From an uncultured Roseovarius sp. (GTDB taxonomy: Bacteria > Pseudomonadota > Alphaproteobacteria > Rhodobacterales > Rhodobacteraceae), in assembly GCA_947503145.1 (NCBI GenBank), contig CANNCP010000001.1, forward strand, positions 248,001 to 312,000: 64,000 nucleotides of DNA, read 5' to 3'. The position numbers were made by a program, and so were the translations under genes. The first letter of the stretch is position 1. Each line of letters begins with the position of its first letter. The notes beneath the pieces were generated by a model, which was given only the letters and a program-made list of their open reading frames with translations, searched no databases and was not told where the DNA came from. Shown here one piece after another: positions 1-64,000 of this stretch.

Positions 1-2
1 TT

Positions 3-401
3 GCTTTTCTCTGGACCCGGCGCTCTTTTGACGGGGTCGAAGACGAGGTGACGGAAATCACCGACGCGATCCGGGCGTATCGCCAAGAACTGCGTCGTGA
101 GGGTGCGGATTATGCGCTTGTCCTTGTGCCGACCAAATACCGCGTGCTGGAGTCACAATGCACCTTTCCGCCCGGCAGCCCGATTGCCAACCCCGCCGCC
201 AACCTGTCGGCACTGCCTGCTGAACTGAGCCGGTTCGCGGATGCGCAGGCCATCAGGTTCATCGACCTGACGCCGTCGTTGATGGCAGCGGCGCAGCAGG
301 GCACGCTGCCGTGGTTCTGGGGTGATACGCACTGGAGCAGCGCCGGGCACGCGGTTGCCGGCAAACAGGTCGCGGACTGGCTGTCAGGCTGGGGCGGGTA
401 A
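3..401 (+). CDS. SGNH/AlgX-like acyltransferase-type protein, C-terminal part
   Basis: The reading frame is open from the window edge, so this is the last ~132 residues of a longer protein. The end carries GDTHWSSAGHAVAG, which resembles the catalytic Asp/His-x-x-His block of AlgJ/AlgX-type SGNH domains that handle O-acetylation of exopolysaccharides. Upstream it has the hydrophobic strand ALVLVPTKYRV typical of the alpha/beta core. An internal GTG at 48 could pass for a start but sits in the middle of the fold. The N-terminal catalytic Asp/Ser lies outside the window, so family membership is likely but the substrate is unknown. Confidence 0.6.
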   Translation, partial: AFLWTRRSFDGVEDEVTEITDAIRAYRQELRREGADYALVLVPTKYRVLESQCTFPPGSPIANPAANLSALPAELSRFADAQAIRFIDLTPSLMAAAQQGTLPWFWGDTHWSSAGHAVAGKQVADWLSGWGG

Positions 402-418
402 GGCTGTAAAGTGCAGAC

Positions 419-468
419 TAAAACGTTCCGCGAAAAACCTGACTCACAGCTTTTCGCAGAATGCTTTA
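419..468 (+). repeat. Short-form hairpin repeat (single hairpin)
   Basis: A 50-bp imperfect inverted repeat with TAAA...TTTA ends. The left arm ACGTTCCGCGAAAA and the right arm TTTTCGCAGAATGC flank a 14-nt loop identical to the first loop of the 116-bp copy at 6926-7041. It lies in the 188-bp gap between the SGNH gene and livG, about 120 bp before the livG start. See the repeat-family finding. Confidence 0.8.
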
Positions 469-589
469 GCGTGAATAATTACCGCATTTACTTCCTGTGA
501 TCGCTGGTTAGATTGTAACTCTGTCCGCGCACAGCACATACGCCGCGTGTGTACGCATATCGAAATAAGGAAGATAGGATGAGGTCAAC

Positions 590-1339
590 ATGAGCATTGC
601 GTTGGAAGCACGCGGACTCACCAAGGAGTTCAAGGGCTTCGTCGCCGTGAACGACGTCAACCTGTCGGTAGAGCAAGGCACGATCCATGCCCTGATCGGC
701 CCCAATGGTGCCGGCAAGACCACCTGTTTCAACCTGCTGACCAAGTTCCTGCAGCCCACGCGCGGCACAATCATCTACGACGGGCGCGACATTACCCGCA
801 TGGCGCCGGCCGGGATTGCGCGTCTGGGCATGGTGCGGTCCTTCCAGATCTCCGCAGTGTTCCCCGATCTCAGCGTTTTGCAAAACGTGCGCGTGGCCCT
901 GCAGCGCAGGCGCGGCGACAGCTACGATTTCTGGCGCTCCGAAAAGAACCTGCGCCGTTTTGATGACGATGCCCGCGCGCATATCGACGAGGTCGGATTG
1001 ACGGAATTCGTCGATCACCGCGCCGCAGAGCTGTCCTATGGCCGCAAACGCGCATTGGAGATCGCGGCGACGCTGGCGCTTGACCCACAGATGCTGCTGC
1101 TTGACGAACCGATGGCCGGCATGGCGCAGGAAGACATCGAGCGGATTTCGGCATTGATCCTGAAGATAGCCAAGGGCCGGACCATCCTGATGGTGGAACA
1201 CAACCTGTCCGTCGTTGCCAATCTTTCCGACCGGATCACGGTTCTGGCACGGGGCGAAATCCTGGCCGAGGGGGATTACGAGACAGTCTCGAAGTCCCAC
1301 GAGGTAATCGAGGCCTATATCGGAGCAGCTGATGAGTGA
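590..1339 (+). CDS. livG: LivG-type ABC transporter ATPase
   Basis: A 249-residue cytoplasmic ATPase of the branched-chain amino acid/amide (HAAT) transporter family. Walker A GPNGAGKTT is at residues 37-45, the signature is LSYGRKRALEIA (LSYG replaces LSGG, usual in LivG), and Walker B MLLLDEP is followed by the H-loop in MVEHNLSVV. It is the first gene of a five-gene operon, and the next gene starts 8 bp before its stop. An A/G-rich stretch (AAGGAAGATAGGATGAGG) precedes the ATG. Substrate class (Leu/Ile/Val, other amino acids, amides or urea) cannot be told from the ATPase. Confidence 0.93.
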   Translation: MSIALEARGLTKEFKGFVAVNDVNLSVEQGTIHALIGPNGAGKTTCFNLLTKFLQPTRGTIIYDGRDITRMAPAGIARLGMVRSFQISAVFPDLSVLQNVRVALQRRRGDSYDFWRSEKNLRRFDDDARAHIDEVGLTEFVDHRAAELSYGRKRALEIAATLALDPQMLLLDEPMAGMAQEDIERISALILKIAKGRTILMVEHNLSVVANLSDRITVLARGEILAEGDYETVSKSHEVIEAYIGAADE

Positions 1340-2051
1340 TGTCGATAATGGCAAGGCGTTGCTGCGCGTCGAGGAATTGCACGGCTGGTACGGCGAAAGC
1401 CATGTACTGCACGGTGTGAATTTCCATGTGAACGAAGGCGAGGTCGTCACATTGCTGGGGCGCAATGGTGCAGGCAAGACGTCGACCTTGCTTGCCATCA
1501 TGGGAATGCTGCCCAAACGCAGCGGCTCTATCATATTCGACGGCACCGAGGTCATCGCGATGCAGTCGCGCCATATTGCGCGTCTCGGGATTGCGATCTG
1601 CCCCGAGGAACGCGGCATTTTCGCGTCGTTGAACGTAGATGAGAACCTGATGCTGCCGCCACGCATCCAGAAGGGCGGCATGGAGGTCGAGCGCATTTAC
1701 GATCTGTTCCCCAACCTCAAGGAACGGCGCCGCAGCCAGGGTACGAAATTGTCGGGCGGTGAACAGCAAATGCTGGCGATTGCGCGGATTCTGCGCACTG
1801 GCGCGAAATTCCTGCTGCTGGATGAACCAACCGAAGGGTTGGCCCCTGTGATCGTTCAGCAGATCGGCCGCACGATCAGCGCGCTGAAAAAGGAAGGCTT
1901 TACCATTATCCTGGTCGAGCAGAATTTCCGTTTCGCGGCCTCGGTAGCAGATCGTCACTATGTCGTGGAACAAGGCGGGGTGATCGACATGATCCCCAAC
2001 GCCGACCTGAACAATAGCATGGATAAATTGCACGGCTATCTGGGCGTGTGA
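1332..2051 (+). CDS. livF: LivF-type ABC transporter ATPase
   Basis: The second ATPase of the HAAT transporter, 239 residues. Walker A is LLGRNGAGKT, the signature is the canonical LSGGEQQMLAIARI, and Walker B is FLLLDEPTEGLAP, a typical LivF string. It is expected to form a heterodimer with LivG beneath the LivH/LivM membrane pair. Its start codon overlaps the 3' end of livG by 8 bp, which indicates translational coupling. Confidence 0.93.
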   Translation: MSDVDNGKALLRVEELHGWYGESHVLHGVNFHVNEGEVVTLLGRNGAGKTSTLLAIMGMLPKRSGSIIFDGTEVIAMQSRHIARLGIAICPEERGIFASLNVDENLMLPPRIQKGGMEVERIYDLFPNLKERRRSQGTKLSGGEQQMLAIARILRTGAKFLLLDEPTEGLAPVIVQQIGRTISALKKEGFTIILVEQNFRFAASVADRHYVVEQGGVIDMIPNADLNNSMDKLHGYLGV

Positions 2052-2099
2052 CCATCCATAACCGGCGCTAACTGCGCCATATGAAGAAGGAGAAGCTAC

Positions 2100-3299
2100 A
2101 TGATGAAGAAGCTTTCATTGGCGACAGCACTTTGCGCGCTGTCCACCGGGGCAGCCTTTGCCCAGGAGATCGACGTCAAGCTTGGTGTCCTGAACGACCG
2201 CTCGGGCGTCTATGCCGACCTGTCCGGCGAAGGGTCGGTCGTGGCGGCACGCATGGCTGTCGAAGACTTCAAGGCGGCCGACAAAGGCCTCAACGTCGAG
2301 ATCATCTCGGCCGACCACCAGAACAAGCCTGACATCGGGTCGAACATTGCCCGTCAATGGTATGAAGTGGATGGTGTAAACGCGATCCTCGATGTACCGA
2401 CGTCCTCGGTGGCGCTGGCCGTGGCCGACATCACCGCCGAAAAGAACGGTGTGTTGATCGATTCCGGTGCCGGCTCCACGCAGCTGACGCGCGAGCAGTG
2501 CCGCCCGACAACCGTTCACTGGACCTATGACACCGCAGCGCTGGCCACCGGCACCGGTGCCGCAATGACCAATGCTGGCGGCAAAAAGTGGTTTTTCCTG
2601 ACCGCTGACTATGCCTTCGGCCACTCGCTTGAGGAAAACACCGCACGGGTCGTCGAGGATAACGGCGGCGAAGTTGTCGGTCAGGTCAACGTGCCGTTCC
2701 CGGCGCAGGATTTCTCGTCCTTCCTGCTTCAGGCGCAGGGCAGCGGTGCTGACGTGATCGGCCTGGCGAACGCAGGCGGTGATACCGTCAACGCGATCAA
2801 GCAGGCGTCCGAGTTCGGCATCACTCAGGCGGGTCAGAAACTGGCCGCGCTGCTGTTCTTCGTGACCGACGTACATGCACTGGGCGCGCAGACGGCACAG
2901 GGCCTGTCCCTGACCGAAGCGTTCTATTGGGATCAGAACGACAACACCCGCGCATGGTCCAAGCGGTTCATGGACATCCAGGACGCACAGCCGACAATGG
3001 TGCAGGCCGGCGTCTATTCCGGCACTATGGCCTATCTGGCGGCGGTCGAAGCCCTGGGCAGCGCCGAGGATGGCAAGGCCATCGTCGCCAAGATGAAAGA
3101 GATGGAATTCAACGATCCGCTCTTTGGCAAGGTCACCGTGCGCGGCGACGGGCGTGCGCTCCACGACATGTACCTCTTTGAGGTCAAATCGCCCGACGAG
3201 TCGACCGGCGAATGGGATCTCTACAACCAGATCTCCTCCATCACGGGCGAAGAAGCGTTCCTGCCGATGCTGCCTGAGTGCGACTTTACCAAGCAATAA
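2100..3299 (+). CDS. Periplasmic substrate-binding protein of the liv-type transporter
   Basis: A 399-residue secreted protein with a clear Sec signal peptide: MMKKLS, a hydrophobic core, and likely cleavage after AFA before QEID at about residue 22. The body fits the Peripla_BP_6 (type I periplasmic binding) fold: VKLGVLNDRSGVYADLSG near the N-terminus and repeated alpha/beta segments. AAGGAG at 2087-2092 precedes the ATG. It lies between the ATPase and permease genes, so it should deliver ligand to LivH/LivM. The ligand is unknown; the sequence does not look like a classical LivJ/LivK, and an aromatic or short-chain amide/amino acid ligand is possible. Confidence 0.88.
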   Translation: MMKKLSLATALCALSTGAAFAQEIDVKLGVLNDRSGVYADLSGEGSVVAARMAVEDFKAADKGLNVEIISADHQNKPDIGSNIARQWYEVDGVNAILDVPTSSVALAVADITAEKNGVLIDSGAGSTQLTREQCRPTTVHWTYDTAALATGTGAAMTNAGGKKWFFLTADYAFGHSLEENTARVVEDNGGEVVGQVNVPFPAQDFSSFLLQAQGSGADVIGLANAGGDTVNAIKQASEFGITQAGQKLAALLFFVTDVHALGAQTAQGLSLTEAFYWDQNDNTRAWSKRFMDIQDAQPTMVQAGVYSGTMAYLAAVEALGSAEDGKAIVAKMKEMEFNDPLFGKVTVRGDGRALHDMYLFEVKSPDESTGEWDLYNQISSITGEEAFLPMLPECDFTKQ

Positions 3300-3310
3300 G
3301 ACCATACTCT

Positions 3311-3342
3311 GCCGCTTTCCGGGCACAGATCCGGGAAGCGGC
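3311..3342 (+). promoter_or_regulatory. Stable intercistronic hairpin after the binding-protein gene
   Basis: A 12-bp stem with one mismatch (3311-3322 pairs with 3331-3342; arms GCCGCTTTCCGG and CCGGGAAGCGGC) and an 8-nt loop, 11 bp after the binding-protein stop and 25 bp before livH. There is no T-run, so it is probably not a strong terminator. Such hairpins commonly protect the upstream message and let binding proteins be made in excess over permeases; that role is inferred here. Confidence 0.6.
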
Positions 3343-3366
3343 GCATAAACTCAACGGGGCAGTATC

Positions 3367-4257
3367 ATGTTCGAGCTTCTGGGAATTTCGCCGCAGGTCC
3401 TGCTGGGCCAACTGCTGTTGGGCCTCATCAACGGCGCATTCTATGCGATCCTGTCATTGGGGCTGGCGGTGATCTTTGGGCTGCTCAACATCATCAACTT
3501 TGCCCATGGTGCGCTCTATATGGCGGGTGCATTCGTGGCATGGATACTGCTGCACTATCTCGGCATAGGCTACTGGCCTGCGTTGATCCTGGCGCCTCTG
3601 ATCGTGGGGGCCTTCGGGATCGTGCTGGAACGCACCATGATGTCGCGCCTATACAAGCTGGACCATCTCTATGGGCTGCTGCTGACATTTGGCCTGGCCC
3701 TGATCATTCAGGGGCTTTTCCGCAACTATTACGGCATCTCTGGCCTGCCCTACCAGATTCCGTCTCAGCTTTCGGGTGGCCAGAACCTTGGTTTCATGTT
3801 TCTGCCCAACTATCGCGCCTGGGTCGTCGTGGCCTCTATCGTGGTCTGCTTTGGCACCTGGTTCATGATCGAAAAGACACGGCTGGGCGCATATCTGCGG
3901 GCCGCCACCGAAAACCCCGCTCTGGTAAGCGCATTCGGGATCAACGTGCCGCTTCTCATTACCCTCACCTATGGCTTTGGAGTCGCGCTGGCCGGTTTTG
4001 CCGGCGTGCTGGCGGCACCGATCTATTCGGTCAATCCCAACATGGGCGCGGACCTGATCATCGTTGTCTTTGCCGTCGTGGTGATTGGCGGGATGGGGTC
4101 AATCCTGGGGGCGATCATCACCGGATACATGCTTGGAATCGTCGAGGGTCTGACCCGGGTTTTCTACCCTGAAGGATCCGCCGTGGTGATCTTTGTCATC
4201 ATGGCGATCGTGTTGCTAATCAAGCCTGAAGGGCTGTTCGGAAAGGAAGCACGATGA
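3367..4257 (+). CDS. livH: LivH-type ABC transporter permease
   Basis: A 296-residue polytopic inner-membrane protein with about eight hydrophobic segments. It opens with LLGQLLLGLINGAFYAILSLG, the standard start of LivH proteins, followed by GLLNIINFAHGALYM, and ends with IKPEGLFGKEAR, a family hallmark. It pairs with LivM to form the translocation pore. Its last 4 bp overlap the livM start (ATGA), and it follows the binding-protein gene after a hairpin. Confidence 0.92.
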   Translation: MFELLGISPQVLLGQLLLGLINGAFYAILSLGLAVIFGLLNIINFAHGALYMAGAFVAWILLHYLGIGYWPALILAPLIVGAFGIVLERTMMSRLYKLDHLYGLLLTFGLALIIQGLFRNYYGISGLPYQIPSQLSGGQNLGFMFLPNYRAWVVVASIVVCFGTWFMIEKTRLGAYLRAATENPALVSAFGINVPLLITLTYGFGVALAGFAGVLAAPIYSVNPNMGADLIIVVFAVVVIGGMGSILGAIITGYMLGIVEGLTRVFYPEGSAVVIFVIMAIVLLIKPEGLFGKEAR

Positions 4258-5234
4258 GCATACAACAGACGGATACGCCGGCCTCTTCTCCCATTGCGAA
4301 CGACGCGGGCATGTCGCCGTTGCACAAGGCAATATTTCTGGGCCTGCTTGCCTTTCTCGTGGTGCTACCATTCATGGTCTATCCTGTCTTTGCGATGAAG
4401 ATCATGTGTTTTGCCCTGTTTGCGGCGGCGTTCAACTTGCTGCTGGGCTTCGGCGGCCTGCTGTCATTCGGTCATGCCGCCTATTTTGGCGGCGCCAGCT
4501 ACGTGGCCGCCCACGCGGCCAAGGTCTGGGGCCTGACGCCCGAACTTGCGGTGCTTAGTGGCGCGGCGGCTGCGGCCTTTCTGGGTCTGATCATCGGATC
4601 GCTGTCGATCCGCAGGCAGGGGATCTATTTTGCGATGGTCACTCTGGCCTTTGCGCAAATGGTCTATTTCGTCGCCCTGCAGGCGGAATTTACCGGCGGC
4701 GAGGATGGCATCCAGTCGGTTCCACGCGGCAAACTGTTCGGCCTTATCTCGCTTGAGGACAACATCTCGCTCTATTTCTTTGTGCTGGCGCTGACCTTTG
4801 GCGGTATCCTGTTTCTCTACCGCGTCGTGCATTCGCCCTTTGGTCAGGTGCTCAAGGCGATCCGTGAAAATGAACCGCGCGCGATCTCCCTCGGGTATGA
4901 TGTCAATCGCTACAAGCTGATAGTTTTCGTCCTGTCCGCCACCTTTGCGGGCCTTGCCGGAGCAACAAAAAGCCAGGTGTTCCAATTGGCATCGCTGACC
5001 GATGTTCACTGGGCGATGTCCGGCGAGGTGGTGTTGATGACCTTGCTGGGTGGCATGGGCACGGTTTTCGGCCCGATCCTGGGGGCCGCGATGATCGTGA
5101 CAATGCAGAACTACCTTGCGACATTCGGCGCCTGGGTGACTGTTATTCAGGGGGTCATTTTCGTCATCGGCGTGCTGTTGTTCCGCGAAGGGATCATTGG
5201 CGTGATTTCCCGCTGGCTGAAACGACCTCTTTGA
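4254..5234 (+). CDS. livM: LivM-type ABC transporter permease
   Basis: A 326-residue permease that partners LivH. Features are a hydrophilic N-terminus of about 25 residues, then multiple membrane spans, the family motif FGGLLSFGHAAYFGGASY, and the conserved late loop EVVLMTLLGGMGTVFGPILGA. It is the last gene of the liv operon. It converges on the patatin-like gene with a 78-bp gap in which I see no strong T-tailed terminator. Confidence 0.92.
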   Translation: MSIQQTDTPASSPIANDAGMSPLHKAIFLGLLAFLVVLPFMVYPVFAMKIMCFALFAAAFNLLLGFGGLLSFGHAAYFGGASYVAAHAAKVWGLTPELAVLSGAAAAAFLGLIIGSLSIRRQGIYFAMVTLAFAQMVYFVALQAEFTGGEDGIQSVPRGKLFGLISLEDNISLYFFVLALTFGGILFLYRVVHSPFGQVLKAIRENEPRAISLGYDVNRYKLIVFVLSATFAGLAGATKSQVFQLASLTDVHWAMSGEVVLMTLLGGMGTVFGPILGAAMIVTMQNYLATFGAWVTVIQGVIFVIGVLLFREGIIGVISRWLKRPL

Positions 5235-5312
5235 GGCGCAGCGAGGGCTCAAAGGATCGTCACACTCCGGCGGCTACACCACTTTTGCGGGCGCAATCCG
5301 TAAGGGGTCGGG

Positions 5313-6452
5313 CTATTTCGACAGGAAAGCTCTGACTTCGCTTTCCTTTTCCATCGTGTCGGCATAGCCCAGATCGATCAGCGCACCGATATAGCCCGGC
5401 TCGAACAGCAGGTAGCTGACCAGCCGCCCATCGCTGCCCCAAGAGCCCAGGGTGCGCATCAACACCCGGATCGCGAACGGCATTTCACCTGCATGCCGCT
5501 CGGCAACCTCGCGCAGGTCCTGTGAAGGCGAGAGCATGACAGTGTCAATCACCCGCAGCGGTGTCTGCTTGCGCGCCTCGTCGGACAACAGGGACAGGGT
5601 TTCATTGACCCGGGTCATGCGTTCATGGTCGGCATCCAGATTATCGTTGAACATGATGTCCAGCGCATGACCCGCCATTTCACCGATGGATGGGCTTTGG
5701 GGGTGTTTCTGCTTTTGCGGTTCATCCGGCACGTTATCACGAGCTGCGATGACCAGCACCTTGTCGGCGCCGGTTCTGATTGCCGGTGAAAGCGGCGCCG
5801 TCAGGCGTAGCGCCCCATCGCCGTAATATTCGCCATCAAGGCGCACCGGGGCAAAGACGAAGGGCAGAGACGACGATGCCAACAGATGTTTCGGTCCGAT
5901 CTCGGTCCGTACTCCTCGCCGCCGGGCGCGCGCCCAATCGGTGATGTCCTCATGTCCCTTGACGAAGGTGACGGCCTTGCCTTCGTCATAGCTTGACGCC
6001 GTAATGCACAGCGCGTGCAGTGATCCGACGCGGATCGCGCGGCTGATATCCCGCTGGTCGAACTCACGCTCCAGCAACTCGTCCAAAGGTTTGTTGTTCA
6101 GAAAGGAACAGAGCGCGCCCACCCCGAAATGCCCGAACAACAGCGTCCAGGCGTAGCGGACACCGGTCGCGATCAGCGGCAAGGCGCGCGTATCGAAAAT
6201 CGAACTGCACCTGAGCGAACGCCAAAGAGCTTCCAGATTGCGCATTCCGGACTGGAAATCGCTGGACGCCGCCGCGAGTGGTGCCGCATTTACCGCCCCG
6301 ACAGATGCCCCGCAAACGATCTGAAAGGGCGACCGGCGCCGCCCTGATATCTCGGCAATAGCCTTGAGGACACCGACCTGATACGCGCCGCGTGCGCCGC
6401 CGCCCTGCAGAACCAATGCGGTTTTTGATACTGATGAGAGGTGGGGCGGCAT
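5313..6452 (-). CDS. Patatin-like phospholipase
   Basis: A 379-residue patatin-fold hydrolase. The oxyanion loop is GGGARGAYQVG (residues 17-27), the nucleophile elbow GASVG holds Ser50, and the catalytic Asp lies in EYYGDGALR, giving the Ser/Asp dyad. The C-terminal third (after ~270) is the extra domain seen in long bacterial patatins of the DUF3734 type. I chose the ATG at 6452 because the upstream extension to 6509 is cysteine-rich and unlike the family. Related proteins act on phospholipids or are linked to PHB/lipid turnover in alphaproteobacteria. Its role beside the liv operon is unknown. Confidence 0.87.
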   Translation of the reverse strand: MPPHLSSVSKTALVLQGGGARGAYQVGVLKAIAEISGRRRSPFQIVCGASVGAVNAAPLAAASSDFQSGMRNLEALWRSLRCSSIFDTRALPLIATGVRYAWTLLFGHFGVGALCSFLNNKPLDELLEREFDQRDISRAIRVGSLHALCITASSYDEGKAVTFVKGHEDITDWARARRRGVRTEIGPKHLLASSSLPFVFAPVRLDGEYYGDGALRLTAPLSPAIRTGADKVLVIAARDNVPDEPQKQKHPQSPSIGEMAGHALDIMFNDNLDADHERMTRVNETLSLLSDEARKQTPLRVIDTVMLSPSQDLREVAERHAGEMPFAIRVLMRTLGSWGSDGRLVSYLLFEPGYIGALIDLGYADTMEKESEVRAFLSK

Positions 6453-6533
6453 TTGCTCTGATGATGATCCGTAAAACATACACCCTAGGACGTCTGCCCC
6501 AAAGATCAACGGCTGTTCGCATCACTTGTAGGG

Positions 6534-6797
6534 CTATCGCATTTGACCGAGGATGGTTCTTGCGAAGGCGTCGGACCAACCTGCGCGTTTGCGTTTTCGC
6601 GAGACGGGGAGCTTTGGGCGGGTTTTTCGGAGCAAATTGAGGATGGGTTTACGCAAGATGGCGAGGTTCACGGGTCCATGATCCTTGCGGTTTCGTGCCC
6701 GGTCCTCGTCGAAGGTGACGTCGAACATCCAGTGCAAGGAGTTCTTGATGGCCCAGTGGGCGCGGACGTTGGTGGTGGCGAAGCGTTCGGGGGGATG
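6534..6797 (-). pseudogene. ISAs1-family transposase, C-terminal remnant
   Basis: Read on the minus strand, the segment encodes about 85 residues ending at a TAG. It includes ERFATTNVRAHWAIKNSLHW followed by the DVTFDEDRARNRKDHGP block and a basic tail ending FARTILGQMR. These match the C-terminal end of ISAs1/H-repeat transposases (the NSLHW-DVTF block is the hallmark). The N-terminal three quarters, including the catalytic DDE residues, are missing, and no start codon with an SD exists. It lies between the patatin gene and the 116-bp repeat, so an insertion sequence once landed here and decayed. Confidence 0.75.
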
Positions 6798-6925
6798 AGT
6801 GGCTTTCCGTGGGGCTTCAGGCGCGCCATCTGTGCTTCGCTCAACCAGAAAATATCAGATATGTCACCGCTCTGTTTTCAGACGGTGAATCAAGACGCCT
6901 CAATGAAATTAATGGGGCCCGACAC

Positions 6926-7041
6926 TAAAGCGTTCCGCGAAAAACCTGACTCACAGCTTTTCGCGGAACGCAGCGATACGTATGAGCGTTGCACGCATTC
7001 CGCCTTGACCGAGTGCCTCAGGTTCAAGGCGGAACGCTTTA
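6926..7041 (+). repeat. Full-length double-hairpin repeat, copy A
   Basis: A 116-bp element bounded by a perfect 13-bp inverted terminal repeat (TAAAGCGTTCCGC at 6926-6938; GCGGAACGCTTTA at 7029-7041). Inside is hairpin 1 with perfect 14-bp arms (6930-6943 with 6958-6971) and a 14-nt loop, a spacer containing ATACGTAT, and hairpin 2 with arms of about 14 bp and the loop CCGAGTGCCTCAGG. A second full copy lies in reverse at 59190-59303. This copy ends 80 bp before a DMT transporter gene. Confidence 0.92.
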
Positions 7042-7121
7042 TTCGCATGAAACGGGTCGTCTTATCTAAATCAGCTTGTATATCCAGTCATGACAAATGA
7101 GCAATTTTGGAAGCCTTGGAC

Positions 7122-8066
7122 ATGACCAACGATTCTGCGCCATCCATGGATTTGAAAGCCACTACCATGCTGTTGGCGCTTGCGGCCGTGTGGGGAGGAT
7201 CGTTCTTTTTCGCTGAAATAGCTCTACGCGAAGTTCCACCGATGACCATCACCCTCCACAGGGTAATCTGGGCGGTGCCGATCCTGGCCCTGATCGTGCG
7301 CATGAAAAGGATCGTCGTTCCACGCTCACTGCACGTCTGGGGTGTCTATCTGGTGATGGGAGCACTTAACAACGCAATCCCTTTCTCGTTGATCTTCTGG
7401 GGCCAAACGCAGATCGAAAGCGGACTGGCATCAATCTTGAACGGCACTACGGCCATGTTCGGCGCGGTCGTTGCCGGCTTACTGCTTGCTGACGAACCGT
7501 TGACGATGAAGAAAGTTGCGGGGGCGGGGCTGGGTATTGCCGGCGTTGCGTTCATTATGGGGCCGGGTGTTCTTACAAATTTCGATCCGGGCAATCTCGC
7601 TCAGCTTGCCATTCTTGGGGCGGCTCTATCTTACTCGCTTGCAAGCGTGTGGGGTAAAACAAGACTCGCGGGCCAGCCGCCGCTAATGAATGCACTCGGC
7701 ATGTTGATCGCAAGCACGTTGTTGATGATCCCGATTGTATTGATCTTTGATGGACCACCCGACTTGGCACTTTCCACCAGTGTCTGGGGGGCATTGCTGG
7801 GTATTGCCGCCCTATCGACTGCTTTGGGGTATGTCCTCTACTTTGCCATTCTCGCACGCGCCGGAGCCGCAAACCTGATGCTGGTCACGCTGTTGATTCC
7901 AGCTTTTGCCATTAGTCTTGGCGCGTTTTTCCTTGGCGAGAGAATTGGACCAGAATCACTTGTTGGTTTTGCCATTATTGCATTGGGTTTCGCCGTGACT
8001 GACGGGCGTTTGATTTCATACTTTTTTGCGAACTCCGCTGTCAAAGCCGATATAGAAGAACCATAG
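7122..8066 (+). CDS. EamA/DMT-family transporter
   Basis: A 314-residue inner-membrane protein with about ten hydrophobic helices in two EamA repeats (approximately residues 15-140 and 155-290). It begins the fold with LLALAAVWGGSFFFAEIAL, and repeat 2 includes GAALSYSLASVWGK. The family exports small metabolites such as amino acids. I prefer the ATG at 7122 over a TTG at 7107. Codons are richer in A/T in third positions than those of neighbours. An IS remnant and a hairpin repeat lie just upstream, so recent acquisition is plausible. The substrate is unknown. Confidence 0.87.
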   Translation: MTNDSAPSMDLKATTMLLALAAVWGGSFFFAEIALREVPPMTITLHRVIWAVPILALIVRMKRIVVPRSLHVWGVYLVMGALNNAIPFSLIFWGQTQIESGLASILNGTTAMFGAVVAGLLLADEPLTMKKVAGAGLGIAGVAFIMGPGVLTNFDPGNLAQLAILGAALSYSLASVWGKTRLAGQPPLMNALGMLIASTLLMIPIVLIFDGPPDLALSTSVWGALLGIAALSTALGYVLYFAILARAGAANLMLVTLLIPAFAISLGAFFLGERIGPESLVGFAIIALGFAVTDGRLISYFFANSAVKADIEEP

Positions 8067-8109
8067 GCGGGCAGGGGTTCAGGCTCCGAACTCGCCGTTA
8101 TCTGCGCCC

Positions 8110-9069
8110 TCAGGCCACACCCGCCCGCAGCGTATCGTGGATATGTACCAGCCCCAGCAATGCGCCGTCCTCACCCACCACAAAGAGGGCCGAAATCTTG
8201 TTGGTGTTCATCACCCCCAACGCCTCGGACAGCAGCGCCTCGGGCCGGGTCGTGCGCGGCCCTCGCGTGGCGACTTCGCCTGCCTCGCGCTCCATCAGAT
8301 TCGCCAGGTTGCGTCGCAGATCGCCATCGGTGATCACCCCCGTCAACATGCCGCGCTCGACGACGGCGGCGACACCGAAACCCTTGGCGGTCATCTCCAG
8401 CAGCGTCTCGCCCATGTCGGTATGTTCGTGCACCACCGGCAGCGCGTCGCCGGTATGCATCACCGTGCTGACCGTCAGCAGCTGCGCACCCAGCGTGCCG
8501 CCCGGATGGAAGGCCAGAAAATTCTCGCGTTCGAAGCCGCGCAGTTTCATCAGCGCCACGGCCAGCGCATCGCCCAGCGCCATGGCACAGGTCGTGCTGG
8601 TGGTCGGCGCCATGCCGATGCCACAGGCTTCGGGCGCATCGGGCAAGAGCAGCAGGTGATCGGCCTGTACCGCCAGCGTACTGCGCGCGTTCTTGGTCAT
8701 CGCGATCAGCGGGATCGAAAACCGTCTGCTATGGGCGATGATATCGGCCAGCTCGCGGGTCTCGCCCGAGTTCGATATCAGGATCACTGCGTCCTCGGCG
8801 GTGATCATGCCCAGATCGCCATGGCTCGCCTCGCCGGGATGCACCGCCTGTGCGGGCGTGCCGGTGCTGGCCATGGTCGCCGCGATCTTGTGCGCCACAT
8901 GGCCCGACTTGCCCATCCCCGAGACGATGACGCGCCCGCCCACGTTCAGCAGTACCTCGACTGCCGCATCGAAATCGGCGGGCATGGCATCGCGCATCGT
9001 CAGCAACGCCTCGCCTTCGATGGCCAGGACATCGCGGGCGATCTTGGTCGGGCTGGGCTCTCGGGTCAT
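8110..9069 (-). CDS. kdsD: D-arabinose-5-phosphate isomerase (KdsD/KpsF family)
   Basis: A 319-residue protein that interconverts ribulose-5-phosphate and arabinose-5-phosphate, the first step to Kdo for LPS or capsule. The N-terminal SIS domain (about 30-190) shows VSGMGKSGHVAHKIAATMAS and LISNSGETREL. Two CBS domains follow (about 200-319), with GVITDGDLRRNL in the first. The start is set at 9069 because GGAG lies nine bases upstream and the longer frame adds only a non-conserved leader. The kdsB gene, for a later step of the same pathway, is at 14574. Confidence 0.92.
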   Translation of the reverse strand: MTREPSPTKIARDVLAIEGEALLTMRDAMPADFDAAVEVLLNVGGRVIVSGMGKSGHVAHKIAATMASTGTPAQAVHPGEASHGDLGMITAEDAVILISNSGETRELADIIAHSRRFSIPLIAMTKNARSTLAVQADHLLLLPDAPEACGIGMAPTTSTTCAMALGDALAVALMKLRGFERENFLAFHPGGTLGAQLLTVSTVMHTGDALPVVHEHTDMGETLLEMTAKGFGVAAVVERGMLTGVITDGDLRRNLANLMEREAGEVATRGPRTTRPEALLSEALGVMNTNKISALFVVGEDGALLGLVHIHDTLRAGVA

Positions 9070-9237
9070 GGATGTCGCTCCGCTGTCATTCTGGCAGGGT
9101 GATATCGCGCCGCCCAACCTTAGGGAAGCCCCGGCCGCTTGCGCGCCTGCTTTGCACCCTCGGCGAGGCGGGCCATCGCGATCATGATACGCACCCAGAC
9201 GTCCAATGTACCTCAGGCCGTGGCCGCGTAGCCCGCC

Positions 9238-10152
9238 TTAATCCCCCGGCACATTCTGCATGTGCCGTTCCCCCCGTGCCGCCGCCAGTGCGATCTGCTT
9301 TTGCCGCTCGCGAAAGCGGTCCTTCGCCTCGGCGCTGGTCTCGTGCGCACAGTGATGGCACGCCACGCCCTGTTCGAACTCAGGCCGCGCGGTGTCTTGG
9401 GGCAGAATCGGACGGCGGCAGGCATGGCACAGTTCGTGCGCCCCCACGCTCAGCCCGTGCCCGACCGATACGCGCCCGTCAAAGACAAAGCACTCGCCGC
9501 GCCACATACTCTCGGCCTCGGGCACCTCTTCGAGGTATTTCAGGATGCCGCCCTTGAGGTGGTAAACTTCATCGACCCCCTGTCCCAGCAGGTAATTCGT
9601 GCTCTTCTCGCAGCGGATACCACCTGTGCAGAACATCGCGACACGCTTGTTATGAAAGCGGTGCTTGTTCTCCTCCCACCAGGCGGGAAAATCGCGAAAG
9701 CTGTCAGTCTGCGGATCAACCGCGCCCTGAAAGGTGCCGATGGCCACCTCGTAATCGTTCCGCGTGTCGATCACGGCCACGTCCGGGCTGGCAATCAGAT
9801 CGTTCCAGTCAGCCGGCTCAATATAGTGCCCGACCTTGGCCAGCGGATCGACATCCGGCTGGCCCATCGTGACGATTTCCCGCTTCAGCCTCACCTTGAG
9901 CCGCCCGAAGGGCTGCGTCTGGCTGGTGCTTTCCTTATGCTCCAGCCCTTCGCAGCCGGGCAGGCCGCGCAGGTGTGCCAGCACCGCGTCAATACCCGCG
10001 CGCGAGCCTGCAATCGTACCGTTCACTCCCTCATCTGCCAGCAGCAAGATACCGGTGATGCCCTCGCGCTCGCATAACGCCAAAAGCGGCGCGCGAAGAG
10101 CGCCGGGATCGTCAAACCGGGTGAAATGATAGAGGGCGGCAATGGTGTACAT
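9238..10152 (-). CDS. trhO: tRNA uridine(34) hydroxylase TrhO (rhodanese family)
   Basis: A 304-residue cytosolic protein of the YceA/TrhO family, which makes 5-hydroxyuridine at tRNA position 34 with oxygen. The N-terminal acylphosphatase-like region is followed by a rhodanese domain whose active loop CTGGIRCEKS carries Cys175 and Cys181. The C-terminus has two cysteine pairs (CHAC and CHHC), suggestive of a zinc site. ATG at 10152 fits the conserved start MYTIAALYHF. It is divergent from pncA with about 100 bp between the start codons. Confidence 0.9.
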   Translation of the reverse strand: MYTIAALYHFTRFDDPGALRAPLLALCEREGITGILLLADEGVNGTIAGSRAGIDAVLAHLRGLPGCEGLEHKESTSQTQPFGRLKVRLKREIVTMGQPDVDPLAKVGHYIEPADWNDLIASPDVAVIDTRNDYEVAIGTFQGAVDPQTDSFRDFPAWWEENKHRFHNKRVAMFCTGGIRCEKSTNYLLGQGVDEVYHLKGGILKYLEEVPEAESMWRGECFVFDGRVSVGHGLSVGAHELCHACRRPILPQDTARPEFEQGVACHHCAHETSAEAKDRFRERQKQIALAAARGERHMQNVPGD

Positions 10153-10253
10153 GGCTCGGGTCTCTACGCCCTCAGGCCACGCCGGACAAGAGGCGCAGTT
10201 GACGGAACACGCACCGGTGCCTACCCATGACACAGCCCAGAAGGAGAAAGCCC

Positions 10254-10853
10254 ATGACCCGCGCCCTGATCGTGATCGACATCCAGAACGATTTCTGCCC
10301 CGGCGGCGCGCTGGCAGTGACGGGCGGCGACGGGATTGTACCGGGCATCAATGCGCGCATGGACGAGGCAAGCGCCGTGATCCTGACCCAGGACTGGCAC
10401 CCGGCGGGGCATTCGTCGTTTGCCTCGTCCCACGCGGGCAAGGCGCCGATGCAGGTGATTGACATGCCCTATGGCCCGCAGGTCCTCTGGCCCGATCACT
10501 GTATTCAGGGCAGCTTTGGCGCCGCGTTTCATGCTGACCTCAACACGAACCGCGCCGATATGATCATCCGCAAGGGGTATAACCCGGCTATCGACAGTTA
10601 TTCGGCGTTCTTTGAGAACGATCACGAGACACCGACCGGCCTGCACGGCTATTTGCAGGCACGCGGGATCTCCCGGTTGATGCTGGTCGGTCTCGCGACC
10701 GATTTCTGCGTCGCCTATTCGGCTGAGGACGCGGCGCGGCTGGGATATGACGTGCAGGTGGATACCACGCTTTGCCGCGGGATCGACCTGGACGGTTCGC
10801 TGGCAGCCGCGAAAGCCCGAATGCAGGCCGCAGACGTCACCTTGCTCGGCTGA
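10254..10853 (+). CDS. pncA: Nicotinamidase PncA
   Basis: A 199-residue cysteine hydrolase that deamidates nicotinamide to nicotinate for NAD salvage. The catalytic triad is visible: Asp9 in LIVIDIQNDF, Lys107 in IIRKGYNP and Cys152 in GLATDFCVAYSAEDA. The metal site is in TQDWHPAGHSSFASSH. The start at 10254 is supported by AAGGAG at 10241-10246. Its last 17 bp overlap the end of the convergent VanZ-like gene. Confidence 0.93.
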   Translation: MTRALIVIDIQNDFCPGGALAVTGGDGIVPGINARMDEASAVILTQDWHPAGHSSFASSHAGKAPMQVIDMPYGPQVLWPDHCIQGSFGAAFHADLNTNRADMIIRKGYNPAIDSYSAFFENDHETPTGLHGYLQARGISRLMLVGLATDFCVAYSAEDAARLGYDVQVDTTLCRGIDLDGSLAAAKARMQAADVTLLG

Positions 10854-11235
10854 TCCGGCGCGCATCCTGCCACAGGCCCAGGCTGCGCCCGATCAGTGCC
10901 CCTGCCAGCGCCCCCGCCCCACCGGCCAGCGCATCGAGCAGTTCGGCGCCCCGCCCGAAATGCGGCTGGATCACCTCGATCAGGCCACCGTAGATCGCCG
11001 CTGCGATGACAATCGCAAACACGTATCGCGGATAGGCCCAGCCAAGCGGCAATACCAGCACGGCAAATGCGATAAAATGATAAAGCTTGTCCGAACCCGG
11101 CGCGGCCTGCCCCTGCGGCAGCGGCGTCAGCGTCGCAAAGCCGATCAGCAGCACCAATGCCGCAGTCAGCCACCACACCAGCCTGACTGGCCGTTCTGTG
11201 CGCTTGGCCTGCATTTGTTTGCCGCTCCCGGACAT
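10837..11235 (-). CDS. VanZ-like membrane protein
   Basis: A 132-residue protein with four predicted membrane helices. The first loop has SDKLYHFIAFAVLVLPLGWA and the third helix ends GGLIEVIQPHFGRG, both typical of the short VanZ-like family. The function of such stand-alone proteins is not established. A second ATG at 11214 is a possible alternative start. The 3' end overlaps pncA by 17 bp in the convergent direction; glmM is divergent, 167 bp away. Confidence 0.8.
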   Translation of the reverse strand: MSGSGKQMQAKRTERPVRLVWWLTAALVLLIGFATLTPLPQGQAAPGSDKLYHFIAFAVLVLPLGWAYPRYVFAIVIAAAIYGGLIEVIQPHFGRGAELLDALAGGAGALAGALIGRSLGLWQDARRISRAR

Positions 11236-11402
11236 GTTCCATGATCTTCTGCCTCAACACACCGTACATGACAAGCGCCGGGCCTGCGTAAATCCGCGCG
11301 CTATTCGCCTCGCCACTCGCCAAATGAGCAGACCACGTATAATGAGAATTCCAATTGCGCCGAGCAAGGTGCCATACCGAAGAAGAAAGAAAGGGAGGCC
11401 AG

Positions 11403-12752
11403 ATGGCGCGCAAGATTTTTGGCACTGACGGAATCCGGGGCACGGCGAACACCCATCCCATGACAGCCGACTACACGCTGCGTATCGGTGCCGCGGCAGG
11501 ACGTCACTTTCGCCGCGACAAATCGAACGGGCACCGGGTGGTCATCGGCAAGGACACGCGCAGATCCGGCTACATGCTGGAAAACGCACTGACCGCCGGG
11601 CTGACCTCGACAGGCATGAACGTGCTGCTTCTGGGTCCGGTGCCGACGCCTGCGGTCGGCCTTCTGACCCGGTCGATGCGGGCCGACCTGGGCATCATGA
11701 TTTCGGCCAGCCACAATCCGCATTACGACAACGGGATCAAGTTTTTCGGCCCCGACGGGTTCAAGCTCGACGATGCGAGCGAGGCCGAGATCGAGCGCAT
11801 CCTCGGCGGCGACATCGCCCCGGCTCAGCCAATCAATATCGGACGCGCCAAGCGGATCGAGCATGGCCAGGGCCGATACATTGAATATGCCAAGACGACT
11901 ATCCCGCGCGATGTGCGCCTCAGCGGACTCAGGGTCGTGGTAGACTGCGCCAATGGCGCTGCCTACCAGGCCGCACCGGACGTGCTGTGGGAAATGGGCG
12001 CCGAGGTGATCCCGATCGGCGTCAGTCCCAACGGCTACAACATCAACCTCGATTGCGGTTCGACCAGCCCGCAGGCTGCGGTGGCCGCAGTCCGCGAACA
12101 TGGCGCCGATCTGGGTATTTGTCTTGATGGGGATGCCGACCGGATCGTCATCATCGACGAAAACGGCGCCATCGCGGATGGCGATCAGATCATGGCGCTA
12201 TTTGCCGAGAAGTGGGCCGAAGCCGGGCTGCTGCGCGGTGATACGCTGGTCACGACGGTGATGTCCAACCTCGGGCTGGAACGGTTCTGCGAGGGGCGCG
12301 GCCTGACGATGGAGCGCACCAATGTGGGCGATCGCCACGTAGTCGCGCGGATGCGCGAGGGCGGGTTCAATCTGGGCGGCGAGCAGTCGGGCCATATCGT
12401 CATGACCGACTATGCTACCACCGGCGACGGACTGATTGCAGGGTTACAATTTCTGGCGGCGATGGTGACATCCGGCAAGCCCGCCAGCGAACTCATCCGC
12501 AATTTCGAAGCGGTGCCACAGTTGCTGGAGAACGTGAAATACAGCAGCGGTGCCGATCCGCTCGGCTCGGATGATGTGTGCACTGTGATCACGGCGCAGG
12601 AAAAACGCATCGAGGGGCACGGTCGCCTGCTGATCCGCAAATCCGGGACCGAGCCGCTGATCCGCGTGATGGCTGAATGCGAGGACGAGGATTTGCTCAG
12701 GGATGTGGTGCACACCATCGCCGATGCAGTACGCGAGGCCGGCAAGGCCTGA
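11403..12752 (+). CDS. glmM: Phosphoglucosamine mutase GlmM
   Basis: A 449-residue enzyme that converts glucosamine-6-phosphate to glucosamine-1-phosphate, on the way to UDP-GlcNAc for peptidoglycan and LPS. Key blocks are the start [13 protein letters not shown], the phosphoserine loop [12 protein letters not shown] with Ser103, the metal loop DGDADR, and the sugar-specificity motif GGEQSGH. The C-terminal phosphate-binding loop [12 protein letters not shown] is intact. GGGAGG at 11392-11397 precedes the ATG. It has no folP or ftsH neighbour here, unlike in some other bacteria. Confidence 0.96.
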
Positions 12753-12809
12753 GCCAACGCCATCGGAGAACATTCATTCTCCCGGTCTGCATTCCGGATA
12801 TGAAGCGCT

Positions 12810-13631
12810 TTAACGCCGCGCATCCCAACTGGCCGAGGCATGATGGCGGGTATAGAATTCGCCCATCATCCCGATCACGATAAAGATCATCCCGACCGTC
12901 ACCGGGTACTCGATCGACGAGTTGCGCGGAAAGTAGTTGATGAAGACGAAACCGCGCGACTGATCGATCAGGTGAAACAGCGGGTTCCAGTCGAACATCG
13001 CCAACATCGTCGGCGGCAGAGAGTTGGCCACGAACATCTTGCCCGACGCGATCATGTTCGCGCGCTGATACACCGTCACGAACGTTGCGGTGAAGGTGGG
13101 AAACCACGGCTTGAGCGCCAGCAGCACCAGGCCCAGCGCCACCGCTGTGAACCACGCCAGCATCAGCATCAGGAACGCCCAGAACGGCTGATCGATCGTG
13201 AACGGCGTGAACGCCACGTGATAGACGAAAAGGATCAGAAAAAGCGTCAGCAACTGAATATAGAGCGCCCCGAACGCCGCCGCGCAGATCGCGATCATCG
13301 TGTTCATCGGCGCATGTTTCATCATCGCCGAAGACGGCCCTTCGGCACCTGCCACCGCGCCCAGCGTTTTGACATGCGATAGAAAGAGGAAAATGCCCGA
13401 CATGATATAGAGCAGGAAATCACCGCGCAGCGCCGCTCCGCGCAGGCCCAGTATCATGAACATGATGTAAAATGATCCGATGAAAACAACTGCCTGCAAC
13501 AGATTAAGGGCCAGCGCCATCAACGCATTTCCATGCGCCTTGCGCACGTCGCGTACCGTCGCGTGATAGATCAGCTCGGCGATGGAAATCACCGTCTGCA
13601 GCGTGGTTTTCGGTTTTGCCTGCTGAAACAT
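12810..13631 (-). CDS. ABC-2 type polysaccharide export permease (KpsM-like)
   Basis: A 273-residue inner-membrane protein with about six hydrophobic spans and the ABC2_membrane architecture, including an amphipathic N-terminal region (TLQTVISIAELIYHATVRDV) before the first span. The late loop FDWNPLFHLIDQSRGFVFIN resembles the conserved NP-x-x-HL-x-x-x-R signature of capsule/O-antigen export permeases. The ATG at 13631 is preferred; the frame extends to 13733 without an obvious SD. Its ATPase partner is not adjacent and is not in this window. It is divergent from cysQ. Confidence 0.82.
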   Translation of the reverse strand: MFQQAKPKTTLQTVISIAELIYHATVRDVRKAHGNALMALALNLLQAVVFIGSFYIMFMILGLRGAALRGDFLLYIMSGIFLFLSHVKTLGAVAGAEGPSSAMMKHAPMNTMIAICAAAFGALYIQLLTLFLILFVYHVAFTPFTIDQPFWAFLMLMLAWFTAVALGLVLLALKPWFPTFTATFVTVYQRANMIASGKMFVANSLPPTMLAMFDWNPLFHLIDQSRGFVFINYFPRNSSIEYPVTVGMIFIVIGMMGEFYTRHHASASWDARR

Positions 13632-13771
13632 TGTCTCGCGCCCATGCCTGCTGTGGCGAAATATTGCACGGAATTCTTGCTGTCCCGTTATACGCGCAGC
13701 ATAAGAGGCTTGGCGCACTCCCGCAACATGCACGTTTCGCCGCCCAACCGGCCTCAGTCAGGAGCTTGAAT

Positions 13772-14569
13772 TTGGACCATGCCCAGTTGATCACCACCAT
13801 TCGCCGCCTCGCGCTGGAGGCTGGCGATGTGATCCTGAAAATCTATAATTCCGACGATTTCGGTGTCCGGACCAAGTCCGATGACAGCCCGGTGACAGAG
13901 GCTGACGAGGCCGCCGATGCACTGATTTCGGCCGGGCTGCGCGCCGCCTTTCCTGACGTGGGCCTCGTGACCGAAGAACAGGCCGACAGCCACGCCTTGC
14001 GTGCCGACACCTTCCTGATCGTCGATCCTCTTGACGGAACCAAGGAGTTCATCCATCGCCGCGGCGATTTCACCGTGAACATCGCCTATGTGGAAAACGG
14101 CGCGCCGGTGCGCGGTGTCGTCTATGCGCCCGCCCGTGGCCGGATGTTCTTTACCATGCCCGACGGGCAGGCGGTCGAGGAAACCGGTGATTTCGACAAG
14201 GATACCGTCGGCCCCGTCCGTCCGATCCGGGTGTCGGACCCGGACAATGGCGCACTGATGGTCGTTGCGTCCAAATCCCACCGCGATCAGGCAACCGACG
14301 ACTACATCGGAAAATACGCCGTCAAGGATATGACCAGCGCCGGGTCGTCGCTCAAGTTCTGCCTCGTCGCCACTGGCGAGGCGGATATCTATCCCCGCCT
14401 CGGGCGCACGATGGAATGGGACACTGCCGCGGGCCATGCGGTGCTGAGGGGTGCGGGCGGACGCGTCGTGCGTTTCGATGACCATACCGATCTGGCTTAT
14501 GGCAAGGGCGGCTATGCCAACCCGTTCTTTATTGCCTGCTCGCCCGCCGTGGTCCTGAAAGAGGCTTGA
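13772..14569 (+). CDS. cysQ: 3'(2'),5'-bisphosphate nucleotidase CysQ
   Basis: A 265-residue member of the inositol monophosphatase superfamily. The metal-binding blocks are LVTEEQADSH, VDPLDGTKEF and the C-terminal EWDTAAGHAVLRGAGG. It removes the 3' phosphate of PAP(S), the by-product of sulfate activation and sulfotransferases. I chose TTG at 13772 because GGAG at 13761-13764 is well spaced and the protein then starts DHAQLITTIRRLAL. The kdsB start is 4 bp after its stop. A role recycling PAP from the sulfotransferase at 20693 is a reasonable inference. Confidence 0.9.
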   Translation: MDHAQLITTIRRLALEAGDVILKIYNSDDFGVRTKSDDSPVTEADEAADALISAGLRAAFPDVGLVTEEQADSHALRADTFLIVDPLDGTKEFIHRRGDFTVNIAYVENGAPVRGVVYAPARGRMFFTMPDGQAVEETGDFDKDTVGPVRPIRVSDPDNGALMVVASKSHRDQATDDYIGKYAVKDMTSAGSSLKFCLVATGEADIYPRLGRTMEWDTAAGHAVLRGAGGRVVRFDDHTDLAYGKGGYANPFFIACSPAVVLKEA

Positions 14570-14573
14570 AAAC

Positions 14574-15374
14574 ATGAGCGTTCTGATCGCAATCCCCGCC
14601 CGCTACGCCTCTACCCGGTATCCGGGCAAGCCACTGGTGACCCTGACTGGCGCCACCGGCGAGACGAAATCGCTGATTCAACGCTCGTGGGAGGCCGCCT
14701 GCCAGGTCAATGGCGCGGACCGGATTGTGGTCGCCACCGATGACGCGCGCATCCAGAAGGCCGCCACGGATTTTGGCGCCGAGGTGGTGATGACCTCGCC
14801 GGATTGCACCAACGGCACCGAACGCTGTGCCGAAGCGGCACAGCTGCTGGGCGGGGGCTTTGATATCGTGGTGAACCTTCAGGGTGACGCCCCGCTGACC
14901 CCGCACTGGTTCGTCGAGGGTCTGGTGACGGGGCTGCGCGCCGATCCCGCCGCAGAGGTGGCCACGCCCGTGCTGCGCTGTGACGGACGCGCGCTGAACG
15001 GGTTTCTGGAAGATCGCCGCAATGGTCGCGTCGGCGGCACCACAGCCGTCTTTGGCGCGCAGAACCGTGCGCTCTACTTCTCCAAGGAAGTGATCCCTTA
15101 CACGCCCGACACCTATGCGGACGCGGATGCCACGCCGGTTTTTCATCATGTCGGCGTCTACGCCTACCGCCCCGCCGCGCTGGCCGCCTATGCAGGCTTT
15201 GGCACCGGTCCGCTGGAACAGCTCGAAGGGCTCGAACAGCTGCGCTTTCTCGAACAGGGACGGCCAATCCTTTGCGTCGAGGTCGAGGCTCGCGATCGGC
15301 AATTCTGGGAACTGAACAATCCTGGAGATGTTTCCAGGATTGAAACAATGATGGCTGAAATGAACATGCCTTGA
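14574..15374 (+). CDS. kdsB: 3-deoxy-manno-octulosonate cytidylyltransferase KdsB
   Basis: A 266-residue nucleotidyltransferase that activates Kdo as CMP-Kdo. The N-terminal CTP-binding loop is IPARYASTRYPGKPL, and the substrate and metal motif is VNLQGDAPLTP. The central segment contains NGTERCAEAA, and the C-terminal part ends in the usual NNPGDVSRIE. It is co-transcribed with cysQ (4-bp gap). With kdsD at 8110 it supplies activated Kdo for LPS or a capsule linker. Confidence 0.93.
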   Translation: MSVLIAIPARYASTRYPGKPLVTLTGATGETKSLIQRSWEAACQVNGADRIVVATDDARIQKAATDFGAEVVMTSPDCTNGTERCAEAAQLLGGGFDIVVNLQGDAPLTPHWFVEGLVTGLRADPAAEVATPVLRCDGRALNGFLEDRRNGRVGGTTAVFGAQNRALYFSKEVIPYTPDTYADADATPVFHHVGVYAYRPAALAAYAGFGTGPLEQLEGLEQLRFLEQGRPILCVEVEARDRQFWELNNPGDVSRIETMMAEMNMP

Positions 15375-15546
15375 TTTCTCAACCGTTGATTGCATTTGTT
15401 ATTCGTATAAACAACTTGCAACATATTTTCGATTTCAGGAATTCTATTCCACGTCAAAGATTTGCCCCATTTACGCCTTATCCGAATATAAAATTTAGTA
15501 TTTCCGTGCTAAGTGGCTGAACAATGAGGGCAAGAAGGATATAAAA

Positions 15547-16440
15547 ATGCGGCGCAAGGTGTCAAAGGCCATATTTCCGGTTGCAGGAATGGGCACGCGG
15601 TTTTTGCCTGCGACAAAATCCGTTCCAAAGGAAATCATGACGTTGGTTGACCGCCCGCTGGTGCAATACGCCATCGACGAGGCGCGCGCGGCCGGGATCA
15701 AGGAATTCATCTTCGTCACTTCGCGCGGCAAGGGCGCGCTGGAGGATTATTTTGACCACGCCCCGCAGCTGGAACAGGAACTGCGCAAGAGAGGCAAGAC
15801 GGAACTGCTGGAGATCCTCAAATCCACCAACATGGACTCGGGCGAGATCGCGTATCTGCGTCAACACAAGCCACTGGGCCTCGGCCACGCAGTCTGGTGC
15901 GCGCGGCGCCTGATCGGGAATGAGCCCTTTGCCGTGATCCTGCCCGATGACGTGATCGCCGCCGAAAAGCCCTGCCTGCAACAGATGATCGAGGCCTACG
16001 AGGAAACCGGCGGCAATATCGTCGCCGCGATGGAGGTCCCGGATGACAAGGTATCATCCTACGGCATTCTCGACATCAAGGAGGACATGGGTTCCATCGT
16101 CTCGACCAAGGGCATGGTGGAAAAACCCGAGCCGGGCGCTGCGCCGTCGAACCTGGCGGTGATTGGCCGCTATGTGCTGACACCCACGGTGTTGAAAATG
16201 CTCAACCAGAAGAAAACCGGCGCAGGGGGCGAGATCCAGCTGACCGACGCCATCGACAACGCCCGCGATGAAGGCGAAGAGGTCTACGGCTTTCGCTTTC
16301 GCGGTCGGCGTTTCGATTGCGGGTCCAAGGCCGGGTTCCTGCAAGCGACCGTTTCATTCGCACTGGAACGGCCCGAGTTGCGCGAAGATTTGCATAACTT
16401 CCTTTACGAAATCATCAACGCTGATAAGGCTGCCCAGTAA
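15547..16440 (+). CDS. galU: UTP-glucose-1-phosphate uridylyltransferase GalU
   Basis: A 297-residue enzyme that makes UDP-glucose for polysaccharide synthesis. Motifs are the nucleotide loop PVAGMGTRFLPATKSVPKE, then GLGHAVWCA, VILPDDVI and the C-terminal DCGSKAGFLQATV. It has its own 172-bp upstream region that is markedly A/T-rich (15375-15546), where a promoter is expected; AAGGATATAAA precedes the ATG. It sits between kdsB and a glycosyltransferase block. Confidence 0.95.
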   Translation: MRRKVSKAIFPVAGMGTRFLPATKSVPKEIMTLVDRPLVQYAIDEARAAGIKEFIFVTSRGKGALEDYFDHAPQLEQELRKRGKTELLEILKSTNMDSGEIAYLRQHKPLGLGHAVWCARRLIGNEPFAVILPDDVIAAEKPCLQQMIEAYEETGGNIVAAMEVPDDKVSSYGILDIKEDMGSIVSTKGMVEKPEPGAAPSNLAVIGRYVLTPTVLKMLNQKKTGAGGEIQLTDAIDNARDEGEEVYGFRFRGRRFDCGSKAGFLQATVSFALERPELREDLHNFLYEIINADKAAQ

Positions 16441-16536
16441 GACTTGAACAGTCAGAAGCAGCGATGTGACGAATATCCTGCTGACGGGTGGGGCAGGCCG
16501 AGGCAAAACCGGGCCGCTTCCCTCGCGGACTTGAGA

Positions 16537-16595
16537 CCCCGGATCAAGCTCGGGGCGCGATGCCCACGTTGCCCGTCCCGGACCTGATCCGGGAC
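16537..16595. repeat. Two related hairpins of the CCCGGAyyTGATCCGGG type
   Basis: Between galU and the first glycosyltransferase lie two palindromes. One (16537-16555) has arms CCCCG and CGGGG around a GATCAAG-containing core. The other has perfect 8-bp arms GTCCCGGA (16575-16582) and TCCGGGAC (16588-16595). Palindromes of this sort are scattered in many alphaproteobacterial genomes. They could stop galU transcription or fold in mRNA; no T-run follows. Confidence 0.5.
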
Positions 16596-16649
16596 CTCCG
16601 GCGGCTGGGGCAAACCTTTGTTATACGCAAAACCCCATCTTTCCCCTGA

Positions 16650-16685
16650 TTTCATGAAAACCCGGGATTCAGATTTTTCATGAAA
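16650..16685. repeat. Short-form hairpin repeat with altered stem
   Basis: Perfect 11-bp arms, TTTCATGAAAA (16650-16660) and TTTTCATGAAA (16675-16685), enclose a 14-nt loop. Read on the minus strand the loop contains CTGAATC, as in the other family members. The stem bases differ from the CGTTCCGCG form but still pair perfectly. The ATG at 16680 lies inside the right arm, which argues against it as the start of the next gene. Confidence 0.65.
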
Positions 16686-16748
16686 CGCTCTACACTGCCT
16701 TTCCAGACAAGCAGACCACACCGGCGCGCCGGGCTACCCGAGGAGCAG

Positions 16749-17792
16749 ATGCAGCACCCGCAGGACATTCGGCAATGGATCGGTATCGCGGCGGAGGCCT
16801 ATCGCCTGCGCTGGGAACGCCGCCGCCTGCTGACCCGCGCGCTGCACAAGCGCCGCCAGCTCAGCGAGGTCCGTAACCGCGCCGAGCAGATCACGCCGGG
16901 CGCGATCCTGTGTTTTTCCACCGTGCGAAACGAACGCGTGCGCCTGCCCTATTTCCTCGATCATCACCGCAAGCTGGGCGTTGATCATTTCCTGTTCGTG
17001 GACAATGCATCGGACGACGGCACCGCCGAATACCTCGCGGAGCAGCCTGATACCTCGCTCTGGCGAACGCCGCACAGCTACCGTTTATCCCGGTTCGGGG
17101 TCGATTGGCTGACATGGCTGCAAATCCGCCACGGTCACGGTCATTGGTGTCTTACGCTCGATGCGGATGAGGTGTTCATCTACCCGTTTCACGACACCCG
17201 GCCCCTGCGCGCACTCACCGAATGGCTGGACATGAAGGATATCACATCCTTCGGCGCGCTCATGCTGGACATGTATCCAAAGGGCCCGCTGGATGCGCAG
17301 CCCTACGAGGCCGGCGGTGATCCGTTCGAAATCCTGTCGTGGTTTGATGGCGGCAACTACATGATTCAAAATAAAAAACAGCTGCAGAATCTCTGGATTC
17401 AGGGCGGCCCGCGGGCGCGTGTCTTCTTTGCCACGACCCCCCGCCGCGCACCCACGATGGGCAAGGTGCCCCTGGTCAGATGGAATCGCCGCTATGCCTA
17501 CGTCAGTTCCACCCATTCATTGCTGCCCCGGCGACTGAACCATGTCTATGACGATCAGGGCGGCGAGAAAACCAGCGGCATCCTGCTGCACACCAAGTTC
17601 CTGCACATGATCGCGGACAAATCCGCCGAGGAAAAGACGCGCGGCGAACACTTTGCCAATTCCGCGCTCTATCAGGATTACTATGACAGCCTCACCCAGA
17701 ACCCTGATCTGTGGTGCGACGGCTCGACCCGCCTGACGTCTTGGCGCCAACTCGAAGCGATGGGGCTAATGTCGCGGGGGACGTGGCTTTGA
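16749..17792 (+). CDS. GT2-like glycosyltransferase, tandem copy 1
   Basis: A 347-residue putative glycosyltransferase of the Glyco_tranf_2_4 type. It shows FSTVRNERVRLPYFLDHHR and FLFVDNASDDGTAEYL (nucleotide-sugar region), then a DxD-like motif in TLDADEVFIYPF. It has no membrane spans, so it is probably cytosolic. The upstream ATG at 16680 falls in a hairpin repeat, while the ATG at 16749 has AGGAG nearby. It is a clear paralogue of the gene at 17953 (same order of RNER/RNEH, VDWL, DMYPKG, IQGGPRARVFF, STH and LLPR blocks). Sugar specificity is unknown. Confidence 0.83.
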   Translation: MQHPQDIRQWIGIAAEAYRLRWERRRLLTRALHKRRQLSEVRNRAEQITPGAILCFSTVRNERVRLPYFLDHHRKLGVDHFLFVDNASDDGTAEYLAEQPDTSLWRTPHSYRLSRFGVDWLTWLQIRHGHGHWCLTLDADEVFIYPFHDTRPLRALTEWLDMKDITSFGALMLDMYPKGPLDAQPYEAGGDPFEILSWFDGGNYMIQNKKQLQNLWIQGGPRARVFFATTPRRAPTMGKVPLVRWNRRYAYVSSTHSLLPRRLNHVYDDQGGEKTSGILLHTKFLHMIADKSAEEKTRGEHFANSALYQDYYDSLTQNPDLWCDGSTRLTSWRQLEAMGLMSRGTWL

Positions 17793-17952
17793 CCAAGTGC
17801 GCAATTCCCATTTACCCAAGCCCCTCAACAGCTTATCATATGTTCAATTGGGGTAGCACAGATCATATGGCGGGCAATCTTACCTTAAGGCGGTACGCCT
17901 ATGCTGCCCGACGGCCGGCGAACAGATCCGGCGCGCTGAGGGGGCGTATCAC

Positions 17953-18963
17953 GTGAGTTTCGTTCAATCCTACCGCATGCGCTTGCTGCGCAAGCACGCC
18001 AAGGCGCGGGCGTTTCGCAAGCATTTTGCACTGCGTCCGGTGATCGATCGGACACAGCATATCAAACCCGGTCAGGTTCTGCTGTTCTCCACGCTGCGCA
18101 ACGAACATATCCGCCTGCCATATTTCCTGAATTACTACCGCGAATTGGGCGTGGATCATTTCCTGATCGTGGACAATGACAGCACGGACGGCGGCGGCGA
18201 TTATCTGGCCGATCAGCCCGACGTGTCGCTCTGGCACACGCGCGGCAGCTATAAACGCGCCCGCTTTGGCGTCGACTGGCTCAACTGGTTGCAGGCCAGG
18301 TACGGCCACGGCCACTGGACGCTGGTCGTCGATCCAGACGAGTTTTTCGTGTACCCGTTCTGCGATACACGGCCTATCCGTGCCCTGACCGATTGGCTCG
18401 ATGGGTCGAACGTGCGCAGCTTTGGCGCGATGCTTCTGGACATGTATCCCAAGGGACGGCTCGATGCGGTGCCCTACCGACGCGGGCAGGACCCGATCGA
18501 GATCGCTGCATGGTTCGACCCGGGCAACTACATGCTCAGCAAGAACCACAAATACGGTAATCTTTGGATTCAAGGCGGCCCCCGTGCTCGGGTCTTTTTC
18601 TCCGAAACTCCGGTAAAGGCCCCCGCCCTGAACAAGATACCATTGGTGAAATGGAACCGTCGCAATAGCTATATCAGTTCGACCCACACGCTGCTGCCGC
18701 GCGGTCTGAACCTGGTCTATGACGAATGGGGCGGCGAGACGGCCAGCGGCGTTCTACTGCATGCGAAATTTCTCGATACCTTCACCCAGAAGGCCGAAGA
18801 GGAGATCGAGCGCAAACAGCACTACCGTGCCTCGCTGGAATACAAGGCCTACGTGGAAAACCTCGCCGAAACGCCAGAGCTTTGGTGCAAATGGTCGGAA
18901 AAGTATATAAACTGGCGCCAGTTGGAGATCCTTGGCCTGATGTCCAAGGGCAATTGGGCATGA
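17953..18963 (+). CDS. GT2-like glycosyltransferase, tandem copy 2
   Basis: A 336-residue paralogue of the preceding gene with the same block order: FSTLRNEHIRLPYF, FLIVDNDSTDGGGDYL, DPDEFFVYPF, DMYPKGRLDAVPY and IQGGPRARVFF. The start is a GTG at 17953. The 160-bp gap before it holds no other feature that I can identify. The tandem pair points to two similar linkages in one glycan, or a duplicated gene that has diverged in acceptor. Confidence 0.83.
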   Translation: MSFVQSYRMRLLRKHAKARAFRKHFALRPVIDRTQHIKPGQVLLFSTLRNEHIRLPYFLNYYRELGVDHFLIVDNDSTDGGGDYLADQPDVSLWHTRGSYKRARFGVDWLNWLQARYGHGHWTLVVDPDEFFVYPFCDTRPIRALTDWLDGSNVRSFGAMLLDMYPKGRLDAVPYRRGQDPIEIAAWFDPGNYMLSKNHKYGNLWIQGGPRARVFFSETPVKAPALNKIPLVKWNRRNSYISSTHTLLPRGLNLVYDEWGGETASGVLLHAKFLDTFTQKAEEEIERKQHYRASLEYKAYVENLAETPELWCKWSEKYINWRQLEILGLMSKGNWA

Positions 18964-18985
18964 AGAGCAGGAAGGTAATCACCGC

Positions 18986-20686
18986 ATGAGCGTCGGCATC
19001 GTCATGCTGGTCCACACGGCGCTCGGGCGCGCCGAACAGGTCGCGCGCCACTGGTCCGCCGCGGGCTGTCCGCTGGTGATCCATGCCGATGTCTCGGTCC
19101 CGAAACAGACCTACAATGCGTTCGTAAAGGCGCTCTCGGACCTGCCCGATGTCAGGTTCTCCAAACGCCACCGCTGCGAGTGGGGCACATGGGGCCTTGT
19201 TGCCGCGTCGCAGGCGGCCTCTCAGATGATGTTGGACGAGTTCCCGGACGTCCGCCACGTCTATCTCGCCTCCGGCTCTTGCCTGCCGCTGCGCCCGGTC
19301 GAAGATCTGATCGATTACCTGTCAAACCGCCCCCATACCGATTTCATCGAGAGCGCGACCACCGCCGATGTGCCCTGGACGATTGGCGGGCTGGACGACG
19401 AGCGGTTCACGCTGCGCTTTCCCTTTTCCTGGCGAAAGCATCGCTATCTTTTTGACAAATACGTCGCGATCCAGCGCGGCCTGGGGATGAAACGCCGCAT
19501 ACCCGGCGGCATCGTCCCGCATATGGGCAGCCAGTGGTGGTGCCTTACCCGCCAGACCCTGTCGGCGATCCTCGGCGATCCCGAACGCGCCACCTATGAC
19601 CGCTACTTCTCAAAGGTTTGGATCCCCGACGAGAGCTATTTTCAGACCCTCGCGCGGCAATATTCGCGCCAGATCGAAAGCCGCTCGCTCACGCTCAGCA
19701 AGTTCGACTATCAGGGCAAGCCGCATATTTTCTATGATGACCATCTACAGCTATTGCGCCGTTCCGATTGCTTTGTCGCGCGCAAGATATGGCCGCGTGC
19801 CAACCGGCTCTATGATGCCTTTCTGACCGACGCCGCCCACGCGATGAAAAGGACCGAGCCGAACCCCGGCAAGATCGACCGCATTTTCGCCAAGGCGGTG
19901 GAGCGACGCACGCGCGGCCGTCCCGGCCTCTATATGCAGAGCCGCTTTCCGGTGGAGACCCGCGAAAATGGCCTCACATCCGCGCAGTATTCGGTCTTTC
20001 AGGGGTTTTCCGCCCTTTTCGAGAACTTCGAATCGTGGCTCGCCCGCGCCACCAGCACGCGGGTGCATGGCCATCTCTTTGCGCCTGAACGCGTCGAGTT
20101 CAGCGAAGGCGCAAGCGTGATGAACGGCGCGCTGAGCGAAAGCGCCACCTTGCGTGACTACAACCCGGACGCCTTTCTCGCTTCTTTGATCTGGAACACG
20201 CGCGGCGAGCGGCAGTGCTTTCAGTTCAGCCCGCGCGACAATCAGGCCGTGAATTGGCGCATCGCCAAGGATCCAAATGCCCAGATCTCGGTGATTTCGG
20301 GCGCCTGGGCGGTGCCGCTGTTCAAATCGAACCAGAATTTCTCGGACATCCGGCGCGAAGCCGCCCGCCTGCAGCAGATCGAGAGCAAGCATCTGGAAAT
20401 CCTGCGCTCGTCCTGGACCAAGGCGCGCGTGCGCATCTGGACCATGGCCGAATTCATCGAGGCCCCGATGGAGCCGTTGCAGACTATCATCGACGAGATC
20501 GGCCCACAGCAGAACAGCCGCGGGCTGGCCGAGGTGCCGCAAATGGCCGACCTGACCGGCTTTGGCCAGTTTCTGCAAAACCTGAAAAATCAGGGCATGC
20601 ACCCCTATCTCATGGGCAACTTCCCCGTTACGCGCGACCCGCTGGAGGTACCCGGCAACAAACGCAAACCCTATCTGGTCCGGTAA
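18986..20686 (+). CDS. GT14-like beta-1,6-GlcNAc transferase with long C-terminal extension
   Basis: A 566-residue protein. The first ~250 residues resemble Core-2/I-branching enzymes (GT14): IVMLVHTALGRAEQVARH, HADVSV, the CEWGTWGLV block, LASGSCLPLRP and GSQWWCLTRQT, followed by WIPDESYFQTLA. The remaining ~300 residues form an extension (about 290-566) that I recognise only as typical of Rhodobacteraceae homologues (DUF5928-like). It lacks a signal peptide. It starts 22 bp after the preceding glycosyltransferase and ends 6 bp before the sulfotransferase, so it is one operon. Confidence 0.82.
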   Translation: MSVGIVMLVHTALGRAEQVARHWSAAGCPLVIHADVSVPKQTYNAFVKALSDLPDVRFSKRHRCEWGTWGLVAASQAASQMMLDEFPDVRHVYLASGSCLPLRPVEDLIDYLSNRPHTDFIESATTADVPWTIGGLDDERFTLRFPFSWRKHRYLFDKYVAIQRGLGMKRRIPGGIVPHMGSQWWCLTRQTLSAILGDPERATYDRYFSKVWIPDESYFQTLARQYSRQIESRSLTLSKFDYQGKPHIFYDDHLQLLRRSDCFVARKIWPRANRLYDAFLTDAAHAMKRTEPNPGKIDRIFAKAVERRTRGRPGLYMQSRFPVETRENGLTSAQYSVFQGFSALFENFESWLARATSTRVHGHLFAPERVEFSEGASVMNGALSESATLRDYNPDAFLASLIWNTRGERQCFQFSPRDNQAVNWRIAKDPNAQISVISGAWAVPLFKSNQNFSDIRREAARLQQIESKHLEILRSSWTKARVRIWTMAEFIEAPMEPLQTIIDEIGPQQNSRGLAEVPQMADLTGFGQFLQNLKNQGMHPYLMGNFPVTRDPLEVPGNKRKPYLVR

Positions 20687-20692
20687 GCACGC

Positions 20693-22120
20693 ATGGCTCC
20701 ACGTTTTGACTATTTCGTGGTATTCGCAGAGATGCGCACCGGCAGCAACCTACTGGAATCGAATCTGAATTCCTTTGACAGCCTGCATTGTCACGGTGAG
20801 GCGTTCAATCCGCATTTCATCGGCTACCCGAACAAGACCGAGATCCTCGGCGTCACCCAGACCATGCGCGAAGACGATCCCGCCCACCTGATCCACACCA
20901 TCAAGACCGAAGCCGATCGCATGGGCGGCTTTCGCTTTTTTCACGATCACGACCCGCGCGCGCTGGACATCGCGCTGGCCGACCCACGCTGCGCCAAGAT
21001 TATCCTGACCCGCAACCCGGCCGAAAGCTATGTCAGCTGGAAAATCGCGCAAGAGACGGGCCAGTGGAAGCTGACCAACGTCAAGCGCCGCCGGGGCGCC
21101 AAGGCTACTTTTGACGCGGTTGAGTTCGACGCTCACATCACCCGGTTGCAGGAATTTCAGATGTTGTTGCTGAACACGCTTCAGCGCACCGGGCAGACCG
21201 CGTTTTACATCGCCTACGAGGACCTCAATGACCTGGAGGTGATCAACGGTCTGGCCAGGTTTCTGGGCACCCAAGAGGTGCTGGAAGAACTGGACAGCAG
21301 CCTGAAGATCCAGAACCCTCAGGCGCTGGAAGACAAGGTTGCCAATTTTGATGAAATGGTCACAGCACTGGCTGGGCTGGACCGGTTCAACCTGACCCGC
21401 ACCCCCAATTTCGAGCCGCGCCGCGGCGCCGCCGTACCCAGCCACATCGTCGCGCACAAGGCACCGCTTTGCTACATGCCGATCCGATCCGGGCCAGAGT
21501 CCGAGGTGCAGAACTGGCTGGCCGCGCTCGACGACGTCGCACCCGAGGGGTTGCGCACCAGGATGAACCAGAAAATGCTGCGCCAGTGGATGCGGCAGCA
21601 CCCCGGCCATCGCTGCTTTACCGTGCTGCGCCATCCCATCGCCCGCGCGCATTCCGCTTTTTGTCGGCGCATTCTCAATCGCGGCCCCGATTGCCTGACC
21701 GAAATCCGCCGCACCCTGCGCAACTTTCATAAACTGCCGATTCCCGGCCCCGGCCCGGACGAGACCTGGGACAGGCGCGCGCATCACACGGCCTTTGTCG
21801 CGTTCCTGGAATTTCTGAAGGCCAATCTGCGGGGCCAGACCAGCGTGCGGATCGACGCCAACTGGGCCAGCCATATCTCGGTGCTGCAGGGCATGGCGCA
21901 ATTCACCCTGCCTGACCTGATCCTGCGCGAAGACGAGATGCTGCAGGGGCTGGGCGCGCTGGCCAAACAGGTGGGATATCCGGGCGCGCCGCCCGTGCCA
22001 GAGGCAGCGACGGACGAACCTTTTGCGCTGGCCGATATCTATGACGCCGAAATCGAAGCGCTCGGCGCGGATATCTATCAGCGTGATTACATCATGTTCG
22101 GGTTTGATCGCTGGCGGTGA
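20693..22120 (+). CDS. Two-domain sulfotransferase (NodH/Stf0-like)
   Basis: A 475-residue protein with two sulfotransferase-like halves. The N-half has a PAPS 5'-phosphosulfate loop, AEMRTGSNLLESNL (12-25), and a 3'-phosphate motif, IILTRNPAESYVSW (103-116). The C-half repeats a 3'-phosphate motif, CFTVLRHPIARAHSAF (308-323), but its 5' loop is degenerate (PIRSGPESEVQNWL). It should transfer sulfate from PAPS to a glycan made by the adjacent glycosyltransferases; cysQ could clear the PAP product. It starts 6 bp after the GT14-like gene. The acceptor is unknown. Confidence 0.82.
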   Translation: MAPRFDYFVVFAEMRTGSNLLESNLNSFDSLHCHGEAFNPHFIGYPNKTEILGVTQTMREDDPAHLIHTIKTEADRMGGFRFFHDHDPRALDIALADPRCAKIILTRNPAESYVSWKIAQETGQWKLTNVKRRRGAKATFDAVEFDAHITRLQEFQMLLLNTLQRTGQTAFYIAYEDLNDLEVINGLARFLGTQEVLEELDSSLKIQNPQALEDKVANFDEMVTALAGLDRFNLTRTPNFEPRRGAAVPSHIVAHKAPLCYMPIRSGPESEVQNWLAALDDVAPEGLRTRMNQKMLRQWMRQHPGHRCFTVLRHPIARAHSAFCRRILNRGPDCLTEIRRTLRNFHKLPIPGPGPDETWDRRAHHTAFVAFLEFLKANLRGQTSVRIDANWASHISVLQGMAQFTLPDLILREDEMLQGLGALAKQVGYPGAPPVPEAATDEPFALADIYDAEIEALGADIYQRDYIMFGFDRWR

Positions 22121-22132
22121 GTCGACGGAATC

Positions 22133-22597
22133 CTACGCCGCAAGCGACGATTGCGCCTCGGTCACGATAGCATAGAGCGTTGCCGGGTCACGGTTCGCGC
22201 GCAGCTTGGCACAAAGCGCCGCATCGCGCAGGGTTCGTGACACCAATGCCAGCGCCTTGAGGTGTTCGACCCCCGCATCACGCGGCGCAAAGAGGGCAAA
22301 GACCAGATCGACGGGCCGCCGGTCCACCGCATCGAAATCAATCGGCTTTTCCAGCAGCACCAGCGCGCCGACAACACGGGTCACGTCGTCAATCCGTGCA
22401 TGCGGCAGCGCGACCCCGTGACCCACACCCGTGGGCCCCAGGCTCTCACGCTGCTGCAGCGCCTCGATCGCGCCCTGAGCGTTCACGCCATAAGCGGCGT
22501 GGGCGGTATCGCCCAGCTCGTGAATGAGACGCTTCTTGCTGGATACTGCGGAAAAAACGCGCACCGCCTCGGGCTTGAGGATCATTGAAACTTCCAT
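22133..22597 (-). CDS. ptsN: PTS IIA-like nitrogen regulatory protein PtsN
   Basis: A 154-residue EIIA-Ntr protein that takes phosphate from the nitrogen PTS and regulates potassium, nitrogen and carbon metabolism through protein contacts. The phosphorylated histidine is His66 in GHGVALPHARID. It follows hpf with a 45-bp gap in the lpt operon order. GGAG six bases upstream supports the ATG at 22597. It converges on the sulfotransferase gene with only 12 bp between. Confidence 0.93.
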   Translation of the reverse strand: MEVSMILKPEAVRVFSAVSSKKRLIHELGDTAHAAYGVNAQGAIEALQQRESLGPTGVGHGVALPHARIDDVTRVVGALVLLEKPIDFDAVDRRPVDLVFALFAPRDAGVEHLKALALVSRTLRDAALCAKLRANRDPATLYAIVTEAQSSLAA

Positions 22598-22642
22598 TTC
22601 TTGCTCCGAACAAGCGCCGTCAGTCCGTGCGCTGCCCTTATG

Positions 22643-23206
22643 TCAGGGATCAATCCACCCGATGTTGCCATCTTCGCGACGATACACCACGTTAACCCCG
22701 TCTTTTGCCTCGTTTCGGAATACAAGAACAGGGGCACCTGCCAGCTCCATCTGCATTACCGCCTCGCCGACCGTCAAAGACGGAATGCGCACCTCGATCT
22801 CGGCGATGATGACAGGCTGAAGGCTTTCAGGCTCCGATTCCGCTTCTTCGGCTTCTGACGCGAGGATATATGAGGACCCGCCAAAAAGTTCAACCGGCTC
22901 TGTCCGATCCTTGTAGTGGTCCTTCAATCGGCGCTTGTAACGGCGCAGCTGCTTGTCCATCTTTTCGCGGCACTGTTCAAATGCCTCATAGATCTCATGC
23001 GCACGGCCCTTGGCCTGGGCGGTCAGTCCTGTCGAAAGATGCACGATGGCCTCGCAGGAAAACTCGTTTGCAGTCTTGGAGAAAACCACCTGCGCATCTG
23101 TGGGGCGCTCCGCGTATTTCGCTACCGTAGACCCCAGTTCATCCTTTACGTGGGTTTGCAGGGCCTCGCCAATATCGATCTGCTTTCCGGTGATTTGATA
23201 ACGCAT
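22643..23206 (-). CDS. hpf: Ribosome hibernation promoting factor, long form
   Basis: A 187-residue long-type HPF. The N-terminal S30AE domain (about 1-100) begins MRYQITGKQIDIGEAL, a linker follows, and the C-terminal dimerisation domain (about 130-187) has VRIPSLTVGEAVMQMELAG. It dimerises 70S ribosomes in stationary phase. AAGGAG lies just upstream of the ATG at 23206. Unlike the common lptB-rpoN-hpf order, no rpoN lies between lptB and this gene; there are 242 bp instead, long enough for a promoter. Confidence 0.93.
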   Translation of the reverse strand: MRYQITGKQIDIGEALQTHVKDELGSTVAKYAERPTDAQVVFSKTANEFSCEAIVHLSTGLTAQAKGRAHEIYEAFEQCREKMDKQLRRYKRRLKDHYKDRTEPVELFGGSSYILASEAEEAESEPESLQPVIIAEIEVRIPSLTVGEAVMQMELAGAPVLVFRNEAKDGVNVVYRREDGNIGWIDP

Positions 23207-23448
23207 GGTTTCTCCTTCATATATCGCGCCGAACGGCGTGCGCGGATTACGCAAGTGCACCGCACGTCGCGTTGGTTTCGGCTACGGAAATTGGACATTT
23301 GCCGGGCCTGTAAGCCGCTGACCTCAACTGACCGGTCCCCCTGTATGAACAGTTCGAAAACCCCAAATGTCATACCATGATTGAGGCGTCTTCCGGCGTG
23401 ATTGTCAATCAGGATCGTGAGTCATAAGCGAAATACCAGTGCCGAAAA

Positions 23449-24219
23449 TCAGGAAATCCGGAAATTCTCGCCTAGATAGACGCGGCGGACATTTTCATTC
23501 TTCACGACTTCTCCGGGGCTGCCGGACATCAGGACACGGCCATCATGCAAGATATAGGCCCGGTCGACAATTTCCAGCGTTTCCCGCACGTTGTGGTCAG
23601 TGATCAGCACGCCGATACCGCGCTTTTTCAGGTCCGCGACCAGATGGCGGATATCGCCCACACTGATCGGATCGACCCCGGCAAACGGTTCGTCCAACAA
23701 CAGATAGCGCGGATCGGCCGCCAGACAGCGCGCGATCTCGACCCGCCGCCGCTCACCGCCCGAAAGGGCCAGCGCGGGGGCGCGGCGCAGATGCTCGATC
23801 GAGAACTCCGACAACAGCTCTTCGAGCCGCTCGCGACGCTTGTGCCCGTCACTCTGCGAGATGTCGAGAACCGCCATTATGTTGTCCTCGACCGTCAGGC
23901 CGCGAAAGATTGACATTTCCTGCGGCAGGTAGCCGACGCCCAGCTTGGCGCGGCGATACATCGGCAGGTTGGTCACGTCGCGCCCGTCGATCAGGACGCG
24001 TCCGCCCTCGGGATAGATCAGCCCGGCCATAGCGTAGAACATCGTCGTCTTGCCCGATCCGTTCGGCCCCAGCAGCGCCGCCACCTCGCCCTGCCGCAGC
24101 CGGATCGACACATCACGAATCACGACCCGCTTCTTGTAACTCTTGCGCAGATTCAACGCGACAAGACCCAGCGCGTTATCGTCGCTCTCATGCGCGACAT
24201 GCAGCGTGGCACGCTTCAC
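23449..24219 (-). CDS. lptB: LPS export ABC ATPase LptB
   Basis: A 256-residue ATPase that powers LPS extraction with LptF/LptG. Walker A is LLGPNGSGKTTM, the signature LSGGERRRVEIARCL, and Walker B LLLDEPFAGVDP; the H-loop is ITDHNVRETL. A leader of about 15 residues precedes the usual family start. It overlaps the lptA stop by 4 bp in an lptC-lptA-lptB operon. Confidence 0.95.
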   Translation of the reverse strand: MKRATLHVAHESDDNALGLVALNLRKSYKKRVVIRDVSIRLRQGEVAALLGPNGSGKTTMFYAMAGLIYPEGGRVLIDGRDVTNLPMYRRAKLGVGYLPQEMSIFRGLTVEDNIMAVLDISQSDGHKRRERLEELLSEFSIEHLRRAPALALSGGERRRVEIARCLAADPRYLLLDEPFAGVDPISVGDIRHLVADLKKRGIGVLITDHNVRETLEIVDRAYILHDGRVLMSGSPGEVVKNENVRRVYLGENFRIS

Positions 24220-24710
24220 TCTTTGGGCTCCGGTTGAAGCACGGTCTTGACCCGGCCGGTCATCCGCGCGGTGCCTGCCACCGTATCGACGAACATCTTG
24301 TCAGCCGTCAGCGCGGTCAGCCCCTGCACCACCAGGACCTCGCCCGTCATCTCGATCAGGCCGGTCTGCACGTTGTAATCGGCCCGCTGCGCCTCGGCGG
24401 CATCCTCGCCGCTGACCAGCGTCACACCGTCCTTGGCCCGCAGCCGCTCGATCCCCGAACGATCCTCAAGATACACCACCAGAACCCACGGCGCCGACAG
24501 ACGCATTTCACCCTGCCCGATCAGTACATTACCGGTGAATACTGCGGTGCCGTCATTCTGATCGACATCCAGATTATCGGCCGTCACTTCGACCGGCAGG
24601 CTGCTGTCCTGTTGCACGCTGCCAAAGGCAACCTGCATCCCCTGCGCCTGCGCCATGCCCGCAAACCCTAGTAAGACCATCACTTGTATGAGGCGAAACA
24701 CGTGCATCAT
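24216..24710 (-). CDS. lptA: LPS transport periplasmic protein LptA
   Basis: A 164-residue exported OstA-like protein. A signal peptide (MMHVFRLIQVMVLLGFAGMA, cleavage near AQA-QG) is followed by the beta-jellyroll with PVEVTADNLDVDQNDGTAVF and GNVLIGQGEMRL. It bridges LptC and LptD across the periplasm. The start overlaps the lptC end by 4 bp, and its stop overlaps the lptB start by 4 bp. Confidence 0.92.
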   Translation of the reverse strand: MMHVFRLIQVMVLLGFAGMAQAQGMQVAFGSVQQDSSLPVEVTADNLDVDQNDGTAVFTGNVLIGQGEMRLSAPWVLVVYLEDRSGIERLRAKDGVTLVSGEDAAEAQRADYNVQTGLIEMTGEVLVVQGLTALTADKMFVDTVAGTARMTGRVKTVLQPEPKE

Positions 24711-25324
24711 TCCTTTGTCTTTGGAGGGGTATATACCAGTTTGACGCCATCGGTGAACAACAAATGTGCGGTGCCGTCCTCCTCTTCGGATGTCAAAAGC
24801 ATACGCCCCGCTTCCAGCGCCCCCGGCGGGCCGGTGCCAGTAACCCGCCCGGGCGTCTCTGCGCGCAGAGTATCGAACTGTGCAGTGATCCGGTCGGTGC
24901 GAATATCATAGCCCGTGCTCGTCGTGACCTGCACATTGCCATTCAGCAGCGCCGAATACTCGATCTGGTCGCTCTCGCCATGATCCGAGGTGATGGTGAC
25001 CACCGCGCCGCCATTCAGCCGCAGCTCTGCCCGCACTGTATCCGCCAGCACGCGGCCCTCGTGATCCGGGTCAGGCCGCACCTTGTCGGCCTTGAACGAT
25101 ACGTGCTCTCCGCCCGTGGCGACCCCGGCAAAGTTGGGATTGGTCACACCCTGATCATGGGCGCGCTGCGTCAGATCAACCTGGCTGAACGGGACCGGCT
25201 GATCGAGATCGACCTTGCGGCTAAAGAGGAACACGGTCGACAGCAGGCCCAGCGCCAGCAACGGCAGGACGATCTTCATCCACGCGACAAAGACTGAATG
25301 GAAATTGTCCCTGGCCGCCATCAA
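24707..25324 (-). CDS. lptC: LPS export protein LptC
   Basis: A 205-residue bitopic protein. One transmembrane helix lies near residues 12-30 (WMKIVLPLLALGLLSTVFLF), followed by a periplasmic LptC/YrbK domain. Its neighbours and overlaps (4 bp with the exonuclease gene before it and 4 bp with lptA after) fit the canonical lpt operon. It anchors LptA to the LptBFG complex. Confidence 0.92.
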   Translation of the reverse strand: MMAARDNFHSVFVAWMKIVLPLLALGLLSTVFLFSRKVDLDQPVPFSQVDLTQRAHDQGVTNPNFAGVATGGEHVSFKADKVRPDPDHEGRVLADTVRAELRLNGGAVVTITSDHGESDQIEYSALLNGNVQVTTSTGYDIRTDRITAQFDTLRAETPGRVTGTGPPGALEAGRMLLTSEEEDGTAHLLFTDGVKLVYTPPKTKE

Positions 25325-25932
25325 TGCGCAAAGATGTCTTGTTCGGGCCAGCCCACCAGATCAAGCCGCGCCCGCATGGGCAGGAAATCGAAACAGGCCT
25401 GCGCCATCTGCATCCGGCCTTCGCGGATCAGCCGCGCGTTCAACGCCTCGCGCAGCTTATGCAGGTAAAGAACATCGGACGCCGCATAATCGAGTTGCGC
25501 CTCGCTCAGGACTTCGGCCCCCCAGTCAGAACTTTGCTGCTGCTTCGAGATATCGACGCCCAGCAATTCCTGCAGCAGATATTTCAGCCCGTGCCGGTCG
25601 GTGTAGGTTCGAATGAGCTTGCTGGCGATCTTGGTGCAGTAGACCGGTGCCGTGACGGCCCCGAACGCATTCAGCAACGCTGCAATGTCGAACCGGCCAA
25701 AGTGGAACAGCTTCAGCACATCAGGGTTTTCAAGCATCGCGCAGAGGTTCGGCGCGGCGGTCTGGCCCAGTGCCACCTGCACCAGATGCGCGTCGCCATC
25801 GCCGCCCGACATCTGGATCACGCAGAGCCGGTCACGATGCGGGTTCAGCCCCATCGTCTCGCAATCGATCGCCACCACCGGCCCCAGATCAAGCCCGTCC
25901 GGCAGATCGCCCTGATAAAGATGGTTCGCCAT
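25321..25932 (-). CDS. RNase D-like DEDDy 3'-5' exonuclease
   Basis: A 203-residue exonuclease domain without the HRDC domains of full RNase D. Exo I is VAIDCETMGLN, Exo II is LFHFGRFDIAALLNAFG and Exo III is LDYAASDVLYLHKL, which together give the DEDDy active site. Short proteins of this type lie directly upstream of lptC in Rhodobacteraceae. They probably trim RNA 3' ends. It heads the operon and its stop overlaps lptC by 4 bp. Confidence 0.9.
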   Translation of the reverse strand: MANHLYQGDLPDGLDLGPVVAIDCETMGLNPHRDRLCVIQMSGGDGDAHLVQVALGQTAAPNLCAMLENPDVLKLFHFGRFDIAALLNAFGAVTAPVYCTKIASKLIRTYTDRHGLKYLLQELLGVDISKQQQSSDWGAEVLSEAQLDYAASDVLYLHKLREALNARLIREGRMQMAQACFDFLPMRARLDLVGWPEQDIFAH

Positions 25933-26055
25933 TGTTTGCCCTCCGCGCTGTTGCGCTTGGGTTTATATAGGATCGCCGGGCGCGACCACCAAGAATATAG
26001 GCGGATGATCGCATGGCAAATGCAAAGTAGGTTTCAAACCCACCGCCTGGGCCAT

Positions 26056-26481
26056 TCACTCCTCGCCCGGGGTCACACTCCCGCGGAGCGACTTCACCTC
26101 GCCACGCACCTTCTTGGCCTTCAGCCGTCGCTTCTTGGACCCCAGCGTGGGCCGTGTCGCAATCCGCCGCTTTGGCGCCTCCAACGCGCGAGTGATCAGC
26201 TCTGCCAGCCGCTCGCGCGCGATGTCGCGGTTGCGCGCCTGATGGCGGGTCTCGTCGCACTGGATGATCAGCGCGCCCTCCTTGGTCCAGCGCCGACCGG
26301 CCAGCCGTTTCAGCCGTCGTTTCACCGGGTCTGGCAGGTTGGGCGAGCGTTCGGCCTCGAACCGCAGCTCGACGGCGCTGGCAACCTTGTTCACGTTCTG
26401 CCCGCCCGGCCCACTGGCGCGCACAAATTGTTCGGTCAGTTCCCAGTCCTCGATTGTAATACGGTCATTTATCTTCAACAT
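26056..26481 (-). CDS. arfB: Peptidyl-tRNA hydrolase ArfB (ribosome rescue)
   Basis: A 141-residue protein of the ArfB/YaeJ family that frees ribosomes stalled on mRNA without a stop codon. The catalytic GGQ is in VRASGPGGQNVNKV near residue 26. The C-terminus is a long basic tail (RPTLGSKKRRLKAKKVRGEV) that would enter the empty mRNA channel. An intrinsic terminator ends only about 25 bp before the ATG, and a mini-ORF with an extreme SD precedes that, so expression may depend on readthrough (see finding). Confidence 0.93.
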   Translation of the reverse strand: MLKINDRITIEDWELTEQFVRASGPGGQNVNKVASAVELRFEAERSPNLPDPVKRRLKRLAGRRWTKEGALIIQCDETRHQARNRDIARERLAELITRALEAPKRRIATRPTLGSKKRRLKAKKVRGEVKSLRGSVTPGEE

Positions 26482-26504
26482 GATTTCAACTTAATGGGTT
26501 TTGG

Positions 26505-26541
26505 CCAAATCAAAAGGGCCGCCCCATATGGGAACGGCCCT
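26505..26541 (-). terminator. Intrinsic terminator between leader RNA and arfB
   Basis: On the minus strand, 7-bp arms AGGGCCG and CGGCCCT (positions 26541-26535 and 26521-26515) enclose a second palindrome, CCCATATGGG, and are followed by TTTTGATTT. It ends about 25 bp upstream of the arfB start, so transcripts from the region 26700-26610 should mostly stop here. Confidence 0.75.
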
Positions 26542-26610
26542 CTAGAAGTTTACGGAGGTGGGCCGGTTAGGCGCACCAATTCTGGTCAGTCGTCTCGCCC
26601 AGGGGCTGCC

Positions 26611-26667
26611 CTAGACGCGTGCCTCCAGAACTGTTCCGACACCTCGCTCCAATACCTCTATGGACAC
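26611..26667 (-). CDS. Mini-ORF (18 codons) with 16S-complementary SD
   Basis: On the minus strand, GTG at 26667 opens an 18-residue peptide, MSIEVLERGVGTVLEARV, ended by TAG. Just upstream, at 26683-26669, GAAAGGAGGTGGTCC can pair along its whole length with the 16S rRNA 3' tail (one G-U). I do not recognise the peptide. It may be a leader peptide for arfB control or part of a small RNA. The strong SD makes translation likely; protein function is unproven. Confidence 0.45.
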   Translation of the reverse strand: MSIEVLERGVGTVLEARV

Positions 26668-26736
26668 TGGACCACCTCCTTTCGTTTGTTAAACCTGAGG
26701 CAAGCCTGCCATAGATTTCACATTTGTCAAAACATT

Positions 26737-27363
26737 TTAGCGCACATCCTGCGTGAACCGCGCCACGATGAGGCGAAACGGCACCAGCGCCAGCAGCGCC
26801 ACGCCCAGCTTTACCGCCCAATCGGCCACCGCCAGTGTCACCCAAAGCGGTGCCTCAGGCCCTGTCATAAGAAACGGCGAAGCCTCCCACGCCCAGCTTA
26901 TCGCCGCATCCGCCCGGTCACCGAAAATGCGGAACGACGCCGAAAAGGCGATGGAAAAGAACAGGATCGTGTCCACGGTCGAGCCGATCAGCGTCGAGGC
27001 CAGCGGCGCGCGCCACCACACCCCGCCGCGCAGCCGGTCGAACACCGCCACGTCCAGCAACTGCGCCACCAAAAAGGCCGTCGCAGATCCTACCGCGACC
27101 CGCAGCGCCACCGCAGGCCCGTATTCCAGCATGATCTGCGAACCGATCAGGCTACACGCGATCCCAACAAGAAAGCCCGCGAAAACCACCCGCCGCGCTG
27201 CCGCCGCGCCATAGATGCGATTCATCACGTCCGTCACCAGAAAGGCCAGCGGATAGGTGAACGCGCCCCAGGTCAGCAACCCGTCCAACACCAGAAACTG
27301 CACAAGGATGTTAGAGGCCACCACGATGGCAGCCATGGCAAGAATGCCAGTCAGATGTCGCAT
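26737..27363 (-). CDS. Queuosine precursor transporter (VUT/YhhQ family)
   Basis: A 208-residue membrane protein with about six spans, matching the vitamin uptake-like YhhQ family that imports 7-cyano-7-deazaguanine or related precursors for tRNA queuosine. Visible family blocks are TYPLAFLVTDVMNRIYG near residues 36-52 and GSTVDTILFFSIAF. I prefer the ATG at 27363; the frame could open at a GTG at 27381. No preQ1 riboswitch was recognised upstream. Confidence 0.87.
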   Translation of the reverse strand: MRHLTGILAMAAIVVASNILVQFLVLDGLLTWGAFTYPLAFLVTDVMNRIYGAAAARRVVFAGFLVGIACSLIGSQIMLEYGPAVALRVAVGSATAFLVAQLLDVAVFDRLRGGVWWRAPLASTLIGSTVDTILFFSIAFSASFRIFGDRADAAISWAWEASPFLMTGPEAPLWVTLAVADWAVKLGVALLALVPFRLIVARFTQDVR

Positions 27364-27477
27364 GAGCTTTTCCGTTTTCACAAGGTTGCGGAGACTTGGC
27401 CCCCGGACGCCGGGGACGAATACAGTTTATTCCCTGCCACCGGCACCGTCAACACACCCCAAGAACGCACGCCCCCG

Positions 27478-27515
27478 ACTTCTTCTTGCCGAAAATATCC
27501 CCGCCGGAGGCACCA
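27478..27515. repeat. Short intergenic repeat with CTTCTTGC...AATATCCC
   Basis: The string GACTTCTTCTTGCCGAAAAT followed by ATCCCCGCCGGAGGC lies in the 171-bp gap between mepA and the queuosine transporter. A closely similar string is at 63917-63946 and a looser one at 43551-43580. All three are just outside genes. The function is unknown; it may be part of a transcript end. Confidence 0.4.
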
Positions 27516-27534
27516 AATCTCTTTGGGGCACCGC

Positions 27535-28428
27535 TTACTTGGCTTGCAGAACGCTCACGCATTGCGACGGCAGGTCTGCCATGGTGTATTCACGGCGCTT
27601 CTTGGGCGGCGGTGCGTTCGGGTCCGGCGGGGGCGGGTTCAGGATATCGTTCACCCAGTTCTGCGCGTCGGCACAGCCGTCGCCCGCAGGTGGCGCCGCC
27701 TGATCGACACAGCCGCGCGCGCCCTTGGGGCATTTCAGCCGCACGTGGAAATGATAATGGTGCCCCCACCAGGGCCGGATCTTGCGCAGCCAGGCGCGGT
27801 TACCCTTCTCGTCGTTGCACATCTGAACCTTGGCCCCCGGAAAGACGAAAATCCGCGCGGTGCGGGGGTCTCTGGCGGCGGCCTTGATGATCTCGTGATG
27901 CGCGCGGGTCCATTCCGAATTGGTGTAGGCGCCCTTGGCCCGGCGCATCGACACCGACGACAGGTTCTCGCGCTCGGCCCGGCTGAGGTTCAGCCGCTTG
28001 GGTGCCAGCATCCAGATGTCCATGTCCAGCCCCAGCTGATGCGACCGGTGCCCCGACAGCATCGGGCCACCGCGCGGCTGGCTGATATCCCCGATATAAA
28101 GCCCGGCCCAGCCCGGCTGCTGCGCGGCCTTGGCCGACAGTTTCCGAATGAAATCTACCGCCTCGGGATGGCCCCAGTTGCGGTTCCGGCTCAGGCGCAT
28201 CGCCTGCCAGGTTGGCCCGGTTTCAGGCAATTGCACACCGCCCGCCATGCAGCCTTTGGCGTAGCTGCCGAACGGCGCCGCGACATGCGGTGAACCGCTC
28301 TTTACCTTGCCAAATAGCTGCTTGGCCTGCACACCCTTCATCGAACCGGGAATACCCTGCGCCACGGCTGGCTGTGCCAGCGCAGCCAGCGCGCAGATCG
28401 CTGCAATCAGTTTCATACCCTTGAACAT
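27535..28428 (-). CDS. mepA: Penicillin-insensitive murein endopeptidase MepA
   Basis: A 297-residue exported zinc peptidase that cuts D-Ala-meso-DAP cross-links in peptidoglycan. The signal peptide ends near AVAQG (residue 24). Zinc and catalytic motifs are GHRSHQLGLDMD and GHHYHFHVRL. Cysteines in CMAGG, MCND, KCPKGARGC, GCAD and QCVS may form the disulfides usual in this family. The C-terminus has a proline-rich stretch (NPPPPDPNAPPPKKRR). A second ATG at 28416 is possible. Confidence 0.93.
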   Translation of the reverse strand: MFKGMKLIAAICALAALAQPAVAQGIPGSMKGVQAKQLFGKVKSGSPHVAAPFGSYAKGCMAGGVQLPETGPTWQAMRLSRNRNWGHPEAVDFIRKLSAKAAQQPGWAGLYIGDISQPRGGPMLSGHRSHQLGLDMDIWMLAPKRLNLSRAERENLSSVSMRRAKGAYTNSEWTRAHHEIIKAAARDPRTARIFVFPGAKVQMCNDEKGNRAWLRKIRPWWGHHYHFHVRLKCPKGARGCVDQAAPPAGDGCADAQNWVNDILNPPPPDPNAPPPKKRREYTMADLPSQCVSVLQAK

Positions 28429-28446
28429 TTCACACCGCCTTGCGCA

Positions 28447-29778
28447 TCAGTCATCCCCATCCGGCCTGACCCAGAGTAACAACAAGAACCCCATCCCGAA
28501 AAGGATTATCAGCGGAGTCACGCCAATCTGCTGGCTGCCGGTCATGGCGGTGACCACCCCGATCGAGATCGGCGCGATGAAACTGGTGGCCTTGCCCGCC
28601 AATCCATAAAGGCCAAATGCCTCGGCCATATGTCCGGGCCGGGCCTGAAATACCATCATCGTCCGGCTGGCCGATTGAATGATCCCGCCCGCCGCACCGA
28701 TAAGAGCGCCAAACATGTAGAATATGATATCCGGCAGGGCCGACCCCGGCCCGACGGCGATGCCGTAAACGCTGTCGCGCGACACAAAAATGATCGAGAC
28801 CGCGACAAACCCCAGAACCAGGATGCATCCCATGATCACCGGCTTGGGCCCGAGACGCTGATCGACATACCCACCAAGCCAGGCAAAGATCGCACCCGCG
28901 ATGATCGCGATGATACCGAAAATTCCGACGTCAACGACGGTCCACTCCAGCACCCCGGCCGCGTAGATGCCGCCAAAGAAATACATGCCATTCAGCGCGT
29001 CGCGATAGAACATCGACGCCCCGAGATAGGAAAACAGCGACGGCGTCTGTGGCAGCCGGGTGATCGTCGCCCACACCTTGGCCAATGCGCGCCTTACCGC
29101 GCCGGGCTCCTTGGCAGCCGGTTTCGGATCTTTGACCCACATGAAGAACGGCGCCATGAACAGCAGATACCAGAACCCGGTCAGCGGCCCGACAAACCGC
29201 GTGCCCTCGCGGGTCTGCGCATCAAGGCCAAAGAGCGGATCGATACCGATCATCGTCTTGCCGGTCGCGCCATCCTCGGCAAAGAACGCCAGCATGATCA
29301 CCAGTGCGCTCAGACCGCCCAGATAGCCGAACGCCCAGCCATTGCCGGAAATACGCCCGATCTCTTCGCGGTTGCCCAGATCAGGCAGCATCGAGTTGGT
29401 AAAGATCGTCGCGAACTCCATCCCGATCATGCCGATGATAAACAGGATGAGGATCGCGACCAGATTGAAATCATGCGGCATTGCCCACCAGATACCGAAC
29501 GCACCGATCACATACATCGCCGAAAACAGCTTGATCCATTCAAGGCGATTGCCCGAATGATCCGCCATCGCGCCCAGGACCGGGGCCATTAGCGCAATGA
29601 TCACCCCGCCCGCACCGATACCGAACCCCCAGGCCGTCTGTGCCTGTGCCCCGTCGCCGATCAGTTCCTTGACGTAGGGCGCAAAGATGAAGGTGATCAG
29701 CAGCGTGTTATAGGGCTGACTTGCCCAGTCGAAAAAGAACCAGCCCCAAATGCGCTTGGTGTGCGAAACAGCTTTCAT
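28447..29778 (-). CDS. MFS transporter, UMF1/Atg22-like
   Basis: A 443-residue polytopic protein with about 12 hydrophobic segments. It begins with KRIWGWFFFDWASQPYNTLL, the usual start of UMF1-family permeases (relatives of yeast vacuolar Atg22), and contains GMEFATIFTNSMLPDLG and the ATSFIAPISIGVVT block. The start is at 29778, because the frame upstream shows no related sequence. The substrate is unknown; amino acid export is possible by analogy. It lies 18 bp upstream of mepA on the same strand. Confidence 0.87.
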   Translation of the reverse strand: MKAVSHTKRIWGWFFFDWASQPYNTLLITFIFAPYVKELIGDGAQAQTAWGFGIGAGGVIIALMAPVLGAMADHSGNRLEWIKLFSAMYVIGAFGIWWAMPHDFNLVAILILFIIGMIGMEFATIFTNSMLPDLGNREEIGRISGNGWAFGYLGGLSALVIMLAFFAEDGATGKTMIGIDPLFGLDAQTREGTRFVGPLTGFWYLLFMAPFFMWVKDPKPAAKEPGAVRRALAKVWATITRLPQTPSLFSYLGASMFYRDALNGMYFFGGIYAAGVLEWTVVDVGIFGIIAIIAGAIFAWLGGYVDQRLGPKPVIMGCILVLGFVAVSIIFVSRDSVYGIAVGPGSALPDIIFYMFGALIGAAGGIIQSASRTMMVFQARPGHMAEAFGLYGLAGKATSFIAPISIGVVTAMTGSQQIGVTPLIILFGMGFLLLLWVRPDGDD

Positions 29779-29837
29779 AATCTGCCCTTGCAAATGCTTT
29801 TGCCAGATATAGACAGCCAAGCCGTTACCGGGGCAAG

Positions 29838-30389
29838 TTATTCTTGCACGGCGGGGTCCTGCGTGGGTGGCCAGGGTCGCTGGTTCTCGGCCTCCAGCCA
29901 GGTGCGGACCCAGCCCGGCAGCGGCGGAGAGGTCGCGTCCTTTCCCATCGCCGTCAGGGCCTCGGCGGGCGGCACGATCCCCTTGGCCCCCGTGATGGCA
30001 GAGCGGTAGACAATGTGATTGGCGCATTCGCCGCTCTTCAGCCACATGGATTGTTCCAGATACAGAAACCGCGCGTCCCAACCGATCGCGCGACTGCGCA
30101 TCTCGATCCGCTCAAAGGTGCGTATCCGACGCCGATAGCGCACTGTGGCGCCCGCCATCGTGAGGCCCCACCGCTTCTTGCGCAGCAGACCGAGCAGCCC
30201 GACACGTCGCGCCAGCGGAATTCGCCCCAGATCATACAGCGTGAGCGTGCGACCGTTGTTCAGCTCCATCCACAGGTCGATGTCCCACGGCAGACAATAA
30301 TGATACGACACATGGCAACCGGTCAGCGGCAGTGCAGGATCGTTGCGATGCTTGTATAGCTGCCAGAACATTCGGATGAAGGGATACAT
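29838..30389 (-). CDS. Acyl-CoA thioesterase-like (hotdog) protein
   Basis: A 183-residue protein resembling 4-hydroxybenzoyl-CoA thioesterase-like hotdog proteins. It shows the family block YHYCLPWDIDLWMELNNGRT near residues 30-50, with Asp/Glu and Asn in the active-site region, and GATVRYRRRIRTFERIEMRS further on. ATG at 30389 is preferred. Substrate unknown; many relatives of this size are of unassigned function. It is upstream of the MFS gene on the same strand with a 59-bp gap. Confidence 0.8.
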   Translation of the reverse strand: MYPFIRMFWQLYKHRNDPALPLTGCHVSYHYCLPWDIDLWMELNNGRTLTLYDLGRIPLARRVGLLGLLRKKRWGLTMAGATVRYRRRIRTFERIEMRSRAIGWDARFLYLEQSMWLKSGECANHIVYRSAITGAKGIVPPAEALTAMGKDATSPPLPGWVRTWLEAENQRPWPPTQDPAVQE

Positions 30390-30516
30390 GGGCAGGTTCC
30401 TTTGGGGTGCAATTTCGTGACGCATTACCCGGGCGTCAACCGTCACCCGGCGTAAGCCTTGCGCTTTGCCGCACAGCACCTTACCTCTGGGGCGATTTTG
30501 CAAGTTAGGCGCACCT

Positions 30517-30804
30517 ATGACATCGCTTTTTCAGATCATCATGCTGATATTGGACATCCTGTGGTTCGTGATCATCGCCCATGTGATCATGTCCTGGTTG
30601 ATCAATTTTCAGGTGCTCAACCTGCGCCAGCCGCTGGTCGCCCAGATCTGGAGCGGGCTTGAACGCTTGCTCGACCCGATCTACAGCCGCATCCGTCGCA
30701 TCCTGCCCAACATGTCCGGCATCGACCTGGCGCCGCTGGTGGCGCTGGTCGCGGTCTATGCGCTGCGGATCGTGCTGATCAACAACGCGGCGGCGTTTTA
30801 CTGA
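30517..30804 (+). CDS. YggT family membrane protein
   Basis: A 95-residue protein with two hydrophobic segments (about 5-25 and 70-92) and the family motif LDPIYSRIRRILPNMSGIDLAPL. YggT-like proteins have been linked to membrane protein insertion and osmotic or division phenotypes, but the molecular role is unclear. The start at 30517 excludes a non-conserved upstream extension. It is divergent from the thioesterase gene. Confidence 0.88.
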   Translation: MTSLFQIIMLILDILWFVIIAHVIMSWLINFQVLNLRQPLVAQIWSGLERLLDPIYSRIRRILPNMSGIDLAPLVALVAVYALRIVLINNAAAFY

Positions 30805-30944
30805 TATAATGCAGCACTTTATTAATACGCTATGCGTATATTTCTGCTGTATCCCGTTATCGGGCTTGAAGACCCAGAGCACTGGGCAGGCCGCCCAACG
30901 AACGATGACAGCTTTAGGGCAGTCTAGATTGTGTCAAGCGTCCC

Positions 30945-30969
30945 AAAACCCCGCCTCGCGCGGGGTTTT
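30945..30969 (+). terminator. Bidirectional hairpin terminator between yggT and recQ
   Basis: Perfect 10-bp arms AAAACCCCGC and GCGGGGTTTT with a 5-nt loop. The A-run and T-run on either side let it act in both directions. It lies 140 bp after yggT and about 90 bp before recQ. Further upstream, ATACGC-TAT-GCGTAT (30825-30839) is an operator-like dyad. Confidence 0.7.
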
Positions 30970-31057
30970 GCGTTTCTGATACTAGACCCTTGTTCACCGA
31001 ATCGTAGTGTGAAAAGCTGACGCTCAGAGCAGTTGAAAAAATCTTACAGGATCAGCA

Positions 31058-33097
31058 ATGTCAGGCGCTGCCACGCTTTTGCGCGACATATTCGGATTCG
31101 ATGCCTTCCGCCCCGGCCAGGAGGAGATCGTGACTGCCGTGGCGGGCGGGCAGAACGTGCTTGCCATCATGCCGACGGGTGGCGGCAAGTCACTGTGTTT
31201 CCAGCTGCCCGCGCTGATGCGGGACGGCGTCACGGTCGTCATATCGCCGCTCATCGCGCTGATGCGCGATCAGGTCCGCGCCCTGCGTGCAGTGGGCGTC
31301 GAGGCCGGCGCGCTGACCTCTGGCAACACCGAAGAGGAAACCGATGAGGTCTGGCGCGCGCTTGATGCCGGCACACTCAAGCTGCTCTATATCGCGCCCG
31401 AACGGTTGGCAGCCGGATCGTCGCTGAACATGCTGCGCCGCATTGGCGTCAACATGATCGCCGTGGACGAGGCGCATTGCGTCAGCCAATGGGGCCATGA
31501 TTTCCGCCCCGACTACCTGCGCATCGGCGAATTGCGTCGCACACTGGACGTCCCGCTCGCGGCTTTTACCGCCACGGCGGATGCCGAAACCCAGGCCGAA
31601 ATCGTCCAGAAGCTCTTTGACGGCGAGGCACCCGCCACGTTCCTGCACGGGTTTGACCGGCCCAACATCCACCTCGCCTTTGCCGCCAAGGACGGACCCC
31701 GCCGTCAGATCATGGAGTTCGCCGCCGCCCGCAAGGGGCAGTCCGGCATCGTCTATTGCGGCACCCGCGCGCGGACCGAAACGCTGGCACAGGCGCTGGG
31801 GCAGGCCGGGCATTCGGCCTGCTGCTATCACGGGGGCATGGACGCGGATGCGCGTCGCCATGTCGAACAGCGGTTCAACACCGAGGATGGCCTGATCGTC
31901 GTCGCCACTGTCGCCTTTGGCATGGGCGTGGACAAGCCGGACATCAGATGGGTCGCCCATGCCGACCTGCCCAAATCGATCGAAGCCTATTATCAGGAAA
32001 TCGGCCGCTCGGGCCGCGACGGAGCGCCTGCCGAGACGCTCACCCTGTACGGTCCCGACGATATCCGCCTGCGCCGCTCCCAGATCGACGAGGGGCTTGC
32101 CCCTCCAGAGCGCCGCGCCGCCGATCACGCCCGGCTCAATGCGCTGCTGGGCCTCGCCGAGGCACTGAAATGCCGCCGCATGCAGTTGTTGGGCTATTTC
32201 GACGAAGACACGGGCCCTTGTGGCAATTGCGATCTGTGCGACAATCCGCCCGCCACATTCGACGGGACAGAGGCGGTGCGCAAGGCGCTCTCGGCGATCC
32301 TGCGCACCGGCGAATACTTTGGTGCGGGGCACCTGATCGACATCCTCACCGGCAAGGTCACTGACAAGGTCAGCGCACGCGGCCATGACGACCTGCCCAC
32401 CTTTGGCGTCGGTCGCGACATTGCCCGGCCCGTCTGGCAGGGTATATTTCGCCAGATGATGGGCCATGACCTGATCCGCCCCGATCCCGAACGCCACGGC
32501 GCGCTGCGCATGACCGACCCCGCCGTGCCGATCCTCAAGGGTGAGGCGCAGATCACCCTACGGCAGGACACGCTGACATCGAAAACACGCCGCCCGGCGG
32601 TCAAGGCGCTGGTGTCGGACGAGGACGCGCCGCTGCTGTCCGCGCTCAAGGCCAGGCGCCGCGCCTTTGCCGAGGCGGCACGCGTGCCGGCCTATGTGGT
32701 GTTCAACGACCGCACCCTGATCGAAATGGCCGAAGCGCGTCCCACCAACCTGGACGAGATGGCCCGCATCGGCGGTGTCGGCGCCAAGAAGCTGGAGCAA
32801 TACGGCGATGCCTTTCTCGCCGTGATCAATGGTGAAGCCGCCCAGATGCACCCCGCGCGCCGCAAACTGGCAGGGCGCGACGCGGGCAACCTCTATGACC
32901 GGTTGGCCGAAGTCGGCTCGCAGCTTGCCCGCGGCGCTGACGGGTTGGACAAACCGCTGAGTTGTTCGACCTCGCTGATCACCCGCGTGGCCGAGACCCG
33001 TCCGCAGGACAACACCCAGATGGCGCGCATCCTTGGTGAAAAACGTGCCGAACGCTTTGGCGACGCATTTCTGGACGTTCTGCACGGCGCGTCCTAG
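31058..33097 (+). CDS. recQ: ATP-dependent DNA helicase RecQ
   Basis: A 679-residue 3'-5' helicase for recombination and fork repair. Helicase motif I is MPTGGGKS (Lys44), motif II VDEAHCVSQWGHDFRPDY, motif III TATAD, motif VI QEIGRSGRDG. The zinc site has the cysteines CRRMQLLGYFDE and CGNCDLC. A winged-helix RQC follows, then an HRDC (about 525-595), and a second degenerate HRDC-like segment at 605-679 repeating the pattern DNTQMARILGEKRAERFGDA. Its length is above the ~610 of E. coli RecQ because of this extra segment. Confidence 0.95.
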   Translation: MSGAATLLRDIFGFDAFRPGQEEIVTAVAGGQNVLAIMPTGGGKSLCFQLPALMRDGVTVVISPLIALMRDQVRALRAVGVEAGALTSGNTEEETDEVWRALDAGTLKLLYIAPERLAAGSSLNMLRRIGVNMIAVDEAHCVSQWGHDFRPDYLRIGELRRTLDVPLAAFTATADAETQAEIVQKLFDGEAPATFLHGFDRPNIHLAFAAKDGPRRQIMEFAAARKGQSGIVYCGTRARTETLAQALGQAGHSACCYHGGMDADARRHVEQRFNTEDGLIVVATVAFGMGVDKPDIRWVAHADLPKSIEAYYQEIGRSGRDGAPAETLTLYGPDDIRLRRSQIDEGLAPPERRAADHARLNALLGLAEALKCRRMQLLGYFDEDTGPCGNCDLCDNPPATFDGTEAVRKALSAILRTGEYFGAGHLIDILTGKVTDKVSARGHDDLPTFGVGRDIARPVWQGIFRQMMGHDLIRPDPERHGALRMTDPAVPILKGEAQITLRQDTLTSKTRRPAVKALVSDEDAPLLSALKARRRAFAEAARVPAYVVFNDRTLIEMAEARPTNLDEMARIGGVGAKKLEQYGDAFLAVINGEAAQMHPARRKLAGRDAGNLYDRLAEVGSQLARGADGLDKPLSCSTSLITRVAETRPQDNTQMARILGEKRAERFGDAFLDVLHGAS

Positions 33098-33130
33098 ATC
33101 TGGGTCATACGGATCAAAAAGGAAGATCAC

Positions 33131-33907
33131 ATGCTTGTCGTCGTCTCGCCCGCCAAGAAACTCAACATGGAACCGGCAGAAGGGTACAGCCCCACCACAC
33201 CCGCGTTTCTGGACGAGGCCAAGGCACTGGCCGAACGCGCCCGCGATCTCAGCGAGGCCGAGCTGCAAAAGCTGATGAAGATCAGCGCGCCACTGGCCAA
33301 GCTCAATGCCGACCGTTTTCGCGATTTTGGCACGATGGACAGCAAACCGGCGGCGCTGGCCTTTGCCGGCGACACCTATCAGGGGCTTGAGGCCGACACG
33401 CTTAGTGAGGATGAAATGCGCTATGCGCAGGATCATCTGCGCATCCTGTCGGGGCTTTATGGCCTGTTGCGCCCGCTCGATACGATCCAGCCCTACCGGC
33501 TGGAAATGGGCAGCCGTCTCAAGACCCGGCGCGGTTCGTCGCTCTATGACTGGTGGGGCGCACGGATTTCACAGGCGCTGAATGCCCAAGGGGCGCAGAC
33601 CGGCAGTGACGTATTGATAAACTGCGCCAGTCAGGAATATTTCGGCGCTGTAGACACCGACGCGCTGGACCTGCGCGTGATCACCCCCGTCTTCATGGAA
33701 GAACGCGGCGGCACCCCCAAGATCATCAGCTTTTACGCCAAGAAGGCCCGTGGTGCCATGGCGCGTTACATCGTACAGAACCGCCTGCGCGACCCCCTCG
33801 CGCTGGAGGCGTTCGACGTGGGCGGCTATGCCTTTCAGCCTGATCTGTCGGAGGATGGCCGCCCGGTATTCCTCCGCGGTGAAACCGCCGCCACCAAGAC
33901 TGCCTGA
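33131..33907 (+). CDS. yaaA: Peroxide stress protein YaaA
   Basis: A 258-residue cytosolic protein of the YaaA/DUF328 family, which lowers free iron and limits oxidative DNA damage under peroxide. It starts with MLVVVSPAKKLNMEP, the family signature, and has GLYGLLRPLDTIQPYRLEMG and VINCASQEYF-like LINCASQEYFGAV further on. It follows recQ by 33 bp with an A/G-rich ribosome site (AAAAGGAAG). Confidence 0.94.
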   Translation: MLVVVSPAKKLNMEPAEGYSPTTPAFLDEAKALAERARDLSEAELQKLMKISAPLAKLNADRFRDFGTMDSKPAALAFAGDTYQGLEADTLSEDEMRYAQDHLRILSGLYGLLRPLDTIQPYRLEMGSRLKTRRGSSLYDWWGARISQALNAQGAQTGSDVLINCASQEYFGAVDTDALDLRVITPVFMEERGGTPKIISFYAKKARGAMARYIVQNRLRDPLALEAFDVGGYAFQPDLSEDGRPVFLRGETAATKTA

Positions 33908-33918
33908 GCGGCACCGGC

Positions 33919-35769
33919 TCAGCCGTCATCGGCCGCAGCGAGCGGCGCGCGCGCATCGGCCGGGCATGCGTCGGCGATATGTTCGTGAATGAGTGCCATG
34001 CGCAGCGGTTTGGTCATGTAGTGATCAAGGCCCGCCGCCAGAATGCCCTCATCATCGCCGTTCAACGCATGTGCCGTCATCGCCACGATCGGAACATGGC
34101 GGCCCGCCGTCTTTTCCAGATGCCGGATGGCCCGCGTCGCCGCCTTGCCGTCCATACCGGGCATCGAGATGTCCATGAACACGATATCGGGCGCAAAGCT
34201 CCGGTAGAGGTCCACGGCCTCGCGCCCGTCCACCGCGAATTCCAGCGTGATGTCCAATGCACTGACCATCTTGCCAAAAACCAGGCGGTTGGTCTGATTG
34301 TCCTCGGCGGCGAGCACGCGCATCGCGCGCCCCGATCCCGGCCTTGATTCTGGCTCTGATTCTGGCCCCTGCTGCCGCGCACCCTGCTCGGGGCCGGGTG
34401 CTACTGCCTGATCCGGCTCGTCGGATGGGGGGCAGGCGGCGGGCATGGTGATCTGAAAGCTGAAGGTCGATCCGGCACCTTCTTGCGATTCGGCCCACAT
34501 CTCTCCGCCCATCAGGCGGATCAACTTTTGCGAGATGGTCAGGCCCAGCCCCGTGCCTTCGAACATGCGGTTGCGTTTGTCATCGACCTGGTTGAACTCG
34601 CCAAAGACGTGATCGATCTTTTCCGACGGAATGCCGATCCCGGTATCCTTGACCGCGAAATGCAGCGCCACTTCGCCGGTTTCCGCGTCCGCCACACCGG
34701 TCACACGGACGATTACCTGTCCGGCCCTGGTGAACTTGATCGCGTTGCCCATAAGGTTCGTCAACACTTGGCGCAGACGGCCCGGATCACCGATAAACTC
34801 GGTCGGCAGGAACAGGTCATAATCCAGCAGCACCTCAAGCCCCTGATCGTGCGCCTTGGGCTGCACCAGCATGATCAGTTCGTGAATGCACCGCTTCAGG
34901 TCGAACGGCTCAGGGTGCAGCACCAGCTTTTCGGCCTCGATCTTGGAATAGTCCAGCACATCGTTGATGATCACCAGCAGCGCCTCGCCAGAGTTCTTGA
35001 TCGTGTTGGCATATAGCAGTTGTTCCTCGGTCAGTTCGGTATCCTGCAGCAACTCGGCCATGCCGACGACACCGTTCATCGGCGTGCGTATCTCGTGGCT
35101 CATGTTGGCCAGAAAGGATGATTTGGCGCGATTGGCCGCCTCGGCCTTGCGCCGTGCCTCTTTCAGCTGGTCCTCGTAGCGGACGGTATCGGAAATGTTC
35201 AGCGCCAGACTGACCACATCGCCGCCATGCCCACGCTGGTCGATCAGCTTGATATATGCGCCGCTCCACAGGCGGATGATCGTCTGCCCCGGCACCGGGC
35301 TTTGCCAGCGATCCAGCATCTCTTCGCGCCAGTCAGCCGGGGTCTTGTCGCCGATATTGACGATGCCCTCCTCCGTCAGAAATTGCAGGATCTCGACGTA
35401 GCTCACACCGGGGCGCACATCCTCCAGCCCGTCGAAAACCGACATGTAGGCCGGATTGGCCGCCACCATGCGGCTACTTTCGTCAAAAAAGGCAAAGCCG
35501 TCCCCGATCGCCTCGATCGAATGCCACAGCCGCCGCTCGGCAATCTCGACCTTTTCGTTGGCCACTGTCAGATCGGATTTTACCCGCTGGTTTTCGTCCA
35601 GGGCAGTCTGCACCCTGGCTCGGGTAACGACGATTTCATCCGACAGCGCGCGCGCATGATGGCCCAGCTTGCGATTGGCCTCGTGCAGTTCGGCATGCTT
35701 TTGCTCCAGCAGACGTTCTGCCGCCAGTCTTGCCCGCCGTTCCTGCGTCAGTTTGTCGGCAAGGCTCAT
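33919..35769 (-). CDS. Hybrid sensor histidine kinase/response regulator
   Basis: A 616-residue soluble signalling protein without membrane spans. Residues ~1-80 are a coiled coil (many Ala/Glu/Arg heptads). A PAS domain follows (about 80-200: [19 protein letters not shown]). HisKA has His225 in [11 protein letters not shown]. The ATPase domain has [10 protein letters not shown] and [12 protein letters not shown], and a C-terminal receiver has Asp533 in [14 protein letters not shown] at 35769 has GGAGG upstream. There is no phosphotransfer domain or linked output regulator in the window. The input signal is unknown. Confidence 0.9.
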
Positions 35770-35835
35770 CGCCGCCCTCCGCCGTCCCATCATGTCAATC
35801 TGCACGACAATCGGCGATCAGGGTGAATAACTATT

Positions 35836-35854
35836 TAAGGCGTTTCGCGAAACG
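35836..35854. repeat. Palindromic core related to the hairpin repeat
   Basis: TAAGGCGTTTCGCGAAACG contains the perfect 14-bp palindrome CGTTTCGCGAAACG. It resembles the terminal repeat of the 91-bp element at 47639-47729. It lies in the divergent region between the sensor kinase and the alpha-2-macroglobulin gene, so it could be an operator or a decayed repeat. Confidence 0.45.
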
Positions 35855-35990
35855 TCAGCATCTCGCGCCACAGTCCCGCACGACACCGCTACGGGTAACT
35901 GTCGCAACTATTTAATAGTTGAACTGAAATCATTGCCATGAGGACCAAACGCATGGCACCATGTCCCTAATCATATTCAGGAGGGTGCTC

Positions 35991-38900
35991 ATGCTCCGTG
36001 CTTTGTTTTCTGTCATCGCCTTGATCGTTTTCGCCGCGCAGGCAGCCGCGCAGGCCGGATTTCCCGACAGGCGCGCGATCGTCACCAATGATGTCGACTA
36101 CTACGGCGCGGATTTGCAGGCGATTTTCGACACGACTTATGCCACCTGCCGCAACACCTGCCTGAACAACCCAACGTGCAAGGCGTTCACCTACAATTCC
36201 AGATCAAGCGCCTGTTTCCCAAAGAGCAACGTCAGCGAGGAAGTGGCCTATGAGGGTGCCTTTTCCGCGCGCATCCTGCCCACCGATCGGGCCGTGTTGG
36301 CACAGGTGGACGCACGTATCGCCGATCTGGGCTTTCTCGGCGATTACATGATCGAGAACGCCAATGATCTGGCGCGCAGTGTCGGCGGCAAGCACCCCGC
36401 CGGACAATGGAGCGCCGAGGCCTTGCTGCAGGCGGCACAGGACCGGCTGGCACAGAACGATTACCTGAACGCGATGCGCTGGACCGGGGCAGCGGTATCC
36501 GTCACCGATGCCGCTGACCAGTGGACCGAGTATGCGCGCCTGTCGCTGCTGATCAAGAATGACCAGAGCAAGTACAGGTCGCAGGCGTTGCAGGCCGCGA
36601 TCAACGGCTACCTGCGGGCCCGGAATGATGGCGCGCGGGTGAATGCGCTGATGATCATGGCGAACGGTCTGGAAAAGGATCGCCGCGGCCGCAACATGGT
36701 GCAGGCGCTGCGCCTGGCCAGCGACATCCAGCCGCGGGGCGACGTGACCACCGCGCTGGACGCAGCCATCGCCAAATACGGCTTTCGTATTACCGAACAC
36801 CGCGCCGATAACGAGGCTGCATCCCCCCGCATCTGCGCCGAGTTTTCCGAAACGCTGATCGAAGCGGGCACCGATTACACCCCGTTCGTACATCTGCCCG
36901 ATCCCAATCTGGTGGTACAGCCCGACGAGCGGCAGATCTGCATCGACGGCGTGCGCCACGGCGAACGCTATACCATCACCTTTCGCAGGGGGCTGCCCGC
37001 CGCGAATGGCGAGACGCTGATCAAGGATGTCGAGCTGTCGCTCTATATCCGTGACCGGTCGCCGAAGGTCAGCTTTCCGGGCCGCGCCTATGTGCTGCCC
37101 CGTGCCGCCGATGTGGCCCTCCCGATCGAAACCGTGAACCTCGACAAGGTCGAGCTGGAATTGCGCCGCGTCAGCGACCGCAACCTGCTGCGCGCCATGC
37201 AAGACGATTATTTCGGCCGCCCGATCAATGAGTATCAGGTCGATACGTTCGAAGAGGACATCTCGGAAGAGGTCTGGACCGGCGTGGGCGATGTGCAGAA
37301 CAGCCTGAACCAGAACATGACCACCCGTCTGCCACTGGGCGAGGTGCTGGCCGATCAACCGCCGGGCATCTACACGCTGGGCGCACGGATCGAGGGCGTG
37401 CCGCACTACGAGGATCCCGGTGCACTGCAGTGGTTCGTGCTGACCGATCTGGGCCTGACCACGCTCAAGGGCACCGACGGGCTGCATGTCTTTGCCCGTG
37501 GCCTGTCGGATGCAGGCGCGCTGGACGGCATCGAAGTCACGCTCTTGTCCCGCGCCAACCGCGTGCTGGCCACGGCCACCACGGATGCACAGGGGCACGT
37601 TCGTTTTGACCCCGGCCTGTCGCGTGGCACCGGCAGCACGGCACCTGCGCTGATCCTGGCCAAGGCAGGGACAGAAGACATGGCATTTCTGTCACTGACC
37701 GATCCGGCCTTTGACCTATCGGATCGCGGCGTCGAAGGACGCCCGCCAGCCCCCCCCGTCGATGTGTTCCTGGCCACCGATCGCGGCGCCTACCGCGCAG
37801 GCGAGGTGATCCATGCCACCGCACTGGCCCGCGACGGTATCGCCGAGGCGATCACCGGCCTGCCGCTGACGGCAATCCTGACACGTCCCGATGGGGTGGA
37901 ATACGCGCGCCATTTCTCTGCCGATGACGCGGCGGGCGGGCATGTCTTTTCCATGCCCATCGCGGACACCGCGCCGCGCGGCACCTGGCAGCTTGAGATC
38001 AAGGCCGATGTGGATGCCCCCGCGCTGGTAACCCGGTCGTTGCTGGTCGAGGATTTCCTGCCCGAGCGGATCGATTTCGACCTGACACTGCCCGAGGGCC
38101 TGATGCAGGCGGCCAACATGCCCGATCTGCAGGTTGCGGCAAAATACCTGTTTGGCGCACCCGGCGCGGGGCTGAAATCCGAGGGCGAGCTGTTCTTGCG
38201 GCCCCGGCGCAGTCTGGACGAATTCCCCGGCTACGTCTTTGGCCGTCATGACGCAGAGGCCTCCAGCCGTGCGCGCTACATGGACAGTTTCACCACCGAT
38301 GCGGCAGGCAATCTGTCCGTGCCGCTGGAACTGCCAGAAATGGACGCCAACGACCGCCCGTTCGAGGCTACCATCGCCCTGCGTCTGCGCGAAGGGTCGG
38401 GCCGTCCGGTAGAGCGCCAGATCAAACGCATGGTCGCCCCCGAAGGGTCGATGATCGGCATCAAGCCGGACTTTGACGGCGTCGTGGCGGAGGGCAGCAA
38501 AGCCAGCTTTGGCGTTATCGGCCTTGGTGCCGATCTGCAGCCGCAACAGATGCAGGTGACATGGACGCTGAACCGCGTCAGCACCCGCTATCAATGGTAT
38601 CAGCAATGGGGCAACTGGGAGTGGGAGCCGGTAACCACCCGCACCCGCGTCGCCTCTGGCACCGGCGTTCTGGGCGACACACCGCTGAATGTTTCGGGCG
38701 ATGTGGACTGGGGCCATTACGAGCTGGTCGTGGAGCGCACTGATGGGGCCTATATCGCCGCATCGGCAGATTTCTACGCCGGCTGGTACGCCCCTGCCGA
38801 CACCAGCCAGACCCCCGACACGCTGGAGCTGTCTCTCGATGCGACGGGCTACCGCCCTGGCGACACCGCGCAGCTGCGCATCGTGCCACGCTATGCGGGC

Positions 38901-41405
38901 ACGGCACTGATCACGGTGATGTCGAACCGCGTGATCGACATGCAGGCGGTCGAGGTCGTGGAGGGTAAAAACACCATTCCGCTCCCTGTCACCGACGATT
39001 GGGGGGCCGGCGCGTATGTGACCGCGCAGGTGATCCGCCCGATGGACGTGACCGCCGGGCAGAACCCGGCCCGGTCGCTGGGCCTGAGCTATGCCAAGAT
39101 CGACCCCGGCACCAAATCGCTGAGTGTCAGCATCGACGCGCCCGACACGATGGCCCCACGCGGCCCGATGACCGCCACAGTCAACGTGGACGGTCTGGCA
39201 GCGGGTACAACGGGCTATGTCACCCTGGCTGCCGTGGATGTGGGCATCCTCAACCTCACTGGTTTTGACAGCCCCGACCCGTCCGAGCATTACTTTGGCC
39301 AGCGCCGCCTTGGCGTGGAAATCCGTGATATCTATGGTCGCCTCATCGACGGCATGAACGGCGCACAGGGGCAGGTCCGCTCTGGCGGTGACGCGGGCAG
39401 TGGCATGCAGACGCAATCGCCCCCCCCGACAGAAGAACTGGTGGCCTATTTCACCGGCCCGGTTGCAGTAGGTGCAGACGGTACGGCACAGGCCCAGTTC
39501 GACATGCCCGATTTCAACGGCACCGTGCGCCTGATGGCCATCGCATGGTCCGGCACCGCCGTTGGCGAGGCCGAGCGCGATGTACTGGTGCGCGATCCGG
39601 TTGTCGTGACCGCCTCGCTGCCACGGTTTCTCGCTCCGGGCGACGAAAGCCGCCTGCTGCTGGAGATCGTGCATGCCACCGGCCCCGCCGGGCGCATCGG
39701 CCTCGATGTCAGCGCACCGGGCGTGACGCTGGCGGGGGGTATCCCTTCGGGCTTTGACCTGGACGAGAACGCCAAGGCCACCTTCAGCGTACCGATCACC
39801 GCGGGTGACGAAGGCGACTATGCCGTGCAGATCGCACTGACGACACCGGACGGCAAGCAGCTGACCAAATCGCTGACGCTGCCGGTACGTTCCAACGATC
39901 CGGCCGTGTCGGAAACCCGCCGATTCGAGTTGGCGGCAGGCGATACGTTCACGCTGGGTGCCGATGTCTTTGCCGCGCTGAAACCCGGCAGCGGGCAGGC
40001 GGTCATCTCTGCCGGGCCGCTGGCGCGCCTCAACGCACCTGCGTTGCTGCAGGCACTGGACCGCTACCCCTACGGCTGCACCGAACAGGTGGCGTCACGG
40101 GCGATGCCGCTACTCTACTTCAATCAAGTGGCGCAGGCGCTGAACCTGGGCAACGACACCCAGATCGCCCAGCGTATCGAGCAGAGCATCGAACGTATCC
40201 TGACCCGCCAGACCAGCAACGGTGCCTTTGGCCTGTGGCGTGCGGAATCCGGTGATTTCTGGCTTGATGCCTATGTCGCAGATTTCCTCAGTCGCGCCCG
40301 CGCTGAAGGGCACACCGTGCCCGACCGCGCCTTTACCATGGCGATGGACAACCTGCGCAACCGGCTGAACTACGCGCCCGATTTCGACAATGGCGGCGAG
40401 GATATCGCCTATGCGCTGATGGTGCTGGCCCGCGAGGGCGCGGCACGCATGGGCGATCTGCGCTACTACGCCGACGTCAAGGCGGGCGATTTCGCTACCT
40501 CGCTGGCGATGGCACAGCTGGGTGCGGCGCTCGCCTCCTACGGCGATCAGACCCGCGCCGACCGGATGTTCCGCGCCGCCGTCGTCCGGATGGCCCGCGA
40601 TACCGGCAGTGAAAGCCACCTCTGGCGCTCTGATTACGGCACGCACTATCGTGACCGAGCCGGGGTGTTGGCGCTGATCATCGAGGCGGGCAGTCAGGCC
40701 ACCGACACCACGCAGCTGGCCAGCACGCTGGGCCGCACTGGCCCGCACATGTCGACGCAGGAACAGGCTTGGACCCTGCTCGCCGCGCGCGCTCTGATCG
40801 ACGATCCGTCGGCAAACCGGCTGACCCTGAACGGCGAAGCCGTCAGCGGCCCCTTCGTGCGCATGATCGAGGCCGAGACAGCAACCCCGCAGGCGATCCG
40901 CAACACCGGCAGCAGCGCGACCGACATCACGCTGACCACCGTTGGCGTGCCTCAGGTGCCCGGCCCCGCAAGCGGTTATGGCTACCGGATCGAGCGCAGC
41001 TATTACGATCTCGACGGCAACCCGGCCACGCTGGACGGTGTCACCAGCGGCGCGCGGCTGGTGGCCGTGCTCAAGGTGCTGCCGGCAGGCGATGGCCAGG
41101 CGCGGCTGATCATCAACGACCCGCTGCCAGCGGGGCTTGAGATCGACAACCCGAACCTGCTGCGTTCAGGCGATGTACGCGCGCTCGACTGGCTCAAGAC
41201 GACCCATACCGAGCATTCCGAGTTCCGCTCGGACCGCTTCATCGCCGCTGTTGACTGGCGCGAAAGCGATCCGTTCACGCTGGCCTACATCGTGCGCGCC
41301 GTCTCGCCGGGCAGCTACCACCACCCGGCGGCCACGGTCGAGGACATGTACCGGCCGCAATATCGGGCAAATACCGACACCGGCGCGATGCGCGTGACCG
41401 AATAA
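35991..41405 (+). CDS. Bacterial alpha-2-macroglobulin with N-terminal PAN domain
   Basis: A 1804-residue exported protein. A signal peptide (cleavage near AAAQA, about residue 21) is followed by an apple/PAN-like domain with paired cysteines (CRNTCLNNPTCKAF). Macroglobulin-like beta domains follow, and a thiol-ester motif CTEQ with Cys1363 and Gln1366 in PYGCTEQVASRAMP. The intact CxEQ predicts covalent trapping of foreign proteases in the periplasm. AGGAGG at 35979-35984 supports the start. It lies directly upstream of pbpC, the known partner pair. There is no lipobox, so it may be soluble or differently anchored. Confidence 0.93.
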   Translation: MLRALFSVIALIVFAAQAAAQAGFPDRRAIVTNDVDYYGADLQAIFDTTYATCRNTCLNNPTCKAFTYNSRSSACFPKSNVSEEVAYEGAFSARILPTDRAVLAQVDARIADLGFLGDYMIENANDLARSVGGKHPAGQWSAEALLQAAQDRLAQNDYLNAMRWTGAAVSVTDAADQWTEYARLSLLIKNDQSKYRSQALQAAINGYLRARNDGARVNALMIMANGLEKDRRGRNMVQALRLASDIQPRGDVTTALDAAIAKYGFRITEHRADNEAASPRICAEFSETLIEAGTDYTPFVHLPDPNLVVQPDERQICIDGVRHGERYTITFRRGLPAANGETLIKDVELSLYIRDRSPKVSFPGRAYVLPRAADVALPIETVNLDKVELELRRVSDRNLLRAMQDDYFGRPINEYQVDTFEEDISEEVWTGVGDVQNSLNQNMTTRLPLGEVLADQPPGIYTLGARIEGVPHYEDPGALQWFVLTDLGLTTLKGTDGLHVFARGLSDAGALDGIEVTLLSRANRVLATATTDAQGHVRFDPGLSRGTGSTAPALILAKAGTEDMAFLSLTDPAFDLSDRGVEGRPPAPPVDVFLATDRGAYRAGEVIHATALARDGIAEAITGLPLTAILTRPDGVEYARHFSADDAAGGHVFSMPIADTAPRGTWQLEIKADVDAPALVTRSLLVEDFLPERIDFDLTLPEGLMQAANMPDLQVAAKYLFGAPGAGLKSEGELFLRPRRSLDEFPGYVFGRHDAEASSRARYMDSFTTDAAGNLSVPLELPEMDANDRPFEATIALRLREGSGRPVERQIKRMVAPEGSMIGIKPDFDGVVAEGSKASFGVIGLGADLQPQQMQVTWTLNRVSTRYQWYQQWGNWEWEPVTTRTRVASGTGVLGDTPLNVSGDVDWGHYELVVERTDGAYIAASADFYAGWYAPADTSQTPDTLELSLDATGYRPGDTAQLRIVPRYAGTALITVMSNRVIDMQAVEVVEGKNTIPLPVTDDWGAGAYVTAQVIRPMDVTAGQNPARSLGLSYAKIDPGTKSLSVSIDAPDTMAPRGPMTATVNVDGLAAGTTGYVTLAAVDVGILNLTGFDSPDPSEHYFGQRRLGVEIRDIYGRLIDGMNGAQGQVRSGGDAGSGMQTQSPPPTEELVAYFTGPVAVGADGTAQAQFDMPDFNGTVRLMAIAWSGTAVGEAERDVLVRDPVVVTASLPRFLAPGDESRLLLEIVHATGPAGRIGLDVSAPGVTLAGGIPSGFDLDENAKATFSVPITAGDEGDYAVQIALTTPDGKQLTKSLTLPVRSNDPAVSETRRFELAAGDTFTLGADVFAALKPGSGQAVISAGPLARLNAPALLQALDRYPYGCTEQVASRAMPLLYFNQVAQALNLGNDTQIAQRIEQSIERILTRQTSNGAFGLWRAESGDFWLDAYVADFLSRARAEGHTVPDRAFTMAMDNLRNRLNYAPDFDNGGEDIAYALMVLAREGAARMGDLRYYADVKAGDFATSLAMAQLGAALASYGDQTRADRMFRAAVVRMARDTGSESHLWRSDYGTHYRDRAGVLALIIEAGSQATDTTQLASTLGRTGPHMSTQEQAWTLLAARALIDDPSANRLTLNGEAVSGPFVRMIEAETATPQAIRNTGSSATDITLTTVGVPQVPGPASGYGYRIERSYYDLDGNPATLDGVTSGARLVAVLKVLPAGDGQARLIINDPLPAGLEIDNPNLLRSGDVRALDWLKTTHTEHSEFRSDRFIAAVDWRESDPFTLAYIVRAVSPGSYHHPAATVEDMYRPQYRANTDTGAMRVTE

Positions 41406-41408
41406 GAC

Positions 41409-41462
41409 GGCAGGCCGATATACGGCCTGTGCCGTACCGGGGCCCGCCTGATCGCGGGCCCC
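41409..41462 (+). promoter_or_regulatory. Tandem hairpins between the macroglobulin gene and pbpC
   Basis: Two hairpins fill the short gap. The first has arms CAGGCCG (41411-41417) and CGGCCTG (41423-41429). The second has perfect 9-bp arms GGGGCCCGC (41439-41447) and GCGGGCCCC (41454-41462). No T-run follows. They may lower or uncouple expression of pbpC from the upstream gene. Confidence 0.55.
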
Positions 41463-41487
41463 GCAAATGACAAAGGCAGACTGCGCG

Positions 41488-43533
41488 ATGCGGCTTGACC
41501 GGCTTTTCCTCGTTCTGGTTCTGGTGCTGACGGTCGGCGGGTATACCCGCGACCGGCTAGACCTCTGGGTGGATGCAACGCAACTGCCACCGCTCCTGAG
41601 CGAGACATCAACCGAAGTGCGCGACCGGACGGGCCGCCTGCTGCGGGTCTATACCGTCGCCGATGGCCGCTGGCGGCTGGCGGTCACGCCGGGTCAGGTC
41701 GATGCGGGCTTCCTCGATATGCTGATCACCTACGAGGACAAACGCTTTCACACGCATGCCGGGATCGACCTGCGCGCCATGGTCCGCGCCGCATTGCAGG
41801 CCGCGTGGAACGCCGAGATCATCTCGGGCGGCTCGACCTTGACGATGCAGGTCGCCCGCCTGCTGGAGCAGAGCGGCACAGGCCAATGGGCGGGCAAGCT
41901 TCGCCAGATGCGTGTCGCCCTCGCGCTGGAACGCAAGCTGACCAAGAATCAGATACTCACACTCTACCTGACCCATGCGCCATATGGCGGCAATATCGAG
42001 GGCATCCGCGCCGCCACGCTCGCGTGGTTCGGCAAGGAACCGCACCGCCTGACCCCGGCCGAGGCGGCGCTGCTGGTCGCACTCCCGCAATCGCCCGAGG
42101 CGCGCCGCCCCGACCGCGCGCACGCGGCAGCCCGTGCCGCCCGCGACCGGGTGCTGGACCGCATCGTACAGGCCGACCGGCTGAGCGCCGAGGCCGCGAA
42201 CGCCGCGCTGACCGAGCCTGTCCCGACCGCGCGCCGCGCCTTCCCTGCCATCGCCCCGCACATGGCCGACCGCGCCCGCACCGCAGCCCCTGGCCAGACC
42301 CGCCACCAGCTGACCCTCGATGCCACGCTCCAGACCAAGCTGGAGACGCTGGCGCAAAGGGCATTGCGCGGCCTGCCCGGCAACCTCTCGGTTGCCATCG
42401 TGCTGGCCGACCACCGCAGCGGCGAAATCCTTGCCTCTGTCGGCTCTGCGGGGCTGGTGGGCGCGGACGCGCGACAGGGCTTCATCGACATGACCCAGGC
42501 GCTGCGCTCGCCCGGCTCCACGCTCAAGCCGCTGGTCTACGGGCTTGCCTTTGATCGCGGGCTGGTACATCCGCAAACCCTGATCGATGATCGCCCGGTC
42601 GCCTTCGGTCGCTACGCACCGCAGAATTTCGACGGCCGGTTCCGCGGCGAGGTGACCGTGACCGAGGCCTTGCGCCAGTCGCTGAACATCCCCGTGATCC
42701 TGCTGATGAACGAAATCGGCCCGGCGCATCTGATGGATGTCTTGCGCCGCACCGGAGCACAGGCCGCCATGCCCGGCGACCGCGCCGGGCTGGCCGTGGC
42801 GCTGGGCGGGATCGGAATCAACCTGACGGATCTGGTGCAGGCCTACGCCGCCCTCGCACAGGGCGGGCAGGCGGTGCCGCTCTACTGGCGCGACCCCGCA
42901 CCGACAGGCGCGCGCCAGCGCATCCTCAGCCCCTCTGCCGCCTGGCAGGTGGGCGATATCCTGGCTGGCCTGACCCCCCCGCCAAACGCCCCGCGCCGGG
43001 CCCTTGCGTTCAAGACCGGCACCTCCTACGGGCACCGCGACGCCTGGGCCGTCGGCTATGACGGCGCGCATGTGGCCGGTGTCTGGATCGGGCGGCCCGA
43101 CGGCACCCCGGTGCCGGGTGCCTTTGGCGGTGATCTGGCCGCCCCGGTCCTCTTCGAGTCGTTCCAGCGGCTCAAGGAGGCGCGCGATCCACTACCTGCC
43201 CCGCCGCCTGAAACGCTGATCGTCTCGACCGCCGAACTGCCCCAGCCGCTACGTCGCTTCACCCCGCGTGATGCGGTCTTTACCGCAGCACCGGACGCCC
43301 CCAAGCTGATCTTCCCTCCCGACGGCGCGCGCCTTGCCACCGATGAGCATGGGCTGCCGGTCAAGGTCCGCGACGGCAAACCGCCCTTCACATGGATGGC
43401 CAACGGCACACCGCTGCTGACCGGCGTGCACACACGGCAGGCCCAGCTCAAGGGTCTCAGCGCCGGATTCTCGCAACTATCGGTGATCGACGCCAGGGGC
43501 CGCGCCTCGCGGGTCACAATCCGCCTGGACTGA
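41488..43533 (+). CDS. pbpC: Penicillin-binding protein 1C
   Basis: A 681-residue class A PBP. One N-terminal membrane helix (LFLVLVLVLTVGGY) is followed by a GT51 transglycosylase domain with the catalytic Glu in YEDKRFHTHAGIDLRAM and GGSTLTMQVARLLE. The transpeptidase domain has SPGSTLKPLVYG (Ser-x-x-Lys), SLN and KTGTS motifs. A C-terminal BiPBP_C domain (about 590-681) is typical of PBP1C. I chose ATG at 41488, with AAAGGC upstream, over 41467, which lies 4 bp after a stable hairpin. It probably works with the alpha-2-macroglobulin upstream in repair after attack. Confidence 0.93.
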   Translation: MRLDRLFLVLVLVLTVGGYTRDRLDLWVDATQLPPLLSETSTEVRDRTGRLLRVYTVADGRWRLAVTPGQVDAGFLDMLITYEDKRFHTHAGIDLRAMVRAALQAAWNAEIISGGSTLTMQVARLLEQSGTGQWAGKLRQMRVALALERKLTKNQILTLYLTHAPYGGNIEGIRAATLAWFGKEPHRLTPAEAALLVALPQSPEARRPDRAHAAARAARDRVLDRIVQADRLSAEAANAALTEPVPTARRAFPAIAPHMADRARTAAPGQTRHQLTLDATLQTKLETLAQRALRGLPGNLSVAIVLADHRSGEILASVGSAGLVGADARQGFIDMTQALRSPGSTLKPLVYGLAFDRGLVHPQTLIDDRPVAFGRYAPQNFDGRFRGEVTVTEALRQSLNIPVILLMNEIGPAHLMDVLRRTGAQAAMPGDRAGLAVALGGIGINLTDLVQAYAALAQGGQAVPLYWRDPAPTGARQRILSPSAAWQVGDILAGLTPPPNAPRRALAFKTGTSYGHRDAWAVGYDGAHVAGVWIGRPDGTPVPGAFGGDLAAPVLFESFQRLKEARDPLPAPPPETLIVSTAELPQPLRRFTPRDAVFTAAPDAPKLIFPPDGARLATDEHGLPVKVRDGKPPFTWMANGTPLLTGVHTRQAQLKGLSAGFSQLSVIDARGRASRVTIRLD

Positions 43534-43633
43534 AACCCGCATGCCTTCATTTTTCTCCAAATACTCGTGCCCACCGCCGAGAGAGGCGGGCATCCGGTAC
43601 GAAGACGCCCGTCAGGGCGGATGAGTTGCCCGT

Positions 43634-44809
43634 TCAGACCCGCTCGATTGCCAGTGCTATGCCTTGTCCGCCGCCGATGCACATGGTGATCAGCGCCTTC
43701 GATCCGCCAGTACGCTCCAGCTCATACAGCGCCTTGACCGTCAGGATCGCGCCCGTCGCACCAAGCGGATGGCCCAGCGCAATCGCGCCGCCATTGCGGT
43801 TCACCCGTGCCGGATCCAGGCCAAGCTCCTTGGTCACCGCCAGCGCCTGCGCGGCAAACGCCTCGTTCGATTCGATCACGTCGAAATCGCCCACACTCAG
43901 CCCCGTGCGCGCCAACAATGCCTCGACCGCGGGCACGGGCCCGATGCCCATCACCTCGGGTCGCACGCCCGAATGAGCATAACCCAGCACCCGCGCACGC
44001 GGCTTGAGGCCCGCCGCTTGCGCCGCATCGCCCCGCGCAATGACGATCGCCGCCGCGCCATCATTGATGCCCGACGCATTTCCCGCCGTCACGGTGCCGT
44101 TCTTCTGAAACGCCGAGCGCAACCCCGCCAGCGCCTCTGCCGTTGTCGCCTTGGGATGCTCATCGGTATCGAAACTCACGGTGTCGCGGCGCACCTTGAC
44201 GTCAATCGGCACGATCTGGTCCTTGAAGTGCCCCGCCTTGATCGCCGCCGCCGCGCGGTTCTGGCTCTCCAGCGCAAAGGCGTCCTGCGCCTCGCGGCTG
44301 ATGTCATGCTCTGACGCCACATTCTCGGCGGTGACACCCATATGACCGGTACCGAACGGACAGTTGAGCCCACCCAGCATCATGTCGATCGTGGTCACAT
44401 CGCCCATTTTCGCGCCCCAGCGCTGATCCGGGATGATGAAGGGTGCGCGCGTCATGCTCTCGGCACCGCCGGCCAGTGCATAATCGCAATCGCCCAGCAT
44501 CAGAGACTGAATGCCCGAAACGATCGCCTGCGCCCCCGATCCACACAGGCGGTTCACGTTCATTGCCGGCACGTCCGCGGGAATGCCCGCTTCCATCGCG
44601 GCAACACGGCTGAGATACATGTCACGTGGCTCGGTATTGATCACATGACCAAAGATCACATGCCCGATCTGACCGCCTTCGACACCGGAACGCTGCAACG
44701 CGGCACGCGCCACATGTGCACCCAGCTCGGTCGGCTTCACCCCCGCCAATGCGCCGCCAAAGGTGCCGATCGCCGTGCGGGCCCCGCCAAGAATTACGAT
44801 ATCCGTCAT
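43634..44809 (-). CDS. Acetyl-CoA C-acetyltransferase (thiolase)
   Basis: A 391-residue cytosolic thiolase. The catalytic residues are Cys89 in NRLCGSGAQA, the histidine in GGAIALGHPLGATG and the second cysteine in MCIGGGQG near the C-terminus. Length and ends match biosynthetic-type thiolases (PhaA/AtoB) and beta-ketothiolases. No phaB or other pathway gene is adjacent, so it could serve PHB synthesis or fatty/amino acid breakdown. Confidence 0.92.
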   Translation of the reverse strand: MTDIVILGGARTAIGTFGGALAGVKPTELGAHVARAALQRSGVEGGQIGHVIFGHVINTEPRDMYLSRVAAMEAGIPADVPAMNVNRLCGSGAQAIVSGIQSLMLGDCDYALAGGAESMTRAPFIIPDQRWGAKMGDVTTIDMMLGGLNCPFGTGHMGVTAENVASEHDISREAQDAFALESQNRAAAAIKAGHFKDQIVPIDVKVRRDTVSFDTDEHPKATTAEALAGLRSAFQKNGTVTAGNASGINDGAAAIVIARGDAAQAAGLKPRARVLGYAHSGVRPEVMGIGPVPAVEALLARTGLSVGDFDVIESNEAFAAQALAVTKELGLDPARVNRNGGAIALGHPLGATGAILTVKALYELERTGGSKALITMCIGGGQGIALAIERV

Positions 44810-45004
44810 GTTCCGATTTCCTCATGTCTCTTTCGGGCACTCTATCGCGGATCGCACCAGACAGGCAAACGTGAGTTTCCATCACAAGGGCCGAATTATG
44901 GACGCAGCCGCACCCGGTCCTTGTCCGACAGCAACCAGCATTCGCGCTCCTCGAAAGCTGCGGGCCCACAGCAGTCTGCCCCCGCAGCCCGCGCCAACAA
45001 GCGC

Positions 45005-45700
45005 TCAGCCGGCCTGCACTGCTTCTGCCGCATGGCGAATTGCACGGATGTTAGCGCCGTAGGGTGCTGGATTCTTTACGCTGCCCCCGGTAAACACCGC
45101 GGACCCCGCCACCAGTACATCGGCCCCCGCCGCCGCCATCAGCGGCGCGGTTTCGCGCGTGATGCCACCGTCGATCTCGATATGGATGGGGCGGTCACCG
45201 ATCATCGCGCGCAAGGACCGCACCTTGTCGATCTGACTGTGGATGAATTTCTGCCCGCCAAAGCCGGGATTGACCGTCATCACGCAGACCAGATCGATCA
45301 TGTCCAGCAGATGCTCCACATCACCGAGGCCGGTACCGGGGTTCAGCGCCAGCCCCGCCTTGCACCCCGCGCCGCGAATGGCCTGCAACGTGCGGTGCGT
45401 ATGCGGCCCGGCCTCCAGATGCGCGGTCAGAATATCCGCGCCCGCACTGGCAAAGGCGTCGATATAAGGATCGACCGGCGCAATCATCAGATGCACGTCC
45501 ATCACGGTCTTGATATGCGGGCGGATTGCCTTGACCAGCGGCGGGCCGAACGTGAGGTTCGGCACAAAGTGCCCATCCATCACATCCACATGCACCCAGT
45601 CACAGCCCTCAGCCTCGATCGCCTCGATCTCCTGACCGAAATTGGCAAAATCCGCAGACAGGATCGACGGGGCGATTTTGATAGAGCGGTCAAAGGACAT
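45005..45700 (-). CDS. rpe: Ribulose-phosphate 3-epimerase
   Basis: A 231-residue TIM-barrel enzyme of the pentose phosphate or Calvin cycle. Visible motifs are IAPSILSADFANFG, VHVDVMDGHFVPN and the metal/catalytic DVHLMI; VNPGFGGQKFI and the late IDGGI complete the family pattern. AGGAG lies upstream of the ATG at 45700; the frame continues upstream but without related sequence. The 195 bp between its stop and the thiolase start show no clear feature. Confidence 0.95.
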   Translation of the reverse strand: MSFDRSIKIAPSILSADFANFGQEIEAIEAEGCDWVHVDVMDGHFVPNLTFGPPLVKAIRPHIKTVMDVHLMIAPVDPYIDAFASAGADILTAHLEAGPHTHRTLQAIRGAGCKAGLALNPGTGLGDVEHLLDMIDLVCVMTVNPGFGGQKFIHSQIDKVRSLRAMIGDRPIHIEIDGGITRETAPLMAAAGADVLVAGSAVFTGGSVKNPAPYGANIRAIRHAAEAVQAG

Positions 45701-45948
45701 CTTCTGTCTCCTGCATCGGGGGATTGTCTTGCTGCTTGCGGGTGGGCTTGTTTGCGAAATTCGGACACAAGGCAAAATGCGGTGTGATCTGTCAATATTG
45801 TGGGGTTGTGCGCGTTTCGCGCTCAATCGGTGAACCAATTGAACGCGAAACTCTTTAAGGTCAAGGGTCGGGTGCGGGAATTGATCACCAATCCGCTTTG
45901 TGCAACTGTCCCCGCTCAAAGCAACAACTATGAAAAGGGCACCGGAAC

Positions 45949-47577
45949 ATGATGGGGATGATGATGCACCGGCCTCTGCGAATTATCGACATCCTGGCCC
46001 ATGCCGCAGAGATCACCCCGCAAGAGGGCATCGTGTCGGTCACGCCCGAAGGCTTGCACCGCTATACCTACCCCGATGCGTTGGCCCGCGCCGCACAACT
46101 GGCCCACGCGCTGGTGGCCCAAGGGATCGTGCAGGGCGACAGGATCGCAACGCTGGCCTGGAACTCTCACCGTCATTTCGAACTCTACTTTGCCATCTCC
46201 GGCATGGGGGCTGTCTGTCACACGATCAATCCACGCCTGTCGGACGAACAACTGATCTACATCCTCAATCACGCAGACGACCGGATATTGTTTCTGGAAC
46301 CTGAATTTGCCCCACGGATCGCGTCACTTGCCGATCAGATTCCCGCTGAAATGACCTGCATATTACTGTCTGATACACCGGATCAGACTGATACAGAGAC
46401 TGATATTACCGTTTACGAGACGCTCCTCTCCGGGCAGCCCACGCAATACGACTGGCCCGACCTGCCAGAGGATACTGCTGCCGCACTTTGCTATACTTCC
46501 GGCACCACGGGTGTCCCCAAGGGCGCGCTCTTCTCTCAGCGCTCCACCGTCCTGCACGCGATGATGGTGCCGCTCAGCCAGACCAGCAGCTTTCGCGCGG
46601 GGCGCCGGGCTATGCCCATTGTGCCGCTCTTTCACGCCAACTCCTGGGGCTTGCCCTATACCGCGCCCCTGATGGGCATGACGCTGGTGATGCCCGGCGC
46701 GGCCCTTGACGGTGCCAGCCTCTGGTCACTGATGGAAGCCGAGCAGGTCTATTCCGCCTGGGGCGTGCCCACCGTCTGGGCCGGACTGCTGGCCGAGATC
46801 GAAAGACGTGGCCGCCCGCCTGCCGGATTCACCGATATGGTTGTCGGTGGGGCTGCCATGCCCCATTCACTGTCCGTCGCCTATGAAAACCACGGTATCT
46901 CGGTCAGCCGTTGCTGGGGCATGACAGAGATGAGCCCGGTGGGTGGGCGCGGCACACCCAGCCCGGATATCGCGACGCTGGACCTGGATGCACGCTTGGC
47001 CATCCAGACCAATGCCGGGCAGCGCTGCTTTGGCGTGGATTTCAAGCTGATTGGCGACGGCGGCAGGATCGTGCCCCATGACGGGCACAGCACCGGCGAG
47101 CTGCATGTGCGTGGTAACACCGTCATTTCCGGCTATTATAACAACCCCTCCGCCACCGCCGCCGCGCTGGATGCAGAGGGGTGGTTCGCCACCGGCGATA
47201 TCGCCTCTGTCGATCCTCAGGGACGGCTGGCGATACATGACCGGACCAAGGATCTGGTGAAATCAGGCGGCGAATGGATCAGCTCCATCGACCTTGAGGA
47301 TATCGCCACCGCGCATCCGGGGATCGACAGCTGTGCCGTGATCGCCGTGCCGCACCCCAAATGGGACGAACGGCCCGTTCTGGTCGCTATCGCCGCCACG
47401 GATACACCCCCCGATCTGGCCACTATACAGGCCCACATGGCGCCGCATCTGGCCAAATGGCAGTTGCCCGACGATGTGATCTACGTGGACACCCTGCCAC
47501 TTACCGCGACGGGCAAAGTGTCAAAATTGGCGCTCCGGCAGCAATTCACGGATTATCTGCTACCCGACCTGCGATAG
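45949..47577 (+). CDS. AMP-dependent acyl-CoA synthetase
   Basis: A 542-residue acyl-CoA ligase. The AMP-binding P-loop is YTSGTTGVPKGAL; the adenylation motif CWGMTEMSPVG, the hinge GEWFATGD-like EGWFATGDIA and the lysine in TATGKVSKLALR are present. This pattern fits medium/long-chain acyl-CoA ligases and DmdB-type 3-methylmercaptopropionyl-CoA ligases of Roseobacters. The start is MMGMMMHRPLRI; the first ATG is used. Substrate uncertain. It is divergent from rpe. Confidence 0.87.
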   Translation: MMGMMMHRPLRIIDILAHAAEITPQEGIVSVTPEGLHRYTYPDALARAAQLAHALVAQGIVQGDRIATLAWNSHRHFELYFAISGMGAVCHTINPRLSDEQLIYILNHADDRILFLEPEFAPRIASLADQIPAEMTCILLSDTPDQTDTETDITVYETLLSGQPTQYDWPDLPEDTAAALCYTSGTTGVPKGALFSQRSTVLHAMMVPLSQTSSFRAGRRAMPIVPLFHANSWGLPYTAPLMGMTLVMPGAALDGASLWSLMEAEQVYSAWGVPTVWAGLLAEIERRGRPPAGFTDMVVGGAAMPHSLSVAYENHGISVSRCWGMTEMSPVGGRGTPSPDIATLDLDARLAIQTNAGQRCFGVDFKLIGDGGRIVPHDGHSTGELHVRGNTVISGYYNNPSATAAALDAEGWFATGDIASVDPQGRLAIHDRTKDLVKSGGEWISSIDLEDIATAHPGIDSCAVIAVPHPKWDERPVLVAIAATDTPPDLATIQAHMAPHLAKWQLPDDVIYVDTLPLTATGKVSKLALRQQFTDYLLPDLR

Positions 47578-47638
47578 ACGCTGACACGATCAAGGAAGAT
47601 GAAAAACCGGCTCTGGTCGCCCGTGTTGGCCGACCCGC

Positions 47639-47729
47639 TAAAGCATTTCGCGAAACGCGCACGACATATAAGCATTGCGTGCGGTTTATCTTTGCCTGAT
47701 GTCTCGGATTAAGGGCGAAACGCTTTTTA
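47639..47729 (+). repeat. 91-bp hairpin element with inverted ends
   Basis: It starts TAAAGCATTTCGC and ends GCGAAACGCTTT, inverted repeats related to those of the 116-bp elements. Inside, CGCACG and CGTGCG (about 47657-47683) form a hairpin, and CCTGATGTC follows. It lies just upstream of the copA promoter, after the acyl-CoA ligase. Confidence 0.6.
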
Positions 47730-47754
47730 ATGTCGCATTTTCGGGCGCCGCCCC

Positions 47755-47785
47755 TTGACCTTCCAGCGACTGGAAGCCTTATCTC
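47755..47785 (+). promoter_or_regulatory. CueR-type copper-responsive promoter of copA
   Basis: A -35 TTGACC (47755-47760) and a -10 TATCTC (47780-47785) are separated by 19 bp, the overlong spacer typical of MerR-family promoters. The spacer carries a perfect dyad CTTCCAG-CGA-CTGGAAG (47760-47776). The predicted transcript start lies just before the copA ribosome site, so the leader is very short. The regulator is probably CueR, encoded at 50256. Confidence 0.82.
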
Positions 47786-47805
47786 TGCCTGCAAAGGAGC
47801 GGCAG

Positions 47806-50259
47806 ATGAACGAGACATTGACCATTCGGATCGGCGAAATGACCTGCGCCGGATGCGCGGACCGGGCCGAACGCGCGCTGAATGCGCTGCCAGGAATTGG
47901 CGGCGCGACGGTGAATTTTGCTGCGCGCACTGCACATGTCGATCTCGGCACCGTCCAGCCATCCGCCCTGTCGGATGCGCTGGCACAGGCCGGCTATCCG
48001 GCGGAACAATCGCAGGCAGAGCTGGAGGTCACGGGCCTTAGCTGTGCGTCCTGCGTCGGGCGTGCCGAAACGGTGCTGCGCGCCGTGCCGGGTGTTCTGG
48101 ACGCGCATGTGAATCTGGCCACGCGACGGGCCCATGTCACCTATCTGAGCGGATCCACAAAAGCGGAATATCTGGCAAGCGCCCTGACCTCCGCAGGCTA
48201 CCCGGCAGAGCCGCTTTCAGGCGGAACAGAGCCTGCTTCAGACTATCATCACGATGAGATCACTCAATCCAGGCACACCGCACTCATTGCGGCTGCACTG
48301 ACCCTGCCGGTGTTCGTGATCGAAATGGGCGGGCATGTGTTTCCGGCCCTGCATATGGCGATCCATGAGAGTGTCGGCATGACCGCCTCATGGGTGTTTC
48401 AGTTCGTGCTGATCACGCTGGTCCTGCTATGGCCGGGGCGGGTGTTCTATCAAAAGGGGCTGCCCGCCCTGATGCGCGGCGCACCCGAAATGAACAGCCT
48501 CGTTGCACTCGGCACTCTCGCGGCCTGGGGCTATAGCAGTATCGCGCTCTTTGCTCCGGCCCTGCTGCCCGCAGGTGCGGCAGCAGTCTATTTCGAGGCA
48601 GCAGGCGTCATCGTCACACTGATCCTCGTAGGCCGCTGGATGGAGGCGCGCGCACGCGGTCAGACGGGTGCCGCGATCGAGCATCTCATCGGGCTACAGC
48701 CCGACACGGTACGCGTCCTGCGCGGTGACACGATCCAGTCTGTTCCGCTCGCGTCCGTGGTGGTGGGCGATGTGATCGAGGCCCGCCCGGGCGAACGGAT
48801 CGCGGTGGATGGCGAAGTGATCGAGGGCACGACCCACATCGATGAGAGCATGATCACCGGCGAGCCAATGCCAGTGGCCAAGGGTCCGGGCATGCAGGTC
48901 ATTGGCGGCACGACGAACACCTCCGGTGTGCTCCGCATCCGGGCGGGCGCGGTCGGGCAGGCCACCATGCTGGCGCGCATCGTGGCGATGGTCCAGGAGG
49001 CACAGGGCGCGCGGCTGCCGATTCAGGCCGTGGCAGATCGTGTCGTGCGAGTCTTTGTCCCTGTCGTCATCCTGATTGCCGTGGTCACGGTTCTGGTCTG
49101 GCTTGCGTTTGGGCCTGTACCGGCACTCAGTCACGCGCTGGTCGCGGGTGTCTCGGTGCTGATCATCGCGTGCCCCTGCGCGATGGGTCTGGCCACGCCG
49201 ACGTCGATCATGGTCGGCACCGGGCGTGCGGCGGAACTGGGCGTGCTCTTTCGCCGGGGCGAGGCGCTGGAGCGTCTGGCAGGTGCTGCCGTCGTCGCCT
49301 TTGACAAGACCGGGACGCTGACCGTGGGACAACCGCGCGTGGTAGACGTGGCGCTGACACCGGGCACCGACCGGGCAGAGTTGCTGCGCCACGCCGCAGC
49401 CGTCGAGGCGCAATCGGAACACCCGCTGGCCCGCGCAATCGAGGCGGCGGCAGAGGGGCTGACCCTGCCTCGCGCAAGCCAGGTTCAGGCGCTCGCCGGG
49501 AACGGTATATCCGCAGATGTCGAAGGCCAGACCGTGATCATCGGCAGCCACCGGATGATGACCCAGCACGGTATCGACACCGCACCGCTGGCCGACGCCG
49601 CGACAGAGATGGCAGCAAAGGGGCAAACCCTCGTCTTTGTCTCTGTCTCAGCCCAAATCACCGCCGTTATCGGCATCTCGGACATGGTGAAACCCACCAG
49701 CGCCCGCGCAATCGCCGCCTTGCATCGGGCCGGTCTGCACACCGTGATGATCACCGGGGACAATGCCACAGCCGCCGGGGTGATCGCCCGGGAACTGGGC
49801 ATCGACGACGTGATCGCCGAGGTCCTGCCCGAGGGCAAACGCGACGCGATTCGCGCGCTGCGGGCAGAGCACGGCCCGGTCGCCTTTGTCGGTGACGGGA
49901 TCAATGACGCGCCCGCGCTGGCAGAAGCCGATATCGGCATCGCGGTCGGCACCGGCACAGATATCGCGATAGAGGCCGCCGATGTGGTACTGATCTCGGG
50001 CGATCTGGGCGGGACGGTCACGGCACGGCATGTCTCGGAACGCACGATGGCGAATATCCGGCAGAACCTCTTTTGGGCGTTCGCCTATAATGCGGCGCTG
50101 ATTCCGGTCGCGGCTGGGGTGCTCTATCCGGTTTGGGGTCTGCTGCTGTCGCCGATGCTGGCGGCGGGGGCAATGGCCCTGTCGTCGGTCTTTGTGGTCA
50201 GCAACGCGCTGCGCCTGCGGACCCTCCGGCGCCCGTTGGAGAATGGAGAGACGTCATGA
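47806..50259 (+). CDS. copA: Copper-translocating P-type ATPase CopA
   Basis: An 817-residue P1B-1 ATPase that exports Cu(I) from the cytosol. Two heavy-metal domains have CxxC motifs (Cys14/Cys17 in EMTCAGC and Cys80/Cys83 in LSCASC). Membrane-metal site CPC is at Cys456/Cys458, and the phosphorylated Asp500 is in DKTGTLT. The actuator loop is TGEPMPVAKG, and the hinge GDGINDAPAL is intact. AAGGAG at 47793-47798 fixes the start at 47806. Its stop overlaps the cueR start (ATGA), so both are co-transcribed from the copper promoter. Confidence 0.96.
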   Translation: MNETLTIRIGEMTCAGCADRAERALNALPGIGGATVNFAARTAHVDLGTVQPSALSDALAQAGYPAEQSQAELEVTGLSCASCVGRAETVLRAVPGVLDAHVNLATRRAHVTYLSGSTKAEYLASALTSAGYPAEPLSGGTEPASDYHHDEITQSRHTALIAAALTLPVFVIEMGGHVFPALHMAIHESVGMTASWVFQFVLITLVLLWPGRVFYQKGLPALMRGAPEMNSLVALGTLAAWGYSSIALFAPALLPAGAAAVYFEAAGVIVTLILVGRWMEARARGQTGAAIEHLIGLQPDTVRVLRGDTIQSVPLASVVVGDVIEARPGERIAVDGEVIEGTTHIDESMITGEPMPVAKGPGMQVIGGTTNTSGVLRIRAGAVGQATMLARIVAMVQEAQGARLPIQAVADRVVRVFVPVVILIAVVTVLVWLAFGPVPALSHALVAGVSVLIIACPCAMGLATPTSIMVGTGRAAELGVLFRRGEALERLAGAAVVAFDKTGTLTVGQPRVVDVALTPGTDRAELLRHAAAVEAQSEHPLARAIEAAAEGLTLPRASQVQALAGNGISADVEGQTVIIGSHRMMTQHGIDTAPLADAATEMAAKGQTLVFVSVSAQITAVIGISDMVKPTSARAIAALHRAGLHTVMITGDNATAAGVIARELGIDDVIAEVLPEGKRDAIRALRAEHGPVAFVGDGINDAPALAEADIGIAVGTGTDIAIEAADVVLISGDLGGTVTARHVSERTMANIRQNLFWAFAYNAALIPVAAGVLYPVWGLLLSPMLAAGAMALSSVFVVSNALRLRTLRRPLENGETS

Positions 50260-50642
50260 ACATCGGAGCCGCCGCCGCACGTACCGGCCTGCCGTCCAAG
50301 ACGATCCGCTATTACGAAGAGATCGGGCTGATCCGCCCCGCGCGGGGCAAGAGCGGCTATCGTGACTTTGCCGACGCCGACATACACAAGCTGGCATTTC
50401 TTGGGCGTGCCCGCATGCTGGGATTTTCGATCGAGGATTGCCGTACCCTGCTGGGGCTCTACGAGGATGAAAGCCGTTCTTCCAGCGACGTGAAGCGGCT
50501 GGCGCGCAGCCATCTGGTCCAGATCGAGGACAAGATCGCAGCGCTGCAATCGATGCAGGCGACTCTGTCGCATCTGGTAGAGGCCTGCGCCGGCGACGAG
50601 CGCCCCGATTGCCCGATCCTGCGTGATCTGGCGGATGGGTGA
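50256..50642 (+). CDS. cueR: Copper-responsive MerR regulator CueR
   Basis: A 128-residue MerR-family activator. The N-terminal winged helix begins MNIGAAAARTGLPSKTIRYY and includes the EIGL..PAR..SGYR block; a dimer helix follows. The metal loop CAGDERPDC carries Cys111 and Cys119, equivalent to the pair that binds Cu(I) in E. coli CueR. It overlaps copA by 4 bp and probably acts on the dyad at 47760-47776. Confidence 0.92.
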   Translation: MNIGAAAARTGLPSKTIRYYEEIGLIRPARGKSGYRDFADADIHKLAFLGRARMLGFSIEDCRTLLGLYEDESRSSSDVKRLARSHLVQIEDKIAALQSMQATLSHLVEACAGDERPDCPILRDLADG

Positions 50643-50687
50643 GAGATACGCAACATGAGGGCGGGAAAAGCGGTCGCCGCATTGCGG

Positions 50688-50774
50688 TCATTGCGCCTCT
50701 GTTTCTATCCCCGCGATGGCGGCATTCATGGTGCGGATCACCTCTTGCAATGCGCGTTTGTCGTGCTTGGGCAT
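50688..50774 (-). CDS. Possible 28-residue small ORF
   Basis: On the minus strand an ATG at 50774 opens MPKHDKRALQEVIRTMNAAI plus eight residues and a TGA. It has no clear SD. The 262-bp gap between cueR and trkH otherwise shows nothing that I recognise. It could be a real small protein, the tail of a lost gene, or chance. Confidence 0.2.
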   Translation of the reverse strand: MPKHDKRALQEVIRTMNAAIAGIETEAQ

Positions 50775-50904
50775 GTGGTCTGCTCAACTCGCACACGAGC
50801 TGTATACAGAATGTATTTCCTGTCCGGTTAATTCGCGCAATGACCGCTGCCAGCCACTCTAAGCGGCTTGACACCGGGAAGGTAGGCAGCCAACGCTGCG
50901 GCCC

Positions 50905-52353
50905 ATGATGGATTTACGCCCGGTGGGATATGTTATCGGCCTGATGGTCATGGCACTGGGGCTGGCGATGGTTTTTCCGCTGCTGCTCGATATCGCCGAA
51001 AGCCGTGGCGAATGGACCGTATTTGCCCAATCCTCGATCCTGACTGTCCTGATCGGTGGCCTCGTGGCACTGGCCTGCCGCAACGGCGTGCAGCCGGGCC
51101 TGACCATCCAGCAGACCTTCTTGCTGACCACCGGCCTCTGGGTGGTGCTGCCGGTCTTTGGCGCACTACCCTTCATGCTGGGTGAGAGCGACCTGCGATT
51201 CGTCGATGCATTCTTCGAGGCGATGTCAGGGCTCACCACGACCGGGGGCACGGTGATAAACGGTCTGGATACGTTGCCTCAGGGCCTGCTGCTGTGGCGC
51301 GGGCTGATGCAGTGGCTGGGCGGGATCGGCATCATTATTGTCGCGATGGTCTTCCTGCCTGAACTGCGGGTCGGCGGCATGCAGCTTTTCAAGGCCGAGG
51401 CCTTTGACACCTTTGGCAAGATCCTGCCGCGCGCGACTGAAATCGCATCTCGGATCTCGGTGATCTACCTGGCGATGACGATGATGTGCGTCGCGGCCTA
51501 TATGCTTGCCGGCATGAGCACCTTTGACGCCACCGTGCACGCGATGACCACCATCTCGACCGGGGGTATGGCAAATTACGACGCCTCGTTCGGCGCAATC
51601 GATCCGGCTGGCGAATATGTCGCGTCGGTTTTCATGGCCTTGGCGGCGCTGCCATTCGTGCGGTTTGTGCAGATGACGGCGGGCACGGCCCGCCCGCTGC
51701 TGGTCGACCCGCAAGTGCGCGGCTTTCTGATGACAATATTCGTGATCGTGATGATCATGACGTTATGGCGCTTCGTACAGCAAGGCGACCCCAGCGAGCA
51801 GGTCTTTCGCGAGTCGCTGTTCAACACGATCTCGATCATGACCGGAACAGGCTATGCCAGTGAGAACTACATGACCTGGGGACCGCTGCCGATCGCCGTA
51901 ATCTTCTTTACCGGGCTGATCGGCGGATGCGCGGGGTCGACGTCCTGCTCGATCAAGATTTTCCGCTATCAGCTGCTTTTTGCCTCGATCCGGGTACAGA
52001 TGAGCCGCATCCGTATGCCTCATGGCATATTCATACCGCGCTACGCGGGACGTGCGGTTGATGACGATGTATTGTCATCCGTGATGTCGTTCTTTGTCTT
52101 TTTTGTCGTCTCACTCGGGGTGATGGCCGTGCTGCTGAGCTTTACCGGGCTCGATTTTGTCACCTCCATCTCCGGCGCGGCGGCCGCGCTGGGAAATATC
52201 GGGCCGGGATTGGGCGATACCATCGGACCGGCCGGCAATTACGCACCGCTCAACGATAGTGCCAAGTGGATACTGAGCGCCAGCATGTTGATTGGCCGCC
52301 TGGAACTGCTGGCAGTCTACGCCATTTTCACCATCAGTTTCTGGAGGTCCTGA
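50905..52353 (+). CDS. trkH: Trk-type potassium uptake protein TrkH
   Basis: A 482-residue potassium translocating subunit with repeated membrane-pore-membrane units. Selectivity-filter-like glycines are seen in FFEAMSGLTTTGGTV, MTTISTGGMANYD, ISIMTGTGYAS and AAALGNIGPGLGD. The block FFTGLIGGCAGSTSCSIKI is typical of TrkH/TrkG. It normally needs TrkA, which is not in the window. It is immediately followed by a ThDP-enzyme remnant. Confidence 0.94.
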   Translation: MMDLRPVGYVIGLMVMALGLAMVFPLLLDIAESRGEWTVFAQSSILTVLIGGLVALACRNGVQPGLTIQQTFLLTTGLWVVLPVFGALPFMLGESDLRFVDAFFEAMSGLTTTGGTVINGLDTLPQGLLLWRGLMQWLGGIGIIIVAMVFLPELRVGGMQLFKAEAFDTFGKILPRATEIASRISVIYLAMTMMCVAAYMLAGMSTFDATVHAMTTISTGGMANYDASFGAIDPAGEYVASVFMALAALPFVRFVQMTAGTARPLLVDPQVRGFLMTIFVIVMIMTLWRFVQQGDPSEQVFRESLFNTISIMTGTGYASENYMTWGPLPIAVIFFTGLIGGCAGSTSCSIKIFRYQLLFASIRVQMSRIRMPHGIFIPRYAGRAVDDDVLSSVMSFFVFFVVSLGVMAVLLSFTGLDFVTSISGAAAALGNIGPGLGDTIGPAGNYAPLNDSAKWILSASMLIGRLELLAVYAIFTISFWRS

Positions 52354-52567
52354 TGGCCGCTGTTGACCAAACCCGCCCGCCGGGGTCGCAGATCGTGCCC
52401 AATTCGGTGATCGCGCATAACCCGGATTTCTGTGCGCTGCCAAGGCGTATGGAGCCTATGCCGAGGCGCCAAAATCCTGTTCGGAGCTAAAGAAAGCCGT
52501 CACAGCCGCCTACAGGGCCGATCGTCCGACCCTGATCTACATGACAGCCGGCATGACAGCAGACTGA
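52353..52567 (+). pseudogene. Broken C-terminal remnant of a ThDP-dependent enzyme
   Basis: Directly after trkH, one frame encodes IAHNPDFCAL. After a +1 or -1 shift near 52440 another frame continues KAYGAYAEAPKSCSELKKAV and later ADRPTLIYMTAGMTAD to a TGA at 52565. This order (NPDF..LA.AYG.......EL..A...A...RPTLI) matches the C-terminal end of acetolactate synthase-like ThDP enzymes. No start, catalytic Glu domain or cofactor-binding Gly-Asp region remains. It is a decayed fragment. Confidence 0.6.
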
Positions 52568-52571
52568 CCGC

Positions 52572-53675
52572 TCAGCCGATCCGCCCGCGTGGACCGTCGC
52601 CTACCTGACCGCGATGCAGCAGCAGGTGGTCAAGGATCACGCAGGCCATCATCGCCTCGCCCACCGGCACCGCGCGGATGCCGACGCAGGGATCATGGCG
52701 GCCTTTGGTGATCACCTCGGTCGCGCTGCCGTCGATGCGGATCGACCGGCGCGGGCTGAGGATCGACGAGGTCGGTTTGACCGCGAACCGCACGACCACG
52801 TCCTGCCCGGTAGAGATGCCGCCCAGGATGCCGCCTGCATGATTGCTGCTGTATTCGGGTCCGTCAGGCCCCATGAAAATCTCGTCCGCGTTCTCGGTGC
52901 CCTTCAGCTCTGCCGCCGCCATGCCTTCGCCAATCTCGACGCCCTTGACGGCGTTGATCGACATGCAGGCCGCCGCCAGATCGGTGTCAAGCTTGGCATA
53001 GACCGGCGCGCCGAGGCCCGCAGGCACACCGCGCGCCACCACTTCGACCATCGCCCCGACCGAGTTGTGATCCTTGCGCAGCTTTTGCAGATAGGCCTCC
53101 CACTCGGGCGCGGCACCGGCATCGGGTAGCCAGAAGTCATTACCGTCGATCGCGTCCCAGTCGAACCGCGCACGGTCCAGCACCATGGCGCCCATGCGGG
53201 TCATGTAGCCCTTGATCTGCACCGTCGGCGCCAGCGTCGACAGCGCCGCGCGGGCAATCCCGCCCGCCGCAACCCGCGCTGCCGTCTCGCGGGCGGAACT
53301 GCGCCCGCCGCCGCGATAATCGCGCAGACCGTATTTTTGATGATAGGTGATATCTGCATGTCCGGGCCGGAACGTGTTGGCGATATCGCCATAGTCGCGC
53401 GACCGTTGATCAGTGTTCTCGATCATCAGCTGAATGGGCGTTCCGGTGGTCTGCCCCTCGAACACGCCCGACAGGATGCGCACCGCGTCAGGCTCCTTGC
53501 GCTGGGTCATGTTCTTGTTCTGGCCGGGCCGCCTCTTGTCCAGCCAGTGCTGCAGCATCGCCTCATCCACCGCCACACCCGGCGGGCAGCCATCGATTGT
53601 TGCCCCCAGTGCGGGCCCGTGGCTTTCGCCCCAGGTGGTGACACGAAAGAGATGTCCGAATATATTGAGGCTCAT
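52572..53675 (-). CDS. aroC: Chorismate synthase AroC
   Basis: A 367-residue FMN-dependent lyase that makes chorismate, the last shikimate step. It starts [20 protein letters not shown], contains [15 protein letters not shown] and the late [20 protein letters not shown], all hallmarks. AAGGAG lies before the ATG at 53675. The gene ends 4 bp after the ThDP remnant; the Lrp-type regulator is divergent, 258 bp away. Confidence 0.96.
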
Positions 53676-53893
53676 GGCACGGCTCCTTTGCCGCTTGGGT
53701 CTAGCGGGGCCGCGCGCGCGCCTCAAGCAGAATTGAAAAAGGCACCGCCGGTCTGGCCCGCCTAAACGGTACAGCCGCTGTCGGGCATCCGATCTTCATA
53801 GGCGCTTCCCCTCCTGATTATGGATATAATTCTGCCGGTTCACCCAAGAGGTGCGGAATACCTCTCGCAATTTGGGGAATCTTTCGAATAATC

Positions 53894-53909
53894 TTGATGA
53901 ATTCATCAA
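53894..53909. promoter_or_regulatory. 16-bp perfect palindrome upstream of the Lrp/AsnC gene
   Basis: TTGATGAATTCATCAA is a perfect palindrome about 25 bp before the GTG start of the Lrp/AsnC gene. Lrp/AsnC regulators often bind A/T-rich dyads at their own promoter, so this is a likely autoregulatory site. It could also act on aroC, transcribed the other way. Confidence 0.6.
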
Positions 53910-53933
53910 TTCCATCGCAAAGGATTGCGCCCA

Positions 53934-54392
53934 GTGCTCATAGACTCCACCGACCGCCGCATCCTGACCGTACTGCAACGACAGGGCCGCATATCCAATG
54001 CCGACCTGGCGGAGAAGGTGAACTTGTCGGCCAGCGCCTGCCACCGCCGTGTACATCGGCTGGAGGCCGAGGGGTATATCGTCGGCTACGTCGCATTGCT
54101 GGATCCACGCAAGATGGGCGTGCCTGCGACTGTATTCGTGGAAATCACGCTGTCGACCCAGGCCGAAGAGGTGCTGGAGGCGTTTGAAAAGGCCGTGGCC
54201 CGCATCCCTGACGTGCTGGAATGCCACCTGACGGCCGGCACCGCCGACTACATCATCAAGGTCGTCGCCGAAGACACCGAAGATTTTGCCCGCATCCACC
54301 GCCAGCACCTCGCGCGCCTGCCGGGGGTGGCCAAGATGCAATCGAGCTTTGCCCTGCGCACGGTGTGCAAGACGACAGCGCTGCCCGTGTGA
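53934..54392 (+). CDS. Lrp/AsnC family transcription regulator
   Basis: A 152-residue regulator: N-terminal winged helix (LIDSTDRRILTVLQRQGRIS and NLSASACHRRVHRLEAEGYI) and a C-terminal RAM ligand-binding domain with VLECHLTAGTADYIIKVVAED. Such proteins sense amino acids. The GTG at 53934 has AAAGGA nine bases upstream; a TTG at 53925 would be too close to it. The ligand and targets are unknown; aroC is divergent. Confidence 0.92.
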   Translation: MLIDSTDRRILTVLQRQGRISNADLAEKVNLSASACHRRVHRLEAEGYIVGYVALLDPRKMGVPATVFVEITLSTQAEEVLEAFEKAVARIPDVLECHLTAGTADYIIKVVAEDTEDFARIHRQHLARLPGVAKMQSSFALRTVCKTTALPV

Positions 54393-54580
54393 AAAGGATG
54401 GAACTCCCCTTGGCTCGTGTCCGTCACGCACCCGGCACTATTTCAAATGATGCTGAAACCTCTCGGCTCACAATTTTGTGATCGACACTGATTGAACTGA
54501 ATTATGTCGCAAAGCGTTTGGAAATTAACTATATTACCAGTCTACCGAATACCAAAAGAACCCGCGGGAGCGCAAAGCTG

Positions 54581-55246
54581 ATGTTGACGAGACGCCATTT
54601 CATACACGGAACAGCCGCACTCTTTTCCGCCGCGCTTCCGGCTTCGCTATACCCGGGCCCGGCGGCAGCCGCGAGCAAGTGGTCAACCTGGGATGCACAG
54701 GTGACGCCCCCGAACTACAATCCCACGACATCCAACCCCTGGGGTTTGCTGCCCCGTTTTCTACCCGTCCGTGTCGAGGCGAATGACGGACTGAAAGCGG
54801 GTGACATCCATGTGGATGCTGTGGCGCGGTATTTGTATCACATCAAAGGCGATGGAACGGCGATGCGCTATGGCGTCGCCATTGCCCGGGGCAACCTCTA
54901 CGAAGCGGGCATCTACACGATCCGCCGAAAGGCAAAATGGCCGACGTGGACACCCACGCCGACGATGGTGAAACGCGAGCCGCAAAATTATTTGCAGTAT
55001 GCCGACGGTGTGCCGGGCGGCCCGACGAACCCGCTGGGTTCACGCGCATTCTATCTTTATGTGGGCAATCGCGACACCTATTTGCGGATTCACGGAACAC
55101 CGAGCCCCAGTACCGTTGGCGGGAGGGCGAGTTCGGGATGCGTGCGCATGGTGATGGCCCATATCAACGGGCTATATGATCAGGTGTCCGTCGGTGTCAC
55201 CGCGCATCTCTACGCACCCGAGAGTTACATCACCGCAAAAAGCTGA
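54581..55246 (+). CDS. L,D-transpeptidase (YkuD family) with Tat-like signal
   Basis: A 221-residue exported enzyme that makes 3-3 peptidoglycan cross-links or attaches proteins to the wall. The N-terminus MLTRRHFIHGTAALFSAALP resembles a Tat signal (twin Arg then hydrophobic core), with cleavage near AAA. The YkuD catalytic block is RIHGTPSPSTVGGRASSGCVRM (split: IHGTPSP and SSGCVRM), with Cys187. The frame can extend 21 codons upstream, but ATG at 54581 fits the signal peptide. Confidence 0.9.
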   Translation: MLTRRHFIHGTAALFSAALPASLYPGPAAAASKWSTWDAQVTPPNYNPTTSNPWGLLPRFLPVRVEANDGLKAGDIHVDAVARYLYHIKGDGTAMRYGVAIARGNLYEAGIYTIRRKAKWPTWTPTPTMVKREPQNYLQYADGVPGGPTNPLGSRAFYLYVGNRDTYLRIHGTPSPSTVGGRASSGCVRMVMAHINGLYDQVSVGVTAHLYAPESYITAKS

Positions 55247-55272
55247 GTGTTGCGCCGCCAGACCTGTGCCGG

Positions 55273-55542
55273 TCAGGACGCCGTTCGCGTGCAGATTGGC
55301 CGACCGGCGGTCGTGCGCAGGGGCAACAAAGTGGTCTCGACCGGGCCGACGTAACGATACCAAAGACAGCCATCTTCCGGCATCACGCGAACCGACGCAA
55401 GATCCTGGTCCGGTGCCGCCATTGCGACAATGCTTTCAGACAAATTCGTTACGGCAGCGCCCGGTTCTGTTGGGGCGACCGGTTCGGTGCAGGCAGCAAG
55501 TGCCAAGGGAGCAATAAGTAGGCACGCGATCTTAATTTGCAT
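55273..55542 (-). CDS. Small putative lipoprotein
   Basis: An 89-residue protein with a lipoprotein signal: MQIKIACLLIAPLALAAC, lipobox LAAC with the lipid-bearing cysteine at position 18. The mature part is short, rich in Pro/Thr at first, with a later CLWYRYVGPVETTLLPLRT. I do not recognise a family. No clear SD; a start at 55554 is an alternative. It converges on the L,D-transpeptidase gene, with 26 bp between the stops. Confidence 0.6.
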   Translation of the reverse strand: MQIKIACLLIAPLALAACTEPVAPTEPGAAVTNLSESIVAMAAPDQDLASVRVMPEDGCLWYRYVGPVETTLLPLRTTAGRPICTRTAS

Positions 55543-55785
55543 CAAGTCATCCATCCGGGTGTTTTTTGCTGCACCTACTTTGCCTACACACAGCACCCAA
55601 ATGCAAGCTCTGCCACAAGGCTTGGCTCAGTGGCCTGTACCCGGTCCCCTGTATCGGTGAACTGCGACCGCACATGTTGCAGGGCCAGAATCGGATAAAT
55701 GGCACCGCATTTCACCTTGCTGCGCAGCGGGACAAATTCGACTGAACGCAACATGCTCCTGCCGCCAAGCAATCCTCAACAACAA
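55543..55785. other. Intergenic stretch without a confident gene
   Basis: Between the small lipoprotein and the pnp terminator I see no supported gene. A minus-strand frame (55584-55754 or 55772) would encode about 56 residues (MLRSVEFVPLRSKVKCGAIY...), but it begins at the terminator T-run of pnp and has a poorly spaced AGGAG, so I treat it as unproven. Confidence 0.3.
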
Positions 55786-55815
55786 AAAAGCCCCGGTGTT
55801 TCCACCGGGGCTTTT
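55786..55815 (-). terminator. Intrinsic terminator of pnp
   Basis: Perfect 13-bp arms AAAAGCCCCGGTG (55786-55798) and CACCGGGGCTTTT (55803-55815) with a TTTC/GAAA loop. On the minus strand it is followed by TTTTTTGTTGTTG, as expected for termination of pnp about 70 bp after its stop codon. Confidence 0.88.
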
Positions 55816-55825
55816 CCTGCAATAT

Positions 55826-55875
55826 CAAGGCGTTCACGGAAAGCCTGAATCACCGCTTTTTGCAATACGCTTCAA
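55826..55875 (+). repeat. Degenerate short-form hairpin repeat
   Basis: CAAGGCGTTCACGGAAA, then the 14-nt loop GCCTGAATCACCGC, then TTTTTGCAATACGCTTC. The stem is imperfect but the loop keeps CCTGAATCAC as in other copies. It lies between the pnp stop and its terminator, so it would be in the pnp 3' untranslated region. Confidence 0.6.
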
Positions 55876-55884
55876 GCCGTCGGC

Positions 55885-58017
55885 TCAGGCGTCGTTTTTC
55901 TCCGGCTCGATTTCTTCGCCGGTTTCCTGATCGACCACTTTCATCGACAGACGGACCTTGCCGCGATCGTCAAAGCCCAACAGCTTGACCTTCACTTCCT
56001 GGCCTTCCTTCAGAACGTCCGAGGGATGGTTCAGGCGGCGGCTCTCGATCTGACTGACATGCACCAGGCCGTCACGCTTGCCAAAGAAGTTCACGAAGGC
56101 GCCGAAATCGACGATCTTGACCACGGTCCCGGTATAGACCTTGCCTTCTTCCGGCTCGGCCACGATCGAGTGGATCATGTCGTAGGCTTTCTTGATGGCC
56201 TCGGCATTGGGCGACGCGATCTTGATGATGCCTTCGTCGTTGATGTCGACCTTGGCGCCCGACACTTCGACGATCTCACGGATGACCTTGCCGCCCGAAC
56301 CGATGACCTCACGGATTTTGTCCGTGGGGATCTGCATCGTCTCGATGCGCGGCGCGTGGATCGAGAAATCCTGCGCGCCGGTCAGCGCCTTGTTCATCTC
56401 GCCCAGAATGTGCATCCGGCCGTCCTTGGCCTGAGCCAGCGCCTTTTGCATGATGTCAGGCGTGATGCCTGCCACCTTGATATCCATTTGCAGCGACGTG
56501 ATGCCGTTCTCGGTGCCTGCAACCTTGAAATCCATGTCGCCGAGGTGATCCTCGTCGCCAAGAATATCGGTCAGGATGGCATAAGACCCGTCATCCTCAA
56601 GGATCAGACCCATTGCCACACCGGCAACGGCGGTCTTGAGCGGCACGCCCGCGTCCATCATCGACAGCGAGGCACCACAGACCGACGCCATCGAGCTGGA
56701 GCCGTTGGATTCGGTGATCTCACTGACCAGACGGATCGTGTACGGGAAATCCGTCCCGGCAGGCAGGACCGCCTGAAGTGCACGCCATGCCAGCTTGCCG
56801 TGACCGATCTCGCGGCGACCCGGAGGGCCCACGCGACCCGCTTCGCCCACCGAATAGGGGGGGAAGTTATAGTGCAGCAGGAAGTTCGACTTGAACATGC
56901 CTTGCAGGCTGTCGATCATCTGCTCATCGTCGCCGGTGCCCAGCGTGGTCACAACCAGACCCTGCGTTTCGCCGCGTGTGAACAGCGCCGAACCGTGGGT
57001 ACGGGGCAGCAGGCCGGTTTCGCACACGATATCGCGCACCTTGTCCAGCGCCCGACCATCAATCCGCTTGCTGGTCTTGACAACATCGCCACGCAGCACA
57101 ACCGCTTCGAGCTTCTTCAGCGCCGCACCGAGGTTGGCATCTTCAAGCTGCTCTTCGCTCAGCGATTCCCTTATCGCCGCCTTGGCGTCGGAAACCGCAG
57201 TTGTGCGTTCCTGCTTGTCGGTGATCGCATAAGCCGCGCGCACCTTGTCCTCGCCAACCGCTTTCACGGCTGCATACAGCTCCGAGTAATCCGGCGGGCT
57301 GAAGTCGAACGGCTCTTTTGCCGCGGATTCGGCCAGATCAATGATCAGGTCGATCACCGGCTGGATTTGCTCATGCGCGAAATTGACAGCGCCCAGCATC
57401 TCTTCTTCGGTCAGCTCGTAGGCTTCGGATTCGACCATCATCACGGCGTCTTTGGTGCCGGCGACAACCAGATCGAGCCGCTGATCGGGGTTGTTCTTGA
57501 GTTCGTGCATGTCGTCGCATGTCGGGTTCAGGATGTAGTCGCCATCCTCATAGCCCACGCGGCAGCTTGCGATCGGGCCACGGAACGGCGCGCCTGAAAT
57601 CGTCAGCGCGGCGGATGCGGCGATCATCGCGACCATGTCGGGATCGTTGACCAGATCATGGCTGAGCACGGTGCACATCACCAGTGTCTCGTGTTTGAAC
57701 CCGGGGACAAACAGCGGGCGGATCGGGCGGTCGATCAGACGCGCGGTCAGCGTCTCTTTTTCCGTCGGGCGCGCCTCGCGCTTGAAAAAGCCGCCGGGCA
57801 CCTTGCCGGCCGCATAATATTTCTCTTGGTAGTGAACCGTGAGCGGGAAGAAATCCAACCCCGGTTTCGGTTGTTTGGCAAAGGTCACGTTGGCCATGAC
57901 GCTGGTTTCACCCAGCGTGGCGATGACGGACCCGTCTGCCTGTCGGGCAACCTTGCCCGTTTCCAATGTAAGGGTTTCTTCGCCCCACTGAATCGATTTT
58001 TTCACTTCGTTGAACAT
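55885..58017 (-). CDS. pnp: Polyribonucleotide nucleotidyltransferase (PNPase)
   Basis: A 710-residue trimeric phosphorolytic 3'-5' exoribonuclease. Two RNase PH domains (1-~230 and ~310-540) are joined by an alpha-helical linker; the catalytic region includes GSGGSSM-like [19 protein letters not shown] domain ([20 protein letters not shown], about 555-610) and an S1 domain (about 620-690, [18 protein letters not shown]) bind RNA. It lies in the usual order after rpsO, but a DMT transporter gene and a hairpin repeat intervene. Length is normal. Confidence 0.97.
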
Positions 58018-58289
58018 CTATCGTTTCCTGTCTGGAGGCACTCCGGGCCCCTGCCCGGTCCTCCGTTTCAATGGCGGCCCCATTGCCGCCGACCCCAATC
58101 TTGTTTCATGCGCCCGGGATCAGGGACATCACGTCTCAGATGCGCGGGCCATACAGGAGTTTTGCGCATTTGGAAAGCGGCGATGATTTATGTGCGTTTC
58201 CGCAAAAATGGGCTTCTCGCACGATAATTGGCACGGACCTGATCGGCACGGGTCGCACCGATCACGATTTACCCCGCCGTGTGATAAGA

Positions 58290-59153
58290 TCAGCGCGGCA
58301 CGGCCCGCCGGACCGCCAGCAGCGTGCCGAAACCGGACGCGGCGATCACGCACAACCCAGCCAGTGCCACCGCATCGGGCCAATCGCCAAAGACCAGAAC
58401 CCCCACCACCGTCGCAGCGATCAGTTGTGAATAGATCAGTGGCGCGATCACCGTTGCGCTGGCGATCCGGCTGGCAAAGACCAGGATGTAATTGCCCATG
58501 GCCGACCCCACCGCACTAAGCAGCACCAGCCCGGCGGCAGGTAGCCCGGCCTCGGGCCAGGTCGCGACCGCGCCAAAGGGCGCCAGCACCACCGTACCGA
58601 TGATCAATTGCGAAACCAGCAGAAATCGGGGCCGGTAATGCCCCGCGATGGCCCGTGTCATCATCAGGTAGGACCCATAAAAACACCCTGCCAGCAGCGC
58701 CAGCGCGATCCCTGGCGTCGCGCCAAAGCCCGGCTTGACCACCAGCATGACACCGACGAAACCGATCAGCAGCAGCCCGGTGCGCAGCGGTGAAATCCGC
58801 TCGCCCAGAAATACCACGGCCAGCAGATAGGACACGACAGGCCCGATAAAAAATGCGCCGAACACATCCGCGATCGGCTCGGTCCGCAGGGCGGTGAGGA
58901 TGCTGCAAATGCCGCCGACGATAAACAGCGTCCGCAGCAGCACCTTCCAGTCTAGAAAATGCACCAGCTCCGCACGTTTCAGCCCACTGAACGGCAACAG
59001 CAGCAGCGCCCCCAGCGCAAAGCGCGACCATGCGACAAAGATCGGGCTGGCCCCGCCCGCTGTCAGCAGCTTGCCCGCGGTGTCACCGAATACCACAAGG
59101 CTGGTGGCGGCAAAGACCATGGCGGCCACCTGTAAAAGCAATGCAGCGGGCAT
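58290..59153 (-). CDS. EamA/DMT-family transporter between rpsO and pnp
   Basis: A 287-residue membrane protein with about ten hydrophobic segments in two EamA repeats (about 5-135 and 148-280). It has VAWSRFALGALLLLPFSG early and FIGPVVSYLLAVVFLGERIS at the end of repeat 1. It is of a different subfamily from the DMT gene at 7122. A full-length 116-bp type repeat lies 36 bp upstream of its start. Its position between rpsO and pnp is unusual. The substrate is unknown. Confidence 0.86.
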   Translation of the reverse strand: MPAALLLQVAAMVFAATSLVVFGDTAGKLLTAGGASPIFVAWSRFALGALLLLPFSGLKRAELVHFLDWKVLLRTLFIVGGICSILTALRTEPIADVFGAFFIGPVVSYLLAVVFLGERISPLRTGLLLIGFVGVMLVVKPGFGATPGIALALLAGCFYGSYLMMTRAIAGHYRPRFLLVSQLIIGTVVLAPFGAVATWPEAGLPAAGLVLLSAVGSAMGNYILVFASRIASATVIAPLIYSQLIAATVVGVLVFGDWPDAVALAGLCVIAASGFGTLLAVRRAVPR

Positions 59154-59189
59154 GAGCGGGATCCTTATCGGCGCACGTCACGCGCCGTC

Positions 59190-59303
59190 AAAGCGTTCTG
59201 CCTTAAACCTGAGGCACTCGGTTAAGGTGGAATGCGTACAACGATCATATGTATCGCTGCGTTCCGCAAAAGCTGTGATTCAGGTTTTTCGCGGAACGCT
59301 TTA
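59190..59303 (-). repeat. Full-length double-hairpin repeat, copy B
   Basis: Reverse-orientation copy of the element at 6926-7041, 114 bp. Read on the minus strand it runs from TAAAGCGTTCCGCGAAAAAC through the loop CCTGAATCACAGC, the spacer GATACATATGATCG and the identical second loop CCGAGTGCCTCAGG to GCAGAACGCTTT. TTGA/TCAA pairs in copy A are TTAA/TTAA here, a compensatory change in the hairpin 2 stem. Confidence 0.92.
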
Positions 59304-59346
59304 GATGGGCCTCACCCATGCCTGCGACATCACGGGGGCGGATACG

Positions 59347-59373
59347 AAAACGCCCGCTCTTTTCAGAACGGGC
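59347..59373 (-). terminator. Intrinsic terminator of rpsO
   Basis: On the minus strand GCCCGTTCT pairs with AGAGCGGGC (one G-U) around a GAAA loop, followed by GTTTTCG. It lies about 30 bp after the rpsO stop, between rpsO and the repeat/DMT segment, so rpsO and pnp are probably separate transcripts here. Confidence 0.8.
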
Positions 59374-59402
59374 ATTTGTGGAATTGCGTAGTTCCGGACG
59401 GC

Positions 59403-59672
59403 TTAGCGGCGGATACCCAGACGCTTGATAAGGTCCTGATACCGTGCTTCATCCTTGGATTTGGTATAATCCAGCAGCTTGCGGCGCAGGGCAACCATCT
59501 TCAAGAGACCACGACGACCGTGGTTGTCTTTCTTATGGGTCTTGAAGTGTTCGGTCAGCGTGGTGATACGCGAGGTCAGAATAGCAACCTGAACTTCGGG
59601 CGACCCGGTGTCGCCTTCCTTGGTTGCGAATTCCTTCATCAACCGGTTTTTTTCTTCGACAGTGATCGACAT
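59403..59672 (-). CDS. rpsO: 30S ribosomal protein S15
   Basis: An 89-residue ribosomal protein of standard length. It begins [20 protein letters not shown], has [20 protein letters not shown], and ends in IKRLGIRR, all canonical for S15. AAGGAG lies just before the ATG at 59672. It belongs to the rbfA-truB-rpsO-pnp cluster on the minus strand, with its own terminator downstream. Confidence 0.97.
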
Positions 59673-59811
59673 CGGGATCTCCTTGTATGAAAGGGTTCTG
59701 GGCACAAGCCGGGATGTCGTCCAGCAAGGTCCATGGAGTCTGCGCCACGGCACATGCCGGACGCCGGGCGCGTATAGGCCAGTTATGTCTCAAAGAAAAG
59801 CGAAAATGAGG

Positions 59812-61047
59812 TCAGGCGGCAACGCCCGGCCAATCCAGCACGCTCTGCCCGATCAGCGTCACATGGCCCAGCGTCAGCCCGGGCGCATTGTGCACCGCCG
59901 CAATGGGCGTTCCGTTAAGCAGTACGTGTTGCAGGTCCGGCACGTCGGCGTCCGGTTCGATCGTCACGTCCGGTTCGGGATTCGCCAGATCGTCAAAGAC
60001 GATCATCAGCGTATCCTCGGCCAGCGAGAAATCCAGGATTTCGGGCTGATGCTCTGCCGTAGCCCAGGGGCCGATGGCTACCGTATCGGCCCCTTCGCCT
60101 GTCGTCACGATATCGCCCGCACCCGCAAGGATCATGTCATCCCCACCGCCGCCGTTCAGGTAATTCGCCCCATCGGTATCGTCCCATTCGGCCGTGTCGG
60201 GATCATCCTCCAGCCCGATGATCGTATCATCACCCCAACCACCAAAGAGCGTATCCTGCCCCGCACCGCCAATCAGCACATCATCGCCCAGCCCGCCATG
60301 CAGCGCATCCGCACCCGCACCGCCCTCCAGCGTGTCATCGCCCGCGCCGCCGAACAGCGTGTCGTTACCATCATCACCCGCCAGCAGGTCGGCACCGCCA
60401 TGACCGTAGAGCGCGTCATTGCCTGCACCACCACGCAACTGATCCTGCCCGTCGCCGCCATGCAGGTTATCATCGCCCGCATCGCCGCTGAGGCTGTCGT
60501 CTCCTGATCCGCCAAATAGCGCATCGTCGCCAGCCCCACCGCCGATCAGATCGTCACCGGCATAGCCATTCTGCCAATCGACACCTTCGGTGCCCGGCAT
60601 GATGTCGTCGCCCGCGCCACCTGACGTGATCTGCTCGCCCGGCGATACATCCAGTGCGGGGATACCCTGCCCGTCGCCTTGTTCGGGCTTGGCCGTACCC
60701 TGAGCGGAATCATCGGTTTCGGGGTCATTGGCCGGGACGGGATCACCGGGATCGGGCACAGCCATCTGCCCGGAACTATCGTCATTGTCGTCGGTGGCAT
60801 CATCCGCCACAGCCTGTACGGCGTCGCCGTCCGGCCCGTCTGTGTCCGATACCGTGCCTGCATCATCTCCGGTGGCTAAATCAAGGATGCTCTGCCCGGT
60901 TCCGTCGGCCACATCCCCTGCCTCTGTCGGCGCATCGACATCGGGGCTGTCGACGTCCTGAGCATCGGCGCCCTCGTCCCCGGACATATCGAGAAAGGCG
61001 ATCGACCCGATTGCCATCATACCCATGAGGCCTGCCAATAGCAGCAT
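59812..61047 (-). CDS. Membrane-anchored or secreted RTX-type calcium-binding protein
   Basis: A 411-residue, very acidic protein. The N-terminus [20 protein letters not shown] is a hydrophobic anchor or signal. Residues ~22-130 are low-complexity Asp/Gly/Ala. About 14 RTX nonapeptides follow (~140-280; for example [20 protein letters not shown]), which would form a calcium beta-roll. A C-terminal domain of about 130 residues follows. It lies between DUF1643 and rpsO. Function unknown; Roseobacter proteins of this type are often secreted. A type I secretion system is not in the window. Confidence 0.85.
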
Positions 61048-61123
61048 ATCACCTACTCACACTTACCCATGGCAAGTGTGCCGTCGGCCCCCCGCTCTGG
61101 TCAATCACGACCTGATCTGATGG

Positions 61124-61639
61124 TTAACCGCCGGGCAGCCAGAGCTGCGGCTGCTGGCTGTAACTGATGTAGAGCGGATGCCGGGGGTGGCCGGCCTTGG
61201 TCAGCCCCAGATGGTGCACCGCGCGCCCGGTCTCGCGCAGCAGCGCCGCCACCTGCGGGCCGCGCTCCAGATGCGCACCATGCGTGCCCCATCCGGCAAT
61301 GATCTGGTCGGTCCAGCCGCAGCCCTCGACGATGGCCGCATCATTGCCCGGCCCCACCGGATCGGCGGCGGCGCGCATCTGGCGCGGATCGGTATCGCGC
61401 CAGGCAAAGATGTTCGTGACCCGGAACGCGCCAAAGCCCAGCGCGCGCGCGCGCCGCTCACAGCGCTCGACCGTGGGATCGTTCTGCACCTCGGTCGCGG
61501 TTGACGGATTCAGCATTATAAACAGGGCGCGCCGCCCGTCAGGCTGCCAGATGCGGGTCAGCTGATAGCGATAACGCTCGCAGGGCGAATAGATCGCGGT
61601 CGATTGCGCGTCGTCCTTGAGATGTGTCCGCTCGATCAT
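61124..61639 (-). CDS. DUF1643 domain protein
   Basis: A 171-residue protein of the DUF1643 family, whose function is not established. Family blocks visible are SPCERYRYQLTRIW, RALFIMLNPSTATEVQNDPT and RVTNIFAWRDTDPRQM. No membrane span or signal. It lies 54 bp downstream of truB on the same strand. Confidence 0.85.
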   Translation of the reverse strand: MIERTHLKDDAQSTAIYSPCERYRYQLTRIWQPDGRRALFIMLNPSTATEVQNDPTVERCERRARALGFGAFRVTNIFAWRDTDPRQMRAAADPVGPGNDAAIVEGCGWTDQIIAGWGTHGAHLERGPQVAALLRETGRAVHHLGLTKAGHPRHPLYISYSQQPQLWLPGG

Positions 61640-61693
61640 GAACCGCTTTTGCCGCCCATCGTCCCCCGATGCAAGTGGGCCAGGCGAAACGCG

Positions 61694-62620
61694 TTAGCTT
61701 TCGGTGTCGCTCTGCGGTGCCACGAACACCCGGCTGGGATGCAGCGCACCGGCCTTGTAGATACCGACCGCCACGGCATGCCCGTCCAGCGAGGCCCAGC
61801 ATTCATCGCCGTATTCGGCGTCACCCGGATACACCATGCCGGGATTGCCGTTGCGCAGCTTTGCCGCGCCTTCTGGCGTGCAGCGCAACTCGGGCAGTTC
61901 GCTCAGCCCCACTTCGAGCGGCAGCAGATGCCCGTCCAGTTCCGGATCCTGCGCCAGCGCCTCGATGCGGTCCAGCGTGATGCCGTCTTCGACATCGAAC
62001 GGCCCGGACCAGATCCGGCGCAACCAGATCACATGCCCGTGACAGCCCAGCGCCGCGCCCAGATCGCGCGCGATGGCGCGCACATAGCCACCCTTGCCGC
62101 AGGTCATCTCCAGCACGGCGGTATCGGCGTCGGGCCGATCCGTCAGCAGCAGCTCCTCCACCCAGAGCGGGCGGGCGGCGATCTCTATATCCTCGCCGTC
62201 GCGAGCCAGCTTGTAAGCGCGCTGACCGTCAATCTTGACTGCCGAAAATTTCGGCGGCACCTGCATGATATCGCCGACAAAGGGGCGCAACGCTTCCTTG
62301 ATCTCGTCATCGGTCGGGCGCGCGTCGCTCTGCGCGATCACCTCGCCTTCGGCATCATCGGTATTGGTGGCCTGCCCGAACCGCACGGCGAACCGGTAGG
62401 CCTTCAGCGCATCTGTCACGAATGGCACGGTCTTGGTCGCCTCGCCCAGTGCCACCGCCAGCACTCCGGTCGCTTGCGGGTCGAGCGTGCCTGCATGGCC
62501 CGCCTTTTTTGCCTGAAGCGCCCAGCGCACCTTGTTTACCACAGCGGTCGAGGTCGGGCCTGCTGGCTTGTCCACCACCAGCCAGCCGGAAATGTCGCGC
62601 CCCTTGCGTTTGCGTGCCAT
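61694..62620 (-). CDS. truB: tRNA pseudouridine(55) synthase TruB
   Basis: A 308-residue enzyme that makes pseudouridine 55 in the tRNA T-loop. Catalytic Asp47 lies in [14 protein letters not shown]; the N-terminal KPAGPTST block and [15 protein letters not shown] are intact. The second of two adjacent ATGs is used (62620; 62623 is equally possible). It follows the glycosidase-like gene after 95 bp and belongs to the rbfA-truB cluster. Confidence 0.95.
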
Positions 62621-62715
62621 CATGCCGCCCTTTTGCCCCGTGACCAGAGGCTGGCGGGCTATCTCACAGGGGGGATCGTGTCAATCTCGGCCGTGTCAGT
62701 CTGTCAGACTGTGCA

Positions 62716-63444
62716 TCAGCGGGGCACGACCGTGCCGACAATCGGCCCCATTGGAAAACCTGCATCGTGGCGATTCAGACCCGGCGCATAAAGCCGCGAG
62801 ATGTTGCCATCAAAATAGAGCGCCTGTGGCAGCTTCAGGTAGTCACGAAACAGCCGCCCGAAGGCGTGAAAGTTCACCGGACTCTGCGAGATCGCAAAAA
62901 CCGCGCGCTTGCCATCCGCCGAAGTACCGACACCGTTGCGTATATACAGGCTGTCGCTCTTCGCCAGAAACCGCGGGTGCAGCTGGCCGTCGATCACCAG
63001 CATCGGCCCCGATTGACTGGCGTACTCACAAACCGGCGCATCGCGCACGAAACGACGCGTCTCGATCACGTCAGCACGATCCTCGCCGATGCAGAACACC
63101 CCGTTCGGCAGCAGGCCGAAATTGCCCGGCCCGGCACTGGCGATCACCTTCGCCCGCTCTTCTCCATCTTCAACGTAATGTCCCACGGGGCTGCGGTCCG
63201 CGTGATACATGCCCGCATTCATCGCAAACCCCAGACGCGCGTGACCGGGCCCAAGCAAGGCATCGACCTTGTCAAAACTGCCCAGCGGCATACCCGCGCC
63301 GTCGTTCAGAAACAGTCGCAGATCCTCTGCCGCCACGTCCACTTCACAGATGGCGTACCCGGCGCCGTCAAACACCACATCCCGACACTCCGCCGCCGCC
63401 AGCGGTACCGGCACCAGAAGCAAGAGCGCCCATACCCCGCGCAA
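62716..63444 (-). CDS. Phosphodiester glycosidase-like exported protein (DUF2233/NAGPA)
   Basis: A 242-residue exported protein. The signal peptide (MRGVWALLLLVPVPLAAAE) is cleaved near AAA-E. The body matches the phosphodiester glycosidase (NAGPA-like) fold: GFAMNAGMYHADRSPVGHYV, GNFGLLPNGVF and the late LPQALYFDGNISRLYAPG. Related enzymes cleave N-acetylglucosamine-1-phosphodiester bonds; the bacterial substrate is uncertain, perhaps in teichoic/capsular or envelope phosphoglycans. It starts 5 bp after rbfA. Confidence 0.82.
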   Translation of the reverse strand: MRGVWALLLLVPVPLAAAECRDVVFDGAGYAICEVDVAAEDLRLFLNDGAGMPLGSFDKVDALLGPGHARLGFAMNAGMYHADRSPVGHYVEDGEERAKVIASAGPGNFGLLPNGVFCIGEDRADVIETRRFVRDAPVCEYASQSGPMLVIDGQLHPRFLAKSDSLYIRNGVGTSADGKRAVFAISQSPVNFHAFGRLFRDYLKLPQALYFDGNISRLYAPGLNRHDAGFPMGPIVGTVVPR

Positions 63445-63449
63445 CGCGC

Positions 63450-63845
63450 TTACTCTTCCAGGTCGCGCTGTACCGCGTCCTGCGCGAACAGGCGGCGCGT
63501 CTCGTCCATCTGGTCGAAAGTGGTATCGAGCCGGAACCGCAGGTCGGGCGCGTATTTCAACGCCAGCTTCTTGCCGATCATATGACGCAGTTCGCCCTTG
63601 TTGCGCGCCAGCAGCGCCACGATCTCGTCCTGCCCCTTGCCGCCGAGCGGCAGCACATAGGCGGTCGCGATCTTCAGATCTGCCGACATGCGCACCTCGC
63701 CCACCGTCACCGACAGGCGGTTAAGGTCGGGATCATGAACATCCCCGCGTGCCAGCACATCCGACAGAGCGCGGCGGATCAACTCCCCCACCCGCAGCTG
63801 TCGCTGCGACGGTCCGGGCCCATCTTGAAACTTGTTCTTTGCCAT
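63450..63845 (-). CDS. rbfA: Ribosome-binding factor RbfA
   Basis: A 131-residue 30S maturation factor. KH-like fold with [20 protein letters not shown] near the N-terminus, [19 protein letters not shown] in the middle and [19 protein letters not shown] at the end. The ATG at 63845 is the conserved start; the frame extends upstream without similarity. It heads a minus-strand group rbfA, DUF2233, truB, DUF1643. Confidence 0.95.
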
Positions 63846-64000
63846 AACCTCGCATCTAAGCGTTCCAACAGCTTTTGCCAAGCAACCATCCTCGCAGCCA
63901 GCCATTCCCGCCATGATACTTCTTCTTGCAAGAAATATCCCGGGGAGTTTGAGGGGCAGCGCCCCTCATTCCAGAAACATTCCAATAACAGGCAAGCGCG
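63846..64000. other. Edge region with repeat and hairpin, no gene seen
   Basis: No gene is supported in the last 155 bp. It holds a CTTCTTGC...AATATCCC repeat (63920-63946) similar to 27478-27515, and a hairpin with arms GAGGGGC (63951-63957) and GCCCCTC (63961-63967), which may end a gene outside the window. Confidence 0.5.

Follow-up and report, generated by a model that had tools for sequence, protein, structure and literature searches.

An 18-codon small gene with an extended Shine-Dalgarno sequence, likely rreR, and a predicted 3' lock next to arfB in an uncultured Roseovarius

The minus strand of the window (the whole stretch of 64,000 nucleotides from an uncultured Roseovarius sp. analyzed here) carries a real and conserved small gene in the space between a queuosine precursor transporter gene and arfB. 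We read it, with a probability of about 0.6, as a stand-alone gene of 18 codons, very likely rreR, that has a 17-base Shine-Dalgarno sequence (SD) complementary to 16S rRNA, its own predicted promoter and terminator and a start that is likely locked by the 3' end of the same RNA, and as a relative of the CC2171 RNA (Table 1). The gene itself appears to have been published already, as rreR, so that an earlier proposal about arfB, made from the letters of the window alone (the sequence-only reading), is not carried forward as a new system; its statement that no system of this form had been described probably does not hold, as rreR appears to be the same gene. The part worth testing is the 3' lock.

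Two kinds of small mRNA with an extended SD, rreR and rreB, have reportedly been described. The former is said to belong to the Rhodobacter/Roseobacter lineage and to code for 18 amino acids, its SD being complementary to 16S rRNA over 16 nt or more. Going by this description, the small gene of the window is very likely rreR: the complementarity extends over 17 nt with one G-U pair (using the tail of genome L142), an 18-codon open reading frame (ORF) lies directly behind it, and the element recurs across the window's family (175 of 198 genomes). The latter, rreB, reportedly starts with GTG behind an SD of 17 nt, and its RNA is said to bind the 30S subunit (co-sedimentation), to be weakly translated and to become more stable when the start codon is removed. 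The arfB/transporter neighborhood, the pre-terminator lock and the link to CC2171 come from the present analysis and may or may not be contained in Hahn et al. (2017, RNA Biol 14:1353-1363), a paper in the reference list of PMC7298713.

Table 1. Features of the small-gene locus and its neighbors, in window coordinates.
Feature	Positions	Strand	Basis or remark
-35-like element TTGACA, predicted own promoter of the RNA	26725..26730	-	Located by position; conserved columns
Extended SD	26667..26683	-	17 nt against the 16S rRNA tail, one G-U; takes in the first base of the start codon
18-codon GTG ORF with TAG stop, MSIEVLERGVGTVLEARV, likely rreR	26611..26667	-	18 codons in 83/91 family loci
Predicted start-codon hairpin, UCCAGU with AUUGGA	26648..26671	-	Each of six pairs kept in 76-82 of 82 rows, mostly invariant
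In-frame element GAGGUGUCGG, codons 8-11	26636..26645	-	Could pair with CCGGCCCACCUC and would then compete with the SD
Pre-terminator element CCGGCCCACCUCC	26554..26566	-	Inner CCACCUCC (26561-26554) complementary to GGAGGUGG of the SD
Predicted intrinsic terminator, hairpin and T-run	26512..26542	-	Sequence and fold
arfB, downstream neighbor, not counted in the element	26056..26481	-	NF006718, 186.1 bits vs cut-off of 100
Queuosine precursor transporter gene, upstream neighbor	26737..27381	-	TIGR00697, 97.2 bits vs cut-off of 50.95

The 16S-complementary segment, first put at 15 nt with one G-U pair, is real and actually covers 17 nt (GAAAGGAGGTGGTCCAG, 26683-26667). The 16S 3' end was not found in the window's own assembly, and the tail (...GGCTGGATCACCTCCTTTCT) was taken from L142, a genome of the same genus, and applied to all copies. 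Measured against it, with G-U allowed, the longest complement is 16 to 18 nt in 83 of 88 family copies and 11 to 12 nt in the other five, compared with 3 to 8 nt before all 68 arfB starts. The predicted duplex between SD and 16S tail reaches -32 kcal/mol, and the pairing in cis described below has a median of -16 kcal/mol in the family and -20 kcal/mol in the window. Within the 3.55-Mb genome, AAAGGAGGTGRTC occurs once, at the present locus. A chance origin is ruled out by this single occurrence, by the comparison of the fold with shuffles and by the family-wide recurrence. Five family copies (L079, L087, L098, L113 and L119) have GGAGGTGC, in which the 16S complementarity is broken at one position, and in three of these five the pre-terminator element has the matching G.

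A covariance model that we made from 32 training copies over 107 positions found the element in the 175 of 198 family genomes mentioned above, a count that includes the 32 copies, which match by construction. There was a single match per genome except in G185, the sole family genome with two matches to this rreR model. The Rfam model of CC2171 (RF01867), at E values up to 0.001, matched 160 of the 198 family genomes, none over the cut-off. In a set of 289 genomes from the class it matched 61, nine of them over the cut-off. The exact extended SD followed by RTG was present in 48 of the 289 class genomes (48 sites in all), and an exact-pattern scan of named genomes gave at least 119 stretches. 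The genomes behind the 80 matches listed either carry names from Rhodobacteraceae/Paracoccaceae genera (Ruegeria, Roseobacter, Paracoccus and Cereibacter johrii among them) or are MAGs of unclassified proteobacteria.

The comparisons that follow use 139 loci (L001 to L139), of which 91 belong to the window's family and 48 lie outside it. The strict SD pattern is present in 132 of them; of the other seven, six have a variant SD with a frame and one (L139) has no such SD with a frame. Only strict-pattern loci entered the pN/pS, promoter-column, SD-helix-length, consensus-fold and 3'-pairing-probability analyses, and five of the variant-SD loci (without L131) were included in those of the anti-SD site, swapped and shuffled elements, 16S complement, duplex energy and opening cost. 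Two loci without arfB or transporter (L062 and L105) were added on the basis of their peptide to the consensus fold, 3'-pairing probability, anti-SD site, swap/shuffle, 16S-complement, energy and opening-cost analyses. Three family members (L004, L073 and L111) were placed among the 28 remaining loci in the swap/shuffle and opening-cost tests, from which the four loci with no recognized terminator (L033, L058, L061 and L077) were excluded, and L115 was excluded from the 82-row consensus fold. The 81-locus set behind the promoter columns and SD-helix length had been selected by presence of arfB or the transporter and is superseded by counts on 91. The 21 loci called MSHC-type were grouped by eye.

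The 18-codon ORF proposed in the sequence-only reading (26667-26611) is confirmed, with a GTG start and a TAG stop. Conservation in relatives of the SD/anti-SD pair and of the 18-codon frame was the test which that reading had set for itself, and both turned out to be conserved. Starts are GTG in 87 and ATG in 4 of the 91 family loci, and over 137 loci GTG in 104, ATG in 31 and TTG in 2, the script having demanded one of these three codons behind the SD and made no demand for a stop codon. Over the 91 family loci, codon 19 is TGA in 38, TAG in 34, TAA in 11 and something else in 8; TGG never appears there, while A and G otherwise mix freely at the last two positions. The conservation of start and stop codons argues that the frame is translated. 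Peptide conservation in the family centers on LE(R/K)GVGT and is weak between lineages, which suggests that having a ribosome on the RNA is no less important than the peptide. For 77 frames, picked by length and motif, pN/pS over the whole ORF was 0.83 in frame, no better than in the other two frames (0.77 and 0.77), and over codons 2 to 12 it was 0.64 in frame against 1.01 and 0.95. Since the coding trend is confined to codons 2 to 12, constraint on the RNA explains much of the conservation. Beside the lock, UCGG (codons 10-11) could pair with CCG(G/A), each of the four pairs being kept in 78 of 82 rows. Judging from these alignments, start, stop and length look selected, while RNA structure may account for much of the conservation in between. 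A conserved function of the peptide is partly supported at most, with a coding signal in codons 2 to 12 only.

The weak peptide conservation between lineages, together with the near-invariant complementarity to the full 16S tail and the strength of the predicted duplex, would also fit an RNA that serves as a decoy, holding or buffering free 30S subunits through the 17-nt contact, with a short ORF that merely frees the ribosomes. However, 83 of the 91 family loci preserve a length of 18 codons followed by a stop as codon 19, and buffering would need a very high abundance of one small RNA, so we consider this role quite improbable.

The RNA is predicted to have its own ends. In 55 of 88 family copies the SD is preceded at 48 to 53 nt by TTGAC, which a control stretch shows in 2 of 88; in the other groups this element is rarer (4 of 21 and 6 of 28). 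A script detected a terminator (hairpin and T-run) in 133 of 137 loci. The one described before arfB is present at 26542-26512; it ends 30 bp from the arfB ATG (26481), or 33 nt counted from the start of the T-run, where about 25 bp had been claimed.

These signals bear on what the sequence-only reading had proposed, the control of arfB by the mini-ORF. Put as an alternative, the RNA would be a cis attenuator, in which the availability or stalling of ribosomes on the mini-ORF sets read-through into arfB. The assignment of arfB itself stands (Table 1), and the gene is found in 73 of the 91 family loci, on the same strand as the RNA in all 68 where the strand was checked. The gap from terminator to arfB is at most 40 nt in 26 of 66 loci, which leaves scant space for a separate arfB promoter. 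The association is nevertheless not constant: arfB is absent within 486 to 1,682 nt downstream in 18 of the 91 family loci and from the flanking DNA examined in all 48 loci outside the family, the gap ranges from 16 to 567 nt, and the RNA has a -35-like element and a terminator of its own. RNAalifold returned no conserved antiterminator for 82 rows, in a fold that missed the terminator as well. We therefore regard attenuation of arfB as unlikely. The RNA is probably a separate gene adjoining arfB and not an arfB switch, and arfB would at most receive read-through, which is possible because it is co-directional and lies within 40 nt in the 26 loci. In these loci and in the window (26481-26515), arfB is left with scarcely any space for a promoter and leader of its own. 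The transporter gene accompanies the RNA in 80 of the 91 family loci and in none of the 48 others within the flanking DNA examined, and five family loci have neither gene. Beyond the family, the neighbors, taken as the longest nearby ORFs and compared by eye, appear unrelated to each other. None of four phrases on arfB regulation occurs in the available part of the review PMC8012679. The trpL attenuator leader of Sinorhizobium resembles the locus in having a short ORF within a small RNA that precedes a gene; peTrpL, however, is leaderless and tied to trpE (according to the available part of PMC10117765), while the window has an extended SD and arfB does not lie beside the RNA outside the family.

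The candidate lock of the small gene consists of the SD and the pre-terminator element. The anti-SD noticed in the sequence-only reading, CCACCTCC at 26561-26554, is present and complementary to the SD. In 79 of 88 family loci, GGAGGTG makes all seven pairs at its best site within the 60 nt that precede the terminator; the element is CACCTCC in 33, CATCTCC in 19 and CGCCTCC in 16 of the 88, with rarer forms in the rest. Position 8 of the SD is C in five loci, and the opposite base is G in three of these, vs three of the 82 other loci. In the 87 loci with at least six pairs, the base opposite position 8 is C in 23 of 23 loci that have G there, and a pairing T in 4 of the 59 that have A. The SD is fixed by its pairing with 16S rRNA and cannot covary freely, so that the loci behind the covariation are few and may be related.

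Folding points in the same direction in most copies. The 196-nt RNA of the window has a predicted fold 3.5 standard deviations below that of dinucleotide shuffles, and its minimum-energy structure pairs the SD with CCACCUCC. The mean probability of pairing between the SD and the 3' part exceeds 0.5 in 75 of 83 loci. For the window's copy with slightly different ends it is 0.07, and the fold of this copy, ambiguous in the model, is best called bistable. The SD pairing is missing from the RNAalifold consensus of 82 family rows. The predicted cost of opening the SD in the family is 6.3 kcal/mol at full length, 1.3 kcal/mol without the 3' part and 4.1 kcal/mol with the element shuffled, the full-length value being above the shuffled one in 69 of 86 loci (p = 9e-10, p values here ignoring the relatedness of loci); in the window's copy it is 6.7 vs 2.8 kcal/mol without the 3' part. 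Pairing of the start region with the element in the family is 0.27 for the true element, 0.21 for shuffled and 0.11 for swapped ones. The length of the SD helix (8.06 vs 7.40 nt in shuffles for 81 family loci, 8.24 vs 7.51 nt for 51 others) is weak as a bulk statistic, and for this reason positional and element-shuffle tests were used. As far as alignment and predicted folds go, the family has preserved a pairing between the SD and the pre-terminator CACCUCC.

A conserved CACCUCC core, in the forms counted above, could also belong to a trans-acting RNA, whose CCACCUCC, set free and exposed once a ribosome occupies the RNA's own SD, would serve as the seed of anti-SD pairing with other mRNAs. 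Small RNAs with a CCUCC motif exist in alphaproteobacteria, and the 3' half of the element gives a weak match to suhB/mmgR (17 bits, E value of 0.45). This match is below the cut-off of 41 bits and was taken as chance, most variants of the element are tolerated by the cis partner through G-U pairs, and in the MSHC-type loci another pairing replaces the role of the element. Action in trans thus seems to us a poor candidate, with little probability. Weak matches to the RsmY family elsewhere in the window (30875-30971, both strands) were likewise below the gathering score and are probably chance.

With a lock in cis, the SD would be open during transcription and could capture a 30S subunit across the whole 16S tail. 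Once transcribed, the pre-terminator CACCUCC would compete for the SD, and an RNA without a bound ribosome would close. With a predicted SD:16S duplex of -32 kcal/mol against a cis pairing of -16 (family median) or -20 kcal/mol (window), such a mechanism is consistent with the reported behavior of rreB. The predicted lock, different in form between two lineages but directed at the same region, would offer a mechanism for poor translation despite an extreme SD.

The likeness to CC2171, a Caulobacter RNA, extends over the full length of the model. Positions 26691-26516 of the window align to RF01867 from 1 to 159 (48.7 bits, E value of 6.1e-08), with the same start, CAACAA-n-GAAAGGAGGUGAUCCAGUGUC, and the same position of the terminator; the genome has no other match at E values up to 1. 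Because the score is below the curated gathering cut-off of 75, we call the window's element a relative of CC2171 and not a member. Rfam gives the type of the family as sRNA, yet the nine loci above the cut-off (L031 to L039) have the same extended SD and a frame of 22 to 26 codons. They differ in that their predicted long-range pairing is to codons 3 to 5 and not to the SD. The rreB and rreR genes and the CC2171 RNA family could be joined.

Among the 21 MSHC-type loci, most have GACAAUG as the element, which could pair with codons 3 to 5 (16 to 18 of 21 rows for each pair), with isolated compensatory changes. Opening the region from the start codon to codon 5 has a predicted cost of 7.5 against 4.9 with the element shuffled (higher in 15 of 19 loci), while the SD is cheaper to open with the element than with it shuffled (3.3 vs 5.2). 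Swapped elements pair about as well as true ones (p = 0.16, ignoring the relatedness of loci). In the remaining 28 loci the lock is weak: true elements pair no differently from shuffled ones (p = 0.63) and swapped ones pair better than true ones (p = 0.011), both ignoring relatedness, and opening from the start codon to codon 5 costs 6.4 vs 5.9 (p = 0.03, with the same limit).

It is conceivable, and we put it forward tentatively as something that may well not hold, that the alphaproteobacterial RNAs with an extended SD form a single family across the class, made up of small mRNAs that time themselves. In all of them the 3' end would lock the RNA's own translation start, at the SD for the window's family and at the start codon and codons 3 to 5 for the CC2171 and MSHC lineages, which would restrict translation to RNA that is nascent or held by a 30S subunit. 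If so, such RNAs would read out free 30S subunits, and the "sRNA" CC2171 of Rfam would count among the translated members. A 25-amino-acid MSHC peptide has no family in NCBIfam. Two related loci outside the window's family, L129 and L130, have a TTG start behind the extended SD and frames of 30 codons.
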